From contig NZ_BMFY01000002.1 of assembly GCF_014639315.1 (NCBI RefSeq), positions 186,001 through 250,000 on the forward strand: a DNA stretch of 64,000 nt, in the 5' to 3' direction. Numbering within the stretch: the first letter of the stretch is position 1; each line of letters opens with the position of its first letter. Below the pieces are notes generated by a model. It saw nothing but the letters and a program-made list of their open reading frames with translations. It ran no database searches and was not told where the DNA came from. Shown here piece by piece: positions 1 to 64,000 of the stretch. The position numbers and the translations under genes are program-made. This DNA is from Sediminivirga luteola (GTDB lineage Bacteria; Actinomycetota; Actinomycetes; Actinomycetales; Brevibacteriaceae).

Positions 1-866
1 CGCTCGAACGGTTCCAGGTAGGTGCGGATCAGGAACAGCACGGCGCCGGTGTGCGGCAGGGCGATCAGGTGCTGCACCTCGACGCGCAGATGCAGTCGCT
101 GCGGCAGGCGCGGGTCCTCCAGGACCTCGGTGCGGCTGGAACCCCACTCCGGGTAGGTCTCCGTGGAGACGTCCAGCCGCCGGTCGACGGTCATGCTCCA
201 GTTGGTGCGCCGGTAGGCCTCCCCCGGCTGCATCCGCATGAGGAAGTCGTGCGCCCGCGTGATGACCCGCTCCTCGTGCACGCGGGGCACGGGCCCGTGG
301 ATCTCCAGGAAGCGCATGCCGACGTCGAAGGCCATCGACCAGTTCGAGGCGAAGGTGACAACGCCGCCATCCAGCCACAGCGCGCCCTCCCGCTTGTCCA
401 GCAGGGCGATGTCCTCCTGGATCTGCCCGGCCAGGAACGTCAGCGGGCCGCCGGGCACCGAATCGTCGTCACCGATGACCCCGTCGACGCGGAGGTCCTG
501 AAGCCGGTTCGACCAGGCGAAGCGCCTCCCCTCGCGGACCAGGCCCATCCGGTCCGGGTACTCCCGCGCCAGGCATTCGAGGCAGTACATCAGCGCGTCC
601 CACGCCGCCGGTCCCATATGGGGTGCCAGGGCCATCCGCGAGGGGTCCCGCTGAAGGATGGCGGCCCGCTCGCGCAGCTCGCCGTCGTAGTGGCCGTCGA
701 TGTCGATGATCCGCGTTCCCCAGCCGCCGGCGGCGGTGCGGACCGGCTTCCTGGCCGGCTCGACGTTCGTGGAGTACCGGTATGCGTCCTCGGTGAGGGG
801 AAAGGGGAAGCGCTCCAGGCCCTCCGGCACGGGACGGGCGGCATCGGCGCCGGTCACGGCGGTCAT
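1..866 (-). CDS. DUF3445 heme-dependent oxidative N-demethylase-like protein (C-terminus beyond window)
   Basis: The frame opens with ATG at 866 and runs off the left edge, leaving 288 visible residues. It resembles the DUF3445 family, the heme-binding alpha subunit of oxidative N-demethylases and dimethylamine monooxygenases. These enzymes use O2 and electrons from a partner reductase to release a methyl group of a secondary amine as formaldehyde. Family-like stretches include DIDGHYDGELRERA near residue 53 and IHGPVPRVHEERV near residue 220. The call leans on context as well: the reductase gene overlaps its start by 4 bases (ATGA, 863-866) and a DmmA-type gene precedes that. Dimethylamine as substrate is inferred from the neighbours; the heme ligand cannot be confirmed because the end is missing. 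Confidence 0.8.
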   Translation of the reverse strand, partial: MTAVTGADAARPVPEGLERFPFPLTEDAYRYSTNVEPARKPVRTAAGGWGTRIIDIDGHYDGELRERAAILQRDPSRMALAPHMGPAAWDALMYCLECLAREYPDRMGLVREGRRFAWSNRLQDLRVDGVIGDDDSVPGGPLTFLAGQIQEDIALLDKREGALWLDGGVVTFASNWSMAFDVGMRFLEIHGPVPRVHEERVITRAHDFLMRMQPGEAYRRTNWSMTVDRRLDVSTETYPEWGSSRTEVLEDPRLPQRLHLRVEVQHLIALPHTGAVLFLIRTYLEPFE

Positions 867-1825
867 GGCCGCACCTCCAGTTCGCGGTCCAGGCTGCGGG
901 AGACGCAGCTCATGATGAGCCGATTCTCCTCCTTCTCCGCTTCCGTGAGGTAGTGGTCGCGGTGCAGGGGACGTCCCGCGGTCACCGTCAGCGCGCATTG
1001 ACCACAGACACCCTGGCGGCACATGTTGGGCACAGCGCGCCCGGCGCTCTCCAGCGCTTCGAGGAGGGAGACCCCGGCCGGCACCGGGATGCGCGTGCCG
1101 TCCGGCAGCTTCACGCCGAACGGCTCGCCCGGGTCCAGCGATGCGGCGCCGAAGGACTCGGCGTGCAGGCGCCCCTCCGGCCAGCCGTGCTCCCTGGCCG
1201 CTCGCAGTACCGCTTCCATGAAGGGCTCCGGCCCGCAGGCGTAGAGGTGCGTCCCCAGCGGGCTGCCGGCCAGCCGGCCACGCAGGGCGCGGCCGAACGC
1301 CTCCCGCGAGGTGAGGCAGGCGACGGACAGCTGCGGCCCCGCCAGTTCGCGCAGCTCGGCGGCGTGGATACCCTCGCCCGGGCGATGGACGTAGAGCACA
1401 TCGGCGCTCGTTCCCCACTCGTGCGCCGCGCGGGCGTGGGAGAGGATCGGGGTGACCCCGATGCCGCCGGCCAGCAGCAGATGACGCCGCGCCTGGGCGA
1501 CCGGGGCGAACTGGCTGCGCGGCCGTGAGCTGCGCAGCACATCGCCGGGTCGCAGGCGGTGCATCGCCACGCTGCCACCGGCCCCGGCGGCGTCCAGCCG
1601 CACCGAGACGGCGTAGCGCTCGGGGTACAGGCCGGAGCCGGTGAGCGAATAGGCGTTGATCCCGTCTCCGCAGGCGACGGCGAGGTGGCTACCGGGCACA
1701 TAGGAGGGCAGCGGCCGCTCATCGGCGGCCCGCATCCGGAGGGAGACGAGGCGTTCCGAGTACCGGCACACCTCCGTCACCATGAGGTCCAGCCCGTCGC
1801 GCAGGGCCGGCGGCAGAGCTGTCAC
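863..1825 (-). CDS. PDR/VanB-type ferredoxin oxidoreductase (N-demethylase reductase subunit)
   Basis: This 320-residue single-chain electron carrier should pass electrons from NAD(P)H through flavin and a 2Fe-2S cluster to the heme N-demethylase encoded next to it. The flavin/NAD domain fills the first 230 residues, with the nucleotide motif GGIGVTP at about 120-126 and CGPEPFM at 197-203. A plant-type ferredoxin domain follows with cluster cysteines 269, 274, 277 and 307. The start is GTG at 1825, which overlaps the stop of the DmmA-like gene (GTGA, 1822-1825), so the three genes are translationally coupled. Phthalate-dioxygenase and vanillate-demethylase reductases share this architecture; the partner is assigned from position. 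Confidence 0.88.
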   Translation of the reverse strand: MTALPPALRDGLDLMVTEVCRYSERLVSLRMRAADERPLPSYVPGSHLAVACGDGINAYSLTGSGLYPERYAVSVRLDAAGAGGSVAMHRLRPGDVLRSSRPRSQFAPVAQARRHLLLAGGIGVTPILSHARAAHEWGTSADVLYVHRPGEGIHAAELRELAGPQLSVACLTSREAFGRALRGRLAGSPLGTHLYACGPEPFMEAVLRAAREHGWPEGRLHAESFGAASLDPGEPFGVKLPDGTRIPVPAGVSLLEALESAGRAVPNMCRQGVCGQCALTVTAGRPLHRDHYLTEAEKEENRLIMSCVSRSLDRELEVRP

Positions 1826-2511
1826 CGCGGCGTCCCAGGAGGACCGGCCGTGCCCGCCGGAGCATCGGCGGGCCCCGCGGCCACTGCGTGGCGGGGGCGA
1901 TTCTCGACAGCATCGGCGTCGCCTGCCGCACCGTCGCCCACCTCGGCATCGACCATATAACCGAGGTAGGCGGCGCGCTGCCGGGAGAAGTGGTAGTGGA
2001 CGATCAGCCGGCGGCGGCAGCCGGGGCAGAACACGGTCTCGTTGACGCGGGCCTCGTGCAGATGGGTGTGCTGACAGTGGGCGCAGTAGACCCGGATGCG
2101 GCTGCGGTCGGTCACCAGAAGGGAGATCTCCTCGTCGATGGCGCCGGCCTCGCGCAGCCTGGCGCGGACCGCGTAGACCTCGGCCTCGGGACCGGTCACC
2201 AGGAACCTCATGCCCACCCGGGCCTCGGCCAGGAGCGCGTCCAGTGCCTCGTAGCTGCCGTCAACGACGACGTCCCACACCGCTTCCGGCCAGGCGCCGG
2301 CGGCCTCGGCCGCTGCACCGCAGCGGATCAGTGCCAGCCGCCCGCCGCCGGCAGCGGTGTCCTGTTCTCCCGGCGCCGGGATGCTGGCATGCGGCGGCAC
2401 GGTGGCAGCGGTGCGCGAACCCGTGCGGTCGATCGGCGCACTGCGGTCACCGTGCCGGTGCGCTGGGGAAGTCCCGGGACCGGAGCCGGTTCCGGTCAGG
2501 GTGGAGGTCAT
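1822..2511 (-). CDS. dmmA: DmmA-family dimethylamine monooxygenase subunit
   Basis: This 229-residue protein is the first gene of the N-demethylase operon. Residues 1-55 look disordered and rich in Gly, Ser and Thr. A small alpha/beta region follows (about 58-135), then a cysteine module with Cys143-x2-Cys146 and Cys162-x2-Cys165 and the ending YHFSRQRAAYLGY typical of DmmA-family proteins. The four cysteines probably hold a metal. In known dimethylamine monooxygenases this subunit works with a heme subunit and a flavin/2Fe-2S reductase; both follow here with 4-base overlaps. The C-terminal 40 residues are Ala/Pro/Gly-rich and look unconserved. Start ATG at 2511. Confidence 0.82.
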   Translation of the reverse strand: MTSTLTGTGSGPGTSPAHRHGDRSAPIDRTGSRTAATVPPHASIPAPGEQDTAAGGGRLALIRCGAAAEAAGAWPEAVWDVVVDGSYEALDALLAEARVGMRFLVTGPEAEVYAVRARLREAGAIDEEISLLVTDRSRIRVYCAHCQHTHLHEARVNETVFCPGCRRRLIVHYHFSRQRAAYLGYMVDAEVGDGAAGDADAVENRPRHAVAAGPADAPAGTAGPPGTPR

Positions 2512-2631
2512 CGTCGCTCCTCGCGTACGTCGTCATACCGTGCCGGGCCTTCCGGTCCGCGCCCGCGTCCCGGTCCGCGCCGGATCACTGGACGGCGCGG
2601 CGCCCGATGCACCCATTGTTCCGGATCCACG

Positions 2632-2715
2632 TTTCGCGCCGGTGAAATCGCGCCGGTTCGCAGCGGCCTGCGGACTGGGAGCGGAACGGCACACGCTGTT
2701 TTCACATCGCTGAAA
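2632..2715. promoter_or_regulatory. Two TTTC-N8-GAAA palindromes in the dmm/gmaS divergent promoter region
   Basis: The 283-base gap between dmmA (leftward) and the synthetase gene (rightward) holds two copies of the same 16-base pattern: TTTC-GCGCCGGT-GAAA at 2632-2647 and TTTC-ACATCGCT-GAAA at 2700-2715, 68 bases apart centre to centre. Identical half-sites and spacing suggest a dimeric regulator acting on both directions. The XRE-cupin regulator at 4480 is the nearest candidate. No convincing -35/-10 pair was identified here. Confidence 0.45.
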
Positions 2716-2794
2716 CCCGCACGCAACACGCAGCACGTTTACTGGTAGTGGACAATGTAATTCAGCATGAGACACCCTGGGGGGTCCCACCACC

Positions 2795-4147
2795 ATGACC
2801 GCAGCCGCCGATCTCGCACCGGCCGGGCAGACGACCCTGGCCTCGCTCGTTGCCGCCCACGGCACGCAGTTCATCCTCGCCACCTTCACGACGCTGACCG
2901 GCAAGCCGTGCGCCAAGCTGATCCCGGCATCGGCGGTCGAGGACTTCCAGACCGAAGGCTGCGGGTTCGCCGGCTACGCCGCCGGGGCGATGGGTCAGGT
3001 GCCCGCCGATCCCGATATCGTGGCGCTCCCGGACCCGGGTTCGTTCACCCCGCTGCCCTTCATCCGGCCGGGCCTGGCCATGGTGCACTGCGATCCGCAC
3101 GTGAACGGCGAGCCGTACCCGTATGCGCCCCGGGTCATCCTGCGTCGCCAGCTGGACCGGCTCGCCGCTCTGGGGATGACCCTCTCGGTGGGGGCGGAGG
3201 TGGAGTACTTCCTCGTGCAGAAGAACCCCGACGGGTCCATCTGCCCGGCCGACGAGGCGGACAACGCCACCCAGCCCTGCTACGACGCTCGCGGCGTGAC
3301 GCGGATGTACGACCACCTGTCCGCAGTCTCCGAGGCGATGGAGCAGTTGGGCTGGGGCCCGTACGCGAGCGACCACGAAGACGGCAACGGGCAGTTCGAG
3401 CAGAACTTCCACTACGCCGATGCGATGATCACCGCGGACCGGGTCACCACGCTGCGCTACATCATCCAGATGCTCGCCGAGGCGCGGGGCATGACGGCCA
3501 CGTTCATGCCCAAGCCGTTCGCGGACCGCACCGGCTCCGGCCTGCACTTCCACATGTCCCTCTGGGGCGATGAGGGCCCGCGCTTCCCCTCTCCCGGCGC
3601 CGATGACGTTCACGGGCTGGGCCTGTCCACGCTCGGCTACGGCTTCGTGGCCGGCCTGGTGGAGCACGCCCCCGCGCTGCAGGCGCTGATCGCCCCGACG
3701 GTCAACTCCTACAAGCGGACCCGGGCCGCGTCGACCTCTTCGGGGGCGTCCTGGGCACCGAGGGCCGCGACCTACGGCGGCAACGACCGGACCCATCTGA
3801 TCCGCGTGCCGGACGAGCACCGGATCGAACTGCGCGCCGGAGACGGCGCGGCGTCCTCCCATCTGGCGATCGCAGCCGCACTGGGGGCCGGGCTGGACGG
3901 CGTCGAGCGCGGCCTCGACCCCGGGGCCCCGGGAGCGCGCCCCGAGGGTGCGCCGCTGCTGCCGCGCACCCTGCTGGACGCGGTCAGCGAACTGGACCGG
4001 GACCCGGTGATGCGGGCCGTGCTGGACTCGGCGGACCCGTCGGGGAAGGTCTCTGCGTACTACGCGGAACTCAAGCGCAACGAGTTCTACGACTGGCACG
4101 CGCAGGTGACGGACTGGGAGCTCCGGCAGTACCTGACGGCGGTGTGA
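2795..4147 (+). CDS. gmaS: Gamma-glutamylmethylamide synthetase-like glutamine synthetase family enzyme
   Basis: This 450-residue glutamine-synthetase-fold ligase has the GS substrate motif APTVNSYKR (about 305-313), an ATP/Glu-binding region near GAEVEYFLV (about 131-139) and an arginine-rich finish to the fold (DEHRIELRAGDG, about 344-355). The end, WHAQVTDWELRQYLTAV, resembles type III/GlnT and gamma-glutamylmethylamide synthetases and not housekeeping GlnA; there is no GlnA adenylylation-site tail. GMAS joins methylamine to glutamate using ATP. Context supports this: an N-demethylase operon lies divergent and N-methylglutamate synthase genes lie 13 kb away. Start ATG 2795; the ribosome site is weak (a G-run at about -10). 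Confidence 0.78.
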   Translation: MTAAADLAPAGQTTLASLVAAHGTQFILATFTTLTGKPCAKLIPASAVEDFQTEGCGFAGYAAGAMGQVPADPDIVALPDPGSFTPLPFIRPGLAMVHCDPHVNGEPYPYAPRVILRRQLDRLAALGMTLSVGAEVEYFLVQKNPDGSICPADEADNATQPCYDARGVTRMYDHLSAVSEAMEQLGWGPYASDHEDGNGQFEQNFHYADAMITADRVTTLRYIIQMLAEARGMTATFMPKPFADRTGSGLHFHMSLWGDEGPRFPSPGADDVHGLGLSTLGYGFVAGLVEHAPALQALIAPTVNSYKRTRAASTSSGASWAPRAATYGGNDRTHLIRVPDEHRIELRAGDGAASSHLAIAAALGAGLDGVERGLDPGAPGARPEGAPLLPRTLLDAVSELDRDPVMRAVLDSADPSGKVSAYYAELKRNEFYDWHAQVTDWELRQYLTAV

Positions 4148-4186
4148 GACCCTGCCGTGCAGCGACGGGCGCTTTCCGACGGCACC

Positions 4187-4445
4187 GGCGAGCCCAGCAG
4201 CAACCGTCTCCCGGCGGCCTCGGCGGGCGTGGCACGTGCCGGCGGCCCCGGGCACCCCGGCTGTACCGGGAGGCCCGGCGACGGCCCCCCTCCGGCAGCA
4301 CCGGCACCTCCTACACGTCGGACATCCCCGGCACACCCGCCGACGGCCGCCTTCCGGCGGCACCAGCGACCCCGGCAGCAACTGCGGGCCTGGCCGCATC
4401 GGCGAGCCCGGCAGCAACTGCTTCCCGGCGGCATCGGCGGGCCTG
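4187..4445. repeat. Imperfect 45-base direct repeat (4187-4231 and 4401-4445)
   Basis: The 332-base space between the synthetase and the XRE-cupin gene has no convincing gene. It carries two 45-base copies, 214 bases apart, both running from GGCGAGCCC(R)GCAGCAAC to (C)TCGGCGGGC, with about five differences. A partial third copy (CCCCGGCAGCAACTGCGGGCC) sits at about 4370-4390. The region is extremely GC-rich and compositionally simple. Confidence 0.6.
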
Positions 4446-4458
4446 CCCTGTGACAGGG
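4446..4458. promoter_or_regulatory. CCCTGT-G-ACAGGG palindrome upstream of XRE-cupin gene
   Basis: A perfect 6-bp inverted repeat around one G ends 21 bases before the regulator start at 4480. The position suits autoregulation by the helix-turn-helix protein. The TGACAG core also occurs in the larger palindromic element at 5187-5246, which may be coincidence. Confidence 0.35.
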
Positions 4459-4479
4459 GGCGTGCGGCATGATGGTGGC

Positions 4480-5136
4480 ATGAGCACCGGCCCCGAGGAC
4501 GCACCTGGCATCAGCACCGGCTCGCCCGAACGAGAGATCCCGCGCGGCCGCATCGACGAGGGGGCGCTGGAGCGCAGCATCGCCGCCCAGGTGCGTTTCT
4601 ATCGGCAGACCGCGGGGCTCTCGGTCTCGGAGATGGCGGCGCGGGTGGGAATCTCCAAGGCGATGCTCTCCAAGATCGAGAACGCGCAGACCTCCTGCAG
4701 CCTGACGACGCTGGCACGCCTCGCCGAAGGGCTGGAAGTCCCGGTCACGGCGCTGTTCCGCGGCGTGGACGCCGAACGCGAGGCGGTCTACGTACCCGCC
4801 GGGCACGGGGCGCGGATCGTCCGGCGCGGTTCCAAGCAGGGGCACCTCTACGAGCTCCTTGGCGGCCTGCGCGGACCCCATAAGCGCATGGAAGCGGTGC
4901 TCGTGACGCTCGACGAAGCGTCCGAGGTCTTCCCGCTGTTCCAGCATCCCGGGACGGAGCTGTTGTACATGCTCGAAGGCGAGATGGTCTACGGGCACGG
5001 GGAGAGCCGTTACCGGCTGCGGCCGGGCGACGCCCTGCAGTTCGACGGCGAGGGGCCGCACGGCCCGGAGGAACTCCTCGCGCTGCCGTGCCGCTTCCTG
5101 GCGGTCACCGCATACGGGGAGCACACCCCGCACTGA
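4480..5136 (+). CDS. XRE-family helix-turn-helix regulator with C-terminal cupin
   Basis: This 218-residue transcription factor has an XRE helix-turn-helix at about 30-90 (sensor-proximal core VSEMAARVGISKAMLSKIEN) and a cupin at about 135-205 (ELLYMLEGEMVYGHGESRYRLRPGD). Proteins of this shape often sense small amines, amino acids or sulfonates through the cupin and repress or activate adjacent catabolic genes. ATG 4480 is chosen because the first helix starts soon after and the longer open frame upstream is only repeat-rich filler. It lies 332 bases after the synthetase on the same strand and is the closest regulator to the dimethylamine genes; its targets are inferred. Confidence 0.85.
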   Translation: MSTGPEDAPGISTGSPEREIPRGRIDEGALERSIAAQVRFYRQTAGLSVSEMAARVGISKAMLSKIENAQTSCSLTTLARLAEGLEVPVTALFRGVDAEREAVYVPAGHGARIVRRGSKQGHLYELLGGLRGPHKRMEAVLVTLDEASEVFPLFQHPGTELLYMLEGEMVYGHGESRYRLRPGDALQFDGEGPHGPEELLALPCRFLAVTAYGEHTPH

Positions 5137-5186
5137 GGCCCCACGCCGCGATGCCGCACGGGCTCCGTGCGGACTCCTTTCACAGA

Positions 5187-5246
5187 ACACCACGCTAGTG
5201 ACAGGACCACACCGTCTACGGTGGTGTTCTGTCACTAGCGTGGTGT
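5187..5246. repeat. Palindromic element, copy A (28-bp arms, TCTA loop)
   Basis: Left arm 5187-5214 and right arm 5219-5246 pair over 28 positions with three mismatches around the loop TCTA. Inner stem and loop (AGTGACAG...CACCGTCTACGG...GTTCTGTCACTA) recur at 62246-62307. The outer stem here is ACACCACGCT/AGCGTGGTGT, different from copy B yet still self-complementary. This copy lies between convergent genes, where it could also act as a transcription stop. Confidence 0.75.
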
Positions 5247-5276
5247 CCTACCGCCACGGCCACCCGCCGGCGGCCG

Positions 5277-6431
5277 TCACACGACGAACAGGTCGTGTCC
5301 CAGCGCCGTCATGGTCTTCGGCCCTCCGGCCGTGCACTCCACGGTCTCGCCGAGCTTGAGGCCGAAGCCCTCCGCCGGAAGGTGCAGGTTCGGCTCCACC
5401 GTGTAGGACATGCCCGGTGCGAACACGTGCTCGTCGCCGTCCACCATCGTCATCGGCTCCAGCCAGCCCGGAGGGTAGGCGACGCCCAGGCTGTAGCCGA
5501 TGCGGTGGCAGCGGTTCCCGTGCAGCCCGGCCGGCTCCAGCACCGCCCGCGCCGCAGCCTCGGGCTCGGGTACCGGCGTGCCCGGCGCTGAGGCCGCCAC
5601 GGCCGCCAGATGGGCCTCCTTCTGCAGTTCGGCCACCTCCCGGATCCGGGGAGCCGGCTCGCCGATGACCGCGGTGCGCATCAGGACCGCGTGGTAGCGG
5701 TGCACCACGCCGGCCAGCTCGATGCACACCACATCGCCTTTGCCGAGGGTCCGTCTGCCGGCCATGCAGTGCACCAGTGCGCTGCGCTCACCGGAGACCA
5801 CCATCGGCGGGATGGCCGCGTGCTCGCCCCCGGCCTCCCCCAGGGCACGTGCGCCGATGCCGGCCAGTTCCAGTTCCGAGATGCCGGGGCGCACGGCATC
5901 GAGGACCTGCTGCATCGCGTAGTCGGCGATGGCGGCGGCCTGGCGCTGGTACGCCAGCTCGGGCTCGGTCTTGATCAGCCGCGCCTCCGGGACGATGTAG
6001 CTGCAGTCGGCGGTCTCCACCCCGGGGAACGCCTCGGTGATGCGCCGGTAGGTGGACGGGAGCATCGTGAAGGCGTCCGTCTCCAGGCCGAGCTTCCCGC
6101 CCTGGGGCGCGTACTCGCGCAGGGCGGCGATGAGCGCGTCGACCGGGTCCGTGACGGAGATGTCGTAGAACCGGCGTTCGCTCAGCCAGGAGCAGGCGTC
6201 CACGCCCGGCTGCTCGGTCGTCCGGGTCACGTAGACCGGTTCGACGCCGTCCTGGGCGGAGACGATCAGCCCCTGCGGCCAGAGGTATCCGACCGAGTCG
6301 ACCCCGGAGAGCCAGTGCACCGAGTCGGGCATGGTCACCACCATGACGTCGATGCCGGTGGCCCGCATGCGCGTCTGCACATCGCTCAGGCGCTCCCGGT
6401 AGGTCACCAGGGGGAAGGGAAGGTTCAGCAT
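5277..6431 (-). CDS. M24-fold hydrolase of creatinase / ectoine-hydrolase type (non-metallic active site)
   Basis: This 384-residue pita-bread-fold protein has an N-terminal creatinase-type domain (1-150) and a C-terminal M24 domain. The metal ligands of true M24 aminopeptidases are not kept: the first Asp is Glu238, the second Asp position is hydrophobic (in HRYHAVLMRTA), and the GHGIG histidine is Tyr313 (IGYSLGVAYPPGW). A histidine (His221 in SALVHCMAG) and two glutamates (Glu346, Glu365) remain, as in creatinase and DoeA-like ectoine hydrolases, which open C-N bonds without metal. It is the last gene of the eight-gene Pot/deacetylase operon, 46 bases after the deacetylase. ATG 6431 has an upstream AGGAAAAGAGAG. 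The substrate is unknown; creatine, ectoine or a related cyclic or guanidino compound are possibilities. Confidence 0.75.
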   Translation of the reverse strand: MLNLPFPLVTYRERLSDVQTRMRATGIDVMVVTMPDSVHWLSGVDSVGYLWPQGLIVSAQDGVEPVYVTRTTEQPGVDACSWLSERRFYDISVTDPVDALIAALREYAPQGGKLGLETDAFTMLPSTYRRITEAFPGVETADCSYIVPEARLIKTEPELAYQRQAAAIADYAMQQVLDAVRPGISELELAGIGARALGEAGGEHAAIPPMVVSGERSALVHCMAGRRTLGKGDVVCIELAGVVHRYHAVLMRTAVIGEPAPRIREVAELQKEAHLAAVAASAPGTPVPEPEAAARAVLEPAGLHGNRCHRIGYSLGVAYPPGWLEPMTMVDGDEHVFAPGMSYTVEPNLHLPAEGFGLKLGETVECTAGGPKTMTALGHDLFVV

Positions 6432-6477
6432 CTGTGCTCTCTTTTCCTCGTTGTGATGGGGTGAGGTGCAAAACCGC

Positions 6478-7578
6478 TCAGAGCGCGGGCCACCAGGGAC
6501 GTTGTGCCTCCCGGACCGCGTCGAACGCCTCTTCCAGGCCGAGCGTCTGATCGGGGACGTAGGCGAGGGGATCGGCGGTGGCCGGCGCGCCGAGCAGCCC
6601 TTCGAGGGTGGCCAGCAGGCAGTACGGCGCATAGGACGGGTTGTATCCGCCCTCCTGCACCAGCACCGCCCGGCCGCCGCACAGCTCCGCGGCGAGCGCC
6701 GCCACCCGTTCCCCGAGGCCCCGGAAGCCCGCCATCGTCAGGTTGTGCCGGCCGTTGGGATCGAAGGCGCTGGCGTCCTGGCCGCTGGAGGCGATGATGA
6801 GGTCCGGCCGGTACTCCTGGGCCAGCGGCGCCACGATGCGGTCGAAGGCGCCGGTGTATCCGGCGTCGCCGGCGCCCAGCGGCAGCGGGATATTCACGTT
6901 GTGGCCGGCGCCCGCCGCCGTCCCGGTCTCGTCCGCGTACCCGGTCTGGGGGTGTGCCGGGCCCCAGGGCCCGTGGTTCATGTGCAGGCTCACGGTCAGC
7001 ACATCGGCGCGATCGTAGAAGATCTCCTGGGTGCCGTTGCCGTGGTGCACGTCCCAGTCCACGATCAGGATCCGCTCCATGCCCGAGCGTAGCGCGTACT
7101 CCGCCGCCAGCGCGCCGTGGTTGAAGAAGCAGTAACCGTCGGCCTGCTCCGGTTGCGCGTGGTGCCCCGGCGGGCGGATCAGCGCGTAACCGAACCTGCT
7201 GCGGCCTTCCACCACCGCGGCGGCGGCTTCCAGGGCGGTGCCGGCGGCGGCCAGCAGCGGCTCATAGGAACCGGCACCGGCGCGGGTCGTCCCGGTCACC
7301 CAGCCCCCGGTCTCGCACAGCGCGCGGACCTGCTCGATGTAGCGCGGCGAGTGCGCCCAGCGCAGCTCCTCCTCGGTGGCCAGCCGCCCGCCGGCCCAGT
7401 GCACGGCCTCGCCCAGGGGCCCGTTGCGCAGCACATCGTGCATCGCGACCAGCCGCTCCGGGCCTTCGGTGTGGGGAAGGGGCGAGCCGATCCAGGGGCT
7501 CTCGGGAGCCTCGTGGAGCGCCGTTCCGGTGTCGTGCCGGAGGACGCGGTCGTCCCAGAAGACTGTCAGCTGCTGCAC
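6478..7578 (-). CDS. Class II histone-deacetylase-fold amidohydrolase (acetylpolyamine-type)
   Basis: This 366-residue zinc amidohydrolase removes an acyl group from an amine. The active site looks intact: the paired histidines His139-His140 (RPPGHH), zinc ligands Asp176 and His178 (DWDVHHGNGT), third ligand Asp268 (SSGQDAS; most homologues have GFDA) and the EGGY tyrosine loop near 309. Bacterial relatives act on acetylpolyamines and similar N-acyl amines, not histones. It sits downstream of a Pot-type importer and a cupin, so the imported compound may be its substrate. GTG start at 7578 has GAGGAG three bases upstream. It is a paralogue of the enzyme at 12842-13933. Confidence 0.85.
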   Translation of the reverse strand: MQQLTVFWDDRVLRHDTGTALHEAPESPWIGSPLPHTEGPERLVAMHDVLRNGPLGEAVHWAGGRLATEEELRWAHSPRYIEQVRALCETGGWVTGTTRAGAGSYEPLLAAAGTALEAAAAVVEGRSRFGYALIRPPGHHAQPEQADGYCFFNHGALAAEYALRSGMERILIVDWDVHHGNGTQEIFYDRADVLTVSLHMNHGPWGPAHPQTGYADETGTAAGAGHNVNIPLPLGAGDAGYTGAFDRIVAPLAQEYRPDLIIASSGQDASAFDPNGRHNLTMAGFRGLGERVAALAAELCGGRAVLVQEGGYNPSYAPYCLLATLEGLLGAPATADPLAYVPDQTLGLEEAFDAVREAQRPWWPAL

Positions 7579-7585
7579 GTGCTCC

Positions 7586-7987
7586 TCATTCCTGCGCGGG
7601 GGTCATGTTGTAGACGAAGAAGGCCTGTTCCTCGCCGATGTTCTCCAGGTGGTAGCGCCAGCCCGGAGCGAGGTAGACGGTGTCCCCGGCGCGCAGGACG
7701 GCCGCATCGTCGTCCCAGCTCAGCCTCAGGGTTCCGGTCACGATGTAGTAGGTCTCGTGCACCGGCCCGTACCAGTGCTCGCCGGGTGCGGTGTCGTCGG
7801 TCTCGTGGCTGGACCAGGTGTTGGTCTGCTCGCCGGGGTCCATCCAGCACACCCCCTGGGTCAGCTCCGAACCGTGCTCGGCCCGGGTGACGATCCGGCG
7901 GATCCGCACCTTGGTGGGCGCTTCGCCGGCCGGGACCGGGGCGACGTCCGCCAGGGGGACGACGACGGGTCTGGGATGCTTCGTCAT
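7586..7987 (-). CDS. Single-domain cupin protein
   Basis: This 133-residue cupin has the two motifs as GPVHETYYIVTGTLRLSWD (about 75-93) and APGWRYHLENIGEEQAFFVYN (about 106-126, quoted in two parts: APGWRYHLEN, IGEEQAFFVYN). The first motif keeps a His and Glu typical of metal-binding cupins. It lies seven bases upstream of the deacetylase start and 78 bases after potA, so it belongs to the same operon. Possible roles are isomerisation or hydrolysis of the imported compound, or ligand sensing; nothing in the sequence chooses between them. Start ATG 7987. Confidence 0.75.
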   Translation of the reverse strand: MTKHPRPVVVPLADVAPVPAGEAPTKVRIRRIVTRAEHGSELTQGVCWMDPGEQTNTWSSHETDDTAPGEHWYGPVHETYYIVTGTLRLSWDDDAAVLRAGDTVYLAPGWRYHLENIGEEQAFFVYNMTPAQE

Positions 7988-8065
7988 GGTGTTCTCCTCA
8001 TCGCTCCGCCGGCCCGGGCACCGTTGTTGCCCGGCCGGCCCGGCTGCTGTGCTCTCATGCCGTCC

Positions 8066-9151
8066 TCACCCCGGGAACACGGCGGCCGCGCCCGGTTCCC
8101 ATCCGAGCCGGACGTCATCGCCGGGCCGGTAGCCCTCGGCAGCCGCGATCCGCGCGGTGATCTCGCCGTCCGCGGTCACCGCCACCAGCCGCTTGTCGGC
8201 TCCCAGGTAGACGACCTCGCCGACGGTGGCGGCGATCCCCGCACCGGTCCCGGTGGCCGGCTGGACCCGGACGTGCTCCGGGCGGACCACCAGGGTGGCC
8301 GGGCCGTTCTCCGCGCTCCCGGCGGACAGCCGGCTCCCGGAACGGGTCACGAAGACGCCGCCGTCGACGGTTCCGGGCAGCAGATTGGATTCGCCCAGGA
8401 ACGTGGCCACGTGCAGGCTGGCGGGACGCTCGTACAGGTCCTCCGGGGTGCCCACCTGCTCGATCCGGCCGCGTTCGAACACCGCGATCCGGTCTGAGAG
8501 CGTGAGCGCCTCCTGCTGGTCGTGCGTCACGAAGACCACGGTGACGCCCAGCTCGCGGTGAATGCGGCGCACCTCCATCTGCATCTTCTCCCGCAGCGCG
8601 CGGTCGAGCGCACCGAACGGCTCGTCCATCAGCAGCACGCTGGGGGAGAACACGAGGGCGCGCGCCAGGGCGATGCGCTGCTGCTGACCTCCGCTGAGCT
8701 CGGTGACCCGGGCCTGGGCACGGTGGGCCAGCTCGACCACCTCGAGTGCCTCCATGGCGCGCCGGCGCCGCTCGGCCTTGGGCACCCCGCGCTGCTTGAG
8801 CGGGAACTCCACGTTCGTGCGCACGTTCATGTGCGGGAACAGGGAGTAGTGCTGGAAGACCATGCCCAGGTTCCGCTTGTGCGGCGGCACGCGGGTGATC
8901 TCCTCGCCGTCGATCAGCACGGTGCCCTCGGTGGGCGTGGTGAAGCCGGCGATCATGGACAGGGTGGTGGTCTTCCCCGATCCACTGGCCCCCAGCAGGG
9001 TGAGGAGTTCGCCGGCGCGGATGTCCATGTCGATGCCGTCGACCGCGGCGAAGTCGCCGTAGTGCTTGCTCAGGCCCGACAGCCGCACCGACCGCCCGGT
9101 CTGCTGCAGCGTCGCCGCCGGCGCGCCGGGGCTCTGGTTCGTCTTGCTCAT
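8066..9151 (-). CDS. potA: Polyamine-type ABC transporter ATPase (PotA-like)
   Basis: This 361-residue ATPase of the PotA/spermidine-putrescine class powers the adjacent permeases. It has Walker A GASGSGKTT (about 53-61), signature LSGGQQQR, Walker B LLMDEPFGALD and the H-loop VTHDQQEAL. A C-terminal TOBE regulatory domain starts at about residue 270. ATG 9151 overlaps the stop of the permease gene by four bases. The importer is complete here: binding protein, two permeases and one ATPase in the order SBP-B-C-A. The Pot label describes family, not proven substrate; opines, Fe(III) or other amines use close relatives. Confidence 0.88.
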   Translation of the reverse strand: MSKTNQSPGAPAATLQQTGRSVRLSGLSKHYGDFAAVDGIDMDIRAGELLTLLGASGSGKTTTLSMIAGFTTPTEGTVLIDGEEITRVPPHKRNLGMVFQHYSLFPHMNVRTNVEFPLKQRGVPKAERRRRAMEALEVVELAHRAQARVTELSGGQQQRIALARALVFSPSVLLMDEPFGALDRALREKMQMEVRRIHRELGVTVVFVTHDQQEALTLSDRIAVFERGRIEQVGTPEDLYERPASLHVATFLGESNLLPGTVDGGVFVTRSGSRLSAGSAENGPATLVVRPEHVRVQPATGTGAGIAATVGEVVYLGADKRLVAVTADGEITARIAAAEGYRPGDDVRLGWEPGAAAVFPG

Positions 9152-9960
9152 GGGGTCTCCTTGGCTTTGAGCAGGCGGCGGCGCCGGGCGGCGAAGAACC
9201 TCGGCAGCAGGATGACGATGGTGGAGAAGACCAGCATCAGGCTGGAGGCGACCGCGATGGTCGGGTCGGTCTCCACCGTGACGGAGCTGTACATCTGCAC
9301 CGGCAGGGACCGCAGTGTCGGGGTCTGCAGGAAGTACGCGATCACGACTTCGTCCAGGCTGGTGACGAAGGCGAAGACGAAGCCGGTGATGACGCCGGGG
9401 CTGATCAGGGGCAGCTGCACCTGCCAGAAGCGTCCCCAGCCGCCGGCGCCCAGCACGGCCGCGGCGCGTTCCAGGGTGGGGTCGAAGGATTGCAGCGCCG
9501 TGCTGACCGGGATCACCACGAACGGGATGGCCAGGACGATGTGCGCCAGCAGCAGCCCCAGCGGCGTGCCGCTGATGCCCCAGCCCAGATAGGTGCCGAA
9601 GATCGCCACGGCGGCGACGATCTGGGGCACCACGACCGGCAGGAGGAGCAGCGCGCGGATCAGCCAGCCGTAGCGCAGGCGGGCCCGGTCCAGCGCGATG
9701 GCGGCCAGCGTCCCGGCGACGGTCGCCACCAGGGCGGCGCCGATGGCGACGGCGATGCTGGTGCCGAGTGCGCCGTACCAGCGCGGATCGGTGAAGAACC
9801 GCTCGTACCACTGCAGCGACCAACCCTCGATGGGAAAGGAGAAGCTGCGCCGCTCGGTGAAGGACAGCGGGATGACCACCAGGGTCGGCGCGACCAGGAG
9901 CAGGGCGGTGACGCCGGCCCACAGCGCCAGGGGGAGCCGGACGGGAGTTCTCTGATTCAT
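9148..9960 (-). CDS. potC: ABC transporter permease, PotC-like
   Basis: This 270-residue inner-membrane permease has about six predicted transmembrane segments, the first at 14-35. The EAA coupling loop reads ERAAAVLGAGGWGRFWQVQLP (about 189-209; core AAAVLGAGG). It pairs with the permease encoded immediately upstream and with the PotA-like ATPase downstream. Both junctions overlap by ATGA, so stoichiometric translation is expected. Start ATG 9960. Confidence 0.87.
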   Translation of the reverse strand: MNQRTPVRLPLALWAGVTALLLVAPTLVVIPLSFTERRSFSFPIEGWSLQWYERFFTDPRWYGALGTSIAVAIGAALVATVAGTLAAIALDRARLRYGWLIRALLLLPVVVPQIVAAVAIFGTYLGWGISGTPLGLLLAHIVLAIPFVVIPVSTALQSFDPTLERAAAVLGAGGWGRFWQVQLPLISPGVITGFVFAFVTSLDEVVIAYFLQTPTLRSLPVQMYSSVTVETDPTIAVASSLMLVFSTIVILLPRFFAARRRRLLKAKETP

Positions 9961-10799
9961 CGGCGGTCCCCTCCCTGGCCGAGCATGGCGCGCACCGGCC
10001 GGAAGGCGAGGACCGCCGCGGCCAAGCACAGAGCCGTGGTGAGCAGGACGATCAGGGACAGCCCGCCCGCTCCGGCGAAGTCCACCAGGCGTTCCACCCG
10101 GACGCCGATCACCTGGGCGATGAGCGATTCACGCGGGCTGCCCAGCAGCTGCGGGGTGATGTAGAAGCCCAGCGCCAGGATGAACACCAGGGCACTGCCG
10201 GCGAACACGCCGGGCAGGGACAGTGGCAGGTACACCTGGAAGAACGTCCGGTACCGGTTGGCGCCCAGGCTCTGCGCGGCGGTCAGCAGGCCGCGGTCGA
10301 TCCGGCTGAGCGTGGTCGAGAGGGTCAGCACCATATAGGGCAGCAGGATCTGGACCATGCCGATCATGACGCCTGCCGCGGTGCCCAGCAGCGTGACCCC
10401 GGGGACCCCGGCGAAGGCCAGCAGCGCGGAGACGGGGCCGTCTCGTTGCAGCAGGCTGACCCAGGCGAACGTCCGGGCCATGAGGCTGGTCCAGAACGGC
10501 ACCAGGACCAGGACCATGAGCACGGCGCGCATATCCGGCCCGACGAGGGTCATCAGGTAGGCGTACGGGTACCCGAAGAGCAGGCACAGGCCGACCGCGC
10601 CGAGCGCCACCAGCAGCGTCCGCCCCAGGACGCGCAGCGTGGTGGGGTCGGCGAAGAGCCGCTCATAGGTGGCCAGACCGAGTTCCGGCTCGGTGAACGA
10701 GCGCAGCACGATGCTGCCGATGGGCACCACGAAGCAGATGGCGACGAGGAGGACGGCCGGGGCCAGCAGCAGGGCGGACCATCGGGCACTGGTGTGCAT
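9957..10799 (-). CDS. potB: ABC transporter permease, PotB-like
   Basis: This 280-residue inner-membrane permease has about six transmembrane helices, the first at residues 7-30. The EAA loop reads LTAAQSLGANRYRTFFQVYL (about 171-190). It is the first membrane component of the importer and starts 83 bases after the binding-protein gene. That gap lets the binding protein be made in excess, as is usual in such operons. Start ATG 10799. Confidence 0.87.
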   Translation of the reverse strand: MHTSARWSALLLAPAVLLVAICFVVPIGSIVLRSFTEPELGLATYERLFADPTTLRVLGRTLLVALGAVGLCLLFGYPYAYLMTLVGPDMRAVLMVLVLVPFWTSLMARTFAWVSLLQRDGPVSALLAFAGVPGVTLLGTAAGVMIGMVQILLPYMVLTLSTTLSRIDRGLLTAAQSLGANRYRTFFQVYLPLSLPGVFAGSALVFILALGFYITPQLLGSPRESLIAQVIGVRVERLVDFAGAGGLSLIVLLTTALCLAAAVLAFRPVRAMLGQGGDRR

Positions 10800-10882
10800 C
10801 AGGGGGTACCTCGCGTCCCGTCAGCGCCCGGCGAGGCACGCGGCCGATAGCGCGCGAGCCTCGCCGGACGTCGCCGGAGGGG

Positions 10883-11923
10883 TCAGGAGGTGGACCACGC
10901 GGTCCAAGCCTCGTTGGCCTCGTCGTTGTGATCGGCCCAGTACTGCACGTCCGTCACGATCGCCTGGTCCTGCACCTCGGGAGCGGCGACGTTGTACTTC
11001 TCCTGCACCTCGTCCAGCTCGGGCTGCGCCTCGAGGTTGGCCGGGGAGTAGGGCTGCCGCTCGGCGAACCGCGCCTGCGGCTCGGCCTGCGCGGCGTACT
11101 CGATGAGGGACTGCGCCGCCTCCAGGTTCGGGCTGTCCTTGATGATGCTCAGGCTGGCCCACGCCAGCAGCGCGTCCTGCCAGACCGGCTCGAAGGTGGA
11201 GCCGTTGAGCTCGGCCTCGTACGCCCGGCCGGACCAGACGAGCGCCAGGTCCACGGTGCCGTCTTCGAGCGCCTGCTGGCTCTCGGAGCTGGTGTCCCAG
11301 AACTGGAGGTGATCGCGGATGGTGTCGAGCTTTGCGAAGGCCCGGTCCAGATCGAGCGGGTACAGCTCCTCCGGCGCCACGCCGTCGGCGAGGAGGGCGA
11401 CCTCCAGCGCACCGCCGCCGGCCCAGTTGGGAACGAGCCGGGTGCCGGGGTAGGCCTCGACGTCGAAGAACGCCTCGAAGTCCTGTGGCGCCTGGGCGAA
11501 CTGCTCGGCGTCGTAGACCATGATCGTGGCGTACTGCGCGAACGGGATGGAGCAGTCGGACCACGTTCCCTCGGGGAACTGGCTGGTGTCGATGTTGCTG
11601 AAGTCGAGCTCCTCGACGTAGGTGCCACAGTTGGCGACCGGGTAGAACGGTTCCGTGTCGACGACGTCCCAGGTCACCTGACCCGCATCCACCATCTGGG
11701 CGATGCGCGGGTAGGAGGTCGGGGAGTCGTTCGTCACCGTCACGCCGGCTTCCTCGGCCCAGGGCGTGAGCAGCGAGTCGTTCTGCGCGTCCTGGTATTC
11801 GCTGCCGTAGCTGGCGAAGGTCAGCTGAGATCCGTCACCGGACTCGCCGCCTCCTCCACCGCAACCGGAGAGCGCGAGCGCCGCGGTGGCGCTCAACGCC
11901 AGGATCTTCGTGGTGGATCGCAT
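10883..11923 (-). CDS. Extracytoplasmic binding lipoprotein of polyamine-type ABC transporter
   Basis: This 346-residue PotD-class binding protein has a lipoprotein signal peptide (Lys6, hydrophobic 7-18, lipobox LSGC with Cys21) followed by a Gly-rich linker. It captures the substrate outside the membrane and delivers it to the PotBC permease. The mature protein has the two-lobe profile of family 1/PotD proteins (DVVDTEPFYPVANCG, RLVPNWAGGGALEVA). It is the first gene of the operon and faces the divergent TetR gene, with a palindromic operator in between. A minus-strand promoter TTGAAG (11996-12001)-N17-TAATGT (11973-11978) is plausible. Confidence 0.87.
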   Translation of the reverse strand: MRSTTKILALSATAALALSGCGGGGGESGDGSQLTFASYGSEYQDAQNDSLLTPWAEEAGVTVTNDSPTSYPRIAQMVDAGQVTWDVVDTEPFYPVANCGTYVEELDFSNIDTSQFPEGTWSDCSIPFAQYATIMVYDAEQFAQAPQDFEAFFDVEAYPGTRLVPNWAGGGALEVALLADGVAPEELYPLDLDRAFAKLDTIRDHLQFWDTSSESQQALEDGTVDLALVWSGRAYEAELNGSTFEPVWQDALLAWASLSIIKDSPNLEAAQSLIEYAAQAEPQARFAERQPYSPANLEAQPELDEVQEKYNVAAPEVQDQAIVTDVQYWADHNDEANEAWTAWSTS

Positions 11924-11961
11924 GATTGCCTCTCAGGTCGGAGCCTCCGCGGGATGCGGTG

Positions 11962-11982
11962 ACAATAATACTACATTATTGT
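11962..11982. promoter_or_regulatory. Palindromic TetR operator ACAATAAT-N5-ATTATTGT
   Basis: A perfect 8-bp inverted repeat with a 5-base centre lies in the 161-base gap between the binding-protein gene (leftward) and the TetR gene (rightward). It is strikingly AT-rich against the surrounding DNA. It overlaps the candidate -10 of the leftward promoter (11973-11978), so a bound repressor would block the whole Pot/deacetylase operon. Confidence 0.75.
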
Positions 11983-12084
11983 GGCGTGAGACACACTTCA
12001 AGAGGGCCGTCCGCCCTTCCTCGATCGCCAGGAGCCTCCCCCGTGCCCCCTCGCCTCCCCGCCGGCGCCGCATACAATCGCCGC

Positions 12085-12801
12085 ATGCCCCTTCCCGACG
12101 ACGACGCCGTCGCGCTCTCCCGGTACCGCCGCGCGCAGATCCTCTGCGCCTCCATCCACGTCGTCGCCCGGGACGGCGCGGACAAAGCCCGCCTGAAGGA
12201 CATCGCCAAGGAGGCCGGAGTCAGCCTCGGCCTGGTCCAGCACTACTTCGGCGCGCGCCAGGAGCTGATGGAGCAGACCTTCCTGGTGATGATGACCGTC
12301 AGCATGAACGCGTGGCAGCGGCTGTCGGCGGCCGAACCGGGGCCCCTGCTGGAGCTCTTCGCGGGCCTGCGGCTGCACGTCTCCGGCTCCGTGGTGTTCA
12401 CCGACCGGTGGGGCTTCTGGATGGAACTGTGGGCCGCGGCCCGCCGGGACCCCTCGGTGGCGCGCATCTCACACGAGGTCTATGACCGCTGGACCGAACC
12501 GTTCGAGAACGCGATCCGCGAACTCGTGCGCACCGGCCAGGCCGCGCCGCAGCTGAGCGTGCCCACCACCGCGCTGATCGTCATGGCCGTCATCGACGGA
12601 CTCGCGGTCCGCTCCCTTGCCGATGCCGAGGCGCTCGGGCTCGAAGACATGTATCAGCGCCTCGTGGAGGGGGCGGCGACGCTGCTGGCGATCGACGGCG
12701 ACACGGCGCGCGACGCCGCGGAGCGAGCGGTCGCGCTGGTGCAGGAGCGTGCCTTCGCCGAGCCGCTCACCCCGGAGCTGATCGCGGCCGTGCTGGAGTA
12801 A
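12085..12801 (+). CDS. TetR-family transcriptional regulator
   Basis: This 238-residue repressor has an N-terminal TetR helix-turn-helix (about 15-60; [18 protein letters not shown]) and a ligand domain resembling BetI/TetR_C proteins. ATG 12085 is chosen over earlier in-frame codons because the DNA-binding helices begin shortly after it. It is transcribed away from the importer operon, with the ACAATAAT/ATTATTGT operator between them, so it most likely represses that operon and itself until the substrate or a product binds. Confidence 0.88.
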
Positions 12802-12841
12802 CCGGCAGCACCGCACTGCACGGCGCCCCCCGGAACCGCGA

Positions 12842-13933
12842 TCAGCCGAAGGCGCCGTGACGTGCCGCCGCGGCCTGCGCCTGATCCACCATGCCGCGCT
12901 GGTGCACGTTCAGCTGCTGGTCCTCCAGGGCGTCCATATAGCCAAAGTCGCCGAAGCCCACCGGCGCATCGGCCGCCAGCAGCTCCGCCAGGACGTGCAC
13001 GCCGCAGAACGGCACCGCGACCGGGGAGTAGCCGCCCTCGTGCGCGAAGGCCACCGGGGCGGAGACCTCCCGGCCGAGCTCCACGACGCGGCGGGTCAGC
13101 GCGGCGTATCCGGCCGGGGTGAGCAGCATGCGCCCCATCGGGTCCAGGCAGGAGGCGTCGAACCCCGAGGCGACCACGATGAGCTCGGGACGGAAGGCTC
13201 GCACCGCCGGTTCGACGATCCGCTCGAACGCGTACGAGTACGCGCCCGCGCCGGAGCCGGCCGGCAGCGGCACGTTCACCGTACGCCCCAGCGCAGGCGC
13301 GCCCCCGGCCTCCTCCACGGTGCCCGACTCGTAGGGGAACAGCTGACGCTGATGCAGCGAGATCGCCAGCGTCGCCGGATCGTCCCAGTAGATCGCCTGC
13401 GTGCCGTTGCCGTGGTGGACGTCCCAGTCGATCACGGCGACCCGGTCCGTGCCGCGCTCGGCGCGGAGCTTCTCCAGGGCGAGCGGGATGTTCGCCAGCA
13501 GGCAGTAGCCGCGGCCCCGGTCGCGTTCGGCGTGATGGCCCGGCGGCCGGACGAGCGCGTACGCCGTGTCCACGGCGCCGGTCACCACCGCATCGAGGGC
13601 CGCGTGCACGCCACCGGCGGCGAGGGCCGCGATCTCATAGGAGCCCGGCCCGAAATCGGCGTAGTCGCCCATCGTGCCCCCGCCGGCGTCCGACTGTGCC
13701 TTGAAGCTGTCGAGGTACCCGGCCGGGTGCACCCGCAGCAGGTCCTCACGGCCCAGCGGCACCGGCTCGATCGTCGTGAGCTGCCGGCGCAGCCCCGTGA
13801 CGGAGAGCAGATTGAGCATCCGGCGACGGGACACCGGGGTCTCCATCTCCGCCCCGGCCTCCACATACGGCCCGCCGGTGTCCCGGGCGTCATGCCAGAA
13901 GTACCGTTCGTCGCATACGAATCCGCAGGTCAT
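12842..13933 (-). CDS. Second class II histone-deacetylase-fold amidohydrolase
   Basis: This 363-residue zinc amidohydrolase keeps all active-site residues: His133-His134 (RPPGHH), Asp171 and His173 (DWDVHHGNGT), Asp259 (SGFDAS) and the EGGY loop (FAHEGGYSPV, about 314-323). It parallels the enzyme at 6478-7578 but differs at the N-terminus, where residues 1-35 resemble acetylpolyamine-deacetylase-like proteins (FVCDERYFWHDA). It overlaps the MFS gene by ATGA (13930-13933) and so forms a transporter-deacetylase operon. Role: hydrolysis of an N-acyl amine; substrate unknown. Confidence 0.86.
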   Translation of the reverse strand: MTCGFVCDERYFWHDARDTGGPYVEAGAEMETPVSRRRMLNLLSVTGLRRQLTTIEPVPLGREDLLRVHPAGYLDSFKAQSDAGGGTMGDYADFGPGSYEIAALAAGGVHAALDAVVTGAVDTAYALVRPPGHHAERDRGRGYCLLANIPLALEKLRAERGTDRVAVIDWDVHHGNGTQAIYWDDPATLAISLHQRQLFPYESGTVEEAGGAPALGRTVNVPLPAGSGAGAYSYAFERIVEPAVRAFRPELIVVASGFDASCLDPMGRMLLTPAGYAALTRRVVELGREVSAPVAFAHEGGYSPVAVPFCGVHVLAELLAADAPVGFGDFGYMDALEDQQLNVHQRGMVDQAQAAAARHGAFG

Positions 13934-15240
13934 GACGCCGCCCCCTCCACGCCGGCCGGGGCGGGTACGCTCTGCGCAGTGCGGCTCTCCTCCCGCACGG
14001 ACAGCCGCGCGATCACGACCATCGGGACGATGAGCGCGATGCTGATCGCACCGATGACCCAGCCGAATCCGGCGTATCCCGCGCCCGCCGCCACCGAGGT
14101 GGCGAACACCGGCGCGAAGCTGGAGCCGATCAGGTAGACCCCCAGGATCGGCCCGGACCACCGGCCGGAGGCATCGAGCCCCGCCGCGGTGGCCACGAAG
14201 TAGGTGTAGGCGATGCCGTAGATGAAGTTCCACAGGATCAGGAGGATCGCGTAGAGCATCGCGTCCGTGGTCAGCGTGGAGCCGAGCTTGAGCGCGCCAC
14301 CGAGGACCAGCATGGCGGCCAGCGGGATCGCCCTGCCGAAGCGCGCACCGGTCACCACGACGAGCAGCGCGCCGGCCAGGCCGCCGACGGTGGACAGGCT
14401 CAGGACGAGACCCAGGAGCGCATCGTCCAGGGCCGCCTGCTCGGCGCCCATCGTGCCGGCGATGGCCCAGAGCGCATCCTCGCTCAGCGCCCAGACGGCG
14501 AAGCAGGCCAGCAGGGCGAAACCGGCGACGGTGACGGCCGCAGACGACCCGGCCTTCGATGATCCCGGTGCCGGCGGGGCGGCCGGCCCCGGTGCGGTGG
14601 GCGCGTCGTCCCGGGGCGGCGGGACGGCGCCGGGTTGCGGGACGGCGCCGGGTTGCGGGACGGCGCCGGGTTGCGGGACGGCGCGGGGCAGCAGGTGGAC
14701 GAGGGCGAGGGAGATGAGGCAGACGGCTGCGACCGAGCCGAACACGCTGAGCGTGCTCAGGCCAATGGCCGGCACCAGAGCGAGGAGAACGGCATTGAGC
14801 CCCCGGTTGAAGAGAACGTTCAGTCCCACCACGCGGTTCGATCCGTCGAACGACGCCAGCGCGGCGCCCCCGGCGGACAGCGCGGCACCGCTGCCGAGCC
14901 CGGCGGCGGTGATCACCAGGACCAGGAAGACCCCGCCCGCGGGGACCAGGGCGGCCAGCGCATAGCCGGCGAACGCCAGGATCAGTCCGGCCCGGCCCAC
15001 CAGGAGACGCCGGGAACCGGCCACGCCGCGCATGGTGAGCAGGGCTGCGAGCGCCGTGGCCAGGAGGTTGCTGGTCATCACGGCGCCGGCGCCGGTCGGG
15101 CTGAACCCTTCGGCCTCCAGCGCGATCAGCATGAGCGGAACCAGATTCGCCGCCAGCAGCCCGACCACCGCGATGAAGAAGGTGGCCAGGCCTGCTGCCG
15201 GACGCAGCCGCTGTCGGGTGGTGGGGCTCGCCTCGGACAT
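13930..15240 (-). CDS. Major facilitator superfamily transporter with PQPGAV-repeat loop
   Basis: This 436-residue membrane protein has about twelve transmembrane helices. The central cytoplasmic loop (about residues 187-225) carries PQPGAV repeated three times and a Pro/Ala-rich tail, encoded by an 18-base DNA repeat. It is co-translated with the second deacetylase and divergent from a TetR gene, so it either imports the deacetylase substrate or exports a product. ATG 15240 is preferred; an in-frame alternative at 15288 would add 16 residues without a better ribosome site (AAAGG lies about nine bases before 15240). Confidence 0.8.
   Translation of the reverse strand: MSEASPTTRQRLRPAAGLATFFIAVVGLLAANLVPLMLIALEAEGFSPTGAGAVMTSNLLATALAALLTMRGVAGSRRLLVGRAGLILAFAGYALAALVPAGGVFLVLVITAAGLGSGAALSAGGAALASFDGSNRVVGLNVLFNRGLNAVLLALVPAIGLSTLSVFGSVAAVCLISLALVHLLPRAVPQPGAVPQPGAVPQPGAVPPPRDDAPTAPGPAAPPAPGSSKAGSSAAVTVAGFALLACFAVWALSEDALWAIAGTMGAEQAALDDALLGLVLSLSTVGGLAGALLVVVTGARFGRAIPLAAMLVLGGALKLGSTLTTDAMLYAILLILWNFIYGIAYTYFVATAAGLDASGRWSGPILGVYLIGSSFAPVFATSVAAGAGYAGFGWVIGAISIALIVPMVVIARLSVREESRTAQSVPAPAGVEGAAS
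14621..14688. repeat. 18-base tandem repeat, about 3.7 copies, inside MFS gene
   Basis: Units GGGACGGCGCCGGGTTGC begin at 14621, 14639 and 14657, with a partial unit at 14675. The period is a multiple of three, so copy-number change would lengthen or shorten the PQPGAV loop without breaking the frame. Confidence 0.9.
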
Positions 15241-15324
15241 AGGAGGGCCTTTCTGCTCGAGAACCTGGACAGGGTCTTGGCTCAACAATCTAAACTTGAT
15301 TTAACTGAATTGACAGAGCATCGG

Positions 15325-15336
15325 CCGGTTTACCGG
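15325..15336. promoter_or_regulatory. Candidate operator CCGGT-TT-ACCGG between MFS and TetR genes
   Basis: A perfect 5-bp inverted repeat lies in the 152-base divergent gap, next to an unusually AT-rich stretch (15285-15315) containing TTGACA at 15310. The location suits the adjacent TetR protein, but the palindrome is short. Confidence 0.35.
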
Positions 15337-15392
15337 AAAACGTAACGTCCCCGAAACCGCCCTAGAATGTCCCTGTCCGGAAGGAATGTCCC

Positions 15393-16022
15393 ATGAACGG
15401 AGCCGATGTGCCGACTCGTTCCAGGCCGGCGGACCGTCGCAGGCAGTTGCTCGAGGCGGCGTACCGGACGCTGGTGGCCAGCGGTCCGCGCGCGCTGCGC
15501 TTGAAGGACATCGCCAGCGAAGCCGAGGTGACCCCGGCCGCCATCCTCTACCACTACCCCCAGATCGACGATCTGATCCGCGATATTTACGAGGAATCGT
15601 GCGAGCGCTGGTACGAGTACCGGCGGCGCCGCCTCGATGACGTGCCAGGACCCCTCGGCGGGCTGCGGCTGCTGATCGAGACCGGCATGCCTTCCTCCCC
15701 CGACGACGCCTCCGTCCGCCTGCTGTGCGAGCTGGAGGGACTCTCGGTGCGCGACGACGACTACGCCCGGCTGATGCAGGATCTGTTCGACAAGCAGGCC
15801 ACGCTCTACCAGGAGGTCATCGCCGGGGGCGCCGCGGCGGGCGTCTTCCGGCCCGCCATGGAGCCGCTGGCCATCGGGCAGTCCCTGGTGGCGGTCGAGG
15901 ACTCGCTGTCCTACTACATCCTCAACGGCCACCCCGCGCTCGGATACGACGAGTGCCTGCATCGGCTGCGCGCCACCGCGGCGGCGTTGTGCGGCGTCGA
16001 CGCCGACTCGCTCGCCGGCTAG
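15393..16022 (+). CDS. TetR-family regulator (BetI-like)
   Basis: This 209-residue protein has a TetR DNA-binding domain at about 15-60 (DIASEAEVTPAAILYHYPQI) and a ligand domain with similarity to BetI-type C-terminal regions. It is divergent from the MFS/deacetylase operon and most likely controls it. Its stop codon shares the palindrome CTAG (16019-16022) with the stop of the convergent oxidase gene, so the two coding regions overlap by four bases. Start ATG 15393. Confidence 0.87.
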   Translation: MNGADVPTRSRPADRRRQLLEAAYRTLVASGPRALRLKDIASEAEVTPAAILYHYPQIDDLIRDIYEESCERWYEYRRRRLDDVPGPLGGLRLLIETGMPSSPDDASVRLLCELEGLSVRDDDYARLMQDLFDKQATLYQEVIAGGAAAGVFRPAMEPLAIGQSLVAVEDSLSYYILNGHPALGYDECLHRLRATAAALCGVDADSLAG

Positions 16023-17164
16023 ACGCTCACCCTGAACTCGCCCGGCACGCCGGCACCTCCGAGCGCTGCTTCAGCGGCGAGCTCTCCCAGCAGCGGCGCG
16101 AACTTGGCCCCGTGCCCCGAGCACGCCGAGACGATCGTCACGCCTTCGGCTTCGTCGACGAGGAAATCCTCCCCCGGCGTGTTCGTGAACAGGCAGGTCG
16201 CCTCCGCGTAGGGGTCCGGCGCCAGCCCCGGGAACGCCCGGGCGACGAAGTCCGTCACCCGGGCACGGTTGGCCGGGTCCACGATCCCGTCCTGCGTGGC
16301 GGCGGAGGCAAGCCTGCGGCCGCCGTTGAACTCGGCGACTTTGTGTCCTCGGTATGCCGCATCCCGCCCGCCGGGCAGCGCATAGACCGGCATCCCACCG
16401 CCTTTGTGCACCACCGTCGGCCAATCCTCCGCCGCCGCGACCTCCTGCCGGTACGGGAAGTGGAAGGCGTTCTCCTGCCGCACCTGAAGCGGCGGGAACG
16501 CGCGCAGGAAGGGCTCCGGCAGTCCCAGCTCCCCCAGCAGGGCGGGCAGCCAGCCCCCGGCGGCGACGATCACCCGCTCGGCCTCCACCCGCCGTCCATC
16601 GGCGGCACGCACGAGGAAGCCCGCACCGCGCCGCTCCACCCGCGCCACCGGCCAGCCGGTGAGCACCCGGGCGCCCTCGCTCCGCGCGGCATCGAGCATC
16701 GCCAGCACCGTGGCCAGGGGGTCGAGCACACCAGCCTGCGGATGGTGCAGCACCGGGCTGTCGAAGGCGATCTGCGGCCAGCGTTCCCGGGCCTGCGCGG
16801 CGGTGAGGACCTCATGGTCGACGCCTTCCGCCGCCAGCACTGCGGCCAGGCCGGGCACGTCCCGGTCCGTTCCGAAGTCCACCGCGCCGGTCCGGGTGAG
16901 CAGCGGCCCGTCGCGGCCCGCCTTCAGTGCCTCGATTTCCGCCCAGCCCCGGGCTGCCTGCTGCACGAGCCGCACGTAGAGCGGCTTCTCGTAGGCGTAC
17001 CGGAAGATCCGCGCCGAACCGTGTGAACTGCCGTCCGGGCTCGCCGGCACGCGACGCTCCAGGAGCACCACCTCGTGCCCGCGCTGCGCCAGCCGCCACG
17101 CCGCCGAGGCACCGGCGAGACCAGCACCGATGACGACGAACCGGGAAGCCTCCCGCGCGCTCAT
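16019..17164 (-). CDS. Monomeric sarcosine oxidase-family flavoenzyme (candidate N-methylglutamate oxidase)
   Basis: This 381-residue FAD amine oxidase has the Rossmann motif VVIGAGLAGAS at 10-20. The covalent-flavin cysteine of monomeric sarcosine oxidases is present at about Cys324 (CLFTNTPGEDFLVD), followed by SACSGHGAKFAP. Such enzymes oxidise N-methylated amino acids with O2, giving the amino acid, formaldehyde and H2O2. It is the last gene after mgsABC, 118 bases behind mgsC, and no four-subunit N-methylglutamate dehydrogenase is visible. It may therefore oxidise N-methylglutamate; sarcosine is the textbook alternative. ATG 17164 is chosen because it places the Rossmann fold at the N-terminus. 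An upstream in-frame start at 17296 would overlap mgsC. Confidence 0.83.
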   Translation of the reverse strand: MSAREASRFVVIGAGLAGASAAWRLAQRGHEVVLLERRVPASPDGSSHGSARIFRYAYEKPLYVRLVQQAARGWAEIEALKAGRDGPLLTRTGAVDFGTDRDVPGLAAVLAAEGVDHEVLTAAQARERWPQIAFDSPVLHHPQAGVLDPLATVLAMLDAARSEGARVLTGWPVARVERRGAGFLVRAADGRRVEAERVIVAAGGWLPALLGELGLPEPFLRAFPPLQVRQENAFHFPYRQEVAAAEDWPTVVHKGGGMPVYALPGGRDAAYRGHKVAEFNGGRRLASAATQDGIVDPANRARVTDFVARAFPGLAPDPYAEATCLFTNTPGEDFLVDEAEGVTIVSACSGHGAKFAPLLGELAAEAALGGAGVPGEFRVSV

Positions 17165-17282
17165 GCGCCGGTCCCGGCGACGCCGGTGAACCGCCGCACA
17201 CGGCTCACGCATCGGGGGAAAGCCCGGGGCCAGGGCGATGTACCGGTGGTCCGCCGCAGGGAGCTCATCCAACTCACCTGGC

Positions 17283-18629
17283 TCATGCTCCCGCACCCGG
17301 GACCCAGGAGGTCCCCGCCAGCGGCCGGCGGCTCATGGCGGCCGCCTCGATGGTAAGGGCGACCAGGTCCTCCGGCTCCAGGTGCAGCAGATGCGCCTTC
17401 CCGCAGGCCCGCGCGATGATCTGCGCCTCCATCGTGAGCACGCGCAGGAAGTTGGCCACCCGGGTGCCGCCCTCGACCGGGTCCAGGCGCTGCTGCAGGT
17501 CCGGGTCCTGGGTGGTGATGCCCGCCGGATCCCGGCCGTCCTGCCAGTCGTCGTAATAGCCGGCGGCCGAGCCGAGCCTGCGGTACTCCTCCTCCAGGGC
17601 CGGGTCGTTGTCACCCAGGGCGATCAGCGCGGCGGTGCCGATGGCGACGGCGTCGGCACCGAGCGCCAGGCATTTGGCGACATCGGCGCCGTTCCGGATG
17701 CCCCCGGAGACGATCAGCTGCACGCGCCGGTGCTCTCCCATTTCCTGCAGGGCGCGCACCGCCTCCGGCAGCGCCGCGAGGGTGGGGATGCCCACATGCT
17801 CGATGAACACGTCCTGGGTGGCGGCGGTCCCGCCCTGCATGCCGTCCAGGACCACCACATCGGCGCCGGACTTCACCGCCAGCTTGACGTCGTAATACGG
17901 CCGGGAGGCGCCGATCTTGACGTAGATGGGCTTCTCCCAGTCGGTGATCTCGCGCAGCTCGGTGATCTTGATCGCCAGATCGTCCGGCCCGGTCCAGTCG
18001 GGGTGCCGGCAGGCCGAACGCTGGTCGATCCCGGCCGGGAGGGTGCGCATGCCGGCGACGCGCTCGGTGATCTTCTGCCCCAGCAGCATCCCGCCGCCTC
18101 CGGGTTTGGCGCCCTGGCCGAGCACCACCTCGATGGCATCGGCGGCGCGCAGGTGGTCCGGGTTCATCCCGTAGCGCGAGGGCAGGTACTGGTACACCAG
18201 ATGCTTCGAATGGCCGCGCTCCTCCTCGGTCATCCCGCCGTCGCCGGTCGTGGTGGAGGTGCCGACCTCGCTGGCGCCGCGGCCGAGCGACTCCTTGGCG
18301 CGGCCGGACAGCGCCCCGAAGCTCATCCCGGCGATGGTCACCGGCGTGCTCAGCCGCAGCGGCTTGGAGGCGTGCTTGCCGCCCAGGACGACATCGGTGT
18401 CGCAGCGCTCCCGGTACCCCTCCAGCGGGTACCGGGACATGCTGGCGCCCAGGAACAGCAGATCGTCCAGATGGGGCAGCTTCCGCTTGGCTCCACCGCC
18501 GCGGATGTCGTAGATGCCGGTGCGCGCGGCGTTCTGGATCGCGGCGATGGTCGCGCGGTCGAAGGTGGCGGACTCCCGCAGGCCGCTGGCCGCAGGCGAT
18601 TCCGCGCGGCTGTGGTCCTCGATGGTCAT
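17283..18629 (-). CDS. mgsC: N-methylglutamate synthase subunit C-like, FMN-binding glutamate synthase domain
   Basis: This 448-residue FMN/Fe-S barrel protein corresponds to the central part of glutamate synthase GltB. Visible motifs are the FMN-barrel entry VTIAGMSFGALS, the Gly-rich QGAKPGGGGMLLG, and the barrel end VSGGIRNGADVAKCLALGAD; a conserved cysteine (SACRHP, CLALG) may serve the iron-sulfur cluster. In the methylamine pathway the MgsABC complex makes N-methylglutamate. The family also contains GlxD-like proteins, so the substrate is taken from context: mgsA and mgsB lie upstream in order and an N-methyl oxidase follows. Start ATG 18629. Confidence 0.82.
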   Translation of the reverse strand: MTIEDHSRAESPAASGLRESATFDRATIAAIQNAARTGIYDIRGGGAKRKLPHLDDLLFLGASMSRYPLEGYRERCDTDVVLGGKHASKPLRLSTPVTIAGMSFGALSGRAKESLGRGASEVGTSTTTGDGGMTEEERGHSKHLVYQYLPSRYGMNPDHLRAADAIEVVLGQGAKPGGGGMLLGQKITERVAGMRTLPAGIDQRSACRHPDWTGPDDLAIKITELREITDWEKPIYVKIGASRPYYDVKLAVKSGADVVVLDGMQGGTAATQDVFIEHVGIPTLAALPEAVRALQEMGEHRRVQLIVSGGIRNGADVAKCLALGADAVAIGTAALIALGDNDPALEEEYRRLGSAAGYYDDWQDGRDPAGITTQDPDLQQRLDPVEGGTRVANFLRVLTMEAQIIARACGKAHLLHLEPEDLVALTIEAAAMSRRPLAGTSWVPGAGA

Positions 18630-18743
18630 GCTGGTCTCATTCCTTCACAGGTGCCTCATGGTCGGTCACTGCCTGGTGCGCCGCGGGTCAGGCGGCAGGG
18701 CCGGCGGGGTGGGCGCAGCGTCGGCACGGTGAGCGGGCGCGGG

Positions 18744-19535
18744 TCAGTAGGCGCGCGCGTTGTCGACGTGGAAGTGGTACAGGGTGCGCGCGGAGCCGTA
18801 GCGACGGAAGGCGGACGGGTCGTCGTCCCGTCCCGCGGCGGTCAGCAGTTCGCTGAGCTCCTGGCGGTGTTCGGGCCGCATCTCCTTCTCCACGCAGTCC
18901 GCGCCGAGCGAGGCCACCCGTCCCCGCACGTAGATGCGGGCCTCGTAAAGCGAGTCGCCGAGGGCGTCGCCGGCATCGCCGCAGATCACCAGGCGGCCGG
19001 CCTGCGCCATGAACGCGCTCATATGCCCGGCGTCGCCGCCGACGACGATGTCCGCGCCCTTGAGCGAGATCCCGCACCGGGCGCCGGCGTTGCCGTCGAT
19101 CACGAGCAGGCCGCCGTGGGCCGTCGCCCCGGCCGACTGGGAGGCATCGCCGCGCACATGCACGCGACCGGACATCATGTTCTCCGCCACCCCGGTCCCG
19201 GCGTTGCCGTGGATCTCCACGGCGGCCCGCATGTTCATCCCGGCGGCGTAGTAGCCCGCATGGCCGTCGATGCGCACGTCCAGGGGAGCGCCGATGCCGG
19301 CCGCGAGCGCATGCTCCCCGGCCGGGTTGAGCACCCGGTAGCGGGTCCGTGACCCGGCGGGCTCGGCGTGCAGGGCGGCGTTCAGCTGCCGGACGGTGAC
19401 CTCGGCCAGATCGACCGTGACGGTGCCGGAGTGCCGCGCAGCCGAGGCGCCCAGCGGGACGTCCGCCACCGTCGCGGTCGGCGCGTCCGGCTCGTTCCCC
19501 GCGGCTATCCCATTCTTCGCGTTCAACGCTGCCAT
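18744..19535 (-). CDS. mgsB: N-methylglutamate synthase subunit B-like, GXGXG beta-helix protein
   Basis: This 263-residue protein consists mainly of the GltB C-terminal beta-helix with repeated glycine turns (IDGHAGYYAAGMN, VEIHGNAGTGVAENM, VRGDASQSAGATAHGG, VICGDAGDALGDSL). In full glutamate synthase this domain braces the ammonia tunnel between amidotransferase and FMN barrel. Here it is a separate subunit, as in MgsB/GlxC. It overlaps mgsA by 13 bases and lies 114 bases before mgsC. Start ATG 19535. Confidence 0.82.
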   Translation of the reverse strand: MAALNAKNGIAAGNEPDAPTATVADVPLGASAARHSGTVTVDLAEVTVRQLNAALHAEPAGSRTRYRVLNPAGEHALAAGIGAPLDVRIDGHAGYYAAGMNMRAAVEIHGNAGTGVAENMMSGRVHVRGDASQSAGATAHGGLLVIDGNAGARCGISLKGADIVVGGDAGHMSAFMAQAGRLVICGDAGDALGDSLYEARIYVRGRVASLGADCVEKEMRPEHRQELSELLTAAGRDDDPSAFRRYGSARTLYHFHVDNARAY

Positions 19536-20590
19536 GTGTAGACAACCTCCGGTTCGGGCTCGAAGACGCGTGCGGATTCCACCCCGGGCAGGCCGGTCAG
19601 ATAGCGGTACTCGCTGGCCATCGCCACCCAGCGGTCGGTTTCGGCGATCACCGCGGGCTTGCAGGCGATGGCGTCACGGACGACGGCGAAGGAGTCCGCC
19701 GTGGCCACCAGCAGGGTGTAGAAGCCGTCGAACCGGCGGCACAGCGCCATCAGCGACTCCTCGACGCTCGCACCGCGGGCGAGTTCCCGGGCGACGAACC
19801 GGGCGCCCACCTCGGTGTCGTTCTCGGAGTCGAACTCGATGCCCTCGGCCTGGAGTTCGCGGCGGATGGTGGCGTGATTGGAGAACGAGCCGTTGTGCAC
19901 CATGCACTGGTCGGGACCGACCGAGTACGGGTGACTGCCCCCGGGGGTGACGGCCGATTCGGTGGCCATACGGGTGTGGGCCACGCCCTGGTAGCCGCTC
20001 ATGCCCGCCAGCCCGAAGGTCTCCGCCAGCGTGGCCGGCTCCCCCGTGCCCTTCATCACGCCGAGCGCCGTGCCGCGGCTGGTCAGCACGGCCTCAGGCA
20101 GCGCCTCGCGGACGGCGCGCGCGAGTTCCTGTGCCTCGACCGCGGCGGTGAAGATGCTCGTCTGGCCGGCGTCGCGGCCGTGTACGGTCGCCTCGTCTCT
20201 GACGAGAGTGCCGGTGAGGCCGCCTGAAGGGCCTGCGCCGGAGTCGCCGGCTGTCAGCCCAGCCCGCGCCGGAGCCTGGGCCGCGACCTCATGCCGTACC
20301 GATGCCGGTGCCGCAGCAGGCACGGGAACCGGTGGCTCGCCTGGCAGCGAGGCGGACCGCTCGGCGAGCAGGCTGCCGATGAGGCCGGCGGCCTCCCGGG
20401 CAGGCAGCGGCGAGCCGATCACGCACACCGTGGACTGACCCGGCGGCGTCACCGCCGGGTCACCGTAGATGCCGACCCCGGCGGCGTCCGCGCCTCGCCC
20501 GGCGGCGGTGCACATCATGCCCTCGAGCAGTTCTCCCAGTCGTGGTTCCAGACTGCTGTCCCGCAGATGCAGTCCCGCGATCCCGCACAT
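19523..20590 (-). CDS. mgsA: N-methylglutamate synthase subunit A-like, class II glutamine amidotransferase
   Basis: This 355-residue amidotransferase has the N-terminal nucleophile Cys2 (MCGIAGLH) exposed by Met removal, and the class II features VAHTRMATES and HPYSVGPDQCMVHNGSFSN, the last giving the Gln-binding site. It would supply or transfer the amine in N-methylglutamate synthesis. It carries an extra Ala/Pro/Gly-rich stretch of roughly 60 residues (about 77-140) between core strands that most relatives of about 295 residues lack. First gene of the mgs operon; ATG 20590. Confidence 0.82.
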   Translation of the reverse strand: MCGIAGLHLRDSSLEPRLGELLEGMMCTAAGRGADAAGVGIYGDPAVTPPGQSTVCVIGSPLPAREAAGLIGSLLAERSASLPGEPPVPVPAAAPASVRHEVAAQAPARAGLTAGDSGAGPSGGLTGTLVRDEATVHGRDAGQTSIFTAAVEAQELARAVREALPEAVLTSRGTALGVMKGTGEPATLAETFGLAGMSGYQGVAHTRMATESAVTPGGSHPYSVGPDQCMVHNGSFSNHATIRRELQAEGIEFDSENDTEVGARFVARELARGASVEESLMALCRRFDGFYTLLVATADSFAVVRDAIACKPAVIAETDRWVAMASEYRYLTGLPGVESARVFEPEPEVVYTWQR

Positions 20591-20775
20591 CGCTCCCCCT
20601 CTCTCTCATGTTTCATGTCACGATACACCGGCCACTGTCATGACTCGTTACGCCGAGGTTACGGTTTTCCCGCGCAGGCTCCGAGGCCCGAGAGCTGGCA
20701 GGCTCAGGCGGCGGCAGCGCCGGCACGCGGGAAAGCACAGTGCCCCTACAACAGCGCGGCTCCTACAACAACACA

Positions 20776-20811
20776 GCGCCCTCCCGTCCGCCGGAGCGGA
20801 AGGGAGGGCGC
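20776..20811 (-). terminator. Hairpin terminator of the second Pot-type ABC operon
   Basis: Arms GCGCCCTCCC (20776-20785) and GGGAGGGCGC (20802-20811) pair perfectly. Read on the minus strand the stem is followed by TGTGTTGTTGT, a T-rich tract. It lies 59 bases after the permease stop. The remaining gap up to mgsA (20591-20775) should hold the mgs promoter, but no clear -35/-10 was picked out. Confidence 0.65.
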
Positions 20812-20870
20812 CGAAGGTCCGCGCGTGATTCAGGGTGCATCCCGGACCACGCGGCCACAGATCGGGAGTA

Positions 20871-21653
20871 TCAGCCGTTCATCACCTTCCTCAGGCCCAT
20901 CGCCCGCTCGACCACCAGCACGATGATCACCGAGATCAGGATCAACACGACCGACAGCGCGGCGATCTCCGGATCGGAGCGGTACTGGAGGTACCGGAAC
21001 ATCTCCACCGGCAGGGTGACCCGGCCGGACCCGGCGATGAACAGCGAGATGACCGCCTCGTCGAAGGAGATGATGAACGCCATCACGGCACCGGCGATCA
21101 GCCCGGGGAAGATGATCGGCAGGGTGATCCGGCGGAACGTGGTCCAGCTGTTCGCGCCCAGGACCTTCGCCGCCTCCTCACACGAGACATCCGCGGTGGT
21201 CAGGCTCATCAGCGTCGTACGGATGACGTACGGGATGGTGATGCCGGTATGGGCGATCACGATGCCCGCGAAGGTGCCGGTCAGGCCGATCGGCTGGAAG
21301 ACCAGCAGCAGACCCAGCCCCAGCACCACTGAAGGAACCACCAGGGGTGAGATGAACAGCGCCTCCACCGCGCCCTTGAACTTGAACCGGTACCTGGCCA
21401 CCGCCAGCGAGACCGGCACGCCGATCAGCAGCACGACGATCGCGGTGATGGAGGCGGTGATGAAGCTGACCCGCGCACCCTCGATGAACCCCTGATTGGA
21501 GAGCAGATTGGCGTACCACTGCAGGGACGGCGGCTCGAACGCCAGGGCCAGCCGGTTCGAGGAGTTGAAGGAGATGAAGAAGACGACGATGATCGGCGCC
21601 AGCAGGAACAGGTAGATGGCGACGATCATCGCCCGGTGCAGCACTTTGAGCAT
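20871..21653 (-). CDS. potC: Second ABC transporter, PotC-like permease
   Basis: This 260-residue permease has about six transmembrane helices and the EAA loop CEEAAKVLGANSWTTFRRIT (about 181-200). It completes the second polyamine-type importer and is followed by a hairpin terminator, so it is the last gene. It is not closely similar to the PotC at 9148-9960; loop sequences differ throughout, so the two importers are separate systems and not a recent duplication. Start ATG 21653. Confidence 0.87.
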   Translation of the reverse strand: MLKVLHRAMIVAIYLFLLAPIIVVFFISFNSSNRLALAFEPPSLQWYANLLSNQGFIEGARVSFITASITAIVVLLIGVPVSLAVARYRFKFKGAVEALFISPLVVPSVVLGLGLLLVFQPIGLTGTFAGIVIAHTGITIPYVIRTTLMSLTTADVSCEEAAKVLGANSWTTFRRITLPIIFPGLIAGAVMAFIISFDEAVISLFIAGSGRVTLPVEMFRYLQYRSDPEIAALSVVLILISVIIVLVVERAMGLRKVMNG

Positions 21654-21664
21654 GGTCTCCCCCT

Positions 21665-22599
21665 TCACCCCTGATCGATCCGCTTGACGGCCCGCTGGTA
21701 GAGCAGAATGAACAACCCGAAGACCACCAGCAGGATCATCGCCAGCGCCGAGGCCAGCGGCCAGTTCAGCGTCTGCGTCGCCTCGTTGTAGATCTCGGTG
21801 GCCAGGATGAACACGCGGCCACCGCCCATCAGCCGGGGCGTGACGAAAGCGCTGATCGCCAGCACGAACACCAGCAGGAACCCGGTGAAGATCCCCGGCA
21901 GCGTCAGCGGCAGCGTGACCTTCGTGAAGACCTTGAACTTCGAGGCCCCCAGGGACCCGGCCGCTTCTTCCAGGGCCGGGTTCAGCCGGCCGAAACCGGA
22001 GATCATCGCCAGGATCGAGTACGGCATCAGGATCTCCACCAGGGCCACGGTCGAGCCGAACATGTTGTTGTTCATCCGCAGCGGCGTCTCCACCACCCCC
22101 AGCGCCAGGAGCACGGAGTTGATCATCCCCTGATCGCCCAGGATCGCGATCCACCCGAACGTTCTCGCCACCGCCGAGGTCAGCAGGGGCGCGATCGCCA
22201 GGGCGATCAGCACACCCTTCCACTTCGAGGTGGTCCGCACCAGGAACAACGCCAGCGGATACGACAGCACCACCGCGGCCAGCGCGCAGCCGAACCCCAT
22301 CACGAGGGTGTTCCAGATGACCTGCCAGTAGAACGGATCCGAGAGCACCGCCTGATAGGAGGCGATGCTGATGGTCTCCACCAGGGCGCCGGCCGTGCCG
22401 TGCTCGTTGAGCGACATGCGGAACATCGCCAGCACCGGCAGGATGAAGGCCAGCAGCAGGCCGATCAGACCCGGGATCAGCAGCGCCAGGAGCTCCCAGC
22501 GCGTACGCGAGCGGTTCCCCCTGCCCGGCAGCAGCGGCGCAGGACGCGAGGTGTCCCCCGGTGCCGCGCCCGGGGTTCCCTGTGTCGTCTTGGCCGCAC

Positions 22600-22603
<4 letters not shown>
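21665..22603 (-). CDS. potB: Second ABC transporter, PotB-like permease
   Basis: This 312-residue permease has a charged, Pro-rich cytoplasmic N-terminus of about 35 residues, then about six membrane helices starting at 36. The EAA loop is LEEAAGSLGASKFKVFTKVT (about 224-243). It overlaps the ATPase stop by four bases and precedes the PotC-like gene by 11 bases. Start ATG 22603. Confidence 0.87.
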
Positions 22604-23727
<1,124 letters not shown>

Positions 23728-23735
23728 CTCCGGGC

Positions 23736-24791
23736 TCACCCTCCGATCACGTGACGACGCCAGAGCTCGGTCCAGCCATCGCGCTCATCGGCCATCCATG
23801 CCCAGTCGATCTCCACGATGGAGGGATCCTCGGGGCTGGAGACGCGCTCGGCGACCTCTGCCGGCAGCTCCACATTGCTGATGGTCGGGGCGTAGAACAT
23901 CTGCGCCGCGAACGCCTCCTGCGCCTCGGGCGAGAGGGCGTAGTCGATGAACTGCGTGGCCGCCTCCGGGTTCGGGCTGTTCTCGATGGCGTTGATGGTG
24001 TTCACCTGGAAAGCGATCCCGTCCTCCGGGCTCACCGCGCCCAGGGTGCCGCCGGACTCGTCGGAGAAGAACTGGGAGCGGGCGTTCCAGGCGATGGCGT
24101 ACTGGGCGGAGTCGTTGGTGACCAGCTGGTACGAGTCGGGCTGCGGATCCCAAGTCTGCACCTTGGGCGCCAGCTCGGCGAGCCGGTCGATGGCCGGCTG
24201 GATGTCCTGCTGGTAGTCCGCGCCGATCTCGTCGGCGGTCAGGACGGTCAGGGCGATGCCCTGGATGTCCGGCGGGGCCGGGATGGCGACCGAGTTGTCC
24301 GGCACCTCCCACAGATCGGAGAAGCTGGCGGGCGGCTCGGTCACGCTCTCGGTGTTGTAGATGATGGTGAGGTTGTCGAAGGTCACCGCCGGACCGTAGC
24401 CGTCCGGGTTCTGGCCCATCTCGACGACGTTCTCGACGTTGGGCACCTCCGCCGGGTCCAGCTCCGCCAGCAGCCCTTCGGCGATGGCGGTGTTGGCCAC
24501 GGACGTGTCCATGATGACGACGTCGATGGTGGGGTTGCCGGACTCGCTGCGCAGCTGGCCGAGCATCTCGGCGCTGTTCTGCGCGGGCACGAAATTGGCG
24601 GTGATGCCCGTCTCCTCCTCGAAGGCATCGAGCACCGCGGCGGTGTAGTTGTCTTCGAACGCGGCGGCATAGCCGAGGATGTTGACCTCGCCATTGGCCT
24701 CGTCCGCGGCACCGCCGCCGCCACCGCAGGCGGTGGCGAGCATGAGGATCGACGCGCCGGCGCCGAGAACGGGAATGTGTGTGCGCGACAT
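23736..24791 (-). CDS. Second ABC transporter, binding lipoprotein
   Basis: This 351-residue binding lipoprotein has a signal peptide with lipobox ATAC, lipidated at Cys22, then a Gly-rich tether. The mature protein belongs to the PotD/FbpA-like (family 1) class. ATG 24791 has a good AAGGAG eight bases upstream. It is the first gene of the importer and faces the rraA-like operon across a 349-base gap. The neighbouring mgs operon reads in the same direction further along, so a methylated amine or amino acid is a reasonable but unproven substrate. Confidence 0.86.
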   Translation of the reverse strand: MSRTHIPVLGAGASILMLATACGGGGGAADEANGEVNILGYAAAFEDNYTAAVLDAFEEETGITANFVPAQNSAEMLGQLRSESGNPTIDVVIMDTSVANTAIAEGLLAELDPAEVPNVENVVEMGQNPDGYGPAVTFDNLTIIYNTESVTEPPASFSDLWEVPDNSVAIPAPPDIQGIALTVLTADEIGADYQQDIQPAIDRLAELAPKVQTWDPQPDSYQLVTNDSAQYAIAWNARSQFFSDESGGTLGAVSPEDGIAFQVNTINAIENSPNPEAATQFIDYALSPEAQEAFAAQMFYAPTISNVELPAEVAERVSSPEDPSIVEIDWAWMADERDGWTELWRRHVIGG

Positions 24792-24979
24792 GAGCAGAAC
24801 TCCTTGATGAAGGTCAGGGGTGGTTCTGCCGAGCGTCGCGGCTCCTGGTTGCGAATGACCGTACCAGTGGCCTGCGTCACACCACAAGAGCTGAGCCGCG
24901 ATTTCCCGCCGCCGGACACGAACGGCTTCCCGGCGGCTCCCCATGAGGTTACGAGCGTGAAAAAACTGCTGTGACCCTG

Positions 24980-25040
24980 TTCACATCACTCCCCGGGTGG
25001 GCTACTGTGTACACCTAACGTATACATTGCGTATGCGTTA
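24980..25040 (+). promoter_or_regulatory. Promoter and GntR-type operator of the rraA-like operon
   Basis: TTCACA (24980-24985), a 17-base spacer and TACTGT (25003-25008) form a promoter for the rightward operon. Immediately downstream, over the expected start point, lies the inverted repeat TAACGTATA-N7-TATGCGTTA (25016-25040, one mismatch), which includes a perfect GTATAC; GTGTACAC precedes it. The GntR gene at 26611 is the obvious binder. The rest of the 349-base gap (24792-25140) contains no gene; a leader of about 125 bases would be transcribed. Confidence 0.65.
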
Positions 25041-25140
25041 CCTCGCCGAGTGTCGCGGCTCCTGGTCACCCGCTCCACCGGCGTCCCCCGCGCTCTTCAT
25101 GCGCGCACCGCACCGGCGCTCTCACTCACGAAGGGACCTC

Positions 25141-25797
25141 ATGTTCACAGCCAATCCCATGCCCGCCCAGATCAGCGAGGATCAGCGGCGAGCGCTGCTG
25201 ACCGTCCAGACCTCCACCCTGGGCCATCTGCGCGATTACGGCTTCCCGCGCGGCCTGCAGCCCAACTCCCGGCCGCTGCGCTTCGCCGGAACCGCCGTCA
25301 CCGTGCGCCTGCCGCATCTGGATTCCACCGCGCTGCACTACGCCGCGGACCGGCTCCGCCCCGGTGACGTGCTCGTGGTCGAGCAGTCCGGCGACGACCG
25401 CTCCAGCTTCGGCGGAATGGTCGCCTTCACCGCCAAGACCCGCGGCGCCGAGGGCGCCATCCTCGCCGGCGCCATGAACGACTTCGACGAGATCCTCGAA
25501 CTCGGCCTGCCGGTCTACTCCCGCGGGGTCTCCGCGCGCACCACCCGGCTGCTGGGCGTCGAGGGCTCGATCAACGTGCCCGTCACCGTCGGCGACGTCG
25601 TGATCGAACCCGGTGCGGCGATCCTGGCCGACTCCGACGGGATCGCCGTCCTGGACCCGTCCGAGGTGGAGGAGGTCGTGGCCGTGCTCCAGAAGAAGGA
25701 GCAGGCCGAGCCCGATGTGAAGAACGCGATCGCCGGCGGCACCTTCCTCTCGGAATGGTCCGGCGCCGCGGCGCTCTTCGAGAAGAAAGGAGCCTGA
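25141..25797 (+). CDS. RraA-family protein with altered active site
   Basis: This 218-residue member of the RraA/HMG-aldolase fold family has the Gly-rich LRPGDVLVVEQSG (72-84) and ILAGAMNDFDEI (107-118). Active aldolases and decarboxylases of this family normally have Arg-Asp in the second motif (GAVRDxxE); here it is Asn113-Asp114, so ordinary oxaloacetate-type catalysis may be changed. It starts an operon with a nitrilase and a GntR regulator. ATG 25141 follows AAGGGA. A role in degrading a small keto acid produced by the nitrilase is inference from proximity. Confidence 0.75.
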   Translation: MFTANPMPAQISEDQRRALLTVQTSTLGHLRDYGFPRGLQPNSRPLRFAGTAVTVRLPHLDSTALHYAADRLRPGDVLVVEQSGDDRSSFGGMVAFTAKTRGAEGAILAGAMNDFDEILELGLPVYSRGVSARTTRLLGVEGSINVPVTVGDVVIEPGAAILADSDGIAVLDPSEVEEVVAVLQKKEQAEPDVKNAIAGGTFLSEWSGAAALFEKKGA

Positions 25798-25802
25798 CCG
25801 CC

Positions 25803-26603
25803 ATGGCAGAGCTCACTCTCGCCGTCGCCCAGTTCACCGCCGGACGGGACACCGGAGCCAACGCCGATGCCTGCGCGCGGCTGATCGCCGCCACCGCCGG
25901 GCGCGCTGGGCTCACCGTCCTGCCGGAGAACGCCATGTACTCCGATCCGCTCAAGGAGGGCGACGGCTACAGTGAACCGCTCGACGGGCCCTTCATCACC
26001 CGGATCCGGGAAGCCGCCCGCACCGCCGGCGTCAACGTCCTGGTGGGCTTCACCGAGACCTCCCAGACGCCGCGGCCCTACAACACGCTGGTCTTCGTGC
26101 AGAAGGACGGAGAGATCGGCGGCGTGTACCGCAAGATCCATCTCTACGACGCGTTCGGCTTCAAGGAGTCCGACCGGGTCGAACCGGCACCCATCGGCGA
26201 TCCCCTCGTCTTCGAGATCGACGGCGTGCGCGTCGGCGCGCTGACCTGCTACGACCTCCGGTTCCCGGAGGCCAGCCGGTGGCTCGCCGATCACGATGTG
26301 CACGTCATCGCACTGCCCGCGGCCTGGGCCACGGGACCGGCGAAAGAGCTGCACTGGGAGACGCTCATCCGTGCCCGCGCGATCGAGAACACGCTGTACT
26401 TCGCCGGTTGCGGCCAGACCCTTCCCCACTGCACGGGCGCCAGTATCATAATTGACCCCATGGGGGCGACCGTCGCCTCCGCGGGGGAAGAGCCCGAGGC
26501 GATCGCCTACGGCTCGGTCCGCACGGAGCGCGTCGAGACCGTGCGGGAGAAGAACCCGAGCCTTGCGAACAGGAAGTTCGCCGTGGTTCCGAAAGGCCTG
26601 TAG
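25803..26603 (+). CDS. Nitrilase-superfamily amidohydrolase
   Basis: This 266-residue carbon-nitrogen hydrolase has the full catalytic triad Glu42 (VLPENAMYS), Lys111 (VYRKIHLYD) and Cys149 (LTCYDLRFPEASR). The Nit2/omega-amidase-like CYDLRFPE motif suggests hydrolysis of an omega-amide or N-carbamoyl compound, not a nitrile. It starts five bases after the RraA-like gene stop and is followed by the GntR gene. In a methylamine-rich neighbourhood it could act on an amide such as a 2-oxoglutaramate-type compound, but no sequence feature proves this. Confidence 0.85.
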   Translation: MAELTLAVAQFTAGRDTGANADACARLIAATAGRAGLTVLPENAMYSDPLKEGDGYSEPLDGPFITRIREAARTAGVNVLVGFTETSQTPRPYNTLVFVQKDGEIGGVYRKIHLYDAFGFKESDRVEPAPIGDPLVFEIDGVRVGALTCYDLRFPEASRWLADHDVHVIALPAAWATGPAKELHWETLIRARAIENTLYFAGCGQTLPHCTGASIIIDPMGATVASAGEEPEAIAYGSVRTERVETVREKNPSLANRKFAVVPKGL

Positions 26604-26610
26604 TGAGTAC

Positions 26611-27336
26611 ATGACACAACTGGAAGACACGTCCCGGTCCCGGTTCGGCGGGTGGAGTGAACCAGCCGGCCTGCCGCCCGGGCGCCGGGACATGTCCATG
26701 AGGGCGGCGGACTACGCCTACTCGTACTTGAAGAACCTCATCGTCACCCTCGAGCTCCCCCCGCGCACCATCATCACCGAGAAAGACGTGGCCACCGCGA
26801 CGGGCGTGTCCCGCACGCCCGTGCGGGAGGCCTTCGTCAAGCTCCAGGGCGAGCGGCTGCTGGAGATCCTCCCCCGCCGCGGCGCCCTGGTCCCCGAGAT
26901 CACTCTGCGCAACATCCAGGAGCAGGCCCAGACGCGGCTGGTCATGGAGGGATACGGCATCCAGGTGATCTGCCGGGAGCGCATCCCGGTGGCCGACGAG
27001 CTGCACGAACTCGTCCGCCGTCAGCGCGAGGTCCTCGAATCGGATCCGAACCGGATCCTGGAGATGGTCCTGATCGACAAGGAGTTCCACTGGACCCTGG
27101 TCAAGGCCACCGGCAACACCGATTTCGCCCAGCTGTACAACTCGCTGCACGACCGCCAGGTCCGGACCGGCATCGCCATGTTCCGCGCGGTGCCGGACCG
27201 GCCGCACAGCGCCGTCTGCCACCACGGCGAGATCGCCGAGGCCATCGCCTCCTTCGACGAGCAGGACGCGCTGATGAAGCTCGAGACCCACCTGATCCAC
27301 AGCCAGGCACAGCTCTCCGGCGTCTTCACCAGCTGA
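26611..27336 (+). CDS. GntR-family regulator (FCD type)
   Basis: This 241-residue protein has a winged helix-turn-helix at about 30-95 (DVATATGVSRTPVREAFVKL) and an all-helical FCD ligand domain. ATG 26611 lies eight bases after the nitrilase stop. The protein is the natural candidate for the palindrome at 25016-25040, giving feedback control of its own operon. FCD ligands are usually organic acids with bound metal. The N-terminal 30 residues before the winged helix are longer than usual. Confidence 0.86.
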   Translation: MTQLEDTSRSRFGGWSEPAGLPPGRRDMSMRAADYAYSYLKNLIVTLELPPRTIITEKDVATATGVSRTPVREAFVKLQGERLLEILPRRGALVPEITLRNIQEQAQTRLVMEGYGIQVICRERIPVADELHELVRRQREVLESDPNRILEMVLIDKEFHWTLVKATGNTDFAQLYNSLHDRQVRTGIAMFRAVPDRPHSAVCHHGEIAEAIASFDEQDALMKLETHLIHSQAQLSGVFTS

Positions 27337-27379
27337 TACGATTCCCGCCGGCGGGCCGGACTCGTGGAGGCGAACGACG

Positions 27380-28327
27380 ATGAGCGTGGTGGAACGGTTA
27401 CAGGGCCTGCTGGTGGCCGGTGCCGCCGCCCTCGGGTTCGGCGCGGGCCTTCTCCTGGCCCCGGGTGCCGCCGCCGCTGCCGGAGGCCTCGTGCTTCCCG
27501 CCCTGCTGATCATGCTGGTCGGCGTCTTCAGCCAGCTCAGCCCTGGCCGGCTCGGCGCCATCCGGGACGCGCGCGGCTTGCTGGCAGCGAGCCTGGTGCT
27601 CAACTTCGTCTTCACGCCGGCCCTGGCCTGGGCCCTGGGGGCCGGGCTGCTGGGCGGCCAGCCGGATCTGCGGATCGGCCTGTTGCTGCTGCTGGTCACG
27701 CCCTGCACGGACTGGTACCTGGTGTTCACCGCCGCCGCCCGCGGCCACACCGGCATCGGCGCCGCCCTCCTGCCGCTCAACCTCGGCCTGCAGCTCGTAC
27801 TGCTGCCGGTCTACGTCCTGTTGCTGGGCGGCCAGGCGGCGATGGTGGACGCCCGGACCCTGGCCGAGGCGGTCCTGCTGGTGCTGCTGGTGCCCTTGGC
27901 GGCCGCTTTCGTCCTGCGGCGGACCGGGGCCGCGGAGCGCTACGCGCCGGCCATCGGCACCGCGACGCCGCTGCTGCTGTGCCTAGCGGTGGCGGCGATG
28001 TTCGCCGCGCATGCCCGTACCGTGACGGCCCACGGCGTCGAGATCCTGATGCTGCTGCCCGCCCTGCTGGCCTTCTTCCTGGTGCTTCCGGTGCTGGCGG
28101 CTCTCGCGGCGCGTCTGCTGCGGCTGCCGGCCGACCGCCGCGTCACGCTGATCATGGTCACCACGGCCCGCAATTCCCCCATCGCCCTGGGCCTGGCGGT
28201 GACGGCGTTCCCCGACCGGCCGCTGATCGCCCTCGCCCTCGTCGTGGGCCCGCTCATCGAGCTGCCGATCCTGGCGCTGCTCGCCCAGCTGGTACGGGTC
28301 GCGCCGCCCCGAACGTCCCCGGGCTGA
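27380..28327 (+). CDS. Acr3/bile-acid-sodium-symporter-like transporter
   Basis: This 315-residue membrane protein has about ten transmembrane helices. LVTPCTDWYLVFT (about 95-107) matches the motif of arsenite-exporter Acr3 relatives in the BASS superfamily, and ARNSPIALG (about 264-272) is a second conserved segment. No ArsR or arsenate reductase gene is nearby, so arsenite export is not assured; BASS proteins also move organic anions. Start ATG 27380, 43 bases after the GntR gene on the same strand, possibly co-transcribed. Confidence 0.72.
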   Translation: MSVVERLQGLLVAGAAALGFGAGLLLAPGAAAAAGGLVLPALLIMLVGVFSQLSPGRLGAIRDARGLLAASLVLNFVFTPALAWALGAGLLGGQPDLRIGLLLLLVTPCTDWYLVFTAAARGHTGIGAALLPLNLGLQLVLLPVYVLLLGGQAAMVDARTLAEAVLLVLLVPLAAAFVLRRTGAAERYAPAIGTATPLLLCLAVAAMFAAHARTVTAHGVEILMLLPALLAFFLVLPVLAALAARLLRLPADRRVTLIMVTTARNSPIALGLAVTAFPDRPLIALALVVGPLIELPILALLAQLVRVAPPRTSPG

Positions 28328-28442
28328 CCGGCAGACGGTGACCGTTCCCGGCACCGGGGACCCTTCATCGCCGCCCCCGGCACGGGCGGAGTCTTGGAAC
28401 ACGGCACCGGGCTGGGTGTCTGCGAGGCATGCGGGCCCCTCG

Positions 28443-28711
28443 GCCGCGGGGTCGGCACCTGCAACCGGACGCCGGCCCGCATTCCGTGTGACCCTGCCTC
28501 GCGATCCGGGCTGATGCACCCCGTGAGCCGCGGCTGCGTACCAGAACCGTCCCCGGACTGCGCCATACGCAACCGACCCTGCGCCGCGGGGTCGCCACCC
28601 GCAACCGGACGCCGGCCCGCATTCCGTGTGACCCCGCGATCCGGTGCCGATGCACCTCGTGAGCCACAGTCCCGAACCGTCCCGGACTGCGCCATACGCA
28701 GCCGGGCCGCG
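28443..28711. repeat. Tandem duplication of a 140-base non-coding unit
   Basis: The 568-base gap 28328-28895 has no gene. Two imperfect units, 28443-28582 and 28583-28711, share long stretches: ACCGGACGCCGGCCCGCATT and CCGTGTGACC near the start of each, and GGACTGCGCCATACGCA near the end. The period is 140 bases; unit two is about 11 bases shorter. Confidence 0.85.
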
Positions 28712-28777
28712 GTTGTCCGGCGGGCATGCGCGAGTGGGCACTGGGCGCATGCGCGAACGAGAATACGTCGAGGCGTG

Positions 28778-28807
28778 TTGAAAAGTTCGGCCAACCGAAC
28801 TTATAGT
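28778..28807 (+). promoter_or_regulatory. Promoter of metal ABC operon with palindromic operator in the spacer
   Basis: TTGAAA (28778-28783), an 18-base spacer and TATAGT (28802-28807) form a strong promoter. A perfect palindrome AAGTTCGG-CCAA-CCGAACTT (28783-28802) fills the spacer. This is the arrangement expected for a DtxR/MntR- or Fur-type metal repressor that blocks polymerase when the metal is plentiful. The leader is about 80 bases long. Confidence 0.75.
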
Positions 28808-28895
28808 GATCGCATCCCCGGCGCACCGCCGGGACCGGACTGGAAAGCTCCGGCGACGCCGCCGGAGCCGCCGCTCACACCGAGAGGGAACGCCG

Positions 28896-29822
28896 ATGCC
28901 CGCCGATCACCGCATCCCCGCCATCGCCGCCCTGTCCGCGCTCCTGCTCACCGGATGCGCCGCCCAGGCCGGGGATGAGGACGGCGCCCTCAGCATCTAC
29001 GCCACCACCGGATACCTGGCCGACGCCGCGGCGAACGTCGCGCCCGAGGCGGACGTCACGACGATGGTCGGCCCCGGAGGCGATCCGCACACCTACCAGC
29101 CCTCGACCCGCGACATCCAGACCCTGCAGTCCGCCGATGTCGTCTTCTGGAACGGCCTTCACCTGGAAGCTCAGATGACCAGCCAGCTCGAGAGCCTCGG
29201 TGACCGTCAGGTGGCCCTCGGCGAGCTCATCCCGGAAGACCTGCTGCTGGACTGGCCGGAGGCCGGCGACGCCGGTGAGCCGCTCTACGACCCCCACATC
29301 TGGAACAGTCCCGAGATCTGGACCCTCGTCGTCGGCCACATCGCGGAGACGCTGGCACAGGCCGATCCGGATGGCGCCGAGCAGTACCGGCAGAACGCGC
29401 AGGCCTACGCCGAGCAGATCGACGCCGCCGCAGCGGAGGCCGAGGAGCTGCTCGCGGCGATCCCGGAGGAAGACCGGATCCTGATCACCGGGCACGACGC
29501 GTTCGCGTACTTCGGCCAGACCTACCGCTTCGAGGTCCACGCCACGGACTTCATCTCCACCGAGGCGCAGCTGAGCCCGGGCGACCTGAGCGCGCTGGCC
29601 GATCTGATCGCCGAGCGCGAAGTACCGGTCGTCTTCCAGGACAACCAGGCCAATCCGCAGGCCATCACCAGCCTGCAGCAGGCCGTCGCCGCCCGCGGCT
29701 GGCAGGTGGAGATCTCCGGCGAGGAGCTCTACGCGGACTCGCTCGGCGCGGAGCCCGGCGTCGACACTTACCTCGGCGCCTTCTCCCACAACGCCAGAGC
29801 CGTCGCCGAGGCGCTGTCATGA
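28896..29822 (+). CDS. Mn/Zn ABC transporter binding lipoprotein (TroA type)
   Basis: This 308-residue metal-binding lipoprotein has lipobox LTGC with Cys21. Candidate metal ligands are His65 (GGDPHTYQPS), His134 (YDPHIWNSP) and His200 (ITGHDAFAYFG), with an acidic residue near the C-terminus: the TroA-like pattern. The loop before the second His is acidic and lacks the His-rich insert common in zinc-only ZnuA proteins, so manganese is at least as likely as zinc. It is first in a four-gene operon behind a palindromic promoter. Start ATG 28896 with GAGAGGG upstream. Confidence 0.85.
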   Translation: MPADHRIPAIAALSALLLTGCAAQAGDEDGALSIYATTGYLADAAANVAPEADVTTMVGPGGDPHTYQPSTRDIQTLQSADVVFWNGLHLEAQMTSQLESLGDRQVALGELIPEDLLLDWPEAGDAGEPLYDPHIWNSPEIWTLVVGHIAETLAQADPDGAEQYRQNAQAYAEQIDAAAAEAEELLAAIPEEDRILITGHDAFAYFGQTYRFEVHATDFISTEAQLSPGDLSALADLIAEREVPVVFQDNQANPQAITSLQQAVAARGWQVEISGEELYADSLGAEPGVDTYLGAFSHNARAVAEALS

Positions 29823-29858
29823 CCGGACGAACGATGCACGGAATGTGAGACTGGAGCC

Positions 29859-30617
29859 ATGCCCCTCGCCGATGACGGCGGCCCGGCCGCCCGCGTGACC
29901 AACCTCAGCGTCGCCTACCGCACGACGCCGGTGCTGCGCCGCGTCGACCTGGACGTCCCGCGCGGCGTCGTGATGGGCGTCGTCGGACCCAACGGCGCGG
30001 GGAAGTCCTCCCTGATCAAAGCGATGCTCGGGCTGGTCCCGCCACTGGCCGGCGAGGTCGAGTTCTTCGGCCGGCCACTGGCGAAGGTCAGGCGGCGCGT
30101 CGGGTACATGCCGCAGTCGGCCACCGTGGACTGGGATTTCCCCACCACGGTGCGCGATGTGGTCACGATGGGCACCTACGGCGGGCTCGGCTGGTTCAGG
30201 CGCCCCGGCCGGCCCGAACACGAACGTGCCGAGGAAGCGATGGCGCAGACCGGCATCGACGCTCTGGCCGGGCGGCAGATCGGCGAGCTGTCCGGGGGTC
30301 AGCGGCAGCGCGTCTTCCTGGCCCGGGCCCTGGTCCAGGCTCCGGACCTGTACTTCATGGACGAGCCGTTCCAGGGCGTCGACGCCAAGAGCCAGCAGGC
30401 CATCGTCGCCGTGCTGCATCTGCTGCGGGAACAGGGCCGGACCGTCGTGATCGTGCACCATGACCTGGCCACCGTGCGGGACTACTGCGATCACGTGACG
30501 CTGCTCAACCAGCGGGTCATCGCCTCCGGGCCGGTGGCCGAGGCCTTCACCAAGGAACACATCCGCAGCGCCTACGAGGTCGCCGCCGGAGACGACTTCC
30601 TGGAGTTCACGGCATGA
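29859..30617 (+). CDS. Mn/Zn ABC transporter ATPase
   Basis: This 252-residue ATPase has Walker A GPNGAGKSS, signature LSGGQRQR, Walker B YFMDEPFQGVD and the H-loop VIVHHDLATV. The Q-loop region YMPQSATVDWDFPTTV is typical of manganese-transport ATPases of the MntB/PsaB/TroB type. It couples ATP to the two permeases downstream; its stop overlaps the next start by four bases. Start ATG 29859. Confidence 0.88.
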   Translation: MPLADDGGPAARVTNLSVAYRTTPVLRRVDLDVPRGVVMGVVGPNGAGKSSLIKAMLGLVPPLAGEVEFFGRPLAKVRRRVGYMPQSATVDWDFPTTVRDVVTMGTYGGLGWFRRPGRPEHERAEEAMAQTGIDALAGRQIGELSGGQRQRVFLARALVQAPDLYFMDEPFQGVDAKSQQAIVAVLHLLREQGRTVVIVHHDLATVRDYCDHVTLLNQRVIASGPVAEAFTKEHIRSAYEVAAGDDFLEFTA

Positions 30618-31537
30618 CCCCGGCGGAGTTCTTTGCGGACCACACCTTCCGCATGGTGCTCTTCGGAACCAGCGTGATCGGGCTCGTCGCGGGCGCCCTG
30701 GGTTCCTTCGCCTATCTGCGCAAGCAGTCCCTCATCAGCGACGTCATCTCCCATGCGGCGCTGCCGGGCACGCTCGGCGCGTTCCTGTTCACCGTGCTGG
30801 TGCTGGGGGCCGATGGCCGCAGCATGATCGCGCTGCTCACCGGCGCCGTCCTGGTCGGGACGATCTCTGTGCTGTTCGCCAACCACGTCGCGCGGGTCTC
30901 CAAGATCCGGATCGACACCGCCATGGCGATCACCCTGACGATCTTCTTCGGCGCCGGCATGCTGCTGATGCGGATCATCACGGACCGCCCGTTCCCCGGC
31001 AAGGGCGGCATCCAGGACTACCTGTTCGGCAACGCCTCCGTCATCACCTACGCCGATCTGGTCACCAGCATCGGCGTCGGCGGGCTGGCGCTCGTGCTGA
31101 TGGTCGTGTTCTGGAAGGAGTTCGCGCTGCGCACCTTCGACGCCGACCACGCCAGCGTCCTCGGCTTCGGCGCGCGCACCATCGACGCGCTCATGTTCGG
31201 CACCATCGTGATCGCCACCATCATCGGCCTGAAGGCCGTCGGTCTCGTCCTCATGGTCGCCTTCGTGGTGACGCCGCCGGCCGCCGCCCGGCAGTGGACC
31301 CGCACCCTTCCCGGGATGGTGACGCTCTCGGGCCTGATCGGCGCGGCGGGGAGCGGCATCGGCGCCTATCTGTCCATCGTCCTGGGCGATGTGCCCACCG
31401 GCCCGCTGATCGTGCTGACGCTCTTCGGCTTCTTCGTCCTGTCCGTCCTGCTGGCGCCGGGCCGGAGCATCGTCACCCGCGCCCTGGAACGGGCCCGGGC
31501 CAGGCGCCGGCTCAAGGCGGAGCTGAGCGCGCCATGA
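30614..31537 (+). CDS. Mn/Zn ABC transporter permease 1
   Basis: This 307-residue ABC-3 family permease has about eight transmembrane helices. The family segment RKQSLISDVISHAALPG (about 36-52) and the second-half VGLVLMVAFVVTPPAAAR (about 208-225) are clear. Overlaps of ATGA with both the ATPase (30614-30617) and permease 2 (31534-31537) tie the three genes together. The two permeases probably form a heterodimer, as in TroCD-type systems. Confidence 0.87.
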   Translation: MTPAEFFADHTFRMVLFGTSVIGLVAGALGSFAYLRKQSLISDVISHAALPGTLGAFLFTVLVLGADGRSMIALLTGAVLVGTISVLFANHVARVSKIRIDTAMAITLTIFFGAGMLLMRIITDRPFPGKGGIQDYLFGNASVITYADLVTSIGVGGLALVLMVVFWKEFALRTFDADHASVLGFGARTIDALMFGTIVIATIIGLKAVGLVLMVAFVVTPPAAARQWTRTLPGMVTLSGLIGAAGSGIGAYLSIVLGDVPTGPLIVLTLFGFFVLSVLLAPGRSIVTRALERARARRRLKAELSAP

Positions 31538-32415
31538 GCTTCCTGCTCGGGACGGTCCTGCTGGCCGTGGTGACGGCGATGGCCTGCGCGCTGCCGGGGG
31601 TGTTCGTCGTGCTGCGCAGGAACTCGATGCTGGTGGACGCGATCAGCCACGCCGTGCTGCCGGGCATCGTCGTGGGCTATTTCTTCACCCGCAGCCTGGA
31701 CTCCCCGCTGCTGATCCTGGGCGCCGCGCTGGCCGGCCTGGTCGTGGTCCTCGGCAGCGAGTACCTCTCCCGCACGGGCCTGCTGACCGGGGACGCGCCG
31801 CAGGGGCTGATCTTCCCCGCCCTCTTCAGCGCCGGCGTCATCATGGTGACGCTGAACTTCGCCAATGTGCACCTGGACACGCACGCCGTGCTGGTCGGGG
31901 ATCTGAATCTGGCCGCGTTCCATCAACTGCAGATCGGCGGGGTCCTGGCCGGCCCGTCCTACCTCTACGTGATGCTCGCCGTCCTGGTCGTCAACGGCGT
32001 CTTCCTTGCGGTCTGCTACCGGCGGCTGAAGATCAGCACGTTCGACCCCGGGTTCGCCCGTTCCCTGGGCCTGCGGCCGGGCGCCCTGAACACCGCCTTC
32101 ATGTTCCTGGTCTCGGTGACCGTGACGGCCGCGTTCCATGCCGCCGGCGCCATCCTGGTGATCGCGCTGGTCGTGGTGCCGCCGGCGACCGCGTACCTGC
32201 TGACCGGCCGGCTGCCGATGATGATCGGGCTGACCCTCGCCATCGCCGCCGGGGGTGCCCTGGCCGGGTTCTGGCTGGCCTATCTGGCCGACGCCGCCAC
32301 CAGCGCGGGCATGGCGGTGTTCTACGGCCTGGTGTTCGCCGCGGTCTTCACCGCCACCAGGCTCCGGCAGCGGCTGCGGGCACGTCGTGAGTCCGCGCCC
32401 GCAGCCGCCGCATGA
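31534..32415 (+). CDS. Mn/Zn ABC transporter permease 2
   Basis: This 293-residue ABC-3 permease has RRNSMLVDAISHAVLPG (about 28-44) and VIALVVVPPATAYLL (about 209-223), matching permease 1 in layout but clearly diverged. ATG 31534 is chosen because it overlaps the previous stop; the longer open frame upstream is a shadow of permease 1. Last gene of the operon; a hairpin follows at 32444. Confidence 0.87.
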   Translation: MSFLLGTVLLAVVTAMACALPGVFVVLRRNSMLVDAISHAVLPGIVVGYFFTRSLDSPLLILGAALAGLVVVLGSEYLSRTGLLTGDAPQGLIFPALFSAGVIMVTLNFANVHLDTHAVLVGDLNLAAFHQLQIGGVLAGPSYLYVMLAVLVVNGVFLAVCYRRLKISTFDPGFARSLGLRPGALNTAFMFLVSVTVTAAFHAAGAILVIALVVVPPATAYLLTGRLPMMIGLTLAIAAGGALAGFWLAYLADAATSAGMAVFYGLVFAAVFTATRLRQRLRARRESAPAAAA

Positions 32416-32443
32416 GCGCTGCCGGCCCACCGGGTGGCTTCCG

Positions 32444-32472
32444 CCGGCACGCCGCGTATCCGCGGCGGCCGG
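32444..32472. terminator. Hairpin between convergent metal-permease and AbgT genes
   Basis: Stem CGCCGCG (32450-32456) with CGCGGCG (32461-32467), loop TATC, extended by five outer pairs across a bulged A. There is no T-run on either side, so it may act as a two-way stop of the kind common in GC-rich actinobacteria. Confidence 0.45.
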
Positions 32473-32475
32473 GGC

Positions 32476-34056
32476 TCAGCCCTCGTAGTAGATCGGGGCG
32501 TTCGGGCCGAGCTCCAGTCCGGTCAGCATCCAGATGATGGTCATCAGCGCCCACGCGAGCATGAAGGCGAGCGAGTACGGCAGCATCACCGCCACCAGGG
32601 AGCCGATGCCGATCCGCTTGTCGTACTTCTGCGCCACGGCGATCACGATGGCGAAGTAGGTCATGAGCGGGCTGAGGATGTTGGTCGCGGAGTCGGAGAC
32701 CCGGTAGGCGGCCTGCGTGAACTCCGGGGAGATGCCCTGCAGCATCATGATCGGGACCATGATCGGCGCCAGCATCGCCCATTTGGCCGAGGCGCTTCCG
32801 ACGAACAGGTTCACGATCGCCACGAACAGCATGAACGCCAGCACCAGCGGGATGCCCGTCAGGTTGATGGAGTCCAGCAGCCCGGCACCGTACACGGAGA
32901 CCAGCAGGCCCAGGTTGGAGTGGTTGAAGTAGGCGATGAACTGGCCGGCGGTGAAGGCGAGGACCAGGAACATCGCCATGCCGGCGAGGGTCTTGCTCAG
33001 GTGGTTGACCACATCGGTGTCATTGCGGACGCTGCGGGTCACGATGCCGTAGACCAGGCCCGGCACGAAGAACGCGATGATGATGACGACCACGAGCGAG
33101 CTCATGAACGGCGACTGCACGACGGCGCCGTCCTCCCCGCGCAGCACGCCGTTCTCCGGCACGATCAGCAGGAGCATCAGGCCGAGGGTGACCAGCAGGG
33201 AGACCGCGGCCCAGATCATGCCCTTCTTCTCCACCGCGGTGATCTTGAGGCTCTCGCGGTCCTCGCCCTTGAGCACGCCCTCGCCGCTCCAGGCGCCCAG
33301 GCGCGGCTCTACGATGAACTGGCTGACGAGGGTGCCGACGACGGCCAGGAGGGCGGTGGAGGCGATGATGAACCAGTAGTTCATCGCGAGGTTCATCTGA
33401 TCGGCGTAGGCCGGGTCGATCGTGGCGGCCGCCTCGATGGTGAGTTCGCCGAGCATGACGTCCGTGGCCGAGAGCAGCAGGTTCGCGCTGAAGCCGGCGG
33501 AGACACCGGCGAAGGCGGCGGCGATGCCGGCCAGCGGATGGCGGCCCAGGGCGATGAAGAGGATCGCGGCCAGCGGCGGCAGCACCACGTAGCCGGCGTC
33601 GGAGGCCACGGAGGACATGATGCCGGCGAAGACGATCCCGAAGGTGACCAGGAACTTCGGGATGGAGAGGATGAAGCTGCGCAGCGCCACCCCGATCAGG
33701 CCGGTCTGCTCCGCCATGCCGATGCCGATCATCGTCGCCAGCACCACGCCCAGCGGCGCGAAGGTGATGAAGTTCTCCACCGCGGAGGTGAACATCCACT
33801 CGATGCCCTCCGCCGAGAGCAGGTTGAACACCTGCACCGGTTCGCCGTCCACGGGCGATTCCGCTTCCACTCCGAGTCCGGACAGCAGGGCGGAGAGGAG
33901 GACCACCAGGGCGGCGAGGAGGGCGAACAGCGTTGCCGGGTGGGGCAGTTTGTTCCCGAGGAACTCGATCCCGTCCAGGAACCGCTGGAGGACACCTCCC
34001 CGGGGCTTCGGCTCAGGGTTCGGTCCCGGGGTCGTCTCGGTGGCGGTGGCGCTCAA
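32476..34056 (-). CDS. AbgT-family transporter
   Basis: This 526-residue membrane protein has about 11-13 transmembrane helices plus re-entrant loops. AbgT members import p-aminobenzoyl-glutamate or pump out sulfonamides. Family segments include GFSANLLLSATDVMLGELT (about 193-211) and VGSASAKWAMLAPIMVPIMM (about 427-446). The start is TTG at 34056, with GGGAG seven bases before it; the N-terminal 35 residues are polar and Pro-rich. No p-aminobenzoyl-glutamate hydrolase gene (abgA/abgB) is adjacent, so substrate and direction are open. Monocistronic. Confidence 0.85.
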   Translation of the reverse strand: MSATATETTPGPNPEPKPRGGVLQRFLDGIEFLGNKLPHPATLFALLAALVVLLSALLSGLGVEAESPVDGEPVQVFNLLSAEGIEWMFTSAVENFITFAPLGVVLATMIGIGMAEQTGLIGVALRSFILSIPKFLVTFGIVFAGIMSSVASDAGYVVLPPLAAILFIALGRHPLAGIAAAFAGVSAGFSANLLLSATDVMLGELTIEAAATIDPAYADQMNLAMNYWFIIASTALLAVVGTLVSQFIVEPRLGAWSGEGVLKGEDRESLKITAVEKKGMIWAAVSLLVTLGLMLLLIVPENGVLRGEDGAVVQSPFMSSLVVVIIIAFFVPGLVYGIVTRSVRNDTDVVNHLSKTLAGMAMFLVLAFTAGQFIAYFNHSNLGLLVSVYGAGLLDSINLTGIPLVLAFMLFVAIVNLFVGSASAKWAMLAPIMVPIMMLQGISPEFTQAAYRVSDSATNILSPLMTYFAIVIAVAQKYDKRIGIGSLVAVMLPYSLAFMLAWALMTIIWMLTGLELGPNAPIYYEG

Positions 34057-34299
34057 GGGTGTCTCCCTCGTGGTCGTGTCCGTGCCTCACCCGATCGGGG
34101 TCCGAGAGGCACGGACGGGTCGGTGCCGCTGACGGCCGTGCACACGACGCCCCGGCAGTGCGCGGCGTCGCTGAACTTCCGGGAAAGAACACTATGTGCC
34201 ACAGGGCGAATCTGAGCGTTGACTGTGAGGGATGTTACCCAAGCTTTACAAGCCACCCTGGCGCGCCGACGGTTTCCGCAGCCCGGCCATCCGCCTCGG

Positions 34300-35013
34300 T
34301 CAGGGGTCGGCGCGATGCAGCGACCCCTCGGGGAAGGTGGTCCTGGAGTAGGCCAGGTGATCGGCCATCGCCGCCGCGGCCGCAGCCGGATCGCGTGCCT
34401 CCAGCGCCGCGAGAATGGCCTTGTGCCCCCTGTTGCCGCCGCGCATGCCTTCGCGGAAGGTGGTCACGGAGTCGTAGATGCCGCGGACCACGACGTCGAT
34501 GAGGGGGGAGAGCATCGCCGGGAACAAGGGGTTCCCGGTGGCGCGGGCGATGGCCAGGTGGAAGTTGGCGTCCGCGACGGTGTAGTTCTCCGGGTCCTCC
34601 TCCGCCTCGGTCATCCGCTGCACCAGATCCCGGAGCGCGCGCAGATCCTCCGGTGTGGCTTTGCTCGCGGCGATGCGCGCCGTCTCGCGCTCGACCATGC
34701 GGCGGACCGCGTACAGATCGTCGGCGGAGTAGTCACCCTGGGCCCCCACCGAGATGTGCTCCAGCATCATCTCCAGCATCGGGGCCGAGCGGCGGGGCCG
34801 CACGAACGAACCACGGCCGTTGAGCGTCTCGATGTAGCCGCGTTCGCGCAGGCGGGCGAGCATCTCCCGGATCAGCGGCCGGCTCACGCCGAGGTCAGCG
34901 GCCAGCTCCATCTCACTCGGGAGCTTCTCCCCGACGGCATACTGCCCGGCTTCCAGGCGCTCCTCCATCTGCTCGACGAGGAGGTCGACACGGGCCGCGT
35001 AGTGCCTCACCAT
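34300..35013 (-). CDS. GntR-family regulator (FadR/FCD type) of the TRAP operon
   Basis: This 237-residue protein has a winged helix at about 5-75 (AADLGVSRPLIREMLARLRE) and an FCD domain with DANFHLAIARATGN (about 145-158), whose His is a usual metal ligand. ATG 35013 is chosen over 35055 because GGGAGG lies six bases upstream. It is divergent from the TRAP/kinase/aldolase operon, and the palindrome at 35076-35100 lies between them on the operon's -35 box. It is therefore a likely repressor released by the transported compound or an intermediate. Confidence 0.87.
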   Translation of the reverse strand: MVRHYAARVDLLVEQMEERLEAGQYAVGEKLPSEMELAADLGVSRPLIREMLARLRERGYIETLNGRGSFVRPRRSAPMLEMMLEHISVGAQGDYSADDLYAVRRMVERETARIAASKATPEDLRALRDLVQRMTEAEEDPENYTVADANFHLAIARATGNPLFPAMLSPLIDVVVRGIYDSVTTFREGMRGGNRGHKAILAALEARDPAAAAAAMADHLAYSRTTFPEGSLHRADP

Positions 35014-35075
35014 GCATGCCTCCCGGTCCGACCGAATGGGGACGCCCCCACGCACCTAGATCCAGACTGTAGCAA

Positions 35076-35119
35076 ATGCTGCCAAGCTGTTTGACAGCAT
35101 GACAGCGCATCCCTATGGT
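35076..35119 (+). promoter_or_regulatory. TRAP-operon promoter with overlapping GntR operator
   Basis: TTGACA (35091-35096), 17-base spacer, TATGGT (35114-35119): a near-consensus promoter. The inverted repeat ATGCTGCCAA-GCTGT-TTGACAGCAT (35076-35100, one mismatch in 10-bp arms) covers the -35 box, so binding would exclude polymerase. Confidence 0.78.
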
Positions 35120-35231
35120 GTGGTGAGGCGCCCGAGGCGCCGCCCGCACAGCCACACGTGAAAACCCGCATCAACGCTCACACGCCGAAGGCGCCGTGCG
35201 CTTCGTCCTGAGTCTTGCAAAGGAGCAGATC

Positions 35232-36239
35232 ATGACTCGACACCTGCCCAAGTCCGCCGCAGCGCTCGCCGCGGCCGGTGCGCTCACCCTGACCGCCTGC
35301 GGGAACGGGGACAGCGGCGACGGCGCGACCACGCTCTCGTTCGCCCACGTCCTGGCCGAGTCCCAGCCCTGGCACGAATGCGGCGCGCTGCCCTTCGAGG
35401 AACAGGTGAACGACTCGGGCACCGGCCTGAGCGTCGACCTCTTCCCGGCGGCCCAGACGCACAACGACACCCTCGAGCAGCTCGACGCGATCGACTCCGG
35501 GAACCTGGACATCACCTGGGCCACGCCCGCGCAGCTCGGCACCCGCCTGAGCACCCTCGAGGTGTTCGACGCGGCCTACCTGTTCGAGGACGTCGACCAC
35601 ATGACCGCCGCCGTGCAGTCCGAGCCGGCGCAGGAACTCTGGGACGAACTGCGCGATGAGCACGGGATGCGCGTGATCGGCACCGGCTACTACGGCACCC
35701 GCCACCTGACCTCGAACAACCTCGTCAGCACCCCGGAGGACATGGCCGGCCAGCAGCTGCGCGTCCTGGACGCCCCGCTGTGGCTGGACAACGGCGCCGC
35801 GCTGGGCGCCCAGCCCACCCCGGTGGCGTTCAGCGAGCTCTACCTGGCACTGCAGCAGGGCGTCGTGGACGCGCAGGAGAACCCGCTGCCGGTGATCCAG
35901 GCGCAGGGCTTCGACGAGGTGCAGGACTACGTGCATCTGACCGGGCACGTCGTGGCGATGATGGCCGTCGTCATCTCCGAGGACACCTGGCAGGGCCTCT
36001 CCGGCGAGCAGCAGGAGGCCGTCCTGGCCGCCGGTGAGACCCTCGGCACGGGCGTCACCGACTGCACGCTCACCGAAGAGGAGGAACTGCTCTCCGAGTG
36101 GAGCGCCGGCGGTGCTGACATCACCGTCAACGAGGACGTCGACCTCGACGCCTTCCGCGCGAACGCCGAAGAGGTCCTCTTCCCCAAGTACGAGGACGCG
36201 TGGGGCGAGACCTACCGCGCGCTGCAGGACCAGCAGTAG
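35232..36239 (+). CDS. TRAP transporter substrate-binding lipoprotein (DctP)
   Basis: This 335-residue DctP-family protein has a lipoprotein signal peptide (lipobox LTAC, Cys23). The family core is clear: LEQLDAIDSGNLDITWATPA, MRVIGTGYYGTRHLTSN and GQQLRVLDAPLW, then VAFSELYLALQQGVVDAQENP, which carries the substrate-binding stretch (about 193-213; core LYLALQQGVVDAQENP). TRAP proteins bind acids, often sugar acids, outside the membrane. A kinase and an aldolase in the same operon point to a polyhydroxy acid or sugar. ATG 35232 has AAGGAG six bases upstream. Confidence 0.88.
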   Translation: MTRHLPKSAAALAAAGALTLTACGNGDSGDGATTLSFAHVLAESQPWHECGALPFEEQVNDSGTGLSVDLFPAAQTHNDTLEQLDAIDSGNLDITWATPAQLGTRLSTLEVFDAAYLFEDVDHMTAAVQSEPAQELWDELRDEHGMRVIGTGYYGTRHLTSNNLVSTPEDMAGQQLRVLDAPLWLDNGAALGAQPTPVAFSELYLALQQGVVDAQENPLPVIQAQGFDEVQDYVHLTGHVVAMMAVVISEDTWQGLSGEQQEAVLAAGETLGTGVTDCTLTEEEELLSEWSAGGADITVNEDVDLDAFRANAEEVLFPKYEDAWGETYRALQDQQ

Positions 36240-36262
36240 GACGAGAGCTCAGGAGCCGGCGC

Positions 36263-36958
36263 ATGTCCTCCGCATCCCACCCGCGTCCCGGACGCGCCCC
36301 GGAAGAGGGCGGCGCCGACCGCCCTCTTCTGGGGCCGCGTGGCCGCTCCCGGCTCCGGCCGGTGGCCCGCGTGCTGCTCGCCGCGGAAGGCGGCCTCGGC
36401 GTCCTGGTCGTGGCCATCATGGCCGCACTGCTGATCGCGCAGGTGGCCGCACGCAACCTGCTGCCGTTCTCCTTCTTCTGGGCCGAGGAGGTCGCCCGGC
36501 TGGCGCTGATCTGGATGACCATGCTCGGCGTCGCCTACGCCGTGGGACGGGGCACGCACCTGACCGTCACCGCGATCACCGACTACGCTCCCCCAGCGGT
36601 CCGCCCCTGGTTCCAGCGTGTCTCCCTGCTGCTCATCGTCGCCGTCGGGATCCTGCTGTGCGGCAGCTCCCTGCAGCTGATGGACAGCATCGGCGGGGTC
36701 GCCGCCAGCTCCAGCGCGATCCCGCGGAGCGTGTACTTCCTGGCCAGCGCGACCGGTTACGGCCTGGCCGCCGTCCATGCCGTCCTGGTCCTGCTGATCG
36801 GCCCGCTCCGCGAGACCGCCGACCCGGCCGCCGGCGCGCTGAGCACCCCTGCCGAACCCGATGGACCGGGTGCCCCGGCGCCAGGCAGCACCGACGGCAC
36901 CAATGGCGCTGACGGCACTGACGGCTTCGGCACCGACTCGCGGGGGAATACCGCATGA
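36263..36958 (+). CDS. TRAP transporter small membrane subunit (DctQ)
   Basis: This 231-residue membrane protein has four predicted helices between about 40 and 190 and the DctQ motif FWAEEVARLALIWMTMLG (about 74-91). It docks the large DctM subunit. The C-terminal 35 residues are a low-complexity Gly/Thr/Asp tail (GTDGTNGADGTDGFGTDS) not needed for the fold. Start ATG 36263; overlaps dctM by ATGA. Confidence 0.85.
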   Translation: MSSASHPRPGRAPEEGGADRPLLGPRGRSRLRPVARVLLAAEGGLGVLVVAIMAALLIAQVAARNLLPFSFFWAEEVARLALIWMTMLGVAYAVGRGTHLTVTAITDYAPPAVRPWFQRVSLLLIVAVGILLCGSSLQLMDSIGGVAASSSAIPRSVYFLASATGYGLAAVHAVLVLLIGPLRETADPAAGALSTPAEPDGPGAPAPGSTDGTNGADGTDGFGTDSRGNTA

Positions 36959-38232
36959 TCGCGCTCATCGTCACGCTCGTCGCGCTCGCGCTCATCCTGG
37001 CCCGCGTCCCGGTCGGCTTCGCGCTGCTAATCCCCTCGGCCGGGTACATCCTGTTCTACTCCAGTCAGTCGCTCACCGCCGCCGTCGAGCGGATGACCGC
37101 CTCGCTCAACAGCTTCCCGCTGCTGGCCGTGCCCCTGTTCATCCTGGTGGGCTCCCTGGCCAACGCCGCCGGCCTCTCCGACCGCATCTTCACCGCCGCG
37201 CAGGCCCTCGTCGGCCGCGTCCGCGGCGGCCTGGGATACGTCAACATCCTGGCCTCGCTCGGTTTCTCCTGGATGAGCGGCTCCGCCGCCTCCGACGTCG
37301 CCGTGCTGGGCAAGATCACCACGCCGCAGATGCTCAGCCGGGGCTACCCGCGCCGCTTCGTCGCCGGTCTGACGTCTGCGTCCTCGCTGGTGGCGCCGAT
37401 GATGCCGCCGAGCATCCCGGCGATCATGTTCGGCGTCGCCAGTGGCGTGTCGATCGGCGCCATGTTCCTGGCCTCCGTCGTCCCGGCGCTGCTGCTGACC
37501 CTCGTGCTGATCCTCTCGGTGTTCCTCTACACCCGCCGGCATCCCGGCCTGATCGAATCGGGACAGGTCTCCGGAAGCCGCCGCCGGGCGGTCCTGACCG
37601 CCCTGCCGGTGGCCTTCGCCCCGGTCATCGTGCTGGGCGGCATCCTCGGCGGGATCTTCACGCCCACCGAGGCGGCCGCCACCACCGTGGCGTACCTGCT
37701 GGTGCTGGCCTTCCTGGTCTACCGGTCGCTGTCGCTGCGCAAGCTCATCGGCGCCCTGCGGGAGACCTTCTCCACCTCGGTGACGATCCTCTTCATCGTG
37801 GCGTCCTCCGCGATGTTCGGCTGGGTCCTCACCGTGGAGCGGGTGCCGCACGCGCTGGCCGATCTGATCCTCTCGATGACCGACAGCCCGACCGTCTTCC
37901 TGCTGATGATGATGGTCGTGCTGCTGCTGATCGGCATGGTCATGGAGCCCACCTCCGCGGTGCTGATCACCACGCCGGTGCTGTTCCCGATCTCCCAGCA
38001 GCTGAACGTCGACCCGGTGCACTTCGGCGTCGTCCTGGTGTTCACCCTGCTGATCGGCCTGTTCACGCCGCCTGTCGGGCTCGTGCTGTTCGTGCTGGAA
38101 TCGGTCAGCACGCTGCGGAACTCCGAGATCATCCGGGGCGTTCTGCCGTACGTCGCCGTGTTCATCGGCTTTGCGATCCTGCTCATCCTGGTCCCGCAGA
38201 TCGCGCTGTGGCTGCCGGGGATCGCGCAGTGA
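36955..38232 (+). CDS. TRAP transporter large membrane subunit (DctM)
   Basis: This 425-residue permease has about 11-12 transmembrane helices and the DctM landmarks RVPVGFALLIPSAGYILF (about 14-31), SGSAASDVAVLGKI (about 106-119) and SLVAPMMPPSIPAIMFG (about 143-159). It drives uptake using the sodium or proton gradient. Overlaps DctQ upstream (ATGA) and the kinase downstream (GTGA). Confidence 0.88.
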   Translation: MIALIVTLVALALILARVPVGFALLIPSAGYILFYSSQSLTAAVERMTASLNSFPLLAVPLFILVGSLANAAGLSDRIFTAAQALVGRVRGGLGYVNILASLGFSWMSGSAASDVAVLGKITTPQMLSRGYPRRFVAGLTSASSLVAPMMPPSIPAIMFGVASGVSIGAMFLASVVPALLLTLVLILSVFLYTRRHPGLIESGQVSGSRRRAVLTALPVAFAPVIVLGGILGGIFTPTEAAATTVAYLLVLAFLVYRSLSLRKLIGALRETFSTSVTILFIVASSAMFGWVLTVERVPHALADLILSMTDSPTVFLLMMMVVLLLIGMVMEPTSAVLITTPVLFPISQQLNVDPVHFGVVLVFTLLIGLFTPPVGLVLFVLESVSTLRNSEIIRGVLPYVAVFIGFAILLILVPQIALWLPGIAQ

Positions 38233-39614
38233 GCGCCGCCGACGCGACAGCCGGGCAGGCGCTGCTCCTGGACGTCGGCAGCACCTCGGTCAAGGCCGCG
38301 CTGGTCGACCGGCAGGACGGGGCGCTGCTCGCGCAGGACTCCGCGCCGATGCCGGCCCCCCTTCCCGGCCCGGACACCCGGCACGAACTGGATCCGTCCG
38401 CGGTGCTCGCCGCGGTGAACGAGGTCGCCGCCCGGCTGCTCTCCGCGCCCGGCGTCGCACCGCGCGCGGCCATCATGAGCACCCAGATGCACTCGTGCCT
38501 GCTGACGGATGCCGCCGGCCGGCAGGTCAGCCCCGTCATCACCTGGCAGGACAATCGCCTGCTGGAGGCCGGCGCGGACGGCCGGCGCGAGCTGGACCGG
38601 CTCGCCGGTTCCATCGAGCCGGGCCTCTGGCGCCGCTCCGGGATGGCCGTCCGCCCCGGTTTCGGCGCGGGGAACCTCGGGACGTGGCTGCGCGAGCAGG
38701 GCACCGGGGAACAGGGCCTGCGGGTGCACACCCTCGGCAGCTTCCTGGCCACGGCCTGGGACGGGCCCTACGCGACGGGAGCCTCCAACGCGGCGTCGCT
38801 GGGCATCCTCGACGTCTGCGACGTCCACGCCGGTGGCGGCTACCACTGGTCCGCGCCGCTGGCACGGCTGCACGGGCTCGACGCCTGCGATCTCCCCCGG
38901 GTCCTCCCGGAGCCCGGCCCCGCCGGCACCGTCCGCATCGCCGGCCGGGAGCTGGAATGGCATGGCGACCTGGGTGATCATCAGGCATCGGTGCTGGGTT
39001 CCGGCGGCCTCGAACCGGACGATCTGGCGATCTCGCTGGGAACCGCCGGGATCGCCGCCCGGCTGGCGGATGCCCCCAGCGACGATCCCCGGGTGGACTC
39101 GCGGCCGTACTTCGGCGGACGGTACCTGCTGGCAATGAGCCGCCAGCCCGGCGGGGCGCTCGCCGCCGAGTTCGCCGGGATGCTCGCCGAGATCGCCGGC
39201 ACGCTGGGCAGCCGGCACATCGACATCGGGGCGGTCTGGAGCACCCTGGCCGAGACGGTGCCGCCGCCGGCAGCGGACACCCGGCTGGAGGTGACGGAGG
39301 CGGCGAACGGCAAGCGCACGCTCGCCCTCGCCGGGATCCGTCCTTCCGCCGCCCTGACCACCATGTACGCGGCTTTCCTGCGGCACTACGTGGAGGTCTA
39401 CCGCGACTGCGTGGACACCCTGTTCGGCCCGGACGTCCCGCCGCCGGCGCGGCTGAAGTTCAACGGGGGGTTCGCGGCGCGGAACGCCAGTTTCCGTACC
39501 GCGCTGGCCGAGCGGCTGGGCCTGCGCATCGACGACATCCCCGATGGGGACCTCGCGCTGGAGGGTCTCCGCTCGCTCATCACCACCCGCACACCCTGGA
39601 GGCAACCCTCATGA
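38229..39614 (+). CDS. FGGY-family carbohydrate kinase
   Basis: This 461-residue kinase belongs to the FGGY family (xylulose, gluconate and glycerol kinases). It has N-terminal phosphate loop LLLDVGSTSVKAALVD (about 12-27), the middle QDNRLLEAG, and C-terminal ISLGTAGIAARLA and LKFNGGFAARNASF nucleotide loops. The GTG start at 38229 overlaps the DctM stop, so it is translated with the transporter. It would phosphorylate the imported sugar, polyol or acid. FGGY subfamilies are hard to separate by eye, so the substrate is not given. Confidence 0.82.
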   Translation: MSAADATAGQALLLDVGSTSVKAALVDRQDGALLAQDSAPMPAPLPGPDTRHELDPSAVLAAVNEVAARLLSAPGVAPRAAIMSTQMHSCLLTDAAGRQVSPVITWQDNRLLEAGADGRRELDRLAGSIEPGLWRRSGMAVRPGFGAGNLGTWLREQGTGEQGLRVHTLGSFLATAWDGPYATGASNAASLGILDVCDVHAGGGYHWSAPLARLHGLDACDLPRVLPEPGPAGTVRIAGRELEWHGDLGDHQASVLGSGGLEPDDLAISLGTAGIAARLADAPSDDPRVDSRPYFGGRYLLAMSRQPGGALAAEFAGMLAEIAGTLGSRHIDIGAVWSTLAETVPPPAADTRLEVTEAANGKRTLALAGIRPSAALTTMYAAFLRHYVEVYRDCVDTLFGPDVPPPARLKFNGGFAARNASFRTALAERLGLRIDDIPDGDLALEGLRSLITTRTPWRQPS

Positions 39615-40378
39615 CCTCGTCCGCCCCCGACCCGTCGCCGGTCATCGGCACCATGATCTCGGAGTTCTCCGGGCCCGGGATGCCCCGTGTCCTGCATCGG
39701 ATCGGGTTCCGCTTCGGCATCGTCGACACCGAGCACGGCGCCTTCGGCTTCAGTGAGCTGGCGACGATGGCGGCGGTCTCCGCGCAGCTGGACTTCGAGC
39801 TCCTGGTCCGGGTTCCGGCCATCGCACGGGAGCACATCGGGCGGGTCCTGGACCTCGGCGCCGATGGCATCGTGGTGCCGATGGTGAACTCCGCCGAGCA
39901 GGCCGCCGAGGCGGTCCGGCTGGCCAAGTACGGGCCGCTGGGGGAACGGGGCGTCTCGGTCACCCGGGCGCACTCCGGCTACGGCGTACGTGACCTTCCC
40001 GCGTATCTGGAGGAGGCGAACGCGCGCACCAAGCTCTACGTCCAGATCGAGACCGCCGAGGCCGTGGCCGAGGCCGCCGCCATCGCCGCCGTCCCCGGCG
40101 TGCACGGGCTGTTCATGGGCCCGAACGATTTCCTGCAGTCCCAGGGCGCGCCGGGCCAGCTGGACCATCCCGTACTGGACCGGGCGATGGCAGCGGTGGC
40201 CCAGGCCGCGCAGTCGGCCGGCGTGGAGTCGGGTGTGATCAGCTCCAGCGCCGCACTGCTGTCCCGCGGCGCGGAACTCGGCATGGGGGTCCTGAGCTAC
40301 GACAGCGAGCTCGGCCACCTGATCAAGGGCGCCGGTGCGGCGCTGTCATCGCTGCAGCGGAAGCTCGGCACGGCCTGA
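39611..40378 (+). CDS. HpcH/HpaI-family class II aldolase
   Basis: This 255-residue pyruvate-type aldolase barrel has FGIVDTEHGAFGF (about 36-48), an Arg in LLVRVP (about 66-71), the metal-binding Glu in YVQIETAEAV (about 143-152) and Asp in GLFMGPNDFLQSQG (about 167-180). Relatives split 2-oxo-3-deoxy acids into pyruvate (or oxaloacetate) and an aldehyde. Overlaps the kinase stop by ATGA and closes the operon, giving the order transport, phosphorylation, cleavage. Confidence 0.85.
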   Translation: MTSSAPDPSPVIGTMISEFSGPGMPRVLHRIGFRFGIVDTEHGAFGFSELATMAAVSAQLDFELLVRVPAIAREHIGRVLDLGADGIVVPMVNSAEQAAEAVRLAKYGPLGERGVSVTRAHSGYGVRDLPAYLEEANARTKLYVQIETAEAVAEAAAIAAVPGVHGLFMGPNDFLQSQGAPGQLDHPVLDRAMAAVAQAAQSAGVESGVISSSAALLSRGAELGMGVLSYDSELGHLIKGAGAALSSLQRKLGTA

Positions 40379-40397
40379 TCCGCGGGCCGGCGCCGGG

Positions 40398-40500
40398 TCC
40401 GCTCAACGCAGCGGAGCCGGCTGAGTCCACTCGACACAGCAGGCCCAGCTGGGTCCGCTCGGCATAACGGGCCCGGTTGGGTCCGCTCGATACACCGAAA
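40398..40500. repeat. Degenerate 28-base tandem repeat, about 3.7 units
   Basis: Units start at 40398, 40426, 40454 and 40482 (partial). Each begins TCC(G/A)CTC and the full ones end with GGCTGAG, AGCTGGG and GGTTGGG. Units differ at many inner positions, so the array is old. It occupies most of the first part of the 321-base gap after the aldolase; the remainder holds a hairpin (40498-40541) and a possible -10 box TACACT (40624-40629) ahead of the next gene. Confidence 0.8.
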
Positions 40501-40541
40501 AGGACAGGTTGACCGTCAATTCACGGGCAACCCGACCTTTT
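40498..40541 (+). terminator. Terminator after TRAP/kinase/aldolase operon
   Basis: Arms AAAAGGACAGGTTG (40498-40511) and CAACCCGACCTTTT (40528-40541) pair with two mismatches around a 16-base loop. The 3' arm ends in TTTT, and the A-run on the 5' side would also serve the opposite strand. Confidence 0.65.
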
Positions 40542-40699
40542 GAAGTGAACCGCCGCGAGCCGCGGCAACCCGTGCGCCGCAGCGGCGCCGAGGGCGGGGC
40601 TGGCATCGGCGGCACAGCGGGTCTACACTGGCACGCGGCCGACGAGACCCGGCGGCCGACCTGAGGATCGGGAGCCCACGCGGTGACCGGCGAGGACCT

Positions 40700-41311
40700 A
40701 TGCACACCATCGAACGTACTGAGATCCAGAATCCCCACCTCCTGCTACTGGGGGACGCCGCCGAGCGGCTCGAACCCGTCGCCCTCTTCATCGAGGACCA
40801 CGGCGGCGCCGCCACGCGGCTCGCCCCGGGGGTCCCCGGAGCGGCGCCGGAGACGTCGGCGATCCGCGAGGCGGTCCGCGCGGCCGGTGCACCGGTGAGC
40901 TGCGCCATCGTCGCCGAGACCTTCGACCCGGGCTGCGAACGCGGCCTGTGGTGGCAGCACGCCGAGCACACCTCCCGGCTGATCGATTCGCTGCTGACCG
41001 GGATGGCGAATCCCTCGAACGTCCTGCTGGTCGCCTTCGGCTCCAGCAACCGGCGCCGCGACCGTGCCCTGGTGCGCAGGGCACTGGACCGGATCGTCGC
41101 GCAGTTCAGCAGCCACGCCGCCGCGGACTTCGCCCTCGACCTCAACGTCAACGCGATCGAGGTGCCTCCGGGCGCCGAACGGCCCGTGCTGCTCAAGCGG
41201 CTGGCGGGTTTCGCCCGGCACCGCACCGCGGCGTGCTCGGACAGCGTGCTGCGCTACGAGGAGATCACCGACTCCTCGATCCGCTGCGCCCTGGCGAACT
41301 TCGAGATCTGA
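40700..41311 (+). CDS. Uncharacterised 203-residue protein
   Basis: Not recognised. The protein is alpha/beta in character, with alternating hydrophobic strands (HLLLLGD, SCAIVAE, NVLLVAFGSSNRRRD) and a histidine/aspartate-rich middle. VLLVAFGSSNRRRDRALVRR (about 109-128) and DFALDLNVNAIEVPPG (about 143-158) look like a degenerate Rossmann-type or dehydrogenase-like fold, but no nucleotide motif is intact. ATG 40700 follows GAGGACCT. It lies alone between the TRAP operon and a lipid kinase gene. Function is unknown. Confidence 0.65.
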   Translation: MHTIERTEIQNPHLLLLGDAAERLEPVALFIEDHGGAATRLAPGVPGAAPETSAIREAVRAAGAPVSCAIVAETFDPGCERGLWWQHAEHTSRLIDSLLTGMANPSNVLLVAFGSSNRRRDRALVRRALDRIVAQFSSHAAADFALDLNVNAIEVPPGAERPVLLKRLAGFARHRTAACSDSVLRYEEITDSSIRCALANFEI

Positions 41312-41446
41312 ACCGCGCCACAGCACCGTCTCCCGGCGGCGCAAAGGTCCGGGCTGAGCGAGGCGACCCGCTGCACGGCAGGCGCACCGGCCCCTTCACG
41401 CCAGGTCAGCCCCGGCGTCCGCGCCCTGGGCCAGTACTCTGGACAT

Positions 41447-42589
41447 ATGGCCGTCGAACTGGATCTTCTCCTTCTCATCCTCCTCGGCCTGCTCGTCTTC
41501 GGTCTCGGCGCCGGCACGACCGCGCTGCTGGCCCGCCGCATCCGTGTGCGCGCGGTCAGCGAGGCCACCCAGGCGGCCCAGGCCGATGCGCGCCATTACA
41601 ACGCCTCGCAGGCCGAAGCCGCTGCGCCGCCGCGCGCCGCGCTCATCGTCAACCCCACCAAAGAGGGCGCCGGCACGCTTCCCGCCGATGCAGAGGCGAT
41701 CATGCGTCAGGAGGGGTGGGCGGCGCCGCTCGTCCTGGAGACCGACGCCGACGATGCCGGGACCTCCGCGGCGCTGACCGCCCTGGACGCCGGCGTGGAC
41801 CTCGTGATCGCGGCCGGCGGCGACGGTACCGTGCGCGCGGCGGCGCAGGTCCTGGCCGGCACGGGCGTGCCCCTCGGCATCGTCCCCATGGGCACCGGCA
41901 ACCTCCTGGCCCGCAACCTCGATCAGCACCGGCTACGTCGCGACCAGTCCATCCGCACCGCGCTGTGGGGGCGCAACCGCCGGATCGACATCGCCCAGCT
42001 GGCGCTCGACGACTCGGACGAGGTGCATGCGTTCCTGGTGATGGCGGGATTCGGTTTCGACGCCGATGTCATGGCCAACACCGACGCCGAGCTGAAGTCC
42101 CGGGTGGGCTGGCTGGCATACTTCGAGGCCGGCAGCCGCAAGCTCGGCGGCAAGCCCTCGCAGGTGTCCCTCCGCTTGGACGACGGGCCCACCCTCCAGT
42201 TGCGGGTGCGCACCGTCGTCGGCGGCAACTGCGGGAAGATCCAGGGCGGGATCGAGCTGATGCCCGATGCCCGCATCGACGACGGCCGGCTGGACATCCT
42301 CACCGTCTCGGCCAAGAACATCGGGGACTGGGTGGCGGTGGCCGCGCGGTTCCTGGGCCGGAACCGGATCCGGCTGCCGCAGGTGGACATGCACCAGTGC
42401 CGTACCGCCACGGTGGAGAGCGAGGACGTGCTGGAGGTCCAGCTGGACGGCGACCCCATCGGCACGGCGCAGCGTCTGCGGATGTGGATCGAGCCGGCTG
42501 CACTGCTGGTGCGTGTGCCCACACAGGAGCAGCTGCGGCTCATACGGCAGGAGAGCTGGCGCCTGGCGCTGCCGAAGTCCGAGCGGTGA
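41447..42589 (+). CDS. Diacylglycerol-kinase-family lipid kinase
   Basis: This 380-residue lipid or sphingosine-type kinase (DAGK catalytic domain) has an N-terminal membrane helix (about 4-25). The catalytic domain begins at LIVNPTKEGAG (about 66-76), with AAGGDGTVRAAA (about 123-134) for nucleotide binding and IVPMGTGNLLARNL (about 145-158). The C-terminal half (GGNCGKIQGGIELMPDAR) matches the second lobe. It probably phosphorylates a membrane lipid on the cytoplasmic face. Start ATG 41447; convergent with pheA. Confidence 0.86.
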   Translation: MAVELDLLLLILLGLLVFGLGAGTTALLARRIRVRAVSEATQAAQADARHYNASQAEAAAPPRAALIVNPTKEGAGTLPADAEAIMRQEGWAAPLVLETDADDAGTSAALTALDAGVDLVIAAGGDGTVRAAAQVLAGTGVPLGIVPMGTGNLLARNLDQHRLRRDQSIRTALWGRNRRIDIAQLALDDSDEVHAFLVMAGFGFDADVMANTDAELKSRVGWLAYFEAGSRKLGGKPSQVSLRLDDGPTLQLRVRTVVGGNCGKIQGGIELMPDARIDDGRLDILTVSAKNIGDWVAVAARFLGRNRIRLPQVDMHQCRTATVESEDVLEVQLDGDPIGTAQRLRMWIEPAALLVRVPTQEQLRLIRQESWRLALPKSER

Positions 42590-42630
42590 GGCGAAGCCTC
42601 CCGCACAGCGACGGCGGGTGAGATCCGCGC

Positions 42631-43572
42631 TCAGTCGCGGCGGCCGTGCTCCAGGATGCCGTCCAGCCAGCAGCGGGCAGCCTGGAACGCGGTGTCCGTG
42701 GTGAGGGACTCCACCGGGGTGATCTTGCCGTCGGCGGAGGGGTAGGACCCCAGGAACCGCAGTTCGCGGCAGATCCGGTACGCCCCGGCGAGTGCCTCCG
42801 CGACGCGTTCCTCCTCCACGTGCCCGAGCAGGTCGATGGAGAACTGGTAGAGACCCAGGCCGTTGCCGGTGGGCCGGGACTCCAGCCGGGACATGGTGAT
42901 CCCGCGGGTGGCGAACTGCTCCAGGAGTTCCAGCAGCGCCCCGGACCGGTCGCTGCGCAGCCCGGCGACGATGGTGGTCTTGTCCGCGCCGGTACGCTCG
43001 GGCAGGCTGCCGGGCCGCTGCACCAGGATGAACCGGGTGACGGCGTCGGCGTTGTCGCCGATGTCCGCCTCGGCGATGTCGAGCCCGAACCGTTCGGCGG
43101 CCAGCGCCGGGCCGATGGCTGCCTGATAGTCCGCGGTGCCTTCGGACAAGGCCTTGGCCGCGGCGGCGGTGGAGGCCGTCGGGATGTACTCGGCGGCGGG
43201 CAGCCGGCGGCGCAGGAAGCTGCGGACCTGCGCCTCGGCGTGCGGGTGGGTGCCGAAGGCCCGCACGTCTTCCAGCGCGGTTCCCGGGCGGACCGCGCAG
43301 ACGAAGGCCACCGTGACCAGGGTCTCGGCCACGATCTGCAGTTCACCGTGCCGGGTGAGCGCGTCCAGGGTGGCCGGGACGCCGCCTTCCAGGGAGTTCT
43401 CGATCGGGACGACGACGCCGTCGAGCTCACCGCGCTGCAGCCGGCCGAGGGCGTCGGGGACGGAGATGGCGGCGTAGCGTTCCGCGGTGCCGCTCTCGCC
43501 GCGCTGGGCGAGCAGCTGTTCCAGCGCCGCTTCCGTGAAGGTGCCCTCGGGGCCGAGGTAACCGTACTTCAC
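42631..43572 (-). CDS. pheA: Prephenate dehydratase
   Basis: This 313-residue enzyme makes phenylpyruvate from prephenate in phenylalanine synthesis. The dehydratase domain starts YGYLGPEGTFTEAAL (3-17) and includes VPIENSLEGGV (about 55-65); a C-terminal ACT domain with ESRPTGNGLGLYQFSIDL (about 218-235) would bind phenylalanine for feedback. GTG at 43572 overlaps the stop of the glycosyltransferase gene (GTGA). No chorismate mutase domain is fused. Confidence 0.92.
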   Translation of the reverse strand: MKYGYLGPEGTFTEAALEQLLAQRGESGTAERYAAISVPDALGRLQRGELDGVVVPIENSLEGGVPATLDALTRHGELQIVAETLVTVAFVCAVRPGTALEDVRAFGTHPHAEAQVRSFLRRRLPAAEYIPTASTAAAAKALSEGTADYQAAIGPALAAERFGLDIAEADIGDNADAVTRFILVQRPGSLPERTGADKTTIVAGLRSDRSGALLELLEQFATRGITMSRLESRPTGNGLGLYQFSIDLLGHVEEERVAEALAGAYRICRELRFLGSYPSADGKITPVESLTTDTAFQAARCWLDGILEHGRRD

Positions 43573-44357
43573 TGCCCACCCGCCCCCCGGTCATCCCGCG
43601 GGCCGCTGCCTCTCCGGTCGTCCCGGCGGGCGCGCAGCCGGCGCACCAGCAGGGCGCGGGCGACGTCACGGTACTGCGCGGCCCGGTGCAGCTGGGCTTT
43701 GATGTCCCGGCCGGTCACGCGGTGGTGCAGATCGCATTCGACCTCACGGACGCGGTAGCCCTGACGCACCAGATCGATCGTCATGGCGGTCTCGACGCCC
43801 CACCCGGGCGCGAACGGCAGCGCCGCCTCGAATGCCTCACGGCTCAGGCACCGCATGCCGGAGAGAGGCTGGGTGGCCTCGAAGCCGGAGAGTTCCTTGA
43901 TGCCTTTCTTGGCCAGGCCGACGACGAGGCCGAAGCCGCCGCCGGTACGTTTTTGCGGCGGCAGGATCGCGATGGTCATATCGGCCTCGCCGGCGAGGAC
44001 GGGTGCCGCGAGCGGGGCCGTGTTGACGGCGGTATCTTCCAGATCAGCGTCGATGAACAGCAGCGCGCGGTGCCCCAGGGGGTTGCCGTCTGCGTCGTCC
44101 GGATCGCTGATCTCGCGATTGCGCACCGCGAAGGCGCCGGTCATCATCGCCGCGGCTTTCCCGCGGTTGCGCGGGTGGGTGATGACCTGGGCACCGGCAT
44201 CCCGGGCGATGGCGGCGGTGTCGTCGCCGGAACCGTCGTCGACGACGAGGATCAGGTCCGCCCCGGGGATCTCCTTGGCGGAGGCGACGGTGGCGGCGAT
44301 CCGCTCACCCTCGTCTTTGGCCGGGATGATGACGGCGAGACCGCGCGTATTGCTCAT
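43569..44357 (-). CDS. Family 2 glycosyltransferase
   Basis: This 262-residue GT-A fold transferase has the nucleotide-sugar start LAVIIPAKDEGERI (7-20), the DDGSGDDT motif (about 41-48) and the metal-binding FIDADLEDT (DxD-like, about 97-105). It lacks membrane helices and resembles glucosyl-3-phosphoglycerate synthase-like and dolichol-phosphate-sugar-type enzymes. Overlaps pheA by four bases, an arrangement likely to be shared with related actinobacteria. ATG 44357. Confidence 0.85.
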   Translation of the reverse strand: MSNTRGLAVIIPAKDEGERIAATVASAKEIPGADLILVVDDGSGDDTAAIARDAGAQVITHPRNRGKAAAMMTGAFAVRNREISDPDDADGNPLGHRALLFIDADLEDTAVNTAPLAAPVLAGEADMTIAILPPQKRTGGGFGLVVGLAKKGIKELSGFEATQPLSGMRCLSREAFEAALPFAPGWGVETAMTIDLVRQGYRVREVECDLHHRVTGRDIKAQLHRAAQYRDVARALLVRRLRARRDDRRGSGPRDDRGAGGQ

Positions 44358-44405
44358 GGCTGCACTCTTCGTGGGATGGGCCGCAAGGCTTGTCCTCCGG
44401 CGTGC

Positions 44406-45293
44406 TCAGCGGATGGTCAGCTGGCGGGAGGCGACGCCGGCGCGGGCGCTGCGTTCCTGGGCGCTCAGCGGTGTGGTCTCGGCAAGGGCGGCGTCGAAGT
44501 CCTTGGCGAAGGCGGCCAGGGGTTCTTCGGCGTCGTCGGGCTGGCTGCCGGCGTCCAGCTCCCACACCGGGACGGTGATGCCGTGAGCCCGGAACGTGCC
44601 GAGGAACCGGCCGGCGCCGCCGAAGGTGTTCTCGCCGGCGGCGTGCAGCCGGGCGAGGGCGTCCACCACGGTCTCCTCGTGCTCGGTGCGGGCCCAGCGG
44701 ACGAAGACCTTCTCCCCCATCCGGGTCCAGTAGGCGCCGGAGGCACTGACGAGCTTCTCAGTGGGGTGGACGCGGGTGTTGGCCTGTTCGAGTGCTTCGG
44801 CGAGCTGCTCGGCTTCCTCCCCCTCGGCCTGACCGGGGGCGATCCAGTAGTCGAAGCCCTCCTGGACGGTCACGGAGAAAGGCGCGTCCAGGTCGAGGAT
44901 GTCCTGCAGCCGCGGGCCCTCGCCGGGGTTCGTGGTGGCGTTGACGATGGCGCCAGGCTCGGCGTCCTTGGCCTTGAGGATTGCCGCCGCGACATCGCGG
45001 GAGGGATCGGGCGAGGAGAAGGGCGTCTGCATACCGGCGAAGACGACGCCGTCCTGCCGGTGCATCGCCTGCGCGCCACCGGGCAGCAGGGACGCGAAGG
45101 TGATCTCGGTGCCGCCGTTCTCTTCGTTCAGCTTTGCGGTGGCGGTGGCGGCCGGCACCAGTTCCTTGAAGCAGACCAGATCCGCTTCGAAAGGGAGGCC
45201 CTCGAACGGCCGGGCCACGAATGCGGCGCTGGCGGCCCGTGCCTTGCGCTTGGCGATCACATCTGCGGTGGACTTGCGCGACTTCTTACCCAT
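44406..45293 (-). CDS. DUF5926-family protein
   Basis: This 295-residue protein has the basic N-terminus MGKKSRKSTADVIAKRKAR and RPFEGLPFEADLVCFKELVP, as in the actinobacterial DUF5926 family. It has no membrane segment and no catalytic motif I can name. Family members often sit beside the GT2/pheA block, as here, 48 bases upstream of the GT2 gene. The lysine-rich start might bind nucleic acid; that is a guess. ATG 45293. Confidence 0.82.
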   Translation of the reverse strand: MGKKSRKSTADVIAKRKARAASAAFVARPFEGLPFEADLVCFKELVPAATATAKLNEENGGTEITFASLLPGGAQAMHRQDGVVFAGMQTPFSSPDPSRDVAAAILKAKDAEPGAIVNATTNPGEGPRLQDILDLDAPFSVTVQEGFDYWIAPGQAEGEEAEQLAEALEQANTRVHPTEKLVSASGAYWTRMGEKVFVRWARTEHEETVVDALARLHAAGENTFGGAGRFLGTFRAHGITVPVWELDAGSQPDDAEEPLAAFAKDFDAALAETTPLSAQERSARAGVASRQLTIR

Positions 45294-45365
45294 GACCGCT
45301 AAGTCTACCCGCGCGGATGCGGCCGACCGGGCCGTTGCGGTCCGCGCCATATCCAGGCCCCGAAC

Positions 45366-45387
45366 CTACCCGCGCACACGCGGGTAG
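45366..45387 (-). terminator. Perfect 9-bp hairpin after vapBC-like genes
   Basis: CTACCCGCG-CACA-CGCGGGTAG lies 44 bases beyond the toxin stop on the minus strand and upstream of the DUF5926 gene. No T-tract. TCTACCCGCG occurs again at 45303. It probably isolates the two transcripts. Confidence 0.5.
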
Positions 45388-45430
45388 CCGGGCCTGCCGA
45401 GCACATGAAGCACGCATGCCCCGCACGCGG

Positions 45431-45817
45431 TCACCAGAGGGTATCCACGTCGAATCGGTCGAACACCGGGTCAAGCGTCACGAGGGTCATTGCCTCCAGA
45501 TGCGCTTGCGCCGCCAGCATCCGGTCAAAGGGGTCTTTATGGTCGTGCGGGTACCCGGCAGCTCGCTGAGCGTGCTGGCAGGTGATGTCCAACGTCCTGA
45601 AGCCGTATGCCGAGACGATCTCACTGAAACTCTTCGACAGATCAGGTTTGGTGGAGAGTTTTCCGATTCGGGTTTTCGTAGCGATCTCCCACGCGGTTGC
45701 GGAGCTGACCCAGACCTGGTCTGCGGAGTCGATGGCTTCGCGTGCCGTAGAGCTGAGACGCGGGTGATCGCTCACCCACCAGAGCAGCGCGCGGGTGTCG
45801 AGGAGCAGCTCAGCCAC
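45431..45817 (-). CDS. vapC: PIN-domain toxin (VapC-like)
   Basis: This 128-residue PIN-domain ribonuclease is the toxin of a type II pair. Acidic catalytic residues are visible: Asp7 (LLLDTRALLWW), Glu at about 44 (TAWEIATKTRIG) and Asp at about 93-96 (HKDPFDRMLAAQA). Homologues cleave tRNA or rRNA when their antitoxin is lost. It starts with GTG at 45817, eight bases inside the antitoxin gene, so translation is coupled. Confidence 0.88.
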   Translation of the reverse strand: MAELLLDTRALLWWVSDHPRLSSTAREAIDSADQVWVSSATAWEIATKTRIGKLSTKPDLSKSFSEIVSAYGFRTLDITCQHAQRAAGYPHDHKDPFDRMLAAQAHLEAMTLVTLDPVFDRFDVDTLW

Positions 45818-46043
45818 CCTCCCCCTCCCACAAGAGAAGCTCGTCTTCCGGAAGAGGCTCGAACACGCCTGAATCCTCGATGATGGTCACGCCTCCTGGC
45901 GGACGGCGCTTCGTCTTCTCCAGCGGTACCAGCCGGGCGTAGGGTTCCCCCGCTTTCGCGACGATGATCTCCTCTCCGGCGTGGGCGCGCTCCATGAGCT
46001 TCGAGAATTGGGTTTTCGCCTCGTGCACATTGACGGACTCCAT
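45810..46043 (-). CDS. vapB: Phd/YefM-type antitoxin
   Basis: This 77-residue partner of the PIN toxin begins MESVNVHEAKTQFSKLMERA, the classic Phd/YefM fold start, and has the strand EEIIVAKAGEPYARLVPL (24-41); the acidic C-terminus (EDELLLWEGEG) should wrap the toxin. ATG 46043 follows GGGGAGG. It probably represses its own promoter, where two direct TGGACTAA repeats lie. Confidence 0.87.
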   Translation of the reverse strand: MESVNVHEAKTQFSKLMERAHAGEEIIVAKAGEPYARLVPLEKTKRRPPGGVTIIEDSGVFEPLPEDELLLWEGEGG

Positions 46044-46056
46044 GCCGCCTCCCCAC

Positions 46057-46076
46057 TTAGTCCACTCGTTAGTCCA
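46057..46076 (-). promoter_or_regulatory. Direct repeat TGGACTAA-N4-TGGACTAA upstream of antitoxin
   Basis: Read on the minus strand, two identical 8-base words 12 bases apart lie 14-33 bases before the antitoxin start. This fits a toxin-antitoxin autoregulatory site. The divergent PIN remnant begins 16 bases beyond. Confidence 0.5.
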
Positions 46077-46091
46077 TTGCGCCCATGAACC

Positions 46092-46382
46092 ATGACGGCG
46101 GTCAACGCTCCGCGTCGCCCCGGCCGTCATCACTCCGCGAAGCCGGGTGCGCGGACGGTCATCGACGCCAGCGCCATGGCCGACGTGTTCCTGGAGGGAC
46201 CGAGAGGCGACTCTGCCGGCCAGGCAGTGGCGGCAGCCCGGCAGCTGTGGGCGCCTGCCCTCTTCGACTCCGAGGTGAACTCGGCGATCGCCCGGCTCGA
46301 GCGATCGAACGCAGTCTCCCAGCGCGCCGCCGACGAGGCCGTGCACGCGGTGCGTGCAGCACCGATCCGCCGCGCCCCGTAA
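46092..46382 (+). pseudogene. Remnant of a second VapC-like PIN toxin
   Basis: Only the N-terminal half of a PIN domain is present: VIDASAMADVFLEG (with the first catalytic Asp) through FDSEVNSAIARLERSNAVS (second acidic residue). It ends at a stop after 96 codons, against about 125-135 in intact toxins. After the stop, in another frame at about 46426-46488, LFHHLATACGAHEDIG resembles a PIN C-terminus, so an internal deletion plus frameshift is likely. No antitoxin gene lies upstream. The region from 46383 to 46513 has no other gene. Confidence 0.65.
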
Positions 46383-46513
46383 GAAGCGTACTCAGTGCCC
46401 AAGAACAGCTCAGCCGCTTTCCTGCCTCTTCCATCACCTGGCCACGGCGTGCGGGGCACACGAGGACATCGGCCGCCCATGTAGGTGAATCCCGGCCACG
46501 GCGACGTTCACCG

Positions 46514-47896
46514 TCAGAGGCGGATGCGGCTCGCGGGATGGTCGGCGGCCAGATGGGGGCCAGCGCCGAGCAGTTGCTCCCGCAGCGTGAGCGGCGTCGC
46601 CGGCCGTTCCGGCAGCAGCCCGCGCCGCCGCAGCTCAGGGGTGATGTAGTGCTCGAAGCGTTCGAAGTCGGCCGGACGCACCGCGGCGGAGATATTGAAG
46701 CCGTCCACGCCGGCAGTCTCCTTCCAGCGCAGCAGCTCGTCCACCACCTGGCCGGGATCGCCCACGATCAACGGGCCCCGGCCGCCGATGGAGACGAACT
46801 CCGCCACGTCACGAACCGTCCATGTCCGCGCGGGGTCCTTGGTGAACATCGCCAGCGCCGACTGGTTCGCCTCCGTCTGCACGTCCGCGACATAGTCGTC
46901 CTCACACAGCCCGGACAGATCCACCCCGGTCCAGCCGCCGAAGAGCGCCAGCGCGGACTCCGTGTCCACGTACCGCTTGTACTGCGCCAGGCGATCCTGC
47001 GCCTCAGCCTCGGTCTCCCCGACCACGAGCGTCGCCATCGCGAAGAACTTCACCGACCGAGGATCCCGCCCGGCTGCCGCCAGCGCCGCTCGCGTCTCCT
47101 GGACCTGCCGGCCGAGCCGCCCGGCGTTCGCGTTGATGACGAAGATCGCCTCGCCGTGATCCACCGCGAACCGCTGCCCGCGGGCCGAGGATCCCGCCTG
47201 GAACAGCAGCGGCGTGCGCTGCGGCCCCGGATGGGTCAGCATCTCCCCCGGCACGGAGAACCACCGGCCGTGATGCCCGATCCGGTGGACGCCACCCGGA
47301 TCCAGGAACACGCCCGCGTCCTTGTCCGCCCGCAACGCGCCGTCCTCCACCGAATGCTCGAACAGCTTGTACATGACCTCCATGTACTCATCGGCCCGGT
47401 CATAGCGCTCGTCATGCGGGATCTGCCCGCTCAGGCCGAGATTTCGCGCGGCGGAGTCCTGATAGCTGGTCACGATGTTCCACGCGATCCGCCCGCCGGT
47501 CAGATGGTCCAAGGTGGCGAACCGCCGCGCCAGCAGATATGGCGGCTCGTAGGTCACCGACGCCGTCAGCCCGAAGCCCAGATGACTCGTCGCGGCCGCG
47601 AGCGCCGGCACGATCACCTGCGGGTCCAGCACCGGATACTGCACCCCGCCGCGGGCGGCTGCCTCGCTGGTGCCGCCGTACACGTCGTAGACCCCGGGGA
47701 TATCCGCCAGGAACAAGCAGGAGAACCCCGCCCGTTCCACCGTGCGGGACAGTTCCACCCAGTAGTCCAGGCGGTCGAACCGCTCGATGCCGGACTCCGG
47801 GTGCCGCCACAGACCCGGCGACTGATGCACCGGCACCAGCATGTCGAAGGCGTTGAACAGCATCGGCTCCGGCGCCTCGTCCGCCGCGGCCGTCAC
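46514..47896 (-). CDS. NtaA/SnaA/DszA-family flavin-dependent monooxygenase
   Basis: This 460-residue luciferase-like (LLM class) monooxygenase is of the nitrilotriacetate/DszA subfamily, recognised by LLARRFATLDHLTGGRIAWN and IVTSYQDSAARNLGLSG (about 117-153). These enzymes use FMNH2 from a separate reductase and O2 to cleave C-S or C-N bonds. GTG at 47896 overlaps the stop of the DszC-like gene (GTGA). With that gene and the divergent sulfonate importer it forms a sulfur-scavenging set. No FMN reductase gene is seen locally. Sulfone or sulfonate specificity is inferred. Confidence 0.84.
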   Translation of the reverse strand: MTAAADEAPEPMLFNAFDMLVPVHQSPGLWRHPESGIERFDRLDYWVELSRTVERAGFSCLFLADIPGVYDVYGGTSEAAARGGVQYPVLDPQVIVPALAAATSHLGFGLTASVTYEPPYLLARRFATLDHLTGGRIAWNIVTSYQDSAARNLGLSGQIPHDERYDRADEYMEVMYKLFEHSVEDGALRADKDAGVFLDPGGVHRIGHHGRWFSVPGEMLTHPGPQRTPLLFQAGSSARGQRFAVDHGEAIFVINANAGRLGRQVQETRAALAAAGRDPRSVKFFAMATLVVGETEAEAQDRLAQYKRYVDTESALALFGGWTGVDLSGLCEDDYVADVQTEANQSALAMFTKDPARTWTVRDVAEFVSIGGRGPLIVGDPGQVVDELLRWKETAGVDGFNISAAVRPADFERFEHYITPELRRRGLLPERPATPLTLREQLLGAGPHLAADHPASRIRL

Positions 47897-49230
47897 CGGG
47901 CAGCCCCGCTGTCTTCGCCGGCATCCCGGTCCGGCAAGGTCGCCGGCGCAGCCGAGCCAGCCGGATGTGTTCCTGCCGCTGGCCCCGGGGCGTCGCCGAT
48001 GGCGTTCAGCCCCTCCGGGAGAGCGCCGTTGACCTCGTAGTCGCCGATGCTCCTGGCCCGGAACACGATCGGATTGTGCGTCGCGACCGTCTGGGCGTTC
48101 CGCCAGTGCCGGTCCAGTGCTTTGGTCCGCGCCGTCGCGGACGCCCCCACGGTCTGGAACAGTTCCTGGGTCACCTCCAGCACGATGGCGGGCACGGTCG
48201 CCTGCGCCTTCTCCACAGCGAGCTCCGCCTCGTACACGGCAACCGGAAGCTCCCCGCCGAAGCCGGGCTCGGCGGTGCCGGCGGCGAGCCCCGCGGCCAG
48301 GGACCGGTCGTGCACCCGGGCCACCTCACGCACCACCGCCTCGGCCACCATCGTCTTGGCCGACATGGTGCCGATGATCTGCTGGATGAGCGGATCGTGC
48401 CGGAACGGCAGCCCGGAACCGGAGGTGTTGAACGTCCGCGTGCGGCGGGCGACGAGCGCCACGGCGTCGCGCAGCGCGGCACGGGCGATTCCCGCCTGCA
48501 CCGCCAGGAGATACAGCTGGAAGAACGCCGCCTCGTGCACGGCCTCGTGCGTACCGGCCACCCGGTTCAGCACGGCGAGAGGCTCCACCGGGACCGCTTC
48601 GAAGACCGTCGTGCCGGTGCCGGTGAGCCGCTGGCCGAAACCGTCCCAGTCGTCGTGCACCGTCACCCCGGGTGCATCCGTAGCCACCACCGCGAAACGC
48701 CGCCCCGGGGAGCCGTCGGGCTCGGCGGCGGAGACGCGCGTGTAGTCGGAGAAGACGGTCCCGGTCGAGTAGAACTTCTCCCCGTCCAGTCGCCAGCCGC
48801 CGGCCGCGTCCCGGCTCAGGACCGTGTTCAGCGTGCCCAGCGCATTGCCGCCCTTCTCGGTGGAGGCGTTGCCGACCGTCGCGCCCTCGGCCACCCGCCC
48901 GTACCAGAGCCGGCGAATCTCCTCCGGCTGGAACCGCAGGGACTCGACGAAGCCGAAATGGCCCCGGTAGAGATGCGCGATGTTCGAATCGGCCTGGGCC
49001 AGCCGGATCACCTCGCCGATGAGGTCCTCTATCGACAGGCCCAGCCCGCCGGCCTCCCTGGGCACCCGCAGGGCGCCGAAGCCGGCCGCATCGAGCCGGG
49101 ACACCTGCTCGAAGGGCAGGATGCGGCCCAGCTCGCGGTCGACCGCGCCCTCAGCGATCTCCTCCAGCAGGCTCTCCGGCAACCCGGCGGCCGGCGCGGC
49201 GTGCGTCTCTTCGGACGGAGTTCGGCTCAT
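47893..49230 (-). CDS. Acyl-CoA-dehydrogenase-fold flavin monooxygenase (DszC/SfnB-like)
   Basis: This 445-residue flavoprotein has the acyl-CoA dehydrogenase fold of DszC and SfnB rather than of beta-oxidation enzymes. ASTEKGGNALGTLNTVLS and LDGEKFYSTGTVFSDYTRVS (about 120-160) cover the flavin site, and the long C-terminal helices follow. Lacking the catalytic Glu region of true acyl-CoA dehydrogenases, it probably oxygenates sulfur compounds using reduced flavin. The C-terminal 30 residues are Ala/Gly/Asp-rich. ATG 49230 has AGGAGAG just upstream. First gene of the two-gene operon. Confidence 0.82.
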   Translation of the reverse strand: MSRTPSEETHAAPAAGLPESLLEEIAEGAVDRELGRILPFEQVSRLDAAGFGALRVPREAGGLGLSIEDLIGEVIRLAQADSNIAHLYRGHFGFVESLRFQPEEIRRLWYGRVAEGATVGNASTEKGGNALGTLNTVLSRDAAGGWRLDGEKFYSTGTVFSDYTRVSAAEPDGSPGRRFAVVATDAPGVTVHDDWDGFGQRLTGTGTTVFEAVPVEPLAVLNRVAGTHEAVHEAAFFQLYLLAVQAGIARAALRDAVALVARRTRTFNTSGSGLPFRHDPLIQQIIGTMSAKTMVAEAVVREVARVHDRSLAAGLAAGTAEPGFGGELPVAVYEAELAVEKAQATVPAIVLEVTQELFQTVGASATARTKALDRHWRNAQTVATHNPIVFRARSIGDYEVNGALPEGLNAIGDAPGPAAGTHPAGSAAPATLPDRDAGEDSGAAR

Positions 49231-49729
49231 CGGCTCTCCTTGTTCGTTCCGTGTTCCTCGACGGCCCCTCCGGAGTCCCTCAGGGCGCGCCGGTGTCAGT
49301 GCCCGTGCGATCACGCGCCGGCCTCACGACTCGCTGCGGGAGCCCCCACCTGCCGGCGCGCACGATGCCCCCGGCTCCGGCTTCCGCCGGGATCGTGCCC
49401 GTCGCGACCCCTCGCGCACTCGACTCGAAAGCTCTCAGGGCGCCGGGTCCTGACACGTTCGGTTGCCGGTGACGGTGTTCGGTGAGCAGCGCCCGGTCGT
49501 CACGATAGTGCGGTGCAGCGGCGGCCGACAGGGCCCTTGTGACAAGGGCGCCCCGCAGACGGGAAGAACGTCGCTTCATGACGTTTCGGAGACGTTCCGT
49601 GACTCCGTATGACGAGTCCATGACGCTGCGCGTCCCCGTCCCGCGCCACCGGGCCGCTCCTGCATAGAGTCCGAGCCGGTGCCGCCGCTCGCGGCACCGC
49701 CAGTGATCGCGACCGTCGAAGGGGTGACC
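49231..49729. other. Divergent regulatory gap of sulfur locus with hairpin at 49678-49698
   Basis: No gene is supported in these 499 bases. A perfect hairpin GGTGCCGC-CGCTC-GCGGCACC (49678-49698) lies 32 bases before the permease start, in the likely mRNA leader. Upstream, around 49565-49600, GAACGTC and GACGTTC form a spaced inverted repeat with a second, tighter one (CGTTTC-G-GAGACG, one mismatch) inside; these are candidate sites for a sulfur regulator. Confidence 0.45.
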
Positions 49730-50575
49730 ATGAGCACGCATACGAAGGCGCCGGAAGGACCGGCGTCCCGCGCCGCGTCCGGCCGGCCCGGAGCGAAGAG
49801 ACCGGCGAAACCCGGCCGGGCCGGCCGCTACGCCCGCAGGAGCGCCGTCGTCCTCGTGCTGCTCGTGCTGTGGCAGTCGGCCTCCTGGCTCGGCTATATC
49901 AACGCCGCGACCCTCGCCTCACCGGTGGAGGTGTCCCAGTACCTGTGGGGCAGCCTGCGGGAGGGCAGCCTGCTGGTCGACCTGGGCGTCTCACTGCGCC
50001 GCGTGGCCCTCGGCCTGGCCATCGGCGTGGCCGCGGGCACCGTGCTCGGGCTGATCGCCGGGCTGTCCCGCTCGGCCGAGGACGTCGTCGACACCCCGCT
50101 GCAGATGCTGCGGGCCCTGCCGTTCCTGGGCCTGGCCCCGCTGCTGATGATCTGGCTCGGCATCGACGAGGCCCTCAAGGTCGGCCTGGTCGTCGTCGGC
50201 GTCGTCTTCCCGGTGTACCTGAACCTGTTCAAGGGCATCGTCGGGGTGGACCCGAAGTTCTACGAGCTCTCCGTGGTCCAGGGCCTCAACCGCTTCCAGC
50301 TGATCCGGTACATCGTCATCCCCGGTGCCCTTCCCTCGTATCTGATCGGACTGCGGTTCTCCCTGGCCAACGCCTGGCTCAGCCTGGTCGTCGGCGAGGC
50401 GGTCAACTCCAACGCGGGCATCGGGCACATCCTCCAGCAGGGCAAGGACTTCCTGCGGACCGACATGATCGTGGCCGCCCTCGTGATCTACGCCGTTCTG
50501 GGCGTGCTGATCGAGGCGCTGGTCAGGCTGATCGAGAAGATCGTTCTCCCCTGGGCAAAGGACTTCCGGCAATGA
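49730..50575 (+). CDS. ssuC: Sulfonate-type ABC transporter permease (SsuC-like)
   Basis: This 281-residue permease of the SsuC/TauC/NrtB family has about six membrane helices after a 35-residue basic, Pro-rich N-terminus. The family loop is LPFLGLAPLLMIWLGIDEAL (about 140-159) and the EAA-type segment FYELSVVQGLNRFQLIRYIV follows. ATG 49730 has GAAGGGG ahead of it. It imports the organosulfur compound together with the ATPase and binding protein that follow. Confidence 0.86.
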   Translation: MSTHTKAPEGPASRAASGRPGAKRPAKPGRAGRYARRSAVVLVLLVLWQSASWLGYINAATLASPVEVSQYLWGSLREGSLLVDLGVSLRRVALGLAIGVAAGTVLGLIAGLSRSAEDVVDTPLQMLRALPFLGLAPLLMIWLGIDEALKVGLVVVGVVFPVYLNLFKGIVGVDPKFYELSVVQGLNRFQLIRYIVIPGALPSYLIGLRFSLANAWLSLVVGEAVNSNAGIGHILQQGKDFLRTDMIVAALVIYAVLGVLIEALVRLIEKIVLPWAKDFRQ

Positions 50576-51297
50576 GCCTCACGCAGACCGCCGCGCCGGT
50601 GCACCTGCGCGGATACACCAAGACCTTCGGCGACAACGTCGTCCTGCAGGACGTCGACCTGTCCATCGAGGCCGGCTCCTTCGTGGCGCTGGTCGGCAAG
50701 AGCGGCAGCGGCAAGAGCACGCTGCTGCGCTCCATCGCCGGCATCGACCGGGACTACACCGGCACCATCGACCGCTCCGAGAAAGTGGCGTTCGGGTTCC
50801 AGGACGCGCGCCTGCTGCCGTGGAGCAAGGTCTGGCACAACGTCGTCCTGGGCCAGCCCGGCTCCACGGCGGAACTGCGGGCCGCCGCCAAGGAGGCGCT
50901 CGCGGAGGTCGGACTGGAGGGGAAGGCCGATGTGTGGCCCTCCACCCTCTCCGGCGGCCAGCAGCAGCGGGTCTCCCTGGCAAGGGCCTTGCACCGCCAG
51001 CCCGAACTGCTGCTGCTCGATGAGCCCTTCGGCGCGCTCGACGCCCTGACCCGGCTGCACGCGCAGGCACTCGTGCACGACCTGTGGGTCCGCCACCGCT
51101 TCACCGTGGTGCTGGTGACCCACGACGTCGAGGAGGCGATCACCCTCGCCGACCGCATCGTGGTGCTGTCCTCCGGCGGCGTCAGCCTGGACGTCCCCGT
51201 CGACCTGGCGCGCCCCCGGGATCGGCGCCTGAGCCGCTTCGAGGACCTCCGCGAGCGCGTCCTGCTCCAGCTCGGCGTCAGCCGCAACGAGATCTGA
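50572..51297 (+). CDS. ssuB: Sulfonate-type ABC transporter ATPase (SsuB-like)
   Basis: This 241-residue ATPase has Walker A GKSGSGKST (43-51), Q-loop GFQDARLLPWSKV, signature LSGGQQQR, Walker B LLLDEPFGALD and H-loop VTHDVEEAI. The DARLLPW motif is typical of SsuB/TauB/NrtCD-type ATPases. ATG 50572 overlaps the permease stop by four bases. Confidence 0.88.
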   Translation: MSLTQTAAPVHLRGYTKTFGDNVVLQDVDLSIEAGSFVALVGKSGSGKSTLLRSIAGIDRDYTGTIDRSEKVAFGFQDARLLPWSKVWHNVVLGQPGSTAELRAAAKEALAEVGLEGKADVWPSTLSGGQQQRVSLARALHRQPELLLLDEPFGALDALTRLHAQALVHDLWVRHRFTVVLVTHDVEEAITLADRIVVLSSGGVSLDVPVDLARPRDRRLSRFEDLRERVLLQLGVSRNEI

Positions 51298-51353
51298 ACC
51301 ATCACCTTCCCCCGCCGGCCCGTTCACGGCCGGCCTGACATCAGGAGACGACC

Positions 51354-52361
51354 ATGTCACTGCTGCGCACCGCCGCCGCGCGCCTGACCCTGGCGCTGAC
51401 CTCCATCGGGCTGCTGGTCCTGACCGCTTGCGCCGCTCCCGGCGCCCAGGAGGGATCCGGCGCCGATGAGGAAACCACCATCCGCGTCGGCGTCCCCCGC
51501 ACCTTCGGTTTCCTCAGCGTCCTGTGGGCCCGCGACTACCAGATGGACGGCTATCGCTTCGAATACTCCTTCTTCCCCAACTACACCGACCTGCTCAGCG
51601 CCCTGGCCAGCGGGAACGTCGATGTCGCCGAGGGCGGCGACGTCGGGCTGATCCAGACCTACATCAACACGAACGGCGGAGTGCGCGCCTTCGCCGTCAC
51701 CGAGCCCGCTCCCGGCGCGCAGTCCGTGCTGGTCAAACCGGACAGCGGCATCGAATCCGTGGCGGACCTGGCCGGCAAGCGGGTGGTCGGCAGCACCGCT
51801 GCCAACTACTACCCGGCGTTCGTCACCCTGCTGGAGCAGGAAGGCCTGAGCCTGGAGGACATCGAGTTCGTGGACTCGAACCCGAACGACGCCATCCAAG
51901 CCTATGTGCAGGGCCACGTGGACGCCTTCATCAGCACCGACCCGGCCACGGCGTTCGCGCAGGAGCAGACCGACTCGGAGATCCTGGCCGGCTTCGGGGA
52001 CATCTTCGACAACTACTACCCGTACTTCGCCTCCAACCAGACCCTGGAGGACAAGCCCGAGGCGATTCAGGCGCTGACCACCGCCATCGCCGACAACATC
52101 GACTGGGCGGTGAACAACCCCGAGGAGTACGTGGAGCTGCTCGCCCCGGAACTGGGCTTCTCCGAGGAGGCGCTGGAGCTGAGCATCGGCCGCGGCGCCA
52201 CCGGCCTGCAGCCCATCGACGACGAGTTCCTGGACGAGTCGCAGGAATGGCTGCAGACCTACGGGGAGTACGACATCGTCACCGACCCGGACATCGACCT
52301 GCGCGAGGTCTTCACCACCGACTTCAACGACTATGCCGTGCCCTCCGGCACGGCCGGCTGA
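51354..52361 (+). CDS. ssuA: Sulfonate-type ABC binding lipoprotein (SsuA-like)
   Basis: This 335-residue binding protein has a lipoprotein signal (lipobox LTAC, Cys26). The NMT1/SsuA fold is visible: VGVPRTFGFLSVLWARDY, DVAEGGDVGLIQ, SVADLAGKRVVGSTAANYY and DSNPNDAIQAYVQGHVDAF. The last two carry the phosphate- or sulfonate-binding Ser/Thr positions. Relatives bind sulfonates, nitrate, taurine or aromatic sulfur compounds. ATG 51354, 56 bases after ssuB. Confidence 0.85.
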   Translation: MSLLRTAAARLTLALTSIGLLVLTACAAPGAQEGSGADEETTIRVGVPRTFGFLSVLWARDYQMDGYRFEYSFFPNYTDLLSALASGNVDVAEGGDVGLIQTYINTNGGVRAFAVTEPAPGAQSVLVKPDSGIESVADLAGKRVVGSTAANYYPAFVTLLEQEGLSLEDIEFVDSNPNDAIQAYVQGHVDAFISTDPATAFAQEQTDSEILAGFGDIFDNYYPYFASNQTLEDKPEAIQALTTAIADNIDWAVNNPEEYVELLAPELGFSEEALELSIGRGATGLQPIDDEFLDESQEWLQTYGEYDIVTDPDIDLREVFTTDFNDYAVPSGTAG

Positions 52362-52379
52362 TCTATCCGGGAGGAACCC

Positions 52380-52545
52380 ATGACTGACCGTCCCGCCCTC
52401 GCCCGGCGGCTCCGCCGTGCCGTCACCAGGCTCGCGATCGCCTCGACCGTGCTCAGCCTGGCCGCCTGCGCCGCACCCGACCATCGGCGCCGGTTCGGTC
52501 TACGCCCATAACGCCGCGGTGCTGCGCGCCTTCGGGGAAGGCTGA
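52380..52545 (+). pseudogene. Remnant of a lipoprotein gene (signal peptide plus detached C-terminus)
   Basis: ATG 52380, behind GGAGGA, encodes a good lipoprotein signal peptide (twin Arg-rich start, lipobox LAAC with Cys30) but stops after 43 residues at 52511. In the +1 frame, TIGAGSVYAHNAAVLRAFGEG (52480-52545) reads like the C-terminus of a periplasmic or enzymatic protein. The simplest reading is a deletion of most of a gene that once ended the ssu operon. A small GC hairpin (GGCGC-AA-GCGCC, 52560-52571) follows before the convergent regulator gene. Confidence 0.6.
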
Positions 52546-52594
52546 ACGCACCCCGCGGAGGCGCAAGCGCCGCTGGGGACCAGGGAGCGCAGTC

Positions 52595-53170
52595 TCAGGT
52601 GCGCGGGTGCAGATGCGCCCGCTCGCCTTCCCGGTCGAAGATGATCAGCATCTCCACCGGGCCGCCGTGGGCGTGCAGGGCGTGGGGCGTCATCGTGGTG
52701 AATTCCGCGGCCTGGCCCGGTTCGATCAGCATGACCCGTTCGCCCAGCTGCAGGCGCAGCGTGCCGGAGAGCACGGTCAGCCATTCCCACCCGGGGTGCA
52801 CCTTCAGTTCCTGGTCCGCGGGGGGCGGCTCCGCGGCCAGCCGGATCTTCGCGACTGTGGCTCCGCCGACGGCGCCCTCACGGGAGAGCATCCACATGGT
52901 CATGCCCGGGCGGGAGTGCGACTCGGGCCGGATCACGACGTCCTCATCGGAGGGCGGCTCCAGCAATTGATCCAGGGTCGCGTCCAGCGCCCGGGCCAGG
53001 GCGACCAGCTGATCCAGAGCGATGCGGCGATGCCCGGTCTCGATGCGGCTCAGAGTGGAGGTGCTCATATGGCAGCGCGAGGCCAGCGCCTCCAGCGACC
53101 AACCACGTGCCAGGCGCAGACCCCGGATACGGTGACGGGCGAGATCCTCCACGGGAAGTTCTTGCTTCAT
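52595..53170 (-). CDS. XRE-cupin regulator paired with thioredoxin-reductase-like gene
   Basis: This 191-residue regulator has an XRE helix-turn-helix at about 15-70 (LEALASRCHMSTSTLSRIET) and a cupin at about 110-185 (WLTVLSGTLRLQLGERVMLIEPG). It is divergent from the flavoprotein gene at 53218 with only 47 bases between, a pairing common in actinobacteria, so it probably controls that gene. GCGCAA occurs twice in the gap (53171 and 53193 region) as a possible site. ATG 53170. Confidence 0.86.
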   Translation of the reverse strand: MKQELPVEDLARHRIRGLRLARGWSLEALASRCHMSTSTLSRIETGHRRIALDQLVALARALDATLDQLLEPPSDEDVVIRPESHSRPGMTMWMLSREGAVGGATVAKIRLAAEPPPADQELKVHPGWEWLTVLSGTLRLQLGERVMLIEPGQAAEFTTMTPHALHAHGGPVEMLIIFDREGERAHLHPRT

Positions 53171-53217
53171 GCGCAAAACTGTATTCGTCAAGCGCAAGGG
53201 GCGTCTACCGTGGAGGC

Positions 53218-54183
53218 ATGGACGCACAAGACGCACAACATGTGGACTATGACGTTGCGATCATCGGCGGCGGGGCTGCCGGGCTCGGCGCAGCCACCAC
53301 CTTGGCGCGCTCGCTCCGGCGGGTCGTCGTCATCGACGCCGGCGAACCCCGCAACGCCCCGGCCGCCGGCGCGCACAATCTCCTCGGCCGTGAGGGCATC
53401 AACCCGCTGGAGCTCCTGGCCACCGGCCGGCAGGAGGCGCTCGGCTACGGCGCCGGATTCATCGACGGCACCGTCGTCAGCGCCCAGCGGCACGCTGACG
53501 GGTTCCGCCTCGGGTTGGCGGACGGCACCGGCATCGGCGCCCGCCGGATCGTCCTGGCGACGGGACTGGTGGACGAGCTCCCCGAGGTACCGGGGCTTCG
53601 CGAGTACTGGGGTTCGCGGGTATTGCACTGCCCCTACTGCCACGGCTGGGAGGTGCGCGGCAAAGAGATCGGAGTCCTCGCCACGAGCCCGATGAGCGCC
53701 CACGGCACCCTGCTGTTCCGTCAGCTGAGCGACCGGGTGACCGTGTTCCTGCAACCCGGAGTCGAGTTCGAGGACGAGACCTGGGAGCAGCTGGCGGCCT
53801 TGGGCGTTCAGGTGATCGAGGGCCGGATGCTCCGGCTGCGGGAAGCCGCCGGGGACGGAGAGACGCAGCTGGAGGCCGTCATCGCCGGAGAGCGGGAGAC
53901 GACCTTCCGGATGGACGCCCTCGCCGTGGCACCACGGTTCCGCAGCCGCGGCGACCTGTACCAGCAACTCGGCGGCACGCTGAGCGAGCACCCGATGGGC
54001 GAGGTCATCCCGGCCGGGATGATGGGCGTGACCGACCTTCCCGGCGTGTGGGCGGCGGGGAACGCCGGAGATCTGAAGGCGACGGTCTCGGTGGCCCACG
54101 GCGCCGGGGTCGAGGCCGGCGGCGCCGTCAACGCCGATCTGGTCGCGGAGGACGCTCGCCAGGCGGTGCTGGCCCGCCGGTGA
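53218..54183 (+). CDS. Thioredoxin-reductase-like FAD/NAD(P) oxidoreductase
   Basis: This 321-residue flavoprotein has FAD motif VAIIGGGAAGLGAA (13-26) and redox pair Cys138-Pro-Tyr-Cys141 (HCPYCHGWE). The NADPH domain lacks an obvious canonical GxGxxA, which is usual in the class of TrxR-like proteins that receive electrons differently or lack a fixed NADPH site. The end VWAAGNAGDLKATVSVAHGAG is typical of the fold. Whether it reduces a thioredoxin or another disulfide partner is not shown. ATG 53218 after GGAGGC. Confidence 0.84.
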   Translation: MDAQDAQHVDYDVAIIGGGAAGLGAATTLARSLRRVVVIDAGEPRNAPAAGAHNLLGREGINPLELLATGRQEALGYGAGFIDGTVVSAQRHADGFRLGLADGTGIGARRIVLATGLVDELPEVPGLREYWGSRVLHCPYCHGWEVRGKEIGVLATSPMSAHGTLLFRQLSDRVTVFLQPGVEFEDETWEQLAALGVQVIEGRMLRLREAAGDGETQLEAVIAGERETTFRMDALAVAPRFRSRGDLYQQLGGTLSEHPMGEVIPAGMMGVTDLPGVWAAGNAGDLKATVSVAHGAGVEAGGAVNADLVAEDARQAVLARR

Positions 54184-54255
54184 GGCGGATCCGGCTCCGC
54201 GCCGGCTAGCTGTTCAGCACGGGCGGCGGCGCCACTCCGGTGCAGAGCGTGCCGC

Positions 54256-55446
54256 TTAGGGCTGGTCGCGCAGGTACCGGCCGAAGTGCGGCACCGTGAA
54301 GGCGATCCTGCCGCGCTCGGCGGAGTACACCAGGCCCTTCTTAAGCAGGCCGTCGCGCGCCGGGGACAGGGACTGCGGCTTCCGGCCAAGCGCTGAGGCC
54401 AGTGCCGCCGTGGGAACGCCGCCGTCCTGCCCGTGCTCAAGTTCGCATTCGGCCAGCCCGCGCATGTATTCGCGCTCGGCGGGGGTGGCGCGTTCATAGC
54501 GGGAGCCGAAGAACCCCACCGCCAGCTCGCTCTCCGCGTGGGGTGCGGCCACGCGCACGTCGTCGGCGGTGATGGGCGAGCGGGGCGCCACGTCCCAGGC
54601 GGCCTTGCCATATGCCTGCACGAAGTACGGATAGCCGTCGGTGGCGTCGTAAAGCGCCTCCAACGCTTCCGCGGTGTAGTCCGCCTCCTCCTCCAGGGCG
54701 GGGGCGCGCAGCGCGCGGTCGGCCTGCTCGCGATCCAGGCGGTCAATGCGCACGTACCGGAACAGCCGCTCACTGTAGGACTTGCTGGCTGAGAGCACCG
54801 CGGGCAGATGCGGCAGGCCGGCGCCGACGACCACCAGCGGCAGGGACTGCTGGGAGAGCTCATGGCAGGCGGCGCACAGCGCCGAGATGTCGTCCGCGCC
54901 CAGATCCTGCATCTCGTCGATGAACAGCGCGATCCCGCGGCCGGTGTCCTGCGCCAGGCCGGCGGCGTCGCTGAACAGCTCGACCAGGTCGATCTCGATG
55001 TCGCCGGTGTCGGCCCTGCCCTGCACCGCCGGGGCGTCGATGCCCGGCTGCCACCTCTCGCGCAGCGCAGCCTTGCTGCCCGCGGAGCGCTGGGCGAAGG
55101 CTTTGAGCACCCCCAGCACGTGGGTGCGGGCCTCGTCGTCCCGGACGCCCAGTTCACGGATGGCCTGGTGCAGCGCCGAGGACAGCGGCCGGCGCAGCTC
55201 GGAGTCCGGGCGCGCCTCGATCTTGCCCGTGCCCCAGCCGGCCCGTACCGCGGCGGAGCGCAGGCTGTTCAGCAGCACCGTCTTGCCCACGCCGCGCAGG
55301 CCGGTCAGCACCAGGGAACGCTCCGGGCGGCCGCGTGCGATCCGCTCCAGGACCACGTCGAACAGGCCCAGCTCGGTGTCGCGGCCGGCCAGCTCCGGCG
55401 GACGCTGTCCCGCACCGGGGGCGTAGGGGTTCCGGATGGGATCCAT
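54256..55446 (-). CDS. AAA-type ATPase with C-terminal winged helix
   Basis: This 396-residue ATPase has P-loop GLRGVGKTVLL (about 49-59), Walker B IALFIDEMQDLG (about 165-176), and sensor-like VVVGAGLPHLP. The C-terminal 80 residues look like a winged helix (GGVPTAALASALGRKPQSLSPARDGLLKKG), as in ORC/Cdc6- or MalT-like ATPases and in ATPases partnered with restriction or toxin systems. Its genomic neighbours (thioredoxin reductase, etf) give no hint of function. ATG 55446. Confidence 0.78.
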   Translation of the reverse strand: MDPIRNPYAPGAGQRPPELAGRDTELGLFDVVLERIARGRPERSLVLTGLRGVGKTVLLNSLRSAAVRAGWGTGKIEARPDSELRRPLSSALHQAIRELGVRDDEARTHVLGVLKAFAQRSAGSKAALRERWQPGIDAPAVQGRADTGDIEIDLVELFSDAAGLAQDTGRGIALFIDEMQDLGADDISALCAACHELSQQSLPLVVVGAGLPHLPAVLSASKSYSERLFRYVRIDRLDREQADRALRAPALEEEADYTAEALEALYDATDGYPYFVQAYGKAAWDVAPRSPITADDVRVAAPHAESELAVGFFGSRYERATPAEREYMRGLAECELEHGQDGGVPTAALASALGRKPQSLSPARDGLLKKGLVYSAERGRIAFTVPHFGRYLRDQP

Positions 55447-55714
55447 GCCCCTAGGCTACGGCCGTATCGGCCTCTCTACGGCGAGCGACATACGCTCCCC
55501 CGCCGGGGTGCGGACTGAGTCGGCGTGCGGCGCGCCCCTGGCGAGTTGATCAATCGTTAAGTATGGTCGAAGCGCATGCTTTTCAGCGCGGAGAAGCCTG
55601 CCTGGCGTCCTGGCCCATCCGGCAGCTGCGCCTGCGGCAGCATCCCGCGTGAGAGCGCCTGCACCCGGGCGCGCTCCGGACGCACTTCATACGAAGGGAA
55701 GGAAAGAACGCCAG

Positions 55715-56506
55715 ATGCGAATCGCCGTCTTCACCAAATACGTTCCCGATGCTGCGGAGGAGCGCACCTTCACCGCTGACAAGACCGTCGACCGCGACAC
55801 CGACGGCCTGCTCTCCGAGCTGGACGAATACCCGCTCGAAGAAGCACTCACCTTCGCCGAGGCGCACGGCAAGGACGCCGAGGTCATCGCGATCACGGTC
55901 GGCCCCAAGCAGGCCGTCGCCGCGGTGAAGAAGTCGCTGCAGATCGGCGCCAAGCGCGGCGTCCACGTGCTCGACGACCGGATCGCCGGCTCCTGTGTGC
56001 TGTCCACCTCGCGCGTGCTGGCCGCGGTCGTGGAGAAGCTCCACGCCGAGGCTCCCCTGGACCTGGTGCTGACCGGCCTGGCCTCCACCGACGGCGTCAC
56101 CTCCGCCGTGCCGGTCCAGGTGGCCGAACGGCTCGGCTGGCCGGCCGCCACCGTCGCCTCCTCGGTCGAGGTCGCCGACGGCAAGGTGCGCATCCGCCGC
56201 GACGGCGACACCTCCTCGCAGTTCATCGAGGCCGAGCTACCGGCGGTGGTCTCCGTGACCGATCAGATCAACGAACCCCGCTACCCCTCCTTCCGGGGCA
56301 TCATGGCCGCCAAGCGTAAGCCGCTGGACACCTGGACCCTGGACGATCTGGGCGTCTCCGGCGACGAGGTCGGCCAGGCCGCCGCCTCCACCGTGGTGCA
56401 GAGCATCACGGAGCGGCCGCCGCGCACCGCCGGTGAGATCGTCCACGACGAGGGCGATGGCGGCCGCCGGCTGGCCGAGTATCTGGCCGCTCAGAAGCTC
56501 GTCTGA
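55715..56506 (+). CDS. etfB: Electron transfer flavoprotein beta subunit
   Basis: This 263-residue ETF beta subunit carries AMP and shuttles electrons from flavin dehydrogenases (acyl-CoA and methylated-amine types) to the respiratory chain. Matches: MRIAVFTKYVPDA start, LTFAEAHGKDAEVIAITVGPKQA, LTGLASTDGVTSAVPVQVAE, and the recognition-loop signature PRYPSFRGIMAAKRKPL. ATG 55715 is chosen over upstream frames because the family starts here; AAGGAAAG precedes. First of two genes. Confidence 0.92.
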   Translation: MRIAVFTKYVPDAAEERTFTADKTVDRDTDGLLSELDEYPLEEALTFAEAHGKDAEVIAITVGPKQAVAAVKKSLQIGAKRGVHVLDDRIAGSCVLSTSRVLAAVVEKLHAEAPLDLVLTGLASTDGVTSAVPVQVAERLGWPAATVASSVEVADGKVRIRRDGDTSSQFIEAELPAVVSVTDQINEPRYPSFRGIMAAKRKPLDTWTLDDLGVSGDEVGQAAASTVVQSITERPPRTAGEIVHDEGDGGRRLAEYLAAQKLV

Positions 56507-56629
56507 CCCACCGGCCGGCGCTTGCGCCATCGGCGGACGCCACGGCACCCGCGCCGGCCGCGCGCTTAAGGCTCTTCCAAGTTCTTTCCGGCCGTCAACG
56601 GCCCGCATGATCGTCAAGGAGAACAATCC

Positions 56630-57577
56630 ATGTCCGAAGTCCTCGTCCTGGTCGACCACGCGGACGGCACCGTCCGCAAGCCCACCTTCGAGCTGCTGAC
56701 CCTGGCCCGCCGGGCCGGCACCCCGGTGGCCGTGTTCGTCGGCGCCACGGAAGCCGCCTCGAACGCCGCCGCGACGCTGGCGGAATACGGCGCCGAGACG
56801 GTGCTGGTCGCCGACGACCCGGTGTACCAGAACGTGCTCGTCACCCCCGCGGCGGAGCTCCTGGCGCATCTGGTCGGCTCGCGGCAGCCCGCGGCCGTCC
56901 TGCTGCCCTCGTCCTTCGACGGCAAGGAGATCGCCGCCCGCGCCGCAGCCAAGACCGGCTCCGGCGTCATCACGGACGCCATCGACGTCGACGCCGACCT
57001 GACCGCCACCCAGCAGGTCTTCGCCGCCGCCTACACGGTGACGTCCAAGGTGGCCAAGGGCACGCCGTTCATCACCGTGAAGCCGAATTCGGTGGCGGCC
57101 GAGCCCGCCCCGGCCACCGGCGCGGTGGAAGCGATCGACTTCACGCCCTCGGGCACCGGCGCCCGGGTCGTCTCCGTGGAGGAGAAGCCCGCCTCCGGCC
57201 GGCCCGAGCTGACTGAGGCCGCCACCGTGGTGACCGGCGGGCGCGGCACCGGCGGGGACTTCGGCCCCGTGGAAGCGCTCGCCGATGCGCTCGGCGGTGC
57301 TGTGGGCGCCTCCCGCGCCGCCGTCGACGCCGGCTGGTACCCGCACGCCCACCAGGTCGGGCAGACCGGGAAGACCGTCTCCCCGCAGCTCTACATCGCC
57401 GCGGGCGTCTCCGGTGCCGTGCAGCACCGCGCCGGCATGCAGACCTCGAAGACCATCGTGGCCGTCAACAAGGACGAGGACGCCCCCATCTTCGAGCTGG
57501 CCGACTTCGGCGTGGTCGGGGACATCTTCGACGTCCTCCCGCAGGCCACCGAGGAAGTCAAGAAGCGCAAGGCCTGA
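56630..57577 (+). CDS. etfA: Electron transfer flavoprotein alpha subunit
   Basis: This 315-residue subunit holds the FAD. The C-terminal FAD-binding domain has GRGTGGDFGPVEALADALGG and VGQTGKTVSPQLYIAAGVSGAVQH, the last giving the FAD Arg/Ser loop region. N-terminal EVLVLVDHADGTVRKPTFELL matches. ATG 56630 follows CAAGGAGAACA. It pairs with EtfB 123 bases upstream; the transcript ends at a strong terminator. Confidence 0.93.
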   Translation: MSEVLVLVDHADGTVRKPTFELLTLARRAGTPVAVFVGATEAASNAAATLAEYGAETVLVADDPVYQNVLVTPAAELLAHLVGSRQPAAVLLPSSFDGKEIAARAAAKTGSGVITDAIDVDADLTATQQVFAAAYTVTSKVAKGTPFITVKPNSVAAEPAPATGAVEAIDFTPSGTGARVVSVEEKPASGRPELTEAATVVTGGRGTGGDFGPVEALADALGGAVGASRAAVDAGWYPHAHQVGQTGKTVSPQLYIAAGVSGAVQHRAGMQTSKTIVAVNKDEDAPIFELADFGVVGDIFDVLPQATEEVKKRKA

Positions 57578-57645
57578 GCCGCCCGGCCGCGACGGCCGCC
57601 GTCCCCGGCGCCGCGCGCACCGGCACCCGGCTCCTTCCTGGCGCT

Positions 57646-57690
57646 CTCCCGGGCCGGTCCGCACGAGCGGGCCGGCCCGGGAGTCGTTTT
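57646..57690 (+). terminator. Strong intrinsic terminator of etfBA
   Basis: A 17-bp stem with a single G-T pair (left 57646-57662, CTCCCGGGCCGG...; right 57667-57683) and loop ACGA, followed by TCGTTTT. This is the clearest textbook terminator in the window. Confidence 0.92.
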
Positions 57691-57793
57691 CGCCGTCATC
57701 ACACGCGGCGCGGAACGTCCGCGCCGGCCCCGAGACGCTCTAGATTGGACGCCAGGACCCGAACACGCCCGCACCAGCTTCCAGGAGACGCCC

Positions 57794-58789
57794 ATGCCGC
57801 CCGGTCTGCCGCGCCGCAGGATGCCCTGGCGTGGCTGGCGGCTGGCGCTGCGGGGCACCTACGTGCAGTTCAGCCGCAACGGGCTGCCCCAGCTCGCCGC
57901 CGCCATGTCCTTCTTCAACATCCTGGGCCTGCTGCCGGCGGCGCTCGCCCTGGTCTCCATCCTCGGCCTGTTCGGGCAGGGCGCCCAGACGATCGACGCC
58001 ATCCTGCAGGTCGTCGCGGAGATCACCGGCTTCCGGATGCTGCTGGAACTGCGCGAACCGCTCGTGGAGATCTCCCTGGCCTCCTCGCCGCTGCCGGTGT
58101 TCCTCGCCAGCATGGTGGGCGCGCTGTGGACGGTCAGCGCCTATGTGCTGGGCATGGGCAGCGCCCTGAACCGGATCTACGGCGTCGAGGAGGGCCGGCC
58201 GTACTGGAAGCTGCGCCCGCTGATGATGCTGGTCGCCCTGGCCGTGCTGGTGATCTTCGTGCTCGTGATGCTCTCCCTCCTGATCGGCGGGGACATCGCC
58301 CAGCGGCTCGGGGACCTCGTCGGGCTGGGCGACCTCTCCGTGCAGCTGTGGTCCATCGGGCGGTGGCCGGTGATCCTCCTCCTGGCCATCGCCCTGATCT
58401 CCCTGCTCTTCTACGCCACCCCGAACGTGCGCCGCCGGCGGGTGCAGTACCTGAGCATCGGCGCCGTGTTCGCGCTGCTGTGCTGGGGCGGGCTGACCTA
58501 CGGCTTCTACGCCTACGTGCAGGGCTTCTCCGAGTACAACACCGTCTACGGATCGCTCGGCGGCGTGATCATCGCACTGCTGTGGGTGTGGATGTCGAAT
58601 CTGGCTCTGCTGATCGGTGCCGCCTTCGACGCCGAGGTCATCCGCGCCGCGCAGCTGGCGGCGGGCATGGACGCCACCGCGCAGATCAGGCTCGTCACCC
58701 GTGACGAGAGCCGGCTGGAGACCCAGGCGCGGCTGATCGACCGGCATGCCGACCTGGCGGAGGAACTCCGCGAGGGCGATCAGCGCTGA
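57794..58789 (+). CDS. YihY/BrkB-family membrane protein
   Basis: This 331-residue integral membrane protein has about six helices and the family segments LAAAMSFFNILGLLPAALAL (about 36-55) and FGSLGGVIIALLWVWMSNLAL-like YGSLGGVIIALLWVWM (about 251-266). The family was once called ribonuclease BN, which is wrong; the role of most members is unknown, with envelope or transport functions suggested. ATG 57794 follows CAGGAGAC. Confidence 0.86.
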   Translation: MPPGLPRRRMPWRGWRLALRGTYVQFSRNGLPQLAAAMSFFNILGLLPAALALVSILGLFGQGAQTIDAILQVVAEITGFRMLLELREPLVEISLASSPLPVFLASMVGALWTVSAYVLGMGSALNRIYGVEEGRPYWKLRPLMMLVALAVLVIFVLVMLSLLIGGDIAQRLGDLVGLGDLSVQLWSIGRWPVILLLAIALISLLFYATPNVRRRRVQYLSIGAVFALLCWGGLTYGFYAYVQGFSEYNTVYGSLGGVIIALLWVWMSNLALLIGAAFDAEVIRAAQLAAGMDATAQIRLVTRDESRLETQARLIDRHADLAEELREGDQR

Positions 58790-58952
58790 CGAACAGCGTC
58801 CCAGGTGAGCAAGGGGGTACCGGTGACAGCGATAGTGCCGGTGAGCTAGGCTCGATATGACCGCGCACACGCCCCTCGGCCACTCCCGCACGGGCACGCT
58901 GCATCATCGACGGGCACTGCAGGCAGGCCGAGCGACAGACGAGGAGACTGCC

Positions 58953-59633
58953 ATGAAGAAGCGCCTGATCCTGCTCGCCGGACTCGGAGTCGGGTATGTC
59001 CTCGGCTCGCGTGCCGGACGTCAGAGCTACGAGAAGCTCAAAGCCCAGATCCAGGACTGGTGGTCCGACCCGCGTGTGCAGGACACCGTCACCCAGGTGA
59101 CCGACACCGTCAAGGAGAAGGCGCCCGAAGCCGCTGAAGCGGTGAAGGAGGCCGCCCCGGTCGTCGCCGAGAAGGCCCAGCAGTACGCGGCGCAGGCCAA
59201 GGAACAAGTCAAGGACGCCGCCGACAAGTTCAAGGACACCGCCCAGGAGGGCGCCGACGCGGTCAAGGATGCCAGCGAGGACGCCGCGGAGAAGGTCAAG
59301 GAAACGGCGGACGACGCCGCCGAGGCAGCGGACAAAGGCGTCCAGCAGGCCAAGGAGACGGCGGAGAAGAAGGCCGACGAAGCGAAGCAGAAAGCCGGTG
59401 CGTCGAAGGGCTCCGGCACCGCGGCAGGCTCCGGAAGCGCGGGCTCCGGCAACGGCACCAAGGCTTCCTCGTCCGGTGCCGCGAAGAACTCCGGCTCCTC
59501 CGGCAGCTCGACCTCCTCACGCGCATCCGGCAGCGGGTCTTCCGGCAGCGGCTCTTCCGGCAGCAGGTCCTCCGGCAGCGGGTCCTCCGGCAGCTCATCG
59601 AGCGGGTCTTCCGGGACCAAGAAGCAGTCCTGA
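58953..59633 (+). CDS. YtxH-like protein with coiled-coil and Ser/Gly tail
   Basis: This 226-residue protein starts MKKRLILLAGLGVGYVLGSRAGRQSY, a YtxH-type membrane-associated N-terminus, with a helix to about residue 20. Residues 45-150 are an Ala/Lys/Glu repeat (11-residue-like, KEKAPEAAEAVKEAAPVV) that should form amphipathic helices similar to LEA or apolipoprotein repeats. From about 155 the sequence is a low-complexity Ser/Gly tail ending KKQS. Such proteins are linked to stress tolerance; no enzymatic role is apparent. ATG 58953 follows GAGGAGAC. Confidence 0.78.
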   Translation: MKKRLILLAGLGVGYVLGSRAGRQSYEKLKAQIQDWWSDPRVQDTVTQVTDTVKEKAPEAAEAVKEAAPVVAEKAQQYAAQAKEQVKDAADKFKDTAQEGADAVKDASEDAAEKVKETADDAAEAADKGVQQAKETAEKKADEAKQKAGASKGSGTAAGSGSAGSGNGTKASSSGAAKNSGSSGSSTSSRASGSGSSGSGSSGSRSSGSGSSGSSSSGSSGTKKQS

Positions 59634-59755
59634 CCCATCCTCGGGCGCCTCGGGTTGCGCACAGCGCGAGCTGCCCGGCTGGTTTCCGGCCCCGGCCGGC
59701 CTTCGCATGTTTCGGCTTGCGCGGACCGCCGGGGCCGTGCCGTGCCGGGACCGTT

Positions 59756-61246
59756 TCAGAGCAGCGCCGAGGTCAGCCGCGCCACGTTCTCGAAGTAGCG
59801 CTTGGCCAGCGGCCTGCTCACCCAGCGCTCCAGCGTGAGCTCCTCGCAGTTCGGCCGGTAGTCCGACTCTTCCAGCTGGTACATCCGGGAGACGAAACCC
59901 TCATCGGCGATCATCAGCGAGATCTCGAAGTTCATCGCGAAGGACCGCTCGTCCATATTGGACGAGCCGATGACAGCCACATCGTCGTCCACCAGGATGA
60001 ACTTCGAGTGCAGCACCACCGGCGCGTGGTACAGGAAGATACGCACCTTGGCACGCATCAGCTCCTCGTAGAACGAGCACTGCGCCAGGTGCGTGATGGT
60101 GTGATCGCCGGTCTCCCCGACGTATAGCCGCACCTCCACGCCGGAGAGCGCCGCCGTGGTGAGGGCGTGCATGATCGACTCGTCCGGCACGAAATACGGG
60201 CTGCAGATGACGATCCGCTCGTTCGCGTTGTAGATCAGGTGGTTGAACAGCCGCAGATTGTTCTCCAGCTCGAACCCGGGCCCCGAGGGCACCACCTGGC
60301 TGATCCCATCGGCGCTGAGCTCCTCCGGCAGGCGCGTGTCGAACTCGTCGAAGAGGATCTGCTCGGTCTCCGAGTACCAGTCGGTGATGAACACCGCGTT
60401 GAGCGCCGCCACGATGGGACCCTCCGTGCGCACCATCAGGTCCAGCCACTCCAAGCCGCGGCGCAGATTGCCCGGCTTGTTGTAGGAACGGTGGATGATG
60501 TTCTGAGAGCCGGTGTAGGCGCAGGCGCCGTCCACGACGAGGAGCTTGCGGTGATTGCGCAGGTCCGGCCGCTGGTACTCCAGGCGCCACGGCCGCACCG
60601 GCAGCATCCGCCGCCACGGGATGCCCGCGCTGTCGAGCAGCCGGACGAGTTCCTTATAGCCGGGGTAGCCGAGGGAACCGACGTGGTCGATGAGGATGCG
60701 CACCTTCACCCCGCGCTGATGAGCCCGCAGCAGCGCCTCGATGAGCTCCTTCGTCGCCGGATCCAGGGAGACGATGTAGAACTCGAAGTGCACGTACTCC
60801 TGGGCCCGGTCGACATCGGCGGCCATCAGGCGCATGCACTGGTGGCTGTCCGGCAGCAGCTCGAAGCTGTTCCCGCCCAGCAGAGGAAGCGTCCCCAGCG
60901 TGTAGTTCAGCTGCGCGGCGGTGCGGACGTACTCCGGCAGGTCGTCGGCATCGGCGGCGATGGCGCCCCCGCCGCTGAGTTCACGGATGTAGCGGTTGAT
61001 CTCCGTCTGCTTCTCACGCCGCGGCCGCGGCGCCTTGGCCGAACCGAACAGCAGGAACGCGAGGATGCCGACGTACGGGATGAAGAAGATGGCCACCAGC
61101 CAGCCCAGTGCCACCGAGGGTTTGCGCTTGTTCGGGATCCATCCGAGGGCGACGATGCGGATGAGCAGATCCACCCCGACCAGCACGATGGTGGCCCACA
61201 AGGGGAACCCAGTGACCGGAAACAGCGAGAACCCCATGAACGACAT
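59756..61246 (-). CDS. cls: Cardiolipin synthase
   Basis: This 496-residue membrane phospholipase-D-type transferase joins two phosphatidylglycerols (or equivalents) into cardiolipin. Two N-terminal membrane helices (about 13-60) precede two HKD motifs: HRKLLVVDGACAYTGSQN (about 232-249) and HSKFILVDDDVAVIGSSNMD (about 411-430). The gap between the Ytx-like gene and this stop (59634-59755) holds GC-rich sequence without a clear terminator. ATG 61246. Confidence 0.92.
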   Translation of the reverse strand: MSFMGFSLFPVTGFPLWATIVLVGVDLLIRIVALGWIPNKRKPSVALGWLVAIFFIPYVGILAFLLFGSAKAPRPRREKQTEINRYIRELSGGGAIAADADDLPEYVRTAAQLNYTLGTLPLLGGNSFELLPDSHQCMRLMAADVDRAQEYVHFEFYIVSLDPATKELIEALLRAHQRGVKVRILIDHVGSLGYPGYKELVRLLDSAGIPWRRMLPVRPWRLEYQRPDLRNHRKLLVVDGACAYTGSQNIIHRSYNKPGNLRRGLEWLDLMVRTEGPIVAALNAVFITDWYSETEQILFDEFDTRLPEELSADGISQVVPSGPGFELENNLRLFNHLIYNANERIVICSPYFVPDESIMHALTTAALSGVEVRLYVGETGDHTITHLAQCSFYEELMRAKVRIFLYHAPVVLHSKFILVDDDVAVIGSSNMDERSFAMNFEISLMIADEGFVSRMYQLEESDYRPNCEELTLERWVSRPLAKRYFENVARLTSALL

Positions 61247-61309
61247 CCTACGTGGGGGCCGGCGCCTCGCAGCGGCGGGCGAAAGACACCGCGGAGGCCG
61301 GTGCCGCGG

Positions 61310-62074
61310 TCACTCGCCGGTGAAGCGAGGGTCGCGCCGCTCGAAGAACGCCCGCTTGCCCTCGGCGAAGTCCGCGGAGAAGAACAGCCGCCGCTGGGCG
61401 TTCTTCTCCGCCGCGAGGGCTTCCTCCAGGCTCGGGGCGCGGTACCGCAGCACCGCCTTGGTGCCGCTCACCGCCGCCGGCGCCCGCCCGGCGAGGTCCC
61501 CGGCCAGGCGCTGGGCCGCCGGAAGCGCGGCCTCCCCGGCAACCTCGTCGACGATCCCCTGGGCCAGCGCCGCCGCCGCAGGAATCGGTTCGGCACGCAG
61601 CAGCAGGTAGCGGGCCCGTGCCGGGCCGACCCGGGCGGCGAGGAGGCTCAGGATCCCGCCGTCCGGAAGAAGCCCCAGGCGGGTGAAGGGCAGCACGAAC
61701 ACCGCCGTCTCATCGGCGATCACGGCATCGCACGCGAGCGCGAGACCCACCGCAGCGCCGGCGGCCGGACCGGAGACCGCGGCGACCGACGGCACTTCCA
61801 GGCCCGTCACCAGGCGGACCATGGCGGCGATGGCGTCCATCTGCTCATCGGCGCCGCGTTCGTCCGCCGGCGGCATCTGCGCCAGGTCGCCGCCGGAGGA
61901 GAACACCCCGCCGGAGCCGGTGAAGACGACCGCCTTCACCTGGTCCCCGTGCTGGGAGAGGGCCGTGGTGAAATCGTGGAACATCTCCACGGAGAGCGCA
62001 TTGCGCGAGGCCGGGTTGTGCAGCTGGACGGTCAGGACGCCGGAAGCGGAGAGCTCGGACTGGATCAGGGACAT
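61310..62074 (-). CDS. Enoyl-CoA hydratase/isomerase family protein
   Basis: This 254-residue crotonase-fold protein has the oxyanion-hole strand VVFTGSGGVFSSGGDLAQMP (about 49-68) and SGPAAGAAVGLALACDAVIA (about 105-124). The canonical hydratase Glu pair is not clear: the second segment reads TRLGLLPDGGILSLL (about 136-150), with Asp where many hydratases have Glu, so isomerase or other crotonase activity is possible. ATG 62074 behind GGAGCC. Confidence 0.84.
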   Translation of the reverse strand: MSLIQSELSASGVLTVQLHNPASRNALSVEMFHDFTTALSQHGDQVKAVVFTGSGGVFSSGGDLAQMPPADERGADEQMDAIAAMVRLVTGLEVPSVAAVSGPAAGAAVGLALACDAVIADETAVFVLPFTRLGLLPDGGILSLLAARVGPARARYLLLRAEPIPAAAALAQGIVDEVAGEAALPAAQRLAGDLAGRAPAAVSGTKAVLRYRAPSLEEALAAEKNAQRRLFFSADFAEGKRAFFERRDPRFTGE

Positions 62075-62245
62075 GACGGGCTCCTCGTGCGGTTGGCGGA
62101 CGGGGGCTGCCGCGAGGTCGCGTGCGCTCCCACGGCGGTGCGGCCTGGCTCGGCGCGACTCCGCTGAGCCATCACCTGCTCTCGACCCTATCGGACCACG
62201 GAGTTCCCCTGCCTTGCACATGGCGCCCGCCGGTGACCTTCACGA

Positions 62246-62307
62246 AACAACCGGCGAGTGACAGAACAACACCGTCTACGGGGGTGTTCTGTCACTACCC
62301 GGTTGTT
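62246..62307. repeat. Palindromic element, copy B
   Basis: Arms 62246-62274 and 62279-62307 pair around TCTA. The inner part (AGTGACAGAAC...CACCGTCTACGG...GTGTTCTGTCACTA) matches copy A at 5187-5246. The outer stem AACAACCGG/CCGGTTGTT replaces ACACCACGCT/AGCGTGGTGT of copy A, keeping base pairing. This copy lies in a divergent region between two gene starts, so it is not simply a terminator. Confidence 0.75.
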
Positions 62308-62417
62308 CTCCGTGAGGGCGCGCCGCGTGGTCGCCCGGGCCCCATGCGCCGAGCCGTCGGCCGGGCCGGGTGCCATGGCGCTTAGGGTAGGGGCAAGCAT
62401 CGAGGCAGGAGGGACCC

Positions 62418-63098
62418 GTGAGGGAGCTGGGACCGCAGGACCGCGCCGACACCGCCGACGGCTGGCACCCGGCTGAGGCCGTGCCCCCGGTGCCGGTGCG
62501 CCCCGCTGCCAGCGTGATCGTGCTCCGGGAGGGCGGGGACGGGCCCGAGGTGTTCTTGCAGCACCGGGTCTCCACGATGGATTTCGCCGCCGGGGTCGCG
62601 GTCTTCCCCGGCGGCCGGGTCGATCAAGCCGACCGCGGTTCCGAGGTGCCCGCCGGTGTCCCGGAGGACCTGCTGGCCCGCCACGCACGGGCCTGGCGGC
62701 ACACCGACGAGGCCGGCACCGTCGACGGCGCGCGGATGATCCTGGCGGCCGCGCTGCGGGAGGTGGCCGAGGAGACCGGTGCGGCCCTGGATCCCCTGCG
62801 GCTGATGCCGTGGGCCAACTGGATCACGCCGCCGGGGCGGCCGCGGCGCTACGATACGTACTTCTTCCTCACCGCGGCCGATGCCGCGCTCACCCTGGAG
62901 CATCGCACGAGCGAGGCCCACCGGTCGGTGTGGACGCCGGTGCGGCAGGCGCTGGAGGACGAGGAACGCGGCGAGGTCAAGCTCATGCGTCCCACGCTGA
63001 CTCTGCTCAGGGAGCTGGCATCCCTGGGGTCAGCCGAGGACATCCTGGCGCAGGCCGCCACCGGACGGCGGATCGAACCGGTCCGGCACGACCGCTGA
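62418..63098 (+). CDS. NUDIX hydrolase (NUDT7/CoA-pyrophosphatase-like)
   Basis: This 226-residue NUDIX hydrolase has the box core AALREVAEETGAA (about 114-126) with the catalytic Glu pair; the upstream Gly of the consensus is replaced by the helix MILAAAL. FAAGVAVFPGGRVDQAD (about 56-72) is a family feature of RNUDT7/CoA diphosphatase-like members. It would hydrolyse a nucleoside-diphosphate-linked compound. GTG 62418 is chosen because AGGAGGG lies five bases before. Confidence 0.84.
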   Translation: MRELGPQDRADTADGWHPAEAVPPVPVRPAASVIVLREGGDGPEVFLQHRVSTMDFAAGVAVFPGGRVDQADRGSEVPAGVPEDLLARHARAWRHTDEAGTVDGARMILAAALREVAEETGAALDPLRLMPWANWITPPGRPRRYDTYFFLTAADAALTLEHRTSEAHRSVWTPVRQALEDEERGEVKLMRPTLTLLRELASLGSAEDILAQAATGRRIEPVRHDR

Positions 63099-63115
63099 GG
63101 TCCGCTTAGCGCAGG

Positions 63116-63163
63116 GGTTGTGCCCTAATTCCGCGTCAGTTCACGTGGAATTAGGGCACAACC
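63116..63163. terminator. Near-perfect 20-bp palindrome between convergent genes
   Basis: Left arm 63116-63135 (GGTTGTGCCCTAATTCCGCG) pairs with 63144-63163 with one G-T pair, loop of eight. No T-run follows, so it is either a bidirectional actinobacterial stop or another mobile palindrome. Its position between convergent NUDIX and SDR genes supports termination. Confidence 0.6.
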
Positions 63164-63182
63164 GCGGAATCATCAGGACGGA

Positions 63183-63944
63183 CTACTTGGGTGCCATCCG
63201 GATGGCGCCGTCGAGCCGGATCGTCTCGCCGTTGATCATCGGATTGGCGATGATGCTCTCCACCAGCTGCGCGTAGTCGGCGGGCGTGCCGAGCCGGCTC
63301 GGATGGGGGATCTGGCTGGCGAGCGACTGCTGCGCGGCTTCCGGGAGCCCGGCCATCATCGGCGTCTGGAAGATCCCGGGCGCGATGGTGACCACGCGGA
63401 TGAGGGAGGAGGCCAGCTCGCGCGCCATCGGCAGCGTCACGGCGGCGACGCCGCCCTTGGAGGCGGAGTACGCGATCTGCCCGATCTGCCCGTCGAAGGC
63501 CGCCACCGAGGCGGTGTTGACGATGACCCCGCGCTCCTCGCCGACCGGTTCCGTGCCCTGGATCGCCACGGCGGCCAGGCGGGAGACGTTGATGGTGCCG
63601 ATCAGGTTGATCGCGATGACCTTGCTCAGCTGCTCCAGGGGCAGCGGCCCGCGCTTGGAGACGAGCTTGCCGGGTGTGGCCACGCCGGCGCAGTTGACCA
63701 CGATGCGCAGATCGCCCAGGCTCGCGGCCAGGTCCACCGCCGCCTGCACCTGCTCCTCATCGGTGACGTCGGCGGCGGCGAAGTGCGCCCCCTCGCCCAG
63801 TTCCTGGGCGGTCTGCCGGCCGGCGTCCTCGTTGAGGTCCACCATGACCACCTGTGCGCCGGCTTCCAGCAGCTTGCGCGCAGTGCCGAGTCCGAGTCCG
63901 GACGCACCGCCGGTGACGAGAGCGACAGCACCGTCGATCTTCAT
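63183..63944 (-). CDS. SDR-family 3-hydroxyacyl-CoA dehydrogenase (type II-like)
   Basis: This 253-residue short-chain dehydrogenase has the cofactor motif [10 protein letters not shown] (11-20), [10 protein letters not shown] (about 84-93), and the catalytic Ser...YSASK ([19 protein letters not shown] at about 164-172). [23 protein letters not shown] and the end [15 protein letters not shown] match the 3-hydroxyacyl-CoA dehydrogenase/HSD10 subgroup. It likely oxidises a hydroxyacyl-CoA with NAD+. ATG 63944; the upstream 56 bases to the window edge show nothing further. Confidence 0.87.
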
Positions 63945-64000
63945 AGTCCACGCCTTTCGGGAGGGGTCCGGCGGGCCCGGCTGAGGGCGTGCCGGACCGC

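Follow-up and report, generated by a model that had tools for sequence, protein, structure and literature searches.

What compound would a bacterium degrade with an importer, a kinase and an aldolase encoded in series? The question is raised by positions 34300-40378 of the window, by which we mean the whole stretch of 64,000 nucleotides of Sediminivirga luteola DNA that was analysed, where an operon of five genes (DctP, DctQ, DctM, FGGY, HpcH) is accompanied by a divergent GntR/FCD gene (Table 1). As the sequence-only reading had claimed, the operon contains neither an isomerase nor a dehydrogenase gene, and it contains no dehydratase gene either. We put the chance at somewhat better than even that these genes encode a self-contained catabolic route for an acidic keto-sugar, which would be imported, phosphorylated and then split by retro-aldol cleavage.

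Operon layout and control

Table 1. Features of the operon and of its control region, in window coordinates.
Feature	Position	Strand	Details
GntR-family regulator, FCD (FadR) subfamily	34300..35013	-	divergent from operon; Pfam GntR 59.5 bits, FCD 108.3 bits
Palindromic candidate operator ATGCTGCCAA-GCTGT-TTGACAGCAT	35076..35100		inverted repeat, 9/10 arm positions paired, 5-bp spacer
Sigma-70-like promoter TTGACA-17-TATGGT	35091..35119	+	10/12 matches; shuffles mean 0.0
P0001, TRAP solute-binding protein DctP	35232..36239	+	Pfam DctP 215 bits
P0002, TRAP small permease DctQ	36263..36958	+	Pfam DctQ 84 bits
P0003, TRAP large permease DctM	36955..38232	+	Pfam DctM 380 bits; NCBIfam dctM 379 bits, above cut-off
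P0004, divergent FGGY carbohydrate kinase, 461 aa	38229..39614	+	GTG start; Pfam FGGY_N 58.5 bits
P0005, HpcH/HpaI class II aldolase, 255 aa	39611..40378	+	Pfam HpcH_HpaI (PF03328) 98.1 bits, gathering threshold 25

The overlapping arrangement of the genes described earlier is borne out, since 4-bp overlaps occur at all of the last three junctions (DctQ/DctM, DctM/FGGY and FGGY/HpcH), and DctP and DctQ lie 23 bp apart. Third-position GC of 0.88-0.96 in each gene indicates that the frames are coding, with the start of the regulator best placed at 35013 rather than 35055 and that of the kinase at the GTG at 38229. The TRAP unit at 35232-38232 is a complete set of solute-binding protein, small permease and large permease genes. 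Base composition gives no sign of a foreign origin (GC 0.710 in the operon and 0.704 in the window).

The near-perfect promoter-operator proposed for this locus also stands, as a promoter with 10 of 12 matches and a candidate operator with 9 of 10 arm pairs overlap such that the -35 box lies in the right arm of the palindrome at 35076-35100, and such a palindrome arose in none of 100 shuffles of the window. The locus has the features of a GntR/FCD repressor system, namely a GntR wHTH, an FCD domain and a putative operator palindrome over the promoter. The GntR/FCD regulator is probably a repressor of the operon that binds the palindrome over the -35 box and dissociates from it in response to the substrate or an intermediate. 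No second copy of the palindrome with 2 or fewer mismatches was present in the whole genome, so that this site pointed to no co-regulated dehydrogenase elsewhere that could link the operon to a known pathway.

A divergent kinase and its proposed aldolase partner

P0004 is assigned to the FGGY kinases by its FGGY_N domain and its catalytic Asp: the active-site residue D250 lines up with the GD motifs of kinases of known structure and is, like Q86-M87-H88, invariant across ten aligned kinases. Its predicted model, in which residues 307-372 are of low confidence, aligns over its full length with two-domain FGGY kinases (Foldseek, TM about 0.7). P0004 resembles xylulokinase, gluconokinase and glycerol kinase in its modelled full-length FGGY fold, N-terminal domain and catalytic Asp, but differs from them in having no Pfam match to FGGY_C and in scoring under every NCBIfam cut-off. 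Searches with P0004 returned only its own gene among 60 family, 396 order and 396 phylum genomes and no plasmid match at E 1e-20, with generic xylulokinase-like plasmid matches only at E 1e-3. A direct scan of genome contigs with P0004 gave no match, and relatives of the kinase were therefore reached via the aldolase.

In P0005, residues D39, E41, H42, R67, E147 and D173 are invariant in the aldolase alignment; from what is known of HpaI, we take H42 and R67 to be the catalytic His and Arg, and E147 and D173 to be metal ligands. The protein shares its fold family and its metal and catalytic residues with HpaI, GarL and YfaU/KDR aldolase, but its NCBIfam equivalog scores, led by GarL and HpaI, all lie far under cut-off (114 bits or less, versus cut-offs of 369-441), which places it outside the HpaI, GarL and KDR aldolase families as defined there. 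Identity was about 41% at best among the homologues retrieved.

A related FGGY kinase is encoded immediately upstream of an aldolase of the same subfamily at 15 distant loci in Clostridia, either as separate adjacent genes (L017, L019, L022, L136, L137, L139, L140, L148) or, at 7 of the 15, fused into one protein (L020, L024, L026, L031, L034, L040, L138). On the aldolase tree, P0005 and all 15 FGGY-paired aldolases split from 57 others with moderate support (82/93), the FGGY label requires 2 changes compared with 13.9 in shuffles, and G166, I210 and E233 are common to P0005 and all 15 paired aldolases and rare elsewhere. Both the adjacency or fusion at 15 other loci and the position of P0005 in the FGGY-paired clade support the earlier claim that kinase and aldolase act in series. 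The same two observations argue against the improbable reading in which the two enzymes share an operon but no pathway, each acting on an imported acid of its own. That reading does draw on the kinase tree, which also counts against the preferred explanation in that it does not firmly group P0004 with the aldolase-paired kinases: P0004 forms a very long branch, not resolved as nearest to them, and might just as well belong with unpaired FGGY kinases (a joint clade is not rejected, p = 0.32; the alternative grouping has support of 61/40). The longer FGGY kinases of L142-L155 except L148, none of which adjoins an aldolase, entered this tree only for comparison.

The Clostridial pairs and fusions share with the operon the kinase superclade, the aldolase clade, the adjacency and the gene order. 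They differ in that the kinase is mostly shortened (about 310-350 aa), a sialidase-like BNR_2 gene is usual, TRAP genes are missing and an AraC regulator stands beside most fusions. L148 differs further by an ABC importer instead of TRAP; its set of a CUT1-type ABC importer, BNR_2, FGGY and HpcH means that the combination of transporter, kinase and aldolase recurs. The BNR_2 gene adjoins the pair at 12 of the 15 loci, but not at L137, and is thus not essential to the FGGY-HpcH module.

Aldolases of a neighbouring clade stand beside a different kinase. L025 is a further case of transporter, kinase and aldolase together, with TRAP, HpcH and a PfkB kinase whose nearest relatives are KDG/KDGal kinases, and gut Oscillospiraceae carry LacI-PfkB-HpcH-2-hydroxyacid dehydrogenase loci (L010, L011, L018, L021 and others). 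These loci and L025 resemble the operon in joining a kinase to an HpcH aldolase, L025 also in its TRAP transporter, but their kinase is of the PfkB family and a D-2-hydroxyacid dehydrogenase often lies downstream.

Proposed order of the steps and possible nature of the substrate

A passage of PMC4646407 describes arginine-carboxylate selectivity in TRAP solute-binding proteins. The closest solved proteins to P0001 are SiaP by alignment, and P0001 keeps the QEN motif and the carboxylate-binding Arg residues; from the latter, the transporter would import a carboxylated sugar. The best plasmid relative of P0001, on pCdes1 of Corynebacterium deserti, sits in a sugar-acid operon of the dehydratase type that has neither FGGY nor HpcH, a context that suggests only a sugar acid.

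The FGGY kinase would then phosphorylate the imported sugar, probably at the terminal hydroxyl, and the metal-dependent aldolase would cleave the resulting 2-keto acid phosphate. The products would be a sugar phosphate and either pyruvate or, for an acid that is not of the 3-deoxy type, hydroxypyruvate. As the sugar phosphate could enter central metabolism directly, neither an isomerase nor a dehydrogenase would be needed. We infer both a keto sugar acid as substrate and phosphorylation before cleavage, and the pairing of the genes is no proof of which step comes first. The imported keto acid might instead be cleaved at once, releasing pyruvate and an unphosphorylated sugar or aldehyde that the FGGY kinase then phosphorylates, as with NanA and then NanK; this order predicts identical gene content and is possible but unlikely. 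Relatives in the HpcH/HpaI family that P0005 matches, such as GarL, HpaI and YfaU, act on unphosphorylated substrates. The Q-M-H motif of P0004, however, is that of xylulokinase-like ketose kinases, which would suit a 2-keto substrate better than an aldose, and the related aldolase clade pairs with KDG-kinase-type PfkB kinases, where phosphorylation comes first.

A published precedent for a TRAP importer that supplies a kinase for sugar acids and an aldolase releasing pyruvate is L-gulonate use by Haemophilus influenzae (GulPQM, GulD, UxuB, UxuA, KdgK and an aldolase; PMC5788505). As is proposed here, a sugar acid enters by a TRAP transporter, is phosphorylated at the expense of ATP and undergoes aldol cleavage, in that case to pyruvate and triose phosphate. 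The L-gulonate pathway, however, employs two dehydrogenases, a dehydratase and KdgK, whereas the operon has no dehydrogenase, dehydratase or PfkB-type KdgK; its kinase is of the FGGY and its aldolase of the HpcH/HpaI family. One version of the preferred explanation, with the substrate named, would be a route for 2-keto-3-deoxygluconate (KDG) or its galacto epimer, with the FGGY kinase in the place of KdgK and the HpcH/HpaI enzyme in that of KDPG aldolase. The gene set of L025 speaks for it, and its products would be pyruvate and glyceraldehyde-3-phosphate. We nevertheless regard it as unlikely, because the KDPG-aldolase family is already represented by three genes in the host genome, and by one in 7 of 9 Clostridial genomes, so that there is less reason to expect a second enzyme cleaving that substrate.

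The resemblance of P0001 to SiaP, the top NCBIfam match of the regulator (NanR, 133 bits, well under the cut-off of 260) and the sialidase-like gene of the Clostridial relatives might together suggest Neu5Ac, imported by a SiaP-like TRAP transporter, phosphorylated and then cleaved in an unusual order to ManNAc-6-phosphate and pyruvate. This route seems very improbable, and sialic acid an unlikely substrate, since NanE was not found in the Sediminivirga luteola genome and passed its family cut-off in only 1 of 9 relatives. In addition, two residues of the YAEFGR stretch of SiaP, E and R, which we take to be sugar-pocket positions, are replaced by T and Q in P0001. The BNR_2 proteins, for their part, are remote relatives of sialidases in which, by alignment, the first arginine of the sialidase triad is missing.

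Returning to the acidic keto-sugar, we favour a 3-deoxy-2-ulosonic acid without an amino group (such as Kdo, KDN or a shorter homologue), since in Clostridia this distant sialidase relative accompanies the same two enzymes. This clue may not transfer to the operon, which has no BNR_2 gene and whose host genome yielded no homologue, and the missing triad arginine means that a ulosonic-acid substrate is not assured. We tentatively speculate, granting it a modest chance, that a hitherto undescribed phosphorylate-then-cleave pathway for such an acid (for example Kdo or KDN) exists in two forms: in gut Clostridia, a cytoplasmic sialidase relative would free the acid and a fusion of shortened FGGY kinase and class II aldolase would convert it to pyruvate and a sugar phosphate, and in the actinobacterium a TRAP transporter and separate enzymes would do the same work.

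A recurrent pair and its possible role

The literature searched on FGGY with HpcH, on KDG kinase with FGGY and on Kdo catabolism, of incomplete coverage, did not describe this gene set, which agrees with the earlier statement that no named pathway has exactly these genes. The recurrent pairing and fusion of FGGY and HpcH suggests a real, still unnamed two-step breakdown route. A passage of PMC3245297 lists nine FGGY functions, the sole acid among them being gluconate, and the route proposed here would extend the known range of FGGY kinases to an acidic keto-sugar. It would give a coherent function to a recurrent and apparently undescribed pair of FGGY kinase and HpcH/HpaI aldolase in gut Clostridia and an actinobacterium, and would point to a compound used by gut and environmental bacteria alike, perhaps a ulosonic acid of plant or bacterial cell walls.

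A proposed operon for import, phosphorylation and cleavage, with a candidate regulator

Five plus-strand genes form an operon next to a divergent regulator, with 4-bp overlaps at three junctions and a GC content at third codon positions of 0.88-0.96 across regulator and operon genes. The gene set of the sequence-only reading, overlaps included, was borne out, and each gene received a Pfam assignment. The upstream region contains a single promoter-like site, and the right arm of a palindrome holds its -35 box.

Features of the operon and its surroundings
Feature	Position	Strand	Basis
AbgT-family (p-aminobenzoyl-glutamate type) transporter gene, adjoining the regulator	32476-34056	minus	Pfam ABG_transport, 643 bits
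GntR/FCD regulator, divergent	34300-35013	minus	Pfam
Palindrome	35076-35100
Promoter-like site	35091-35119		TTGACA-17-TATGGT
TRAP binding protein	35232-36239	plus	Pfam
TRAP small permease	36263-36958	plus	Pfam
TRAP large permease	36955-38232	plus	Pfam
FGGY kinase, GTG start	38229-39614	plus	Pfam
HpcH/HpaI aldolase	39611-40378	plus	Pfam
Lipid-kinase-like gene, adjoining the operon	41447-42589

The palindrome pattern has no second match within the window and none elsewhere in the genome at fewer than three mismatches, while its one three-mismatch genome match is uninformative, since the reversed control pattern equally yields one. Thus, the regulator seems to serve only the operon beside it, and a co-regulated dehydrogenase elsewhere, which the earlier reading had raised as an objection to itself, is not indicated. 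No terminator-like site was found on the plus strand directly 3' of the aldolase gene.

The kinase matches FGGY_N alone in Pfam, falls below all NCBIfam cut-offs and has a xylulokinase as its closest solved protein by sequence (43 bits). Its AlphaFold2 model is moderately confident (mean pLDDT 72.7) and aligns along its full length with two-domain FGGY kinases (TM about 0.7), which argues for a divergent yet complete FGGY kinase; the catalytic D250 and Q86-M87-H88 are invariant across ten aligned kinases. No relative was found at the thresholds used in 60 family, 396 order and 396 phylum genomes, nor in a direct scan of the genome_contigs collection. The aldolase matches HpcH_HpaI in Pfam, scores well short of the NCBIfam thresholds for HpaI, GarL and the KDR aldolase, and retains the expected metal-binding and catalytic residues, invariant in an alignment of six members. 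The genome encodes three further HpcH/HpaI paralogues, 29-34% identical (contig C1:207828-208472; contig C5:139583-140266 and 4908-5546).

Kinase-aldolase pairs and fusions in Clostridia

Relatives of the aldolase were gathered with a profile built from six sequences, and their surroundings were searched with the window proteins. Even the best among the matches listed share no more than about 41% identity, and most of these come from gut Clostridia; closer relatives may exist beyond the listing. In three comparison loci (L017, L019, L022) an FGGY kinase gene directly precedes the aldolase gene, and in six (L020, L024, L026, L031, L034, L040) a single open frame of about 575 residues encodes the two together. 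A profile search of further Clostridia added the pairs L136, L137, L139 and L140, the fusion L138, and L148, for a total of 15 paired or fused loci. The kinases of the first nine loci share the motifs DxGST..K, QMH, W.D, GD..Q, GTA, RPY and GG with the window kinase, and most have a reduced length of about 310-350 residues; the kinase of L148 has 429. L148, ordered as CUT1-type ABC importer, sialidase-like BNR_2 protein, kinase and aldolase, repeats the scheme of importer, then kinase, then aldolase. The seven fusion loci usually carry BNR_2 downstream and a divergent AraC regulator upstream. Large Flg_new (Listeria-Bacteroides) repeat proteins lie upstream of the BNR_2, FGGY and HpcH genes in several Clostridia MAGs (L022:2230-5910, L136:5307-7199, L139:11946-15653), and nucleoside-hydrolase-family genes lie near the kinase-aldolase module in two loci (L034:7078-8007, L136:7230-8147).

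In the aldolase tree (73 sequences), the window sequence and all 15 FGGY-paired ones fall on one side of a branch with support 82/93, and 2 changes suffice to explain the FGGY-paired label, where shuffled labels require 13.9. Constraining the window aldolase to the PfkB-paired aldolases, a set that forms more than one clade even without it, was rejected (p 0.015). In addition, its G166, I210 and E233 occur in 15/15 FGGY-paired aldolases and are rare among the other 57. In the kinase tree, the window kinase sits on a very long branch within a superclade (support 100/99) of paired and some unpaired kinases, and grouping it in one clade with the paired ones was neither rejected (p 0.32) nor recovered. 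This tree is less clear than that of the aldolase, so the window kinase may be a separate recruit.

A neighbouring aldolase clade from gut Oscillospiraceae is partnered by PfkB kinases, often followed by a D-2-hydroxyacid dehydrogenase. The cluster L025:2449-8717 unites LacI and TRAP genes with an HpcH aldolase and a PfkB kinase whose nearest kin are KDG/KDGal kinases. Placed beside the FGGY pairs, these show that a sugar-acid kinase is repeatedly coupled to this aldolase family from two unrelated kinase families. L025 is itself a parallel import-kinase-aldolase set, its kinase unrelated to FGGY. PfkB-then-HpcH clusters recur in gut Clostridia (L010, L011, L018, L021, L023, L027, L029, L032, L033, L044, L045, L047); a LacI regulator diverges from most of them and the D-2-hydroxyacid dehydrogenase is often present, and their function is apparently unnamed.

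Candidate substrates and products

A 2-hydroxyacid-type dehydrogenase is common beside other aldolases of the family and none was seen beside the FGGY-paired ones, so pyruvate seems a more likely product than hydroxypyruvate. The BNR_2 protein (about 330 residues) adjoins the pair in 12/15 loci, and its family profile retrieves sialidases from the PDB at E about 1e-10. E200, R216, R271 and Y301 are invariant and, on a weak alignment, are candidates for the catalytic glutamate, two of the arginines and the tyrosine of sialidases; the first arginine of the triad is replaced (SCEP). Since sialidase-family enzymes act on 2-ulosonic acids, a Kdo- or KDN-like acid is by analogy an attractive substrate. 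Once phosphorylated, it would be cleaved to pyruvate and a common sugar phosphate, either arabinose-5-phosphate or mannose-6-phosphate. No BNR_2 homologue turned up in the window's genome, as would fit import of the acid in free form, although an empty result is weak in a search run without a positive control. The L138 fusion has a GH78-type alpha-L-rhamnosidase nearby, along with another BNR_2 gene (L138:866-2809), a possible hint, from one locus, at plant pectin side chains.

Neu5Ac is disfavoured as substrate because NanE is absent from this genome and missing or below cut-off in 8/9 relatives, several of them partial MAGs. KDPG is likewise disfavoured, as three KDPG-aldolase-family genes already exist here. 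The TRAP binding protein resembles SiaP and keeps its carboxylate-binding arginines, the QENP asparagine and the FSE phenylalanine, with E and R of the YAEFGR stretch replaced by T and Q. As a conserved arginine is reported to give such proteins their selectivity for carboxylates (PMC4646407), the ligand should be an acid and is probably something other than Neu5Ac. The closest plasmid relative of this protein (39%) lies on Corynebacterium deserti pCdes1 (L009:7826-18302), where its operon also has genes for an Ldh-family dehydrogenase, an enolase-superfamily dehydratase, an aldehyde dehydrogenase and the FAH family.

Origin and relation to known systems

Most close relatives keep the lipid-kinase-like gene, but the four neighbourhoods compared lack the regulator, the TRAP genes, the kinase and the aldolase; in two of them the operon neighbour PheA is still nearby. 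The cassette was therefore gained in the S. luteola lineage or lost in the others, and base composition shows no sign of foreign origin.

Among published systems, the Haemophilus route for breaking down L-gulonate (PMC5788505) comes nearest in its logic; unlike the present operon, it requires dehydrogenases and a dehydratase. An FGGY kinase survey gives nine functions, with gluconate the sole acid in the portion consulted, and its text does not contain the word 'fusion' (PMC3245297). We found no description of this gene set in the open literature; as subscription papers lay mostly outside the search, its novelty is provisional.

The operon described by the sequence-only reading is thus confirmed, and its proposal that kinase and aldolase act in series has gained independent comparative evidence from the Clostridia loci and the aldolase tree, while substrate, step order and regulation remain proposals. 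The operon is a variation on a sugar-acid kinase-aldolase theme.
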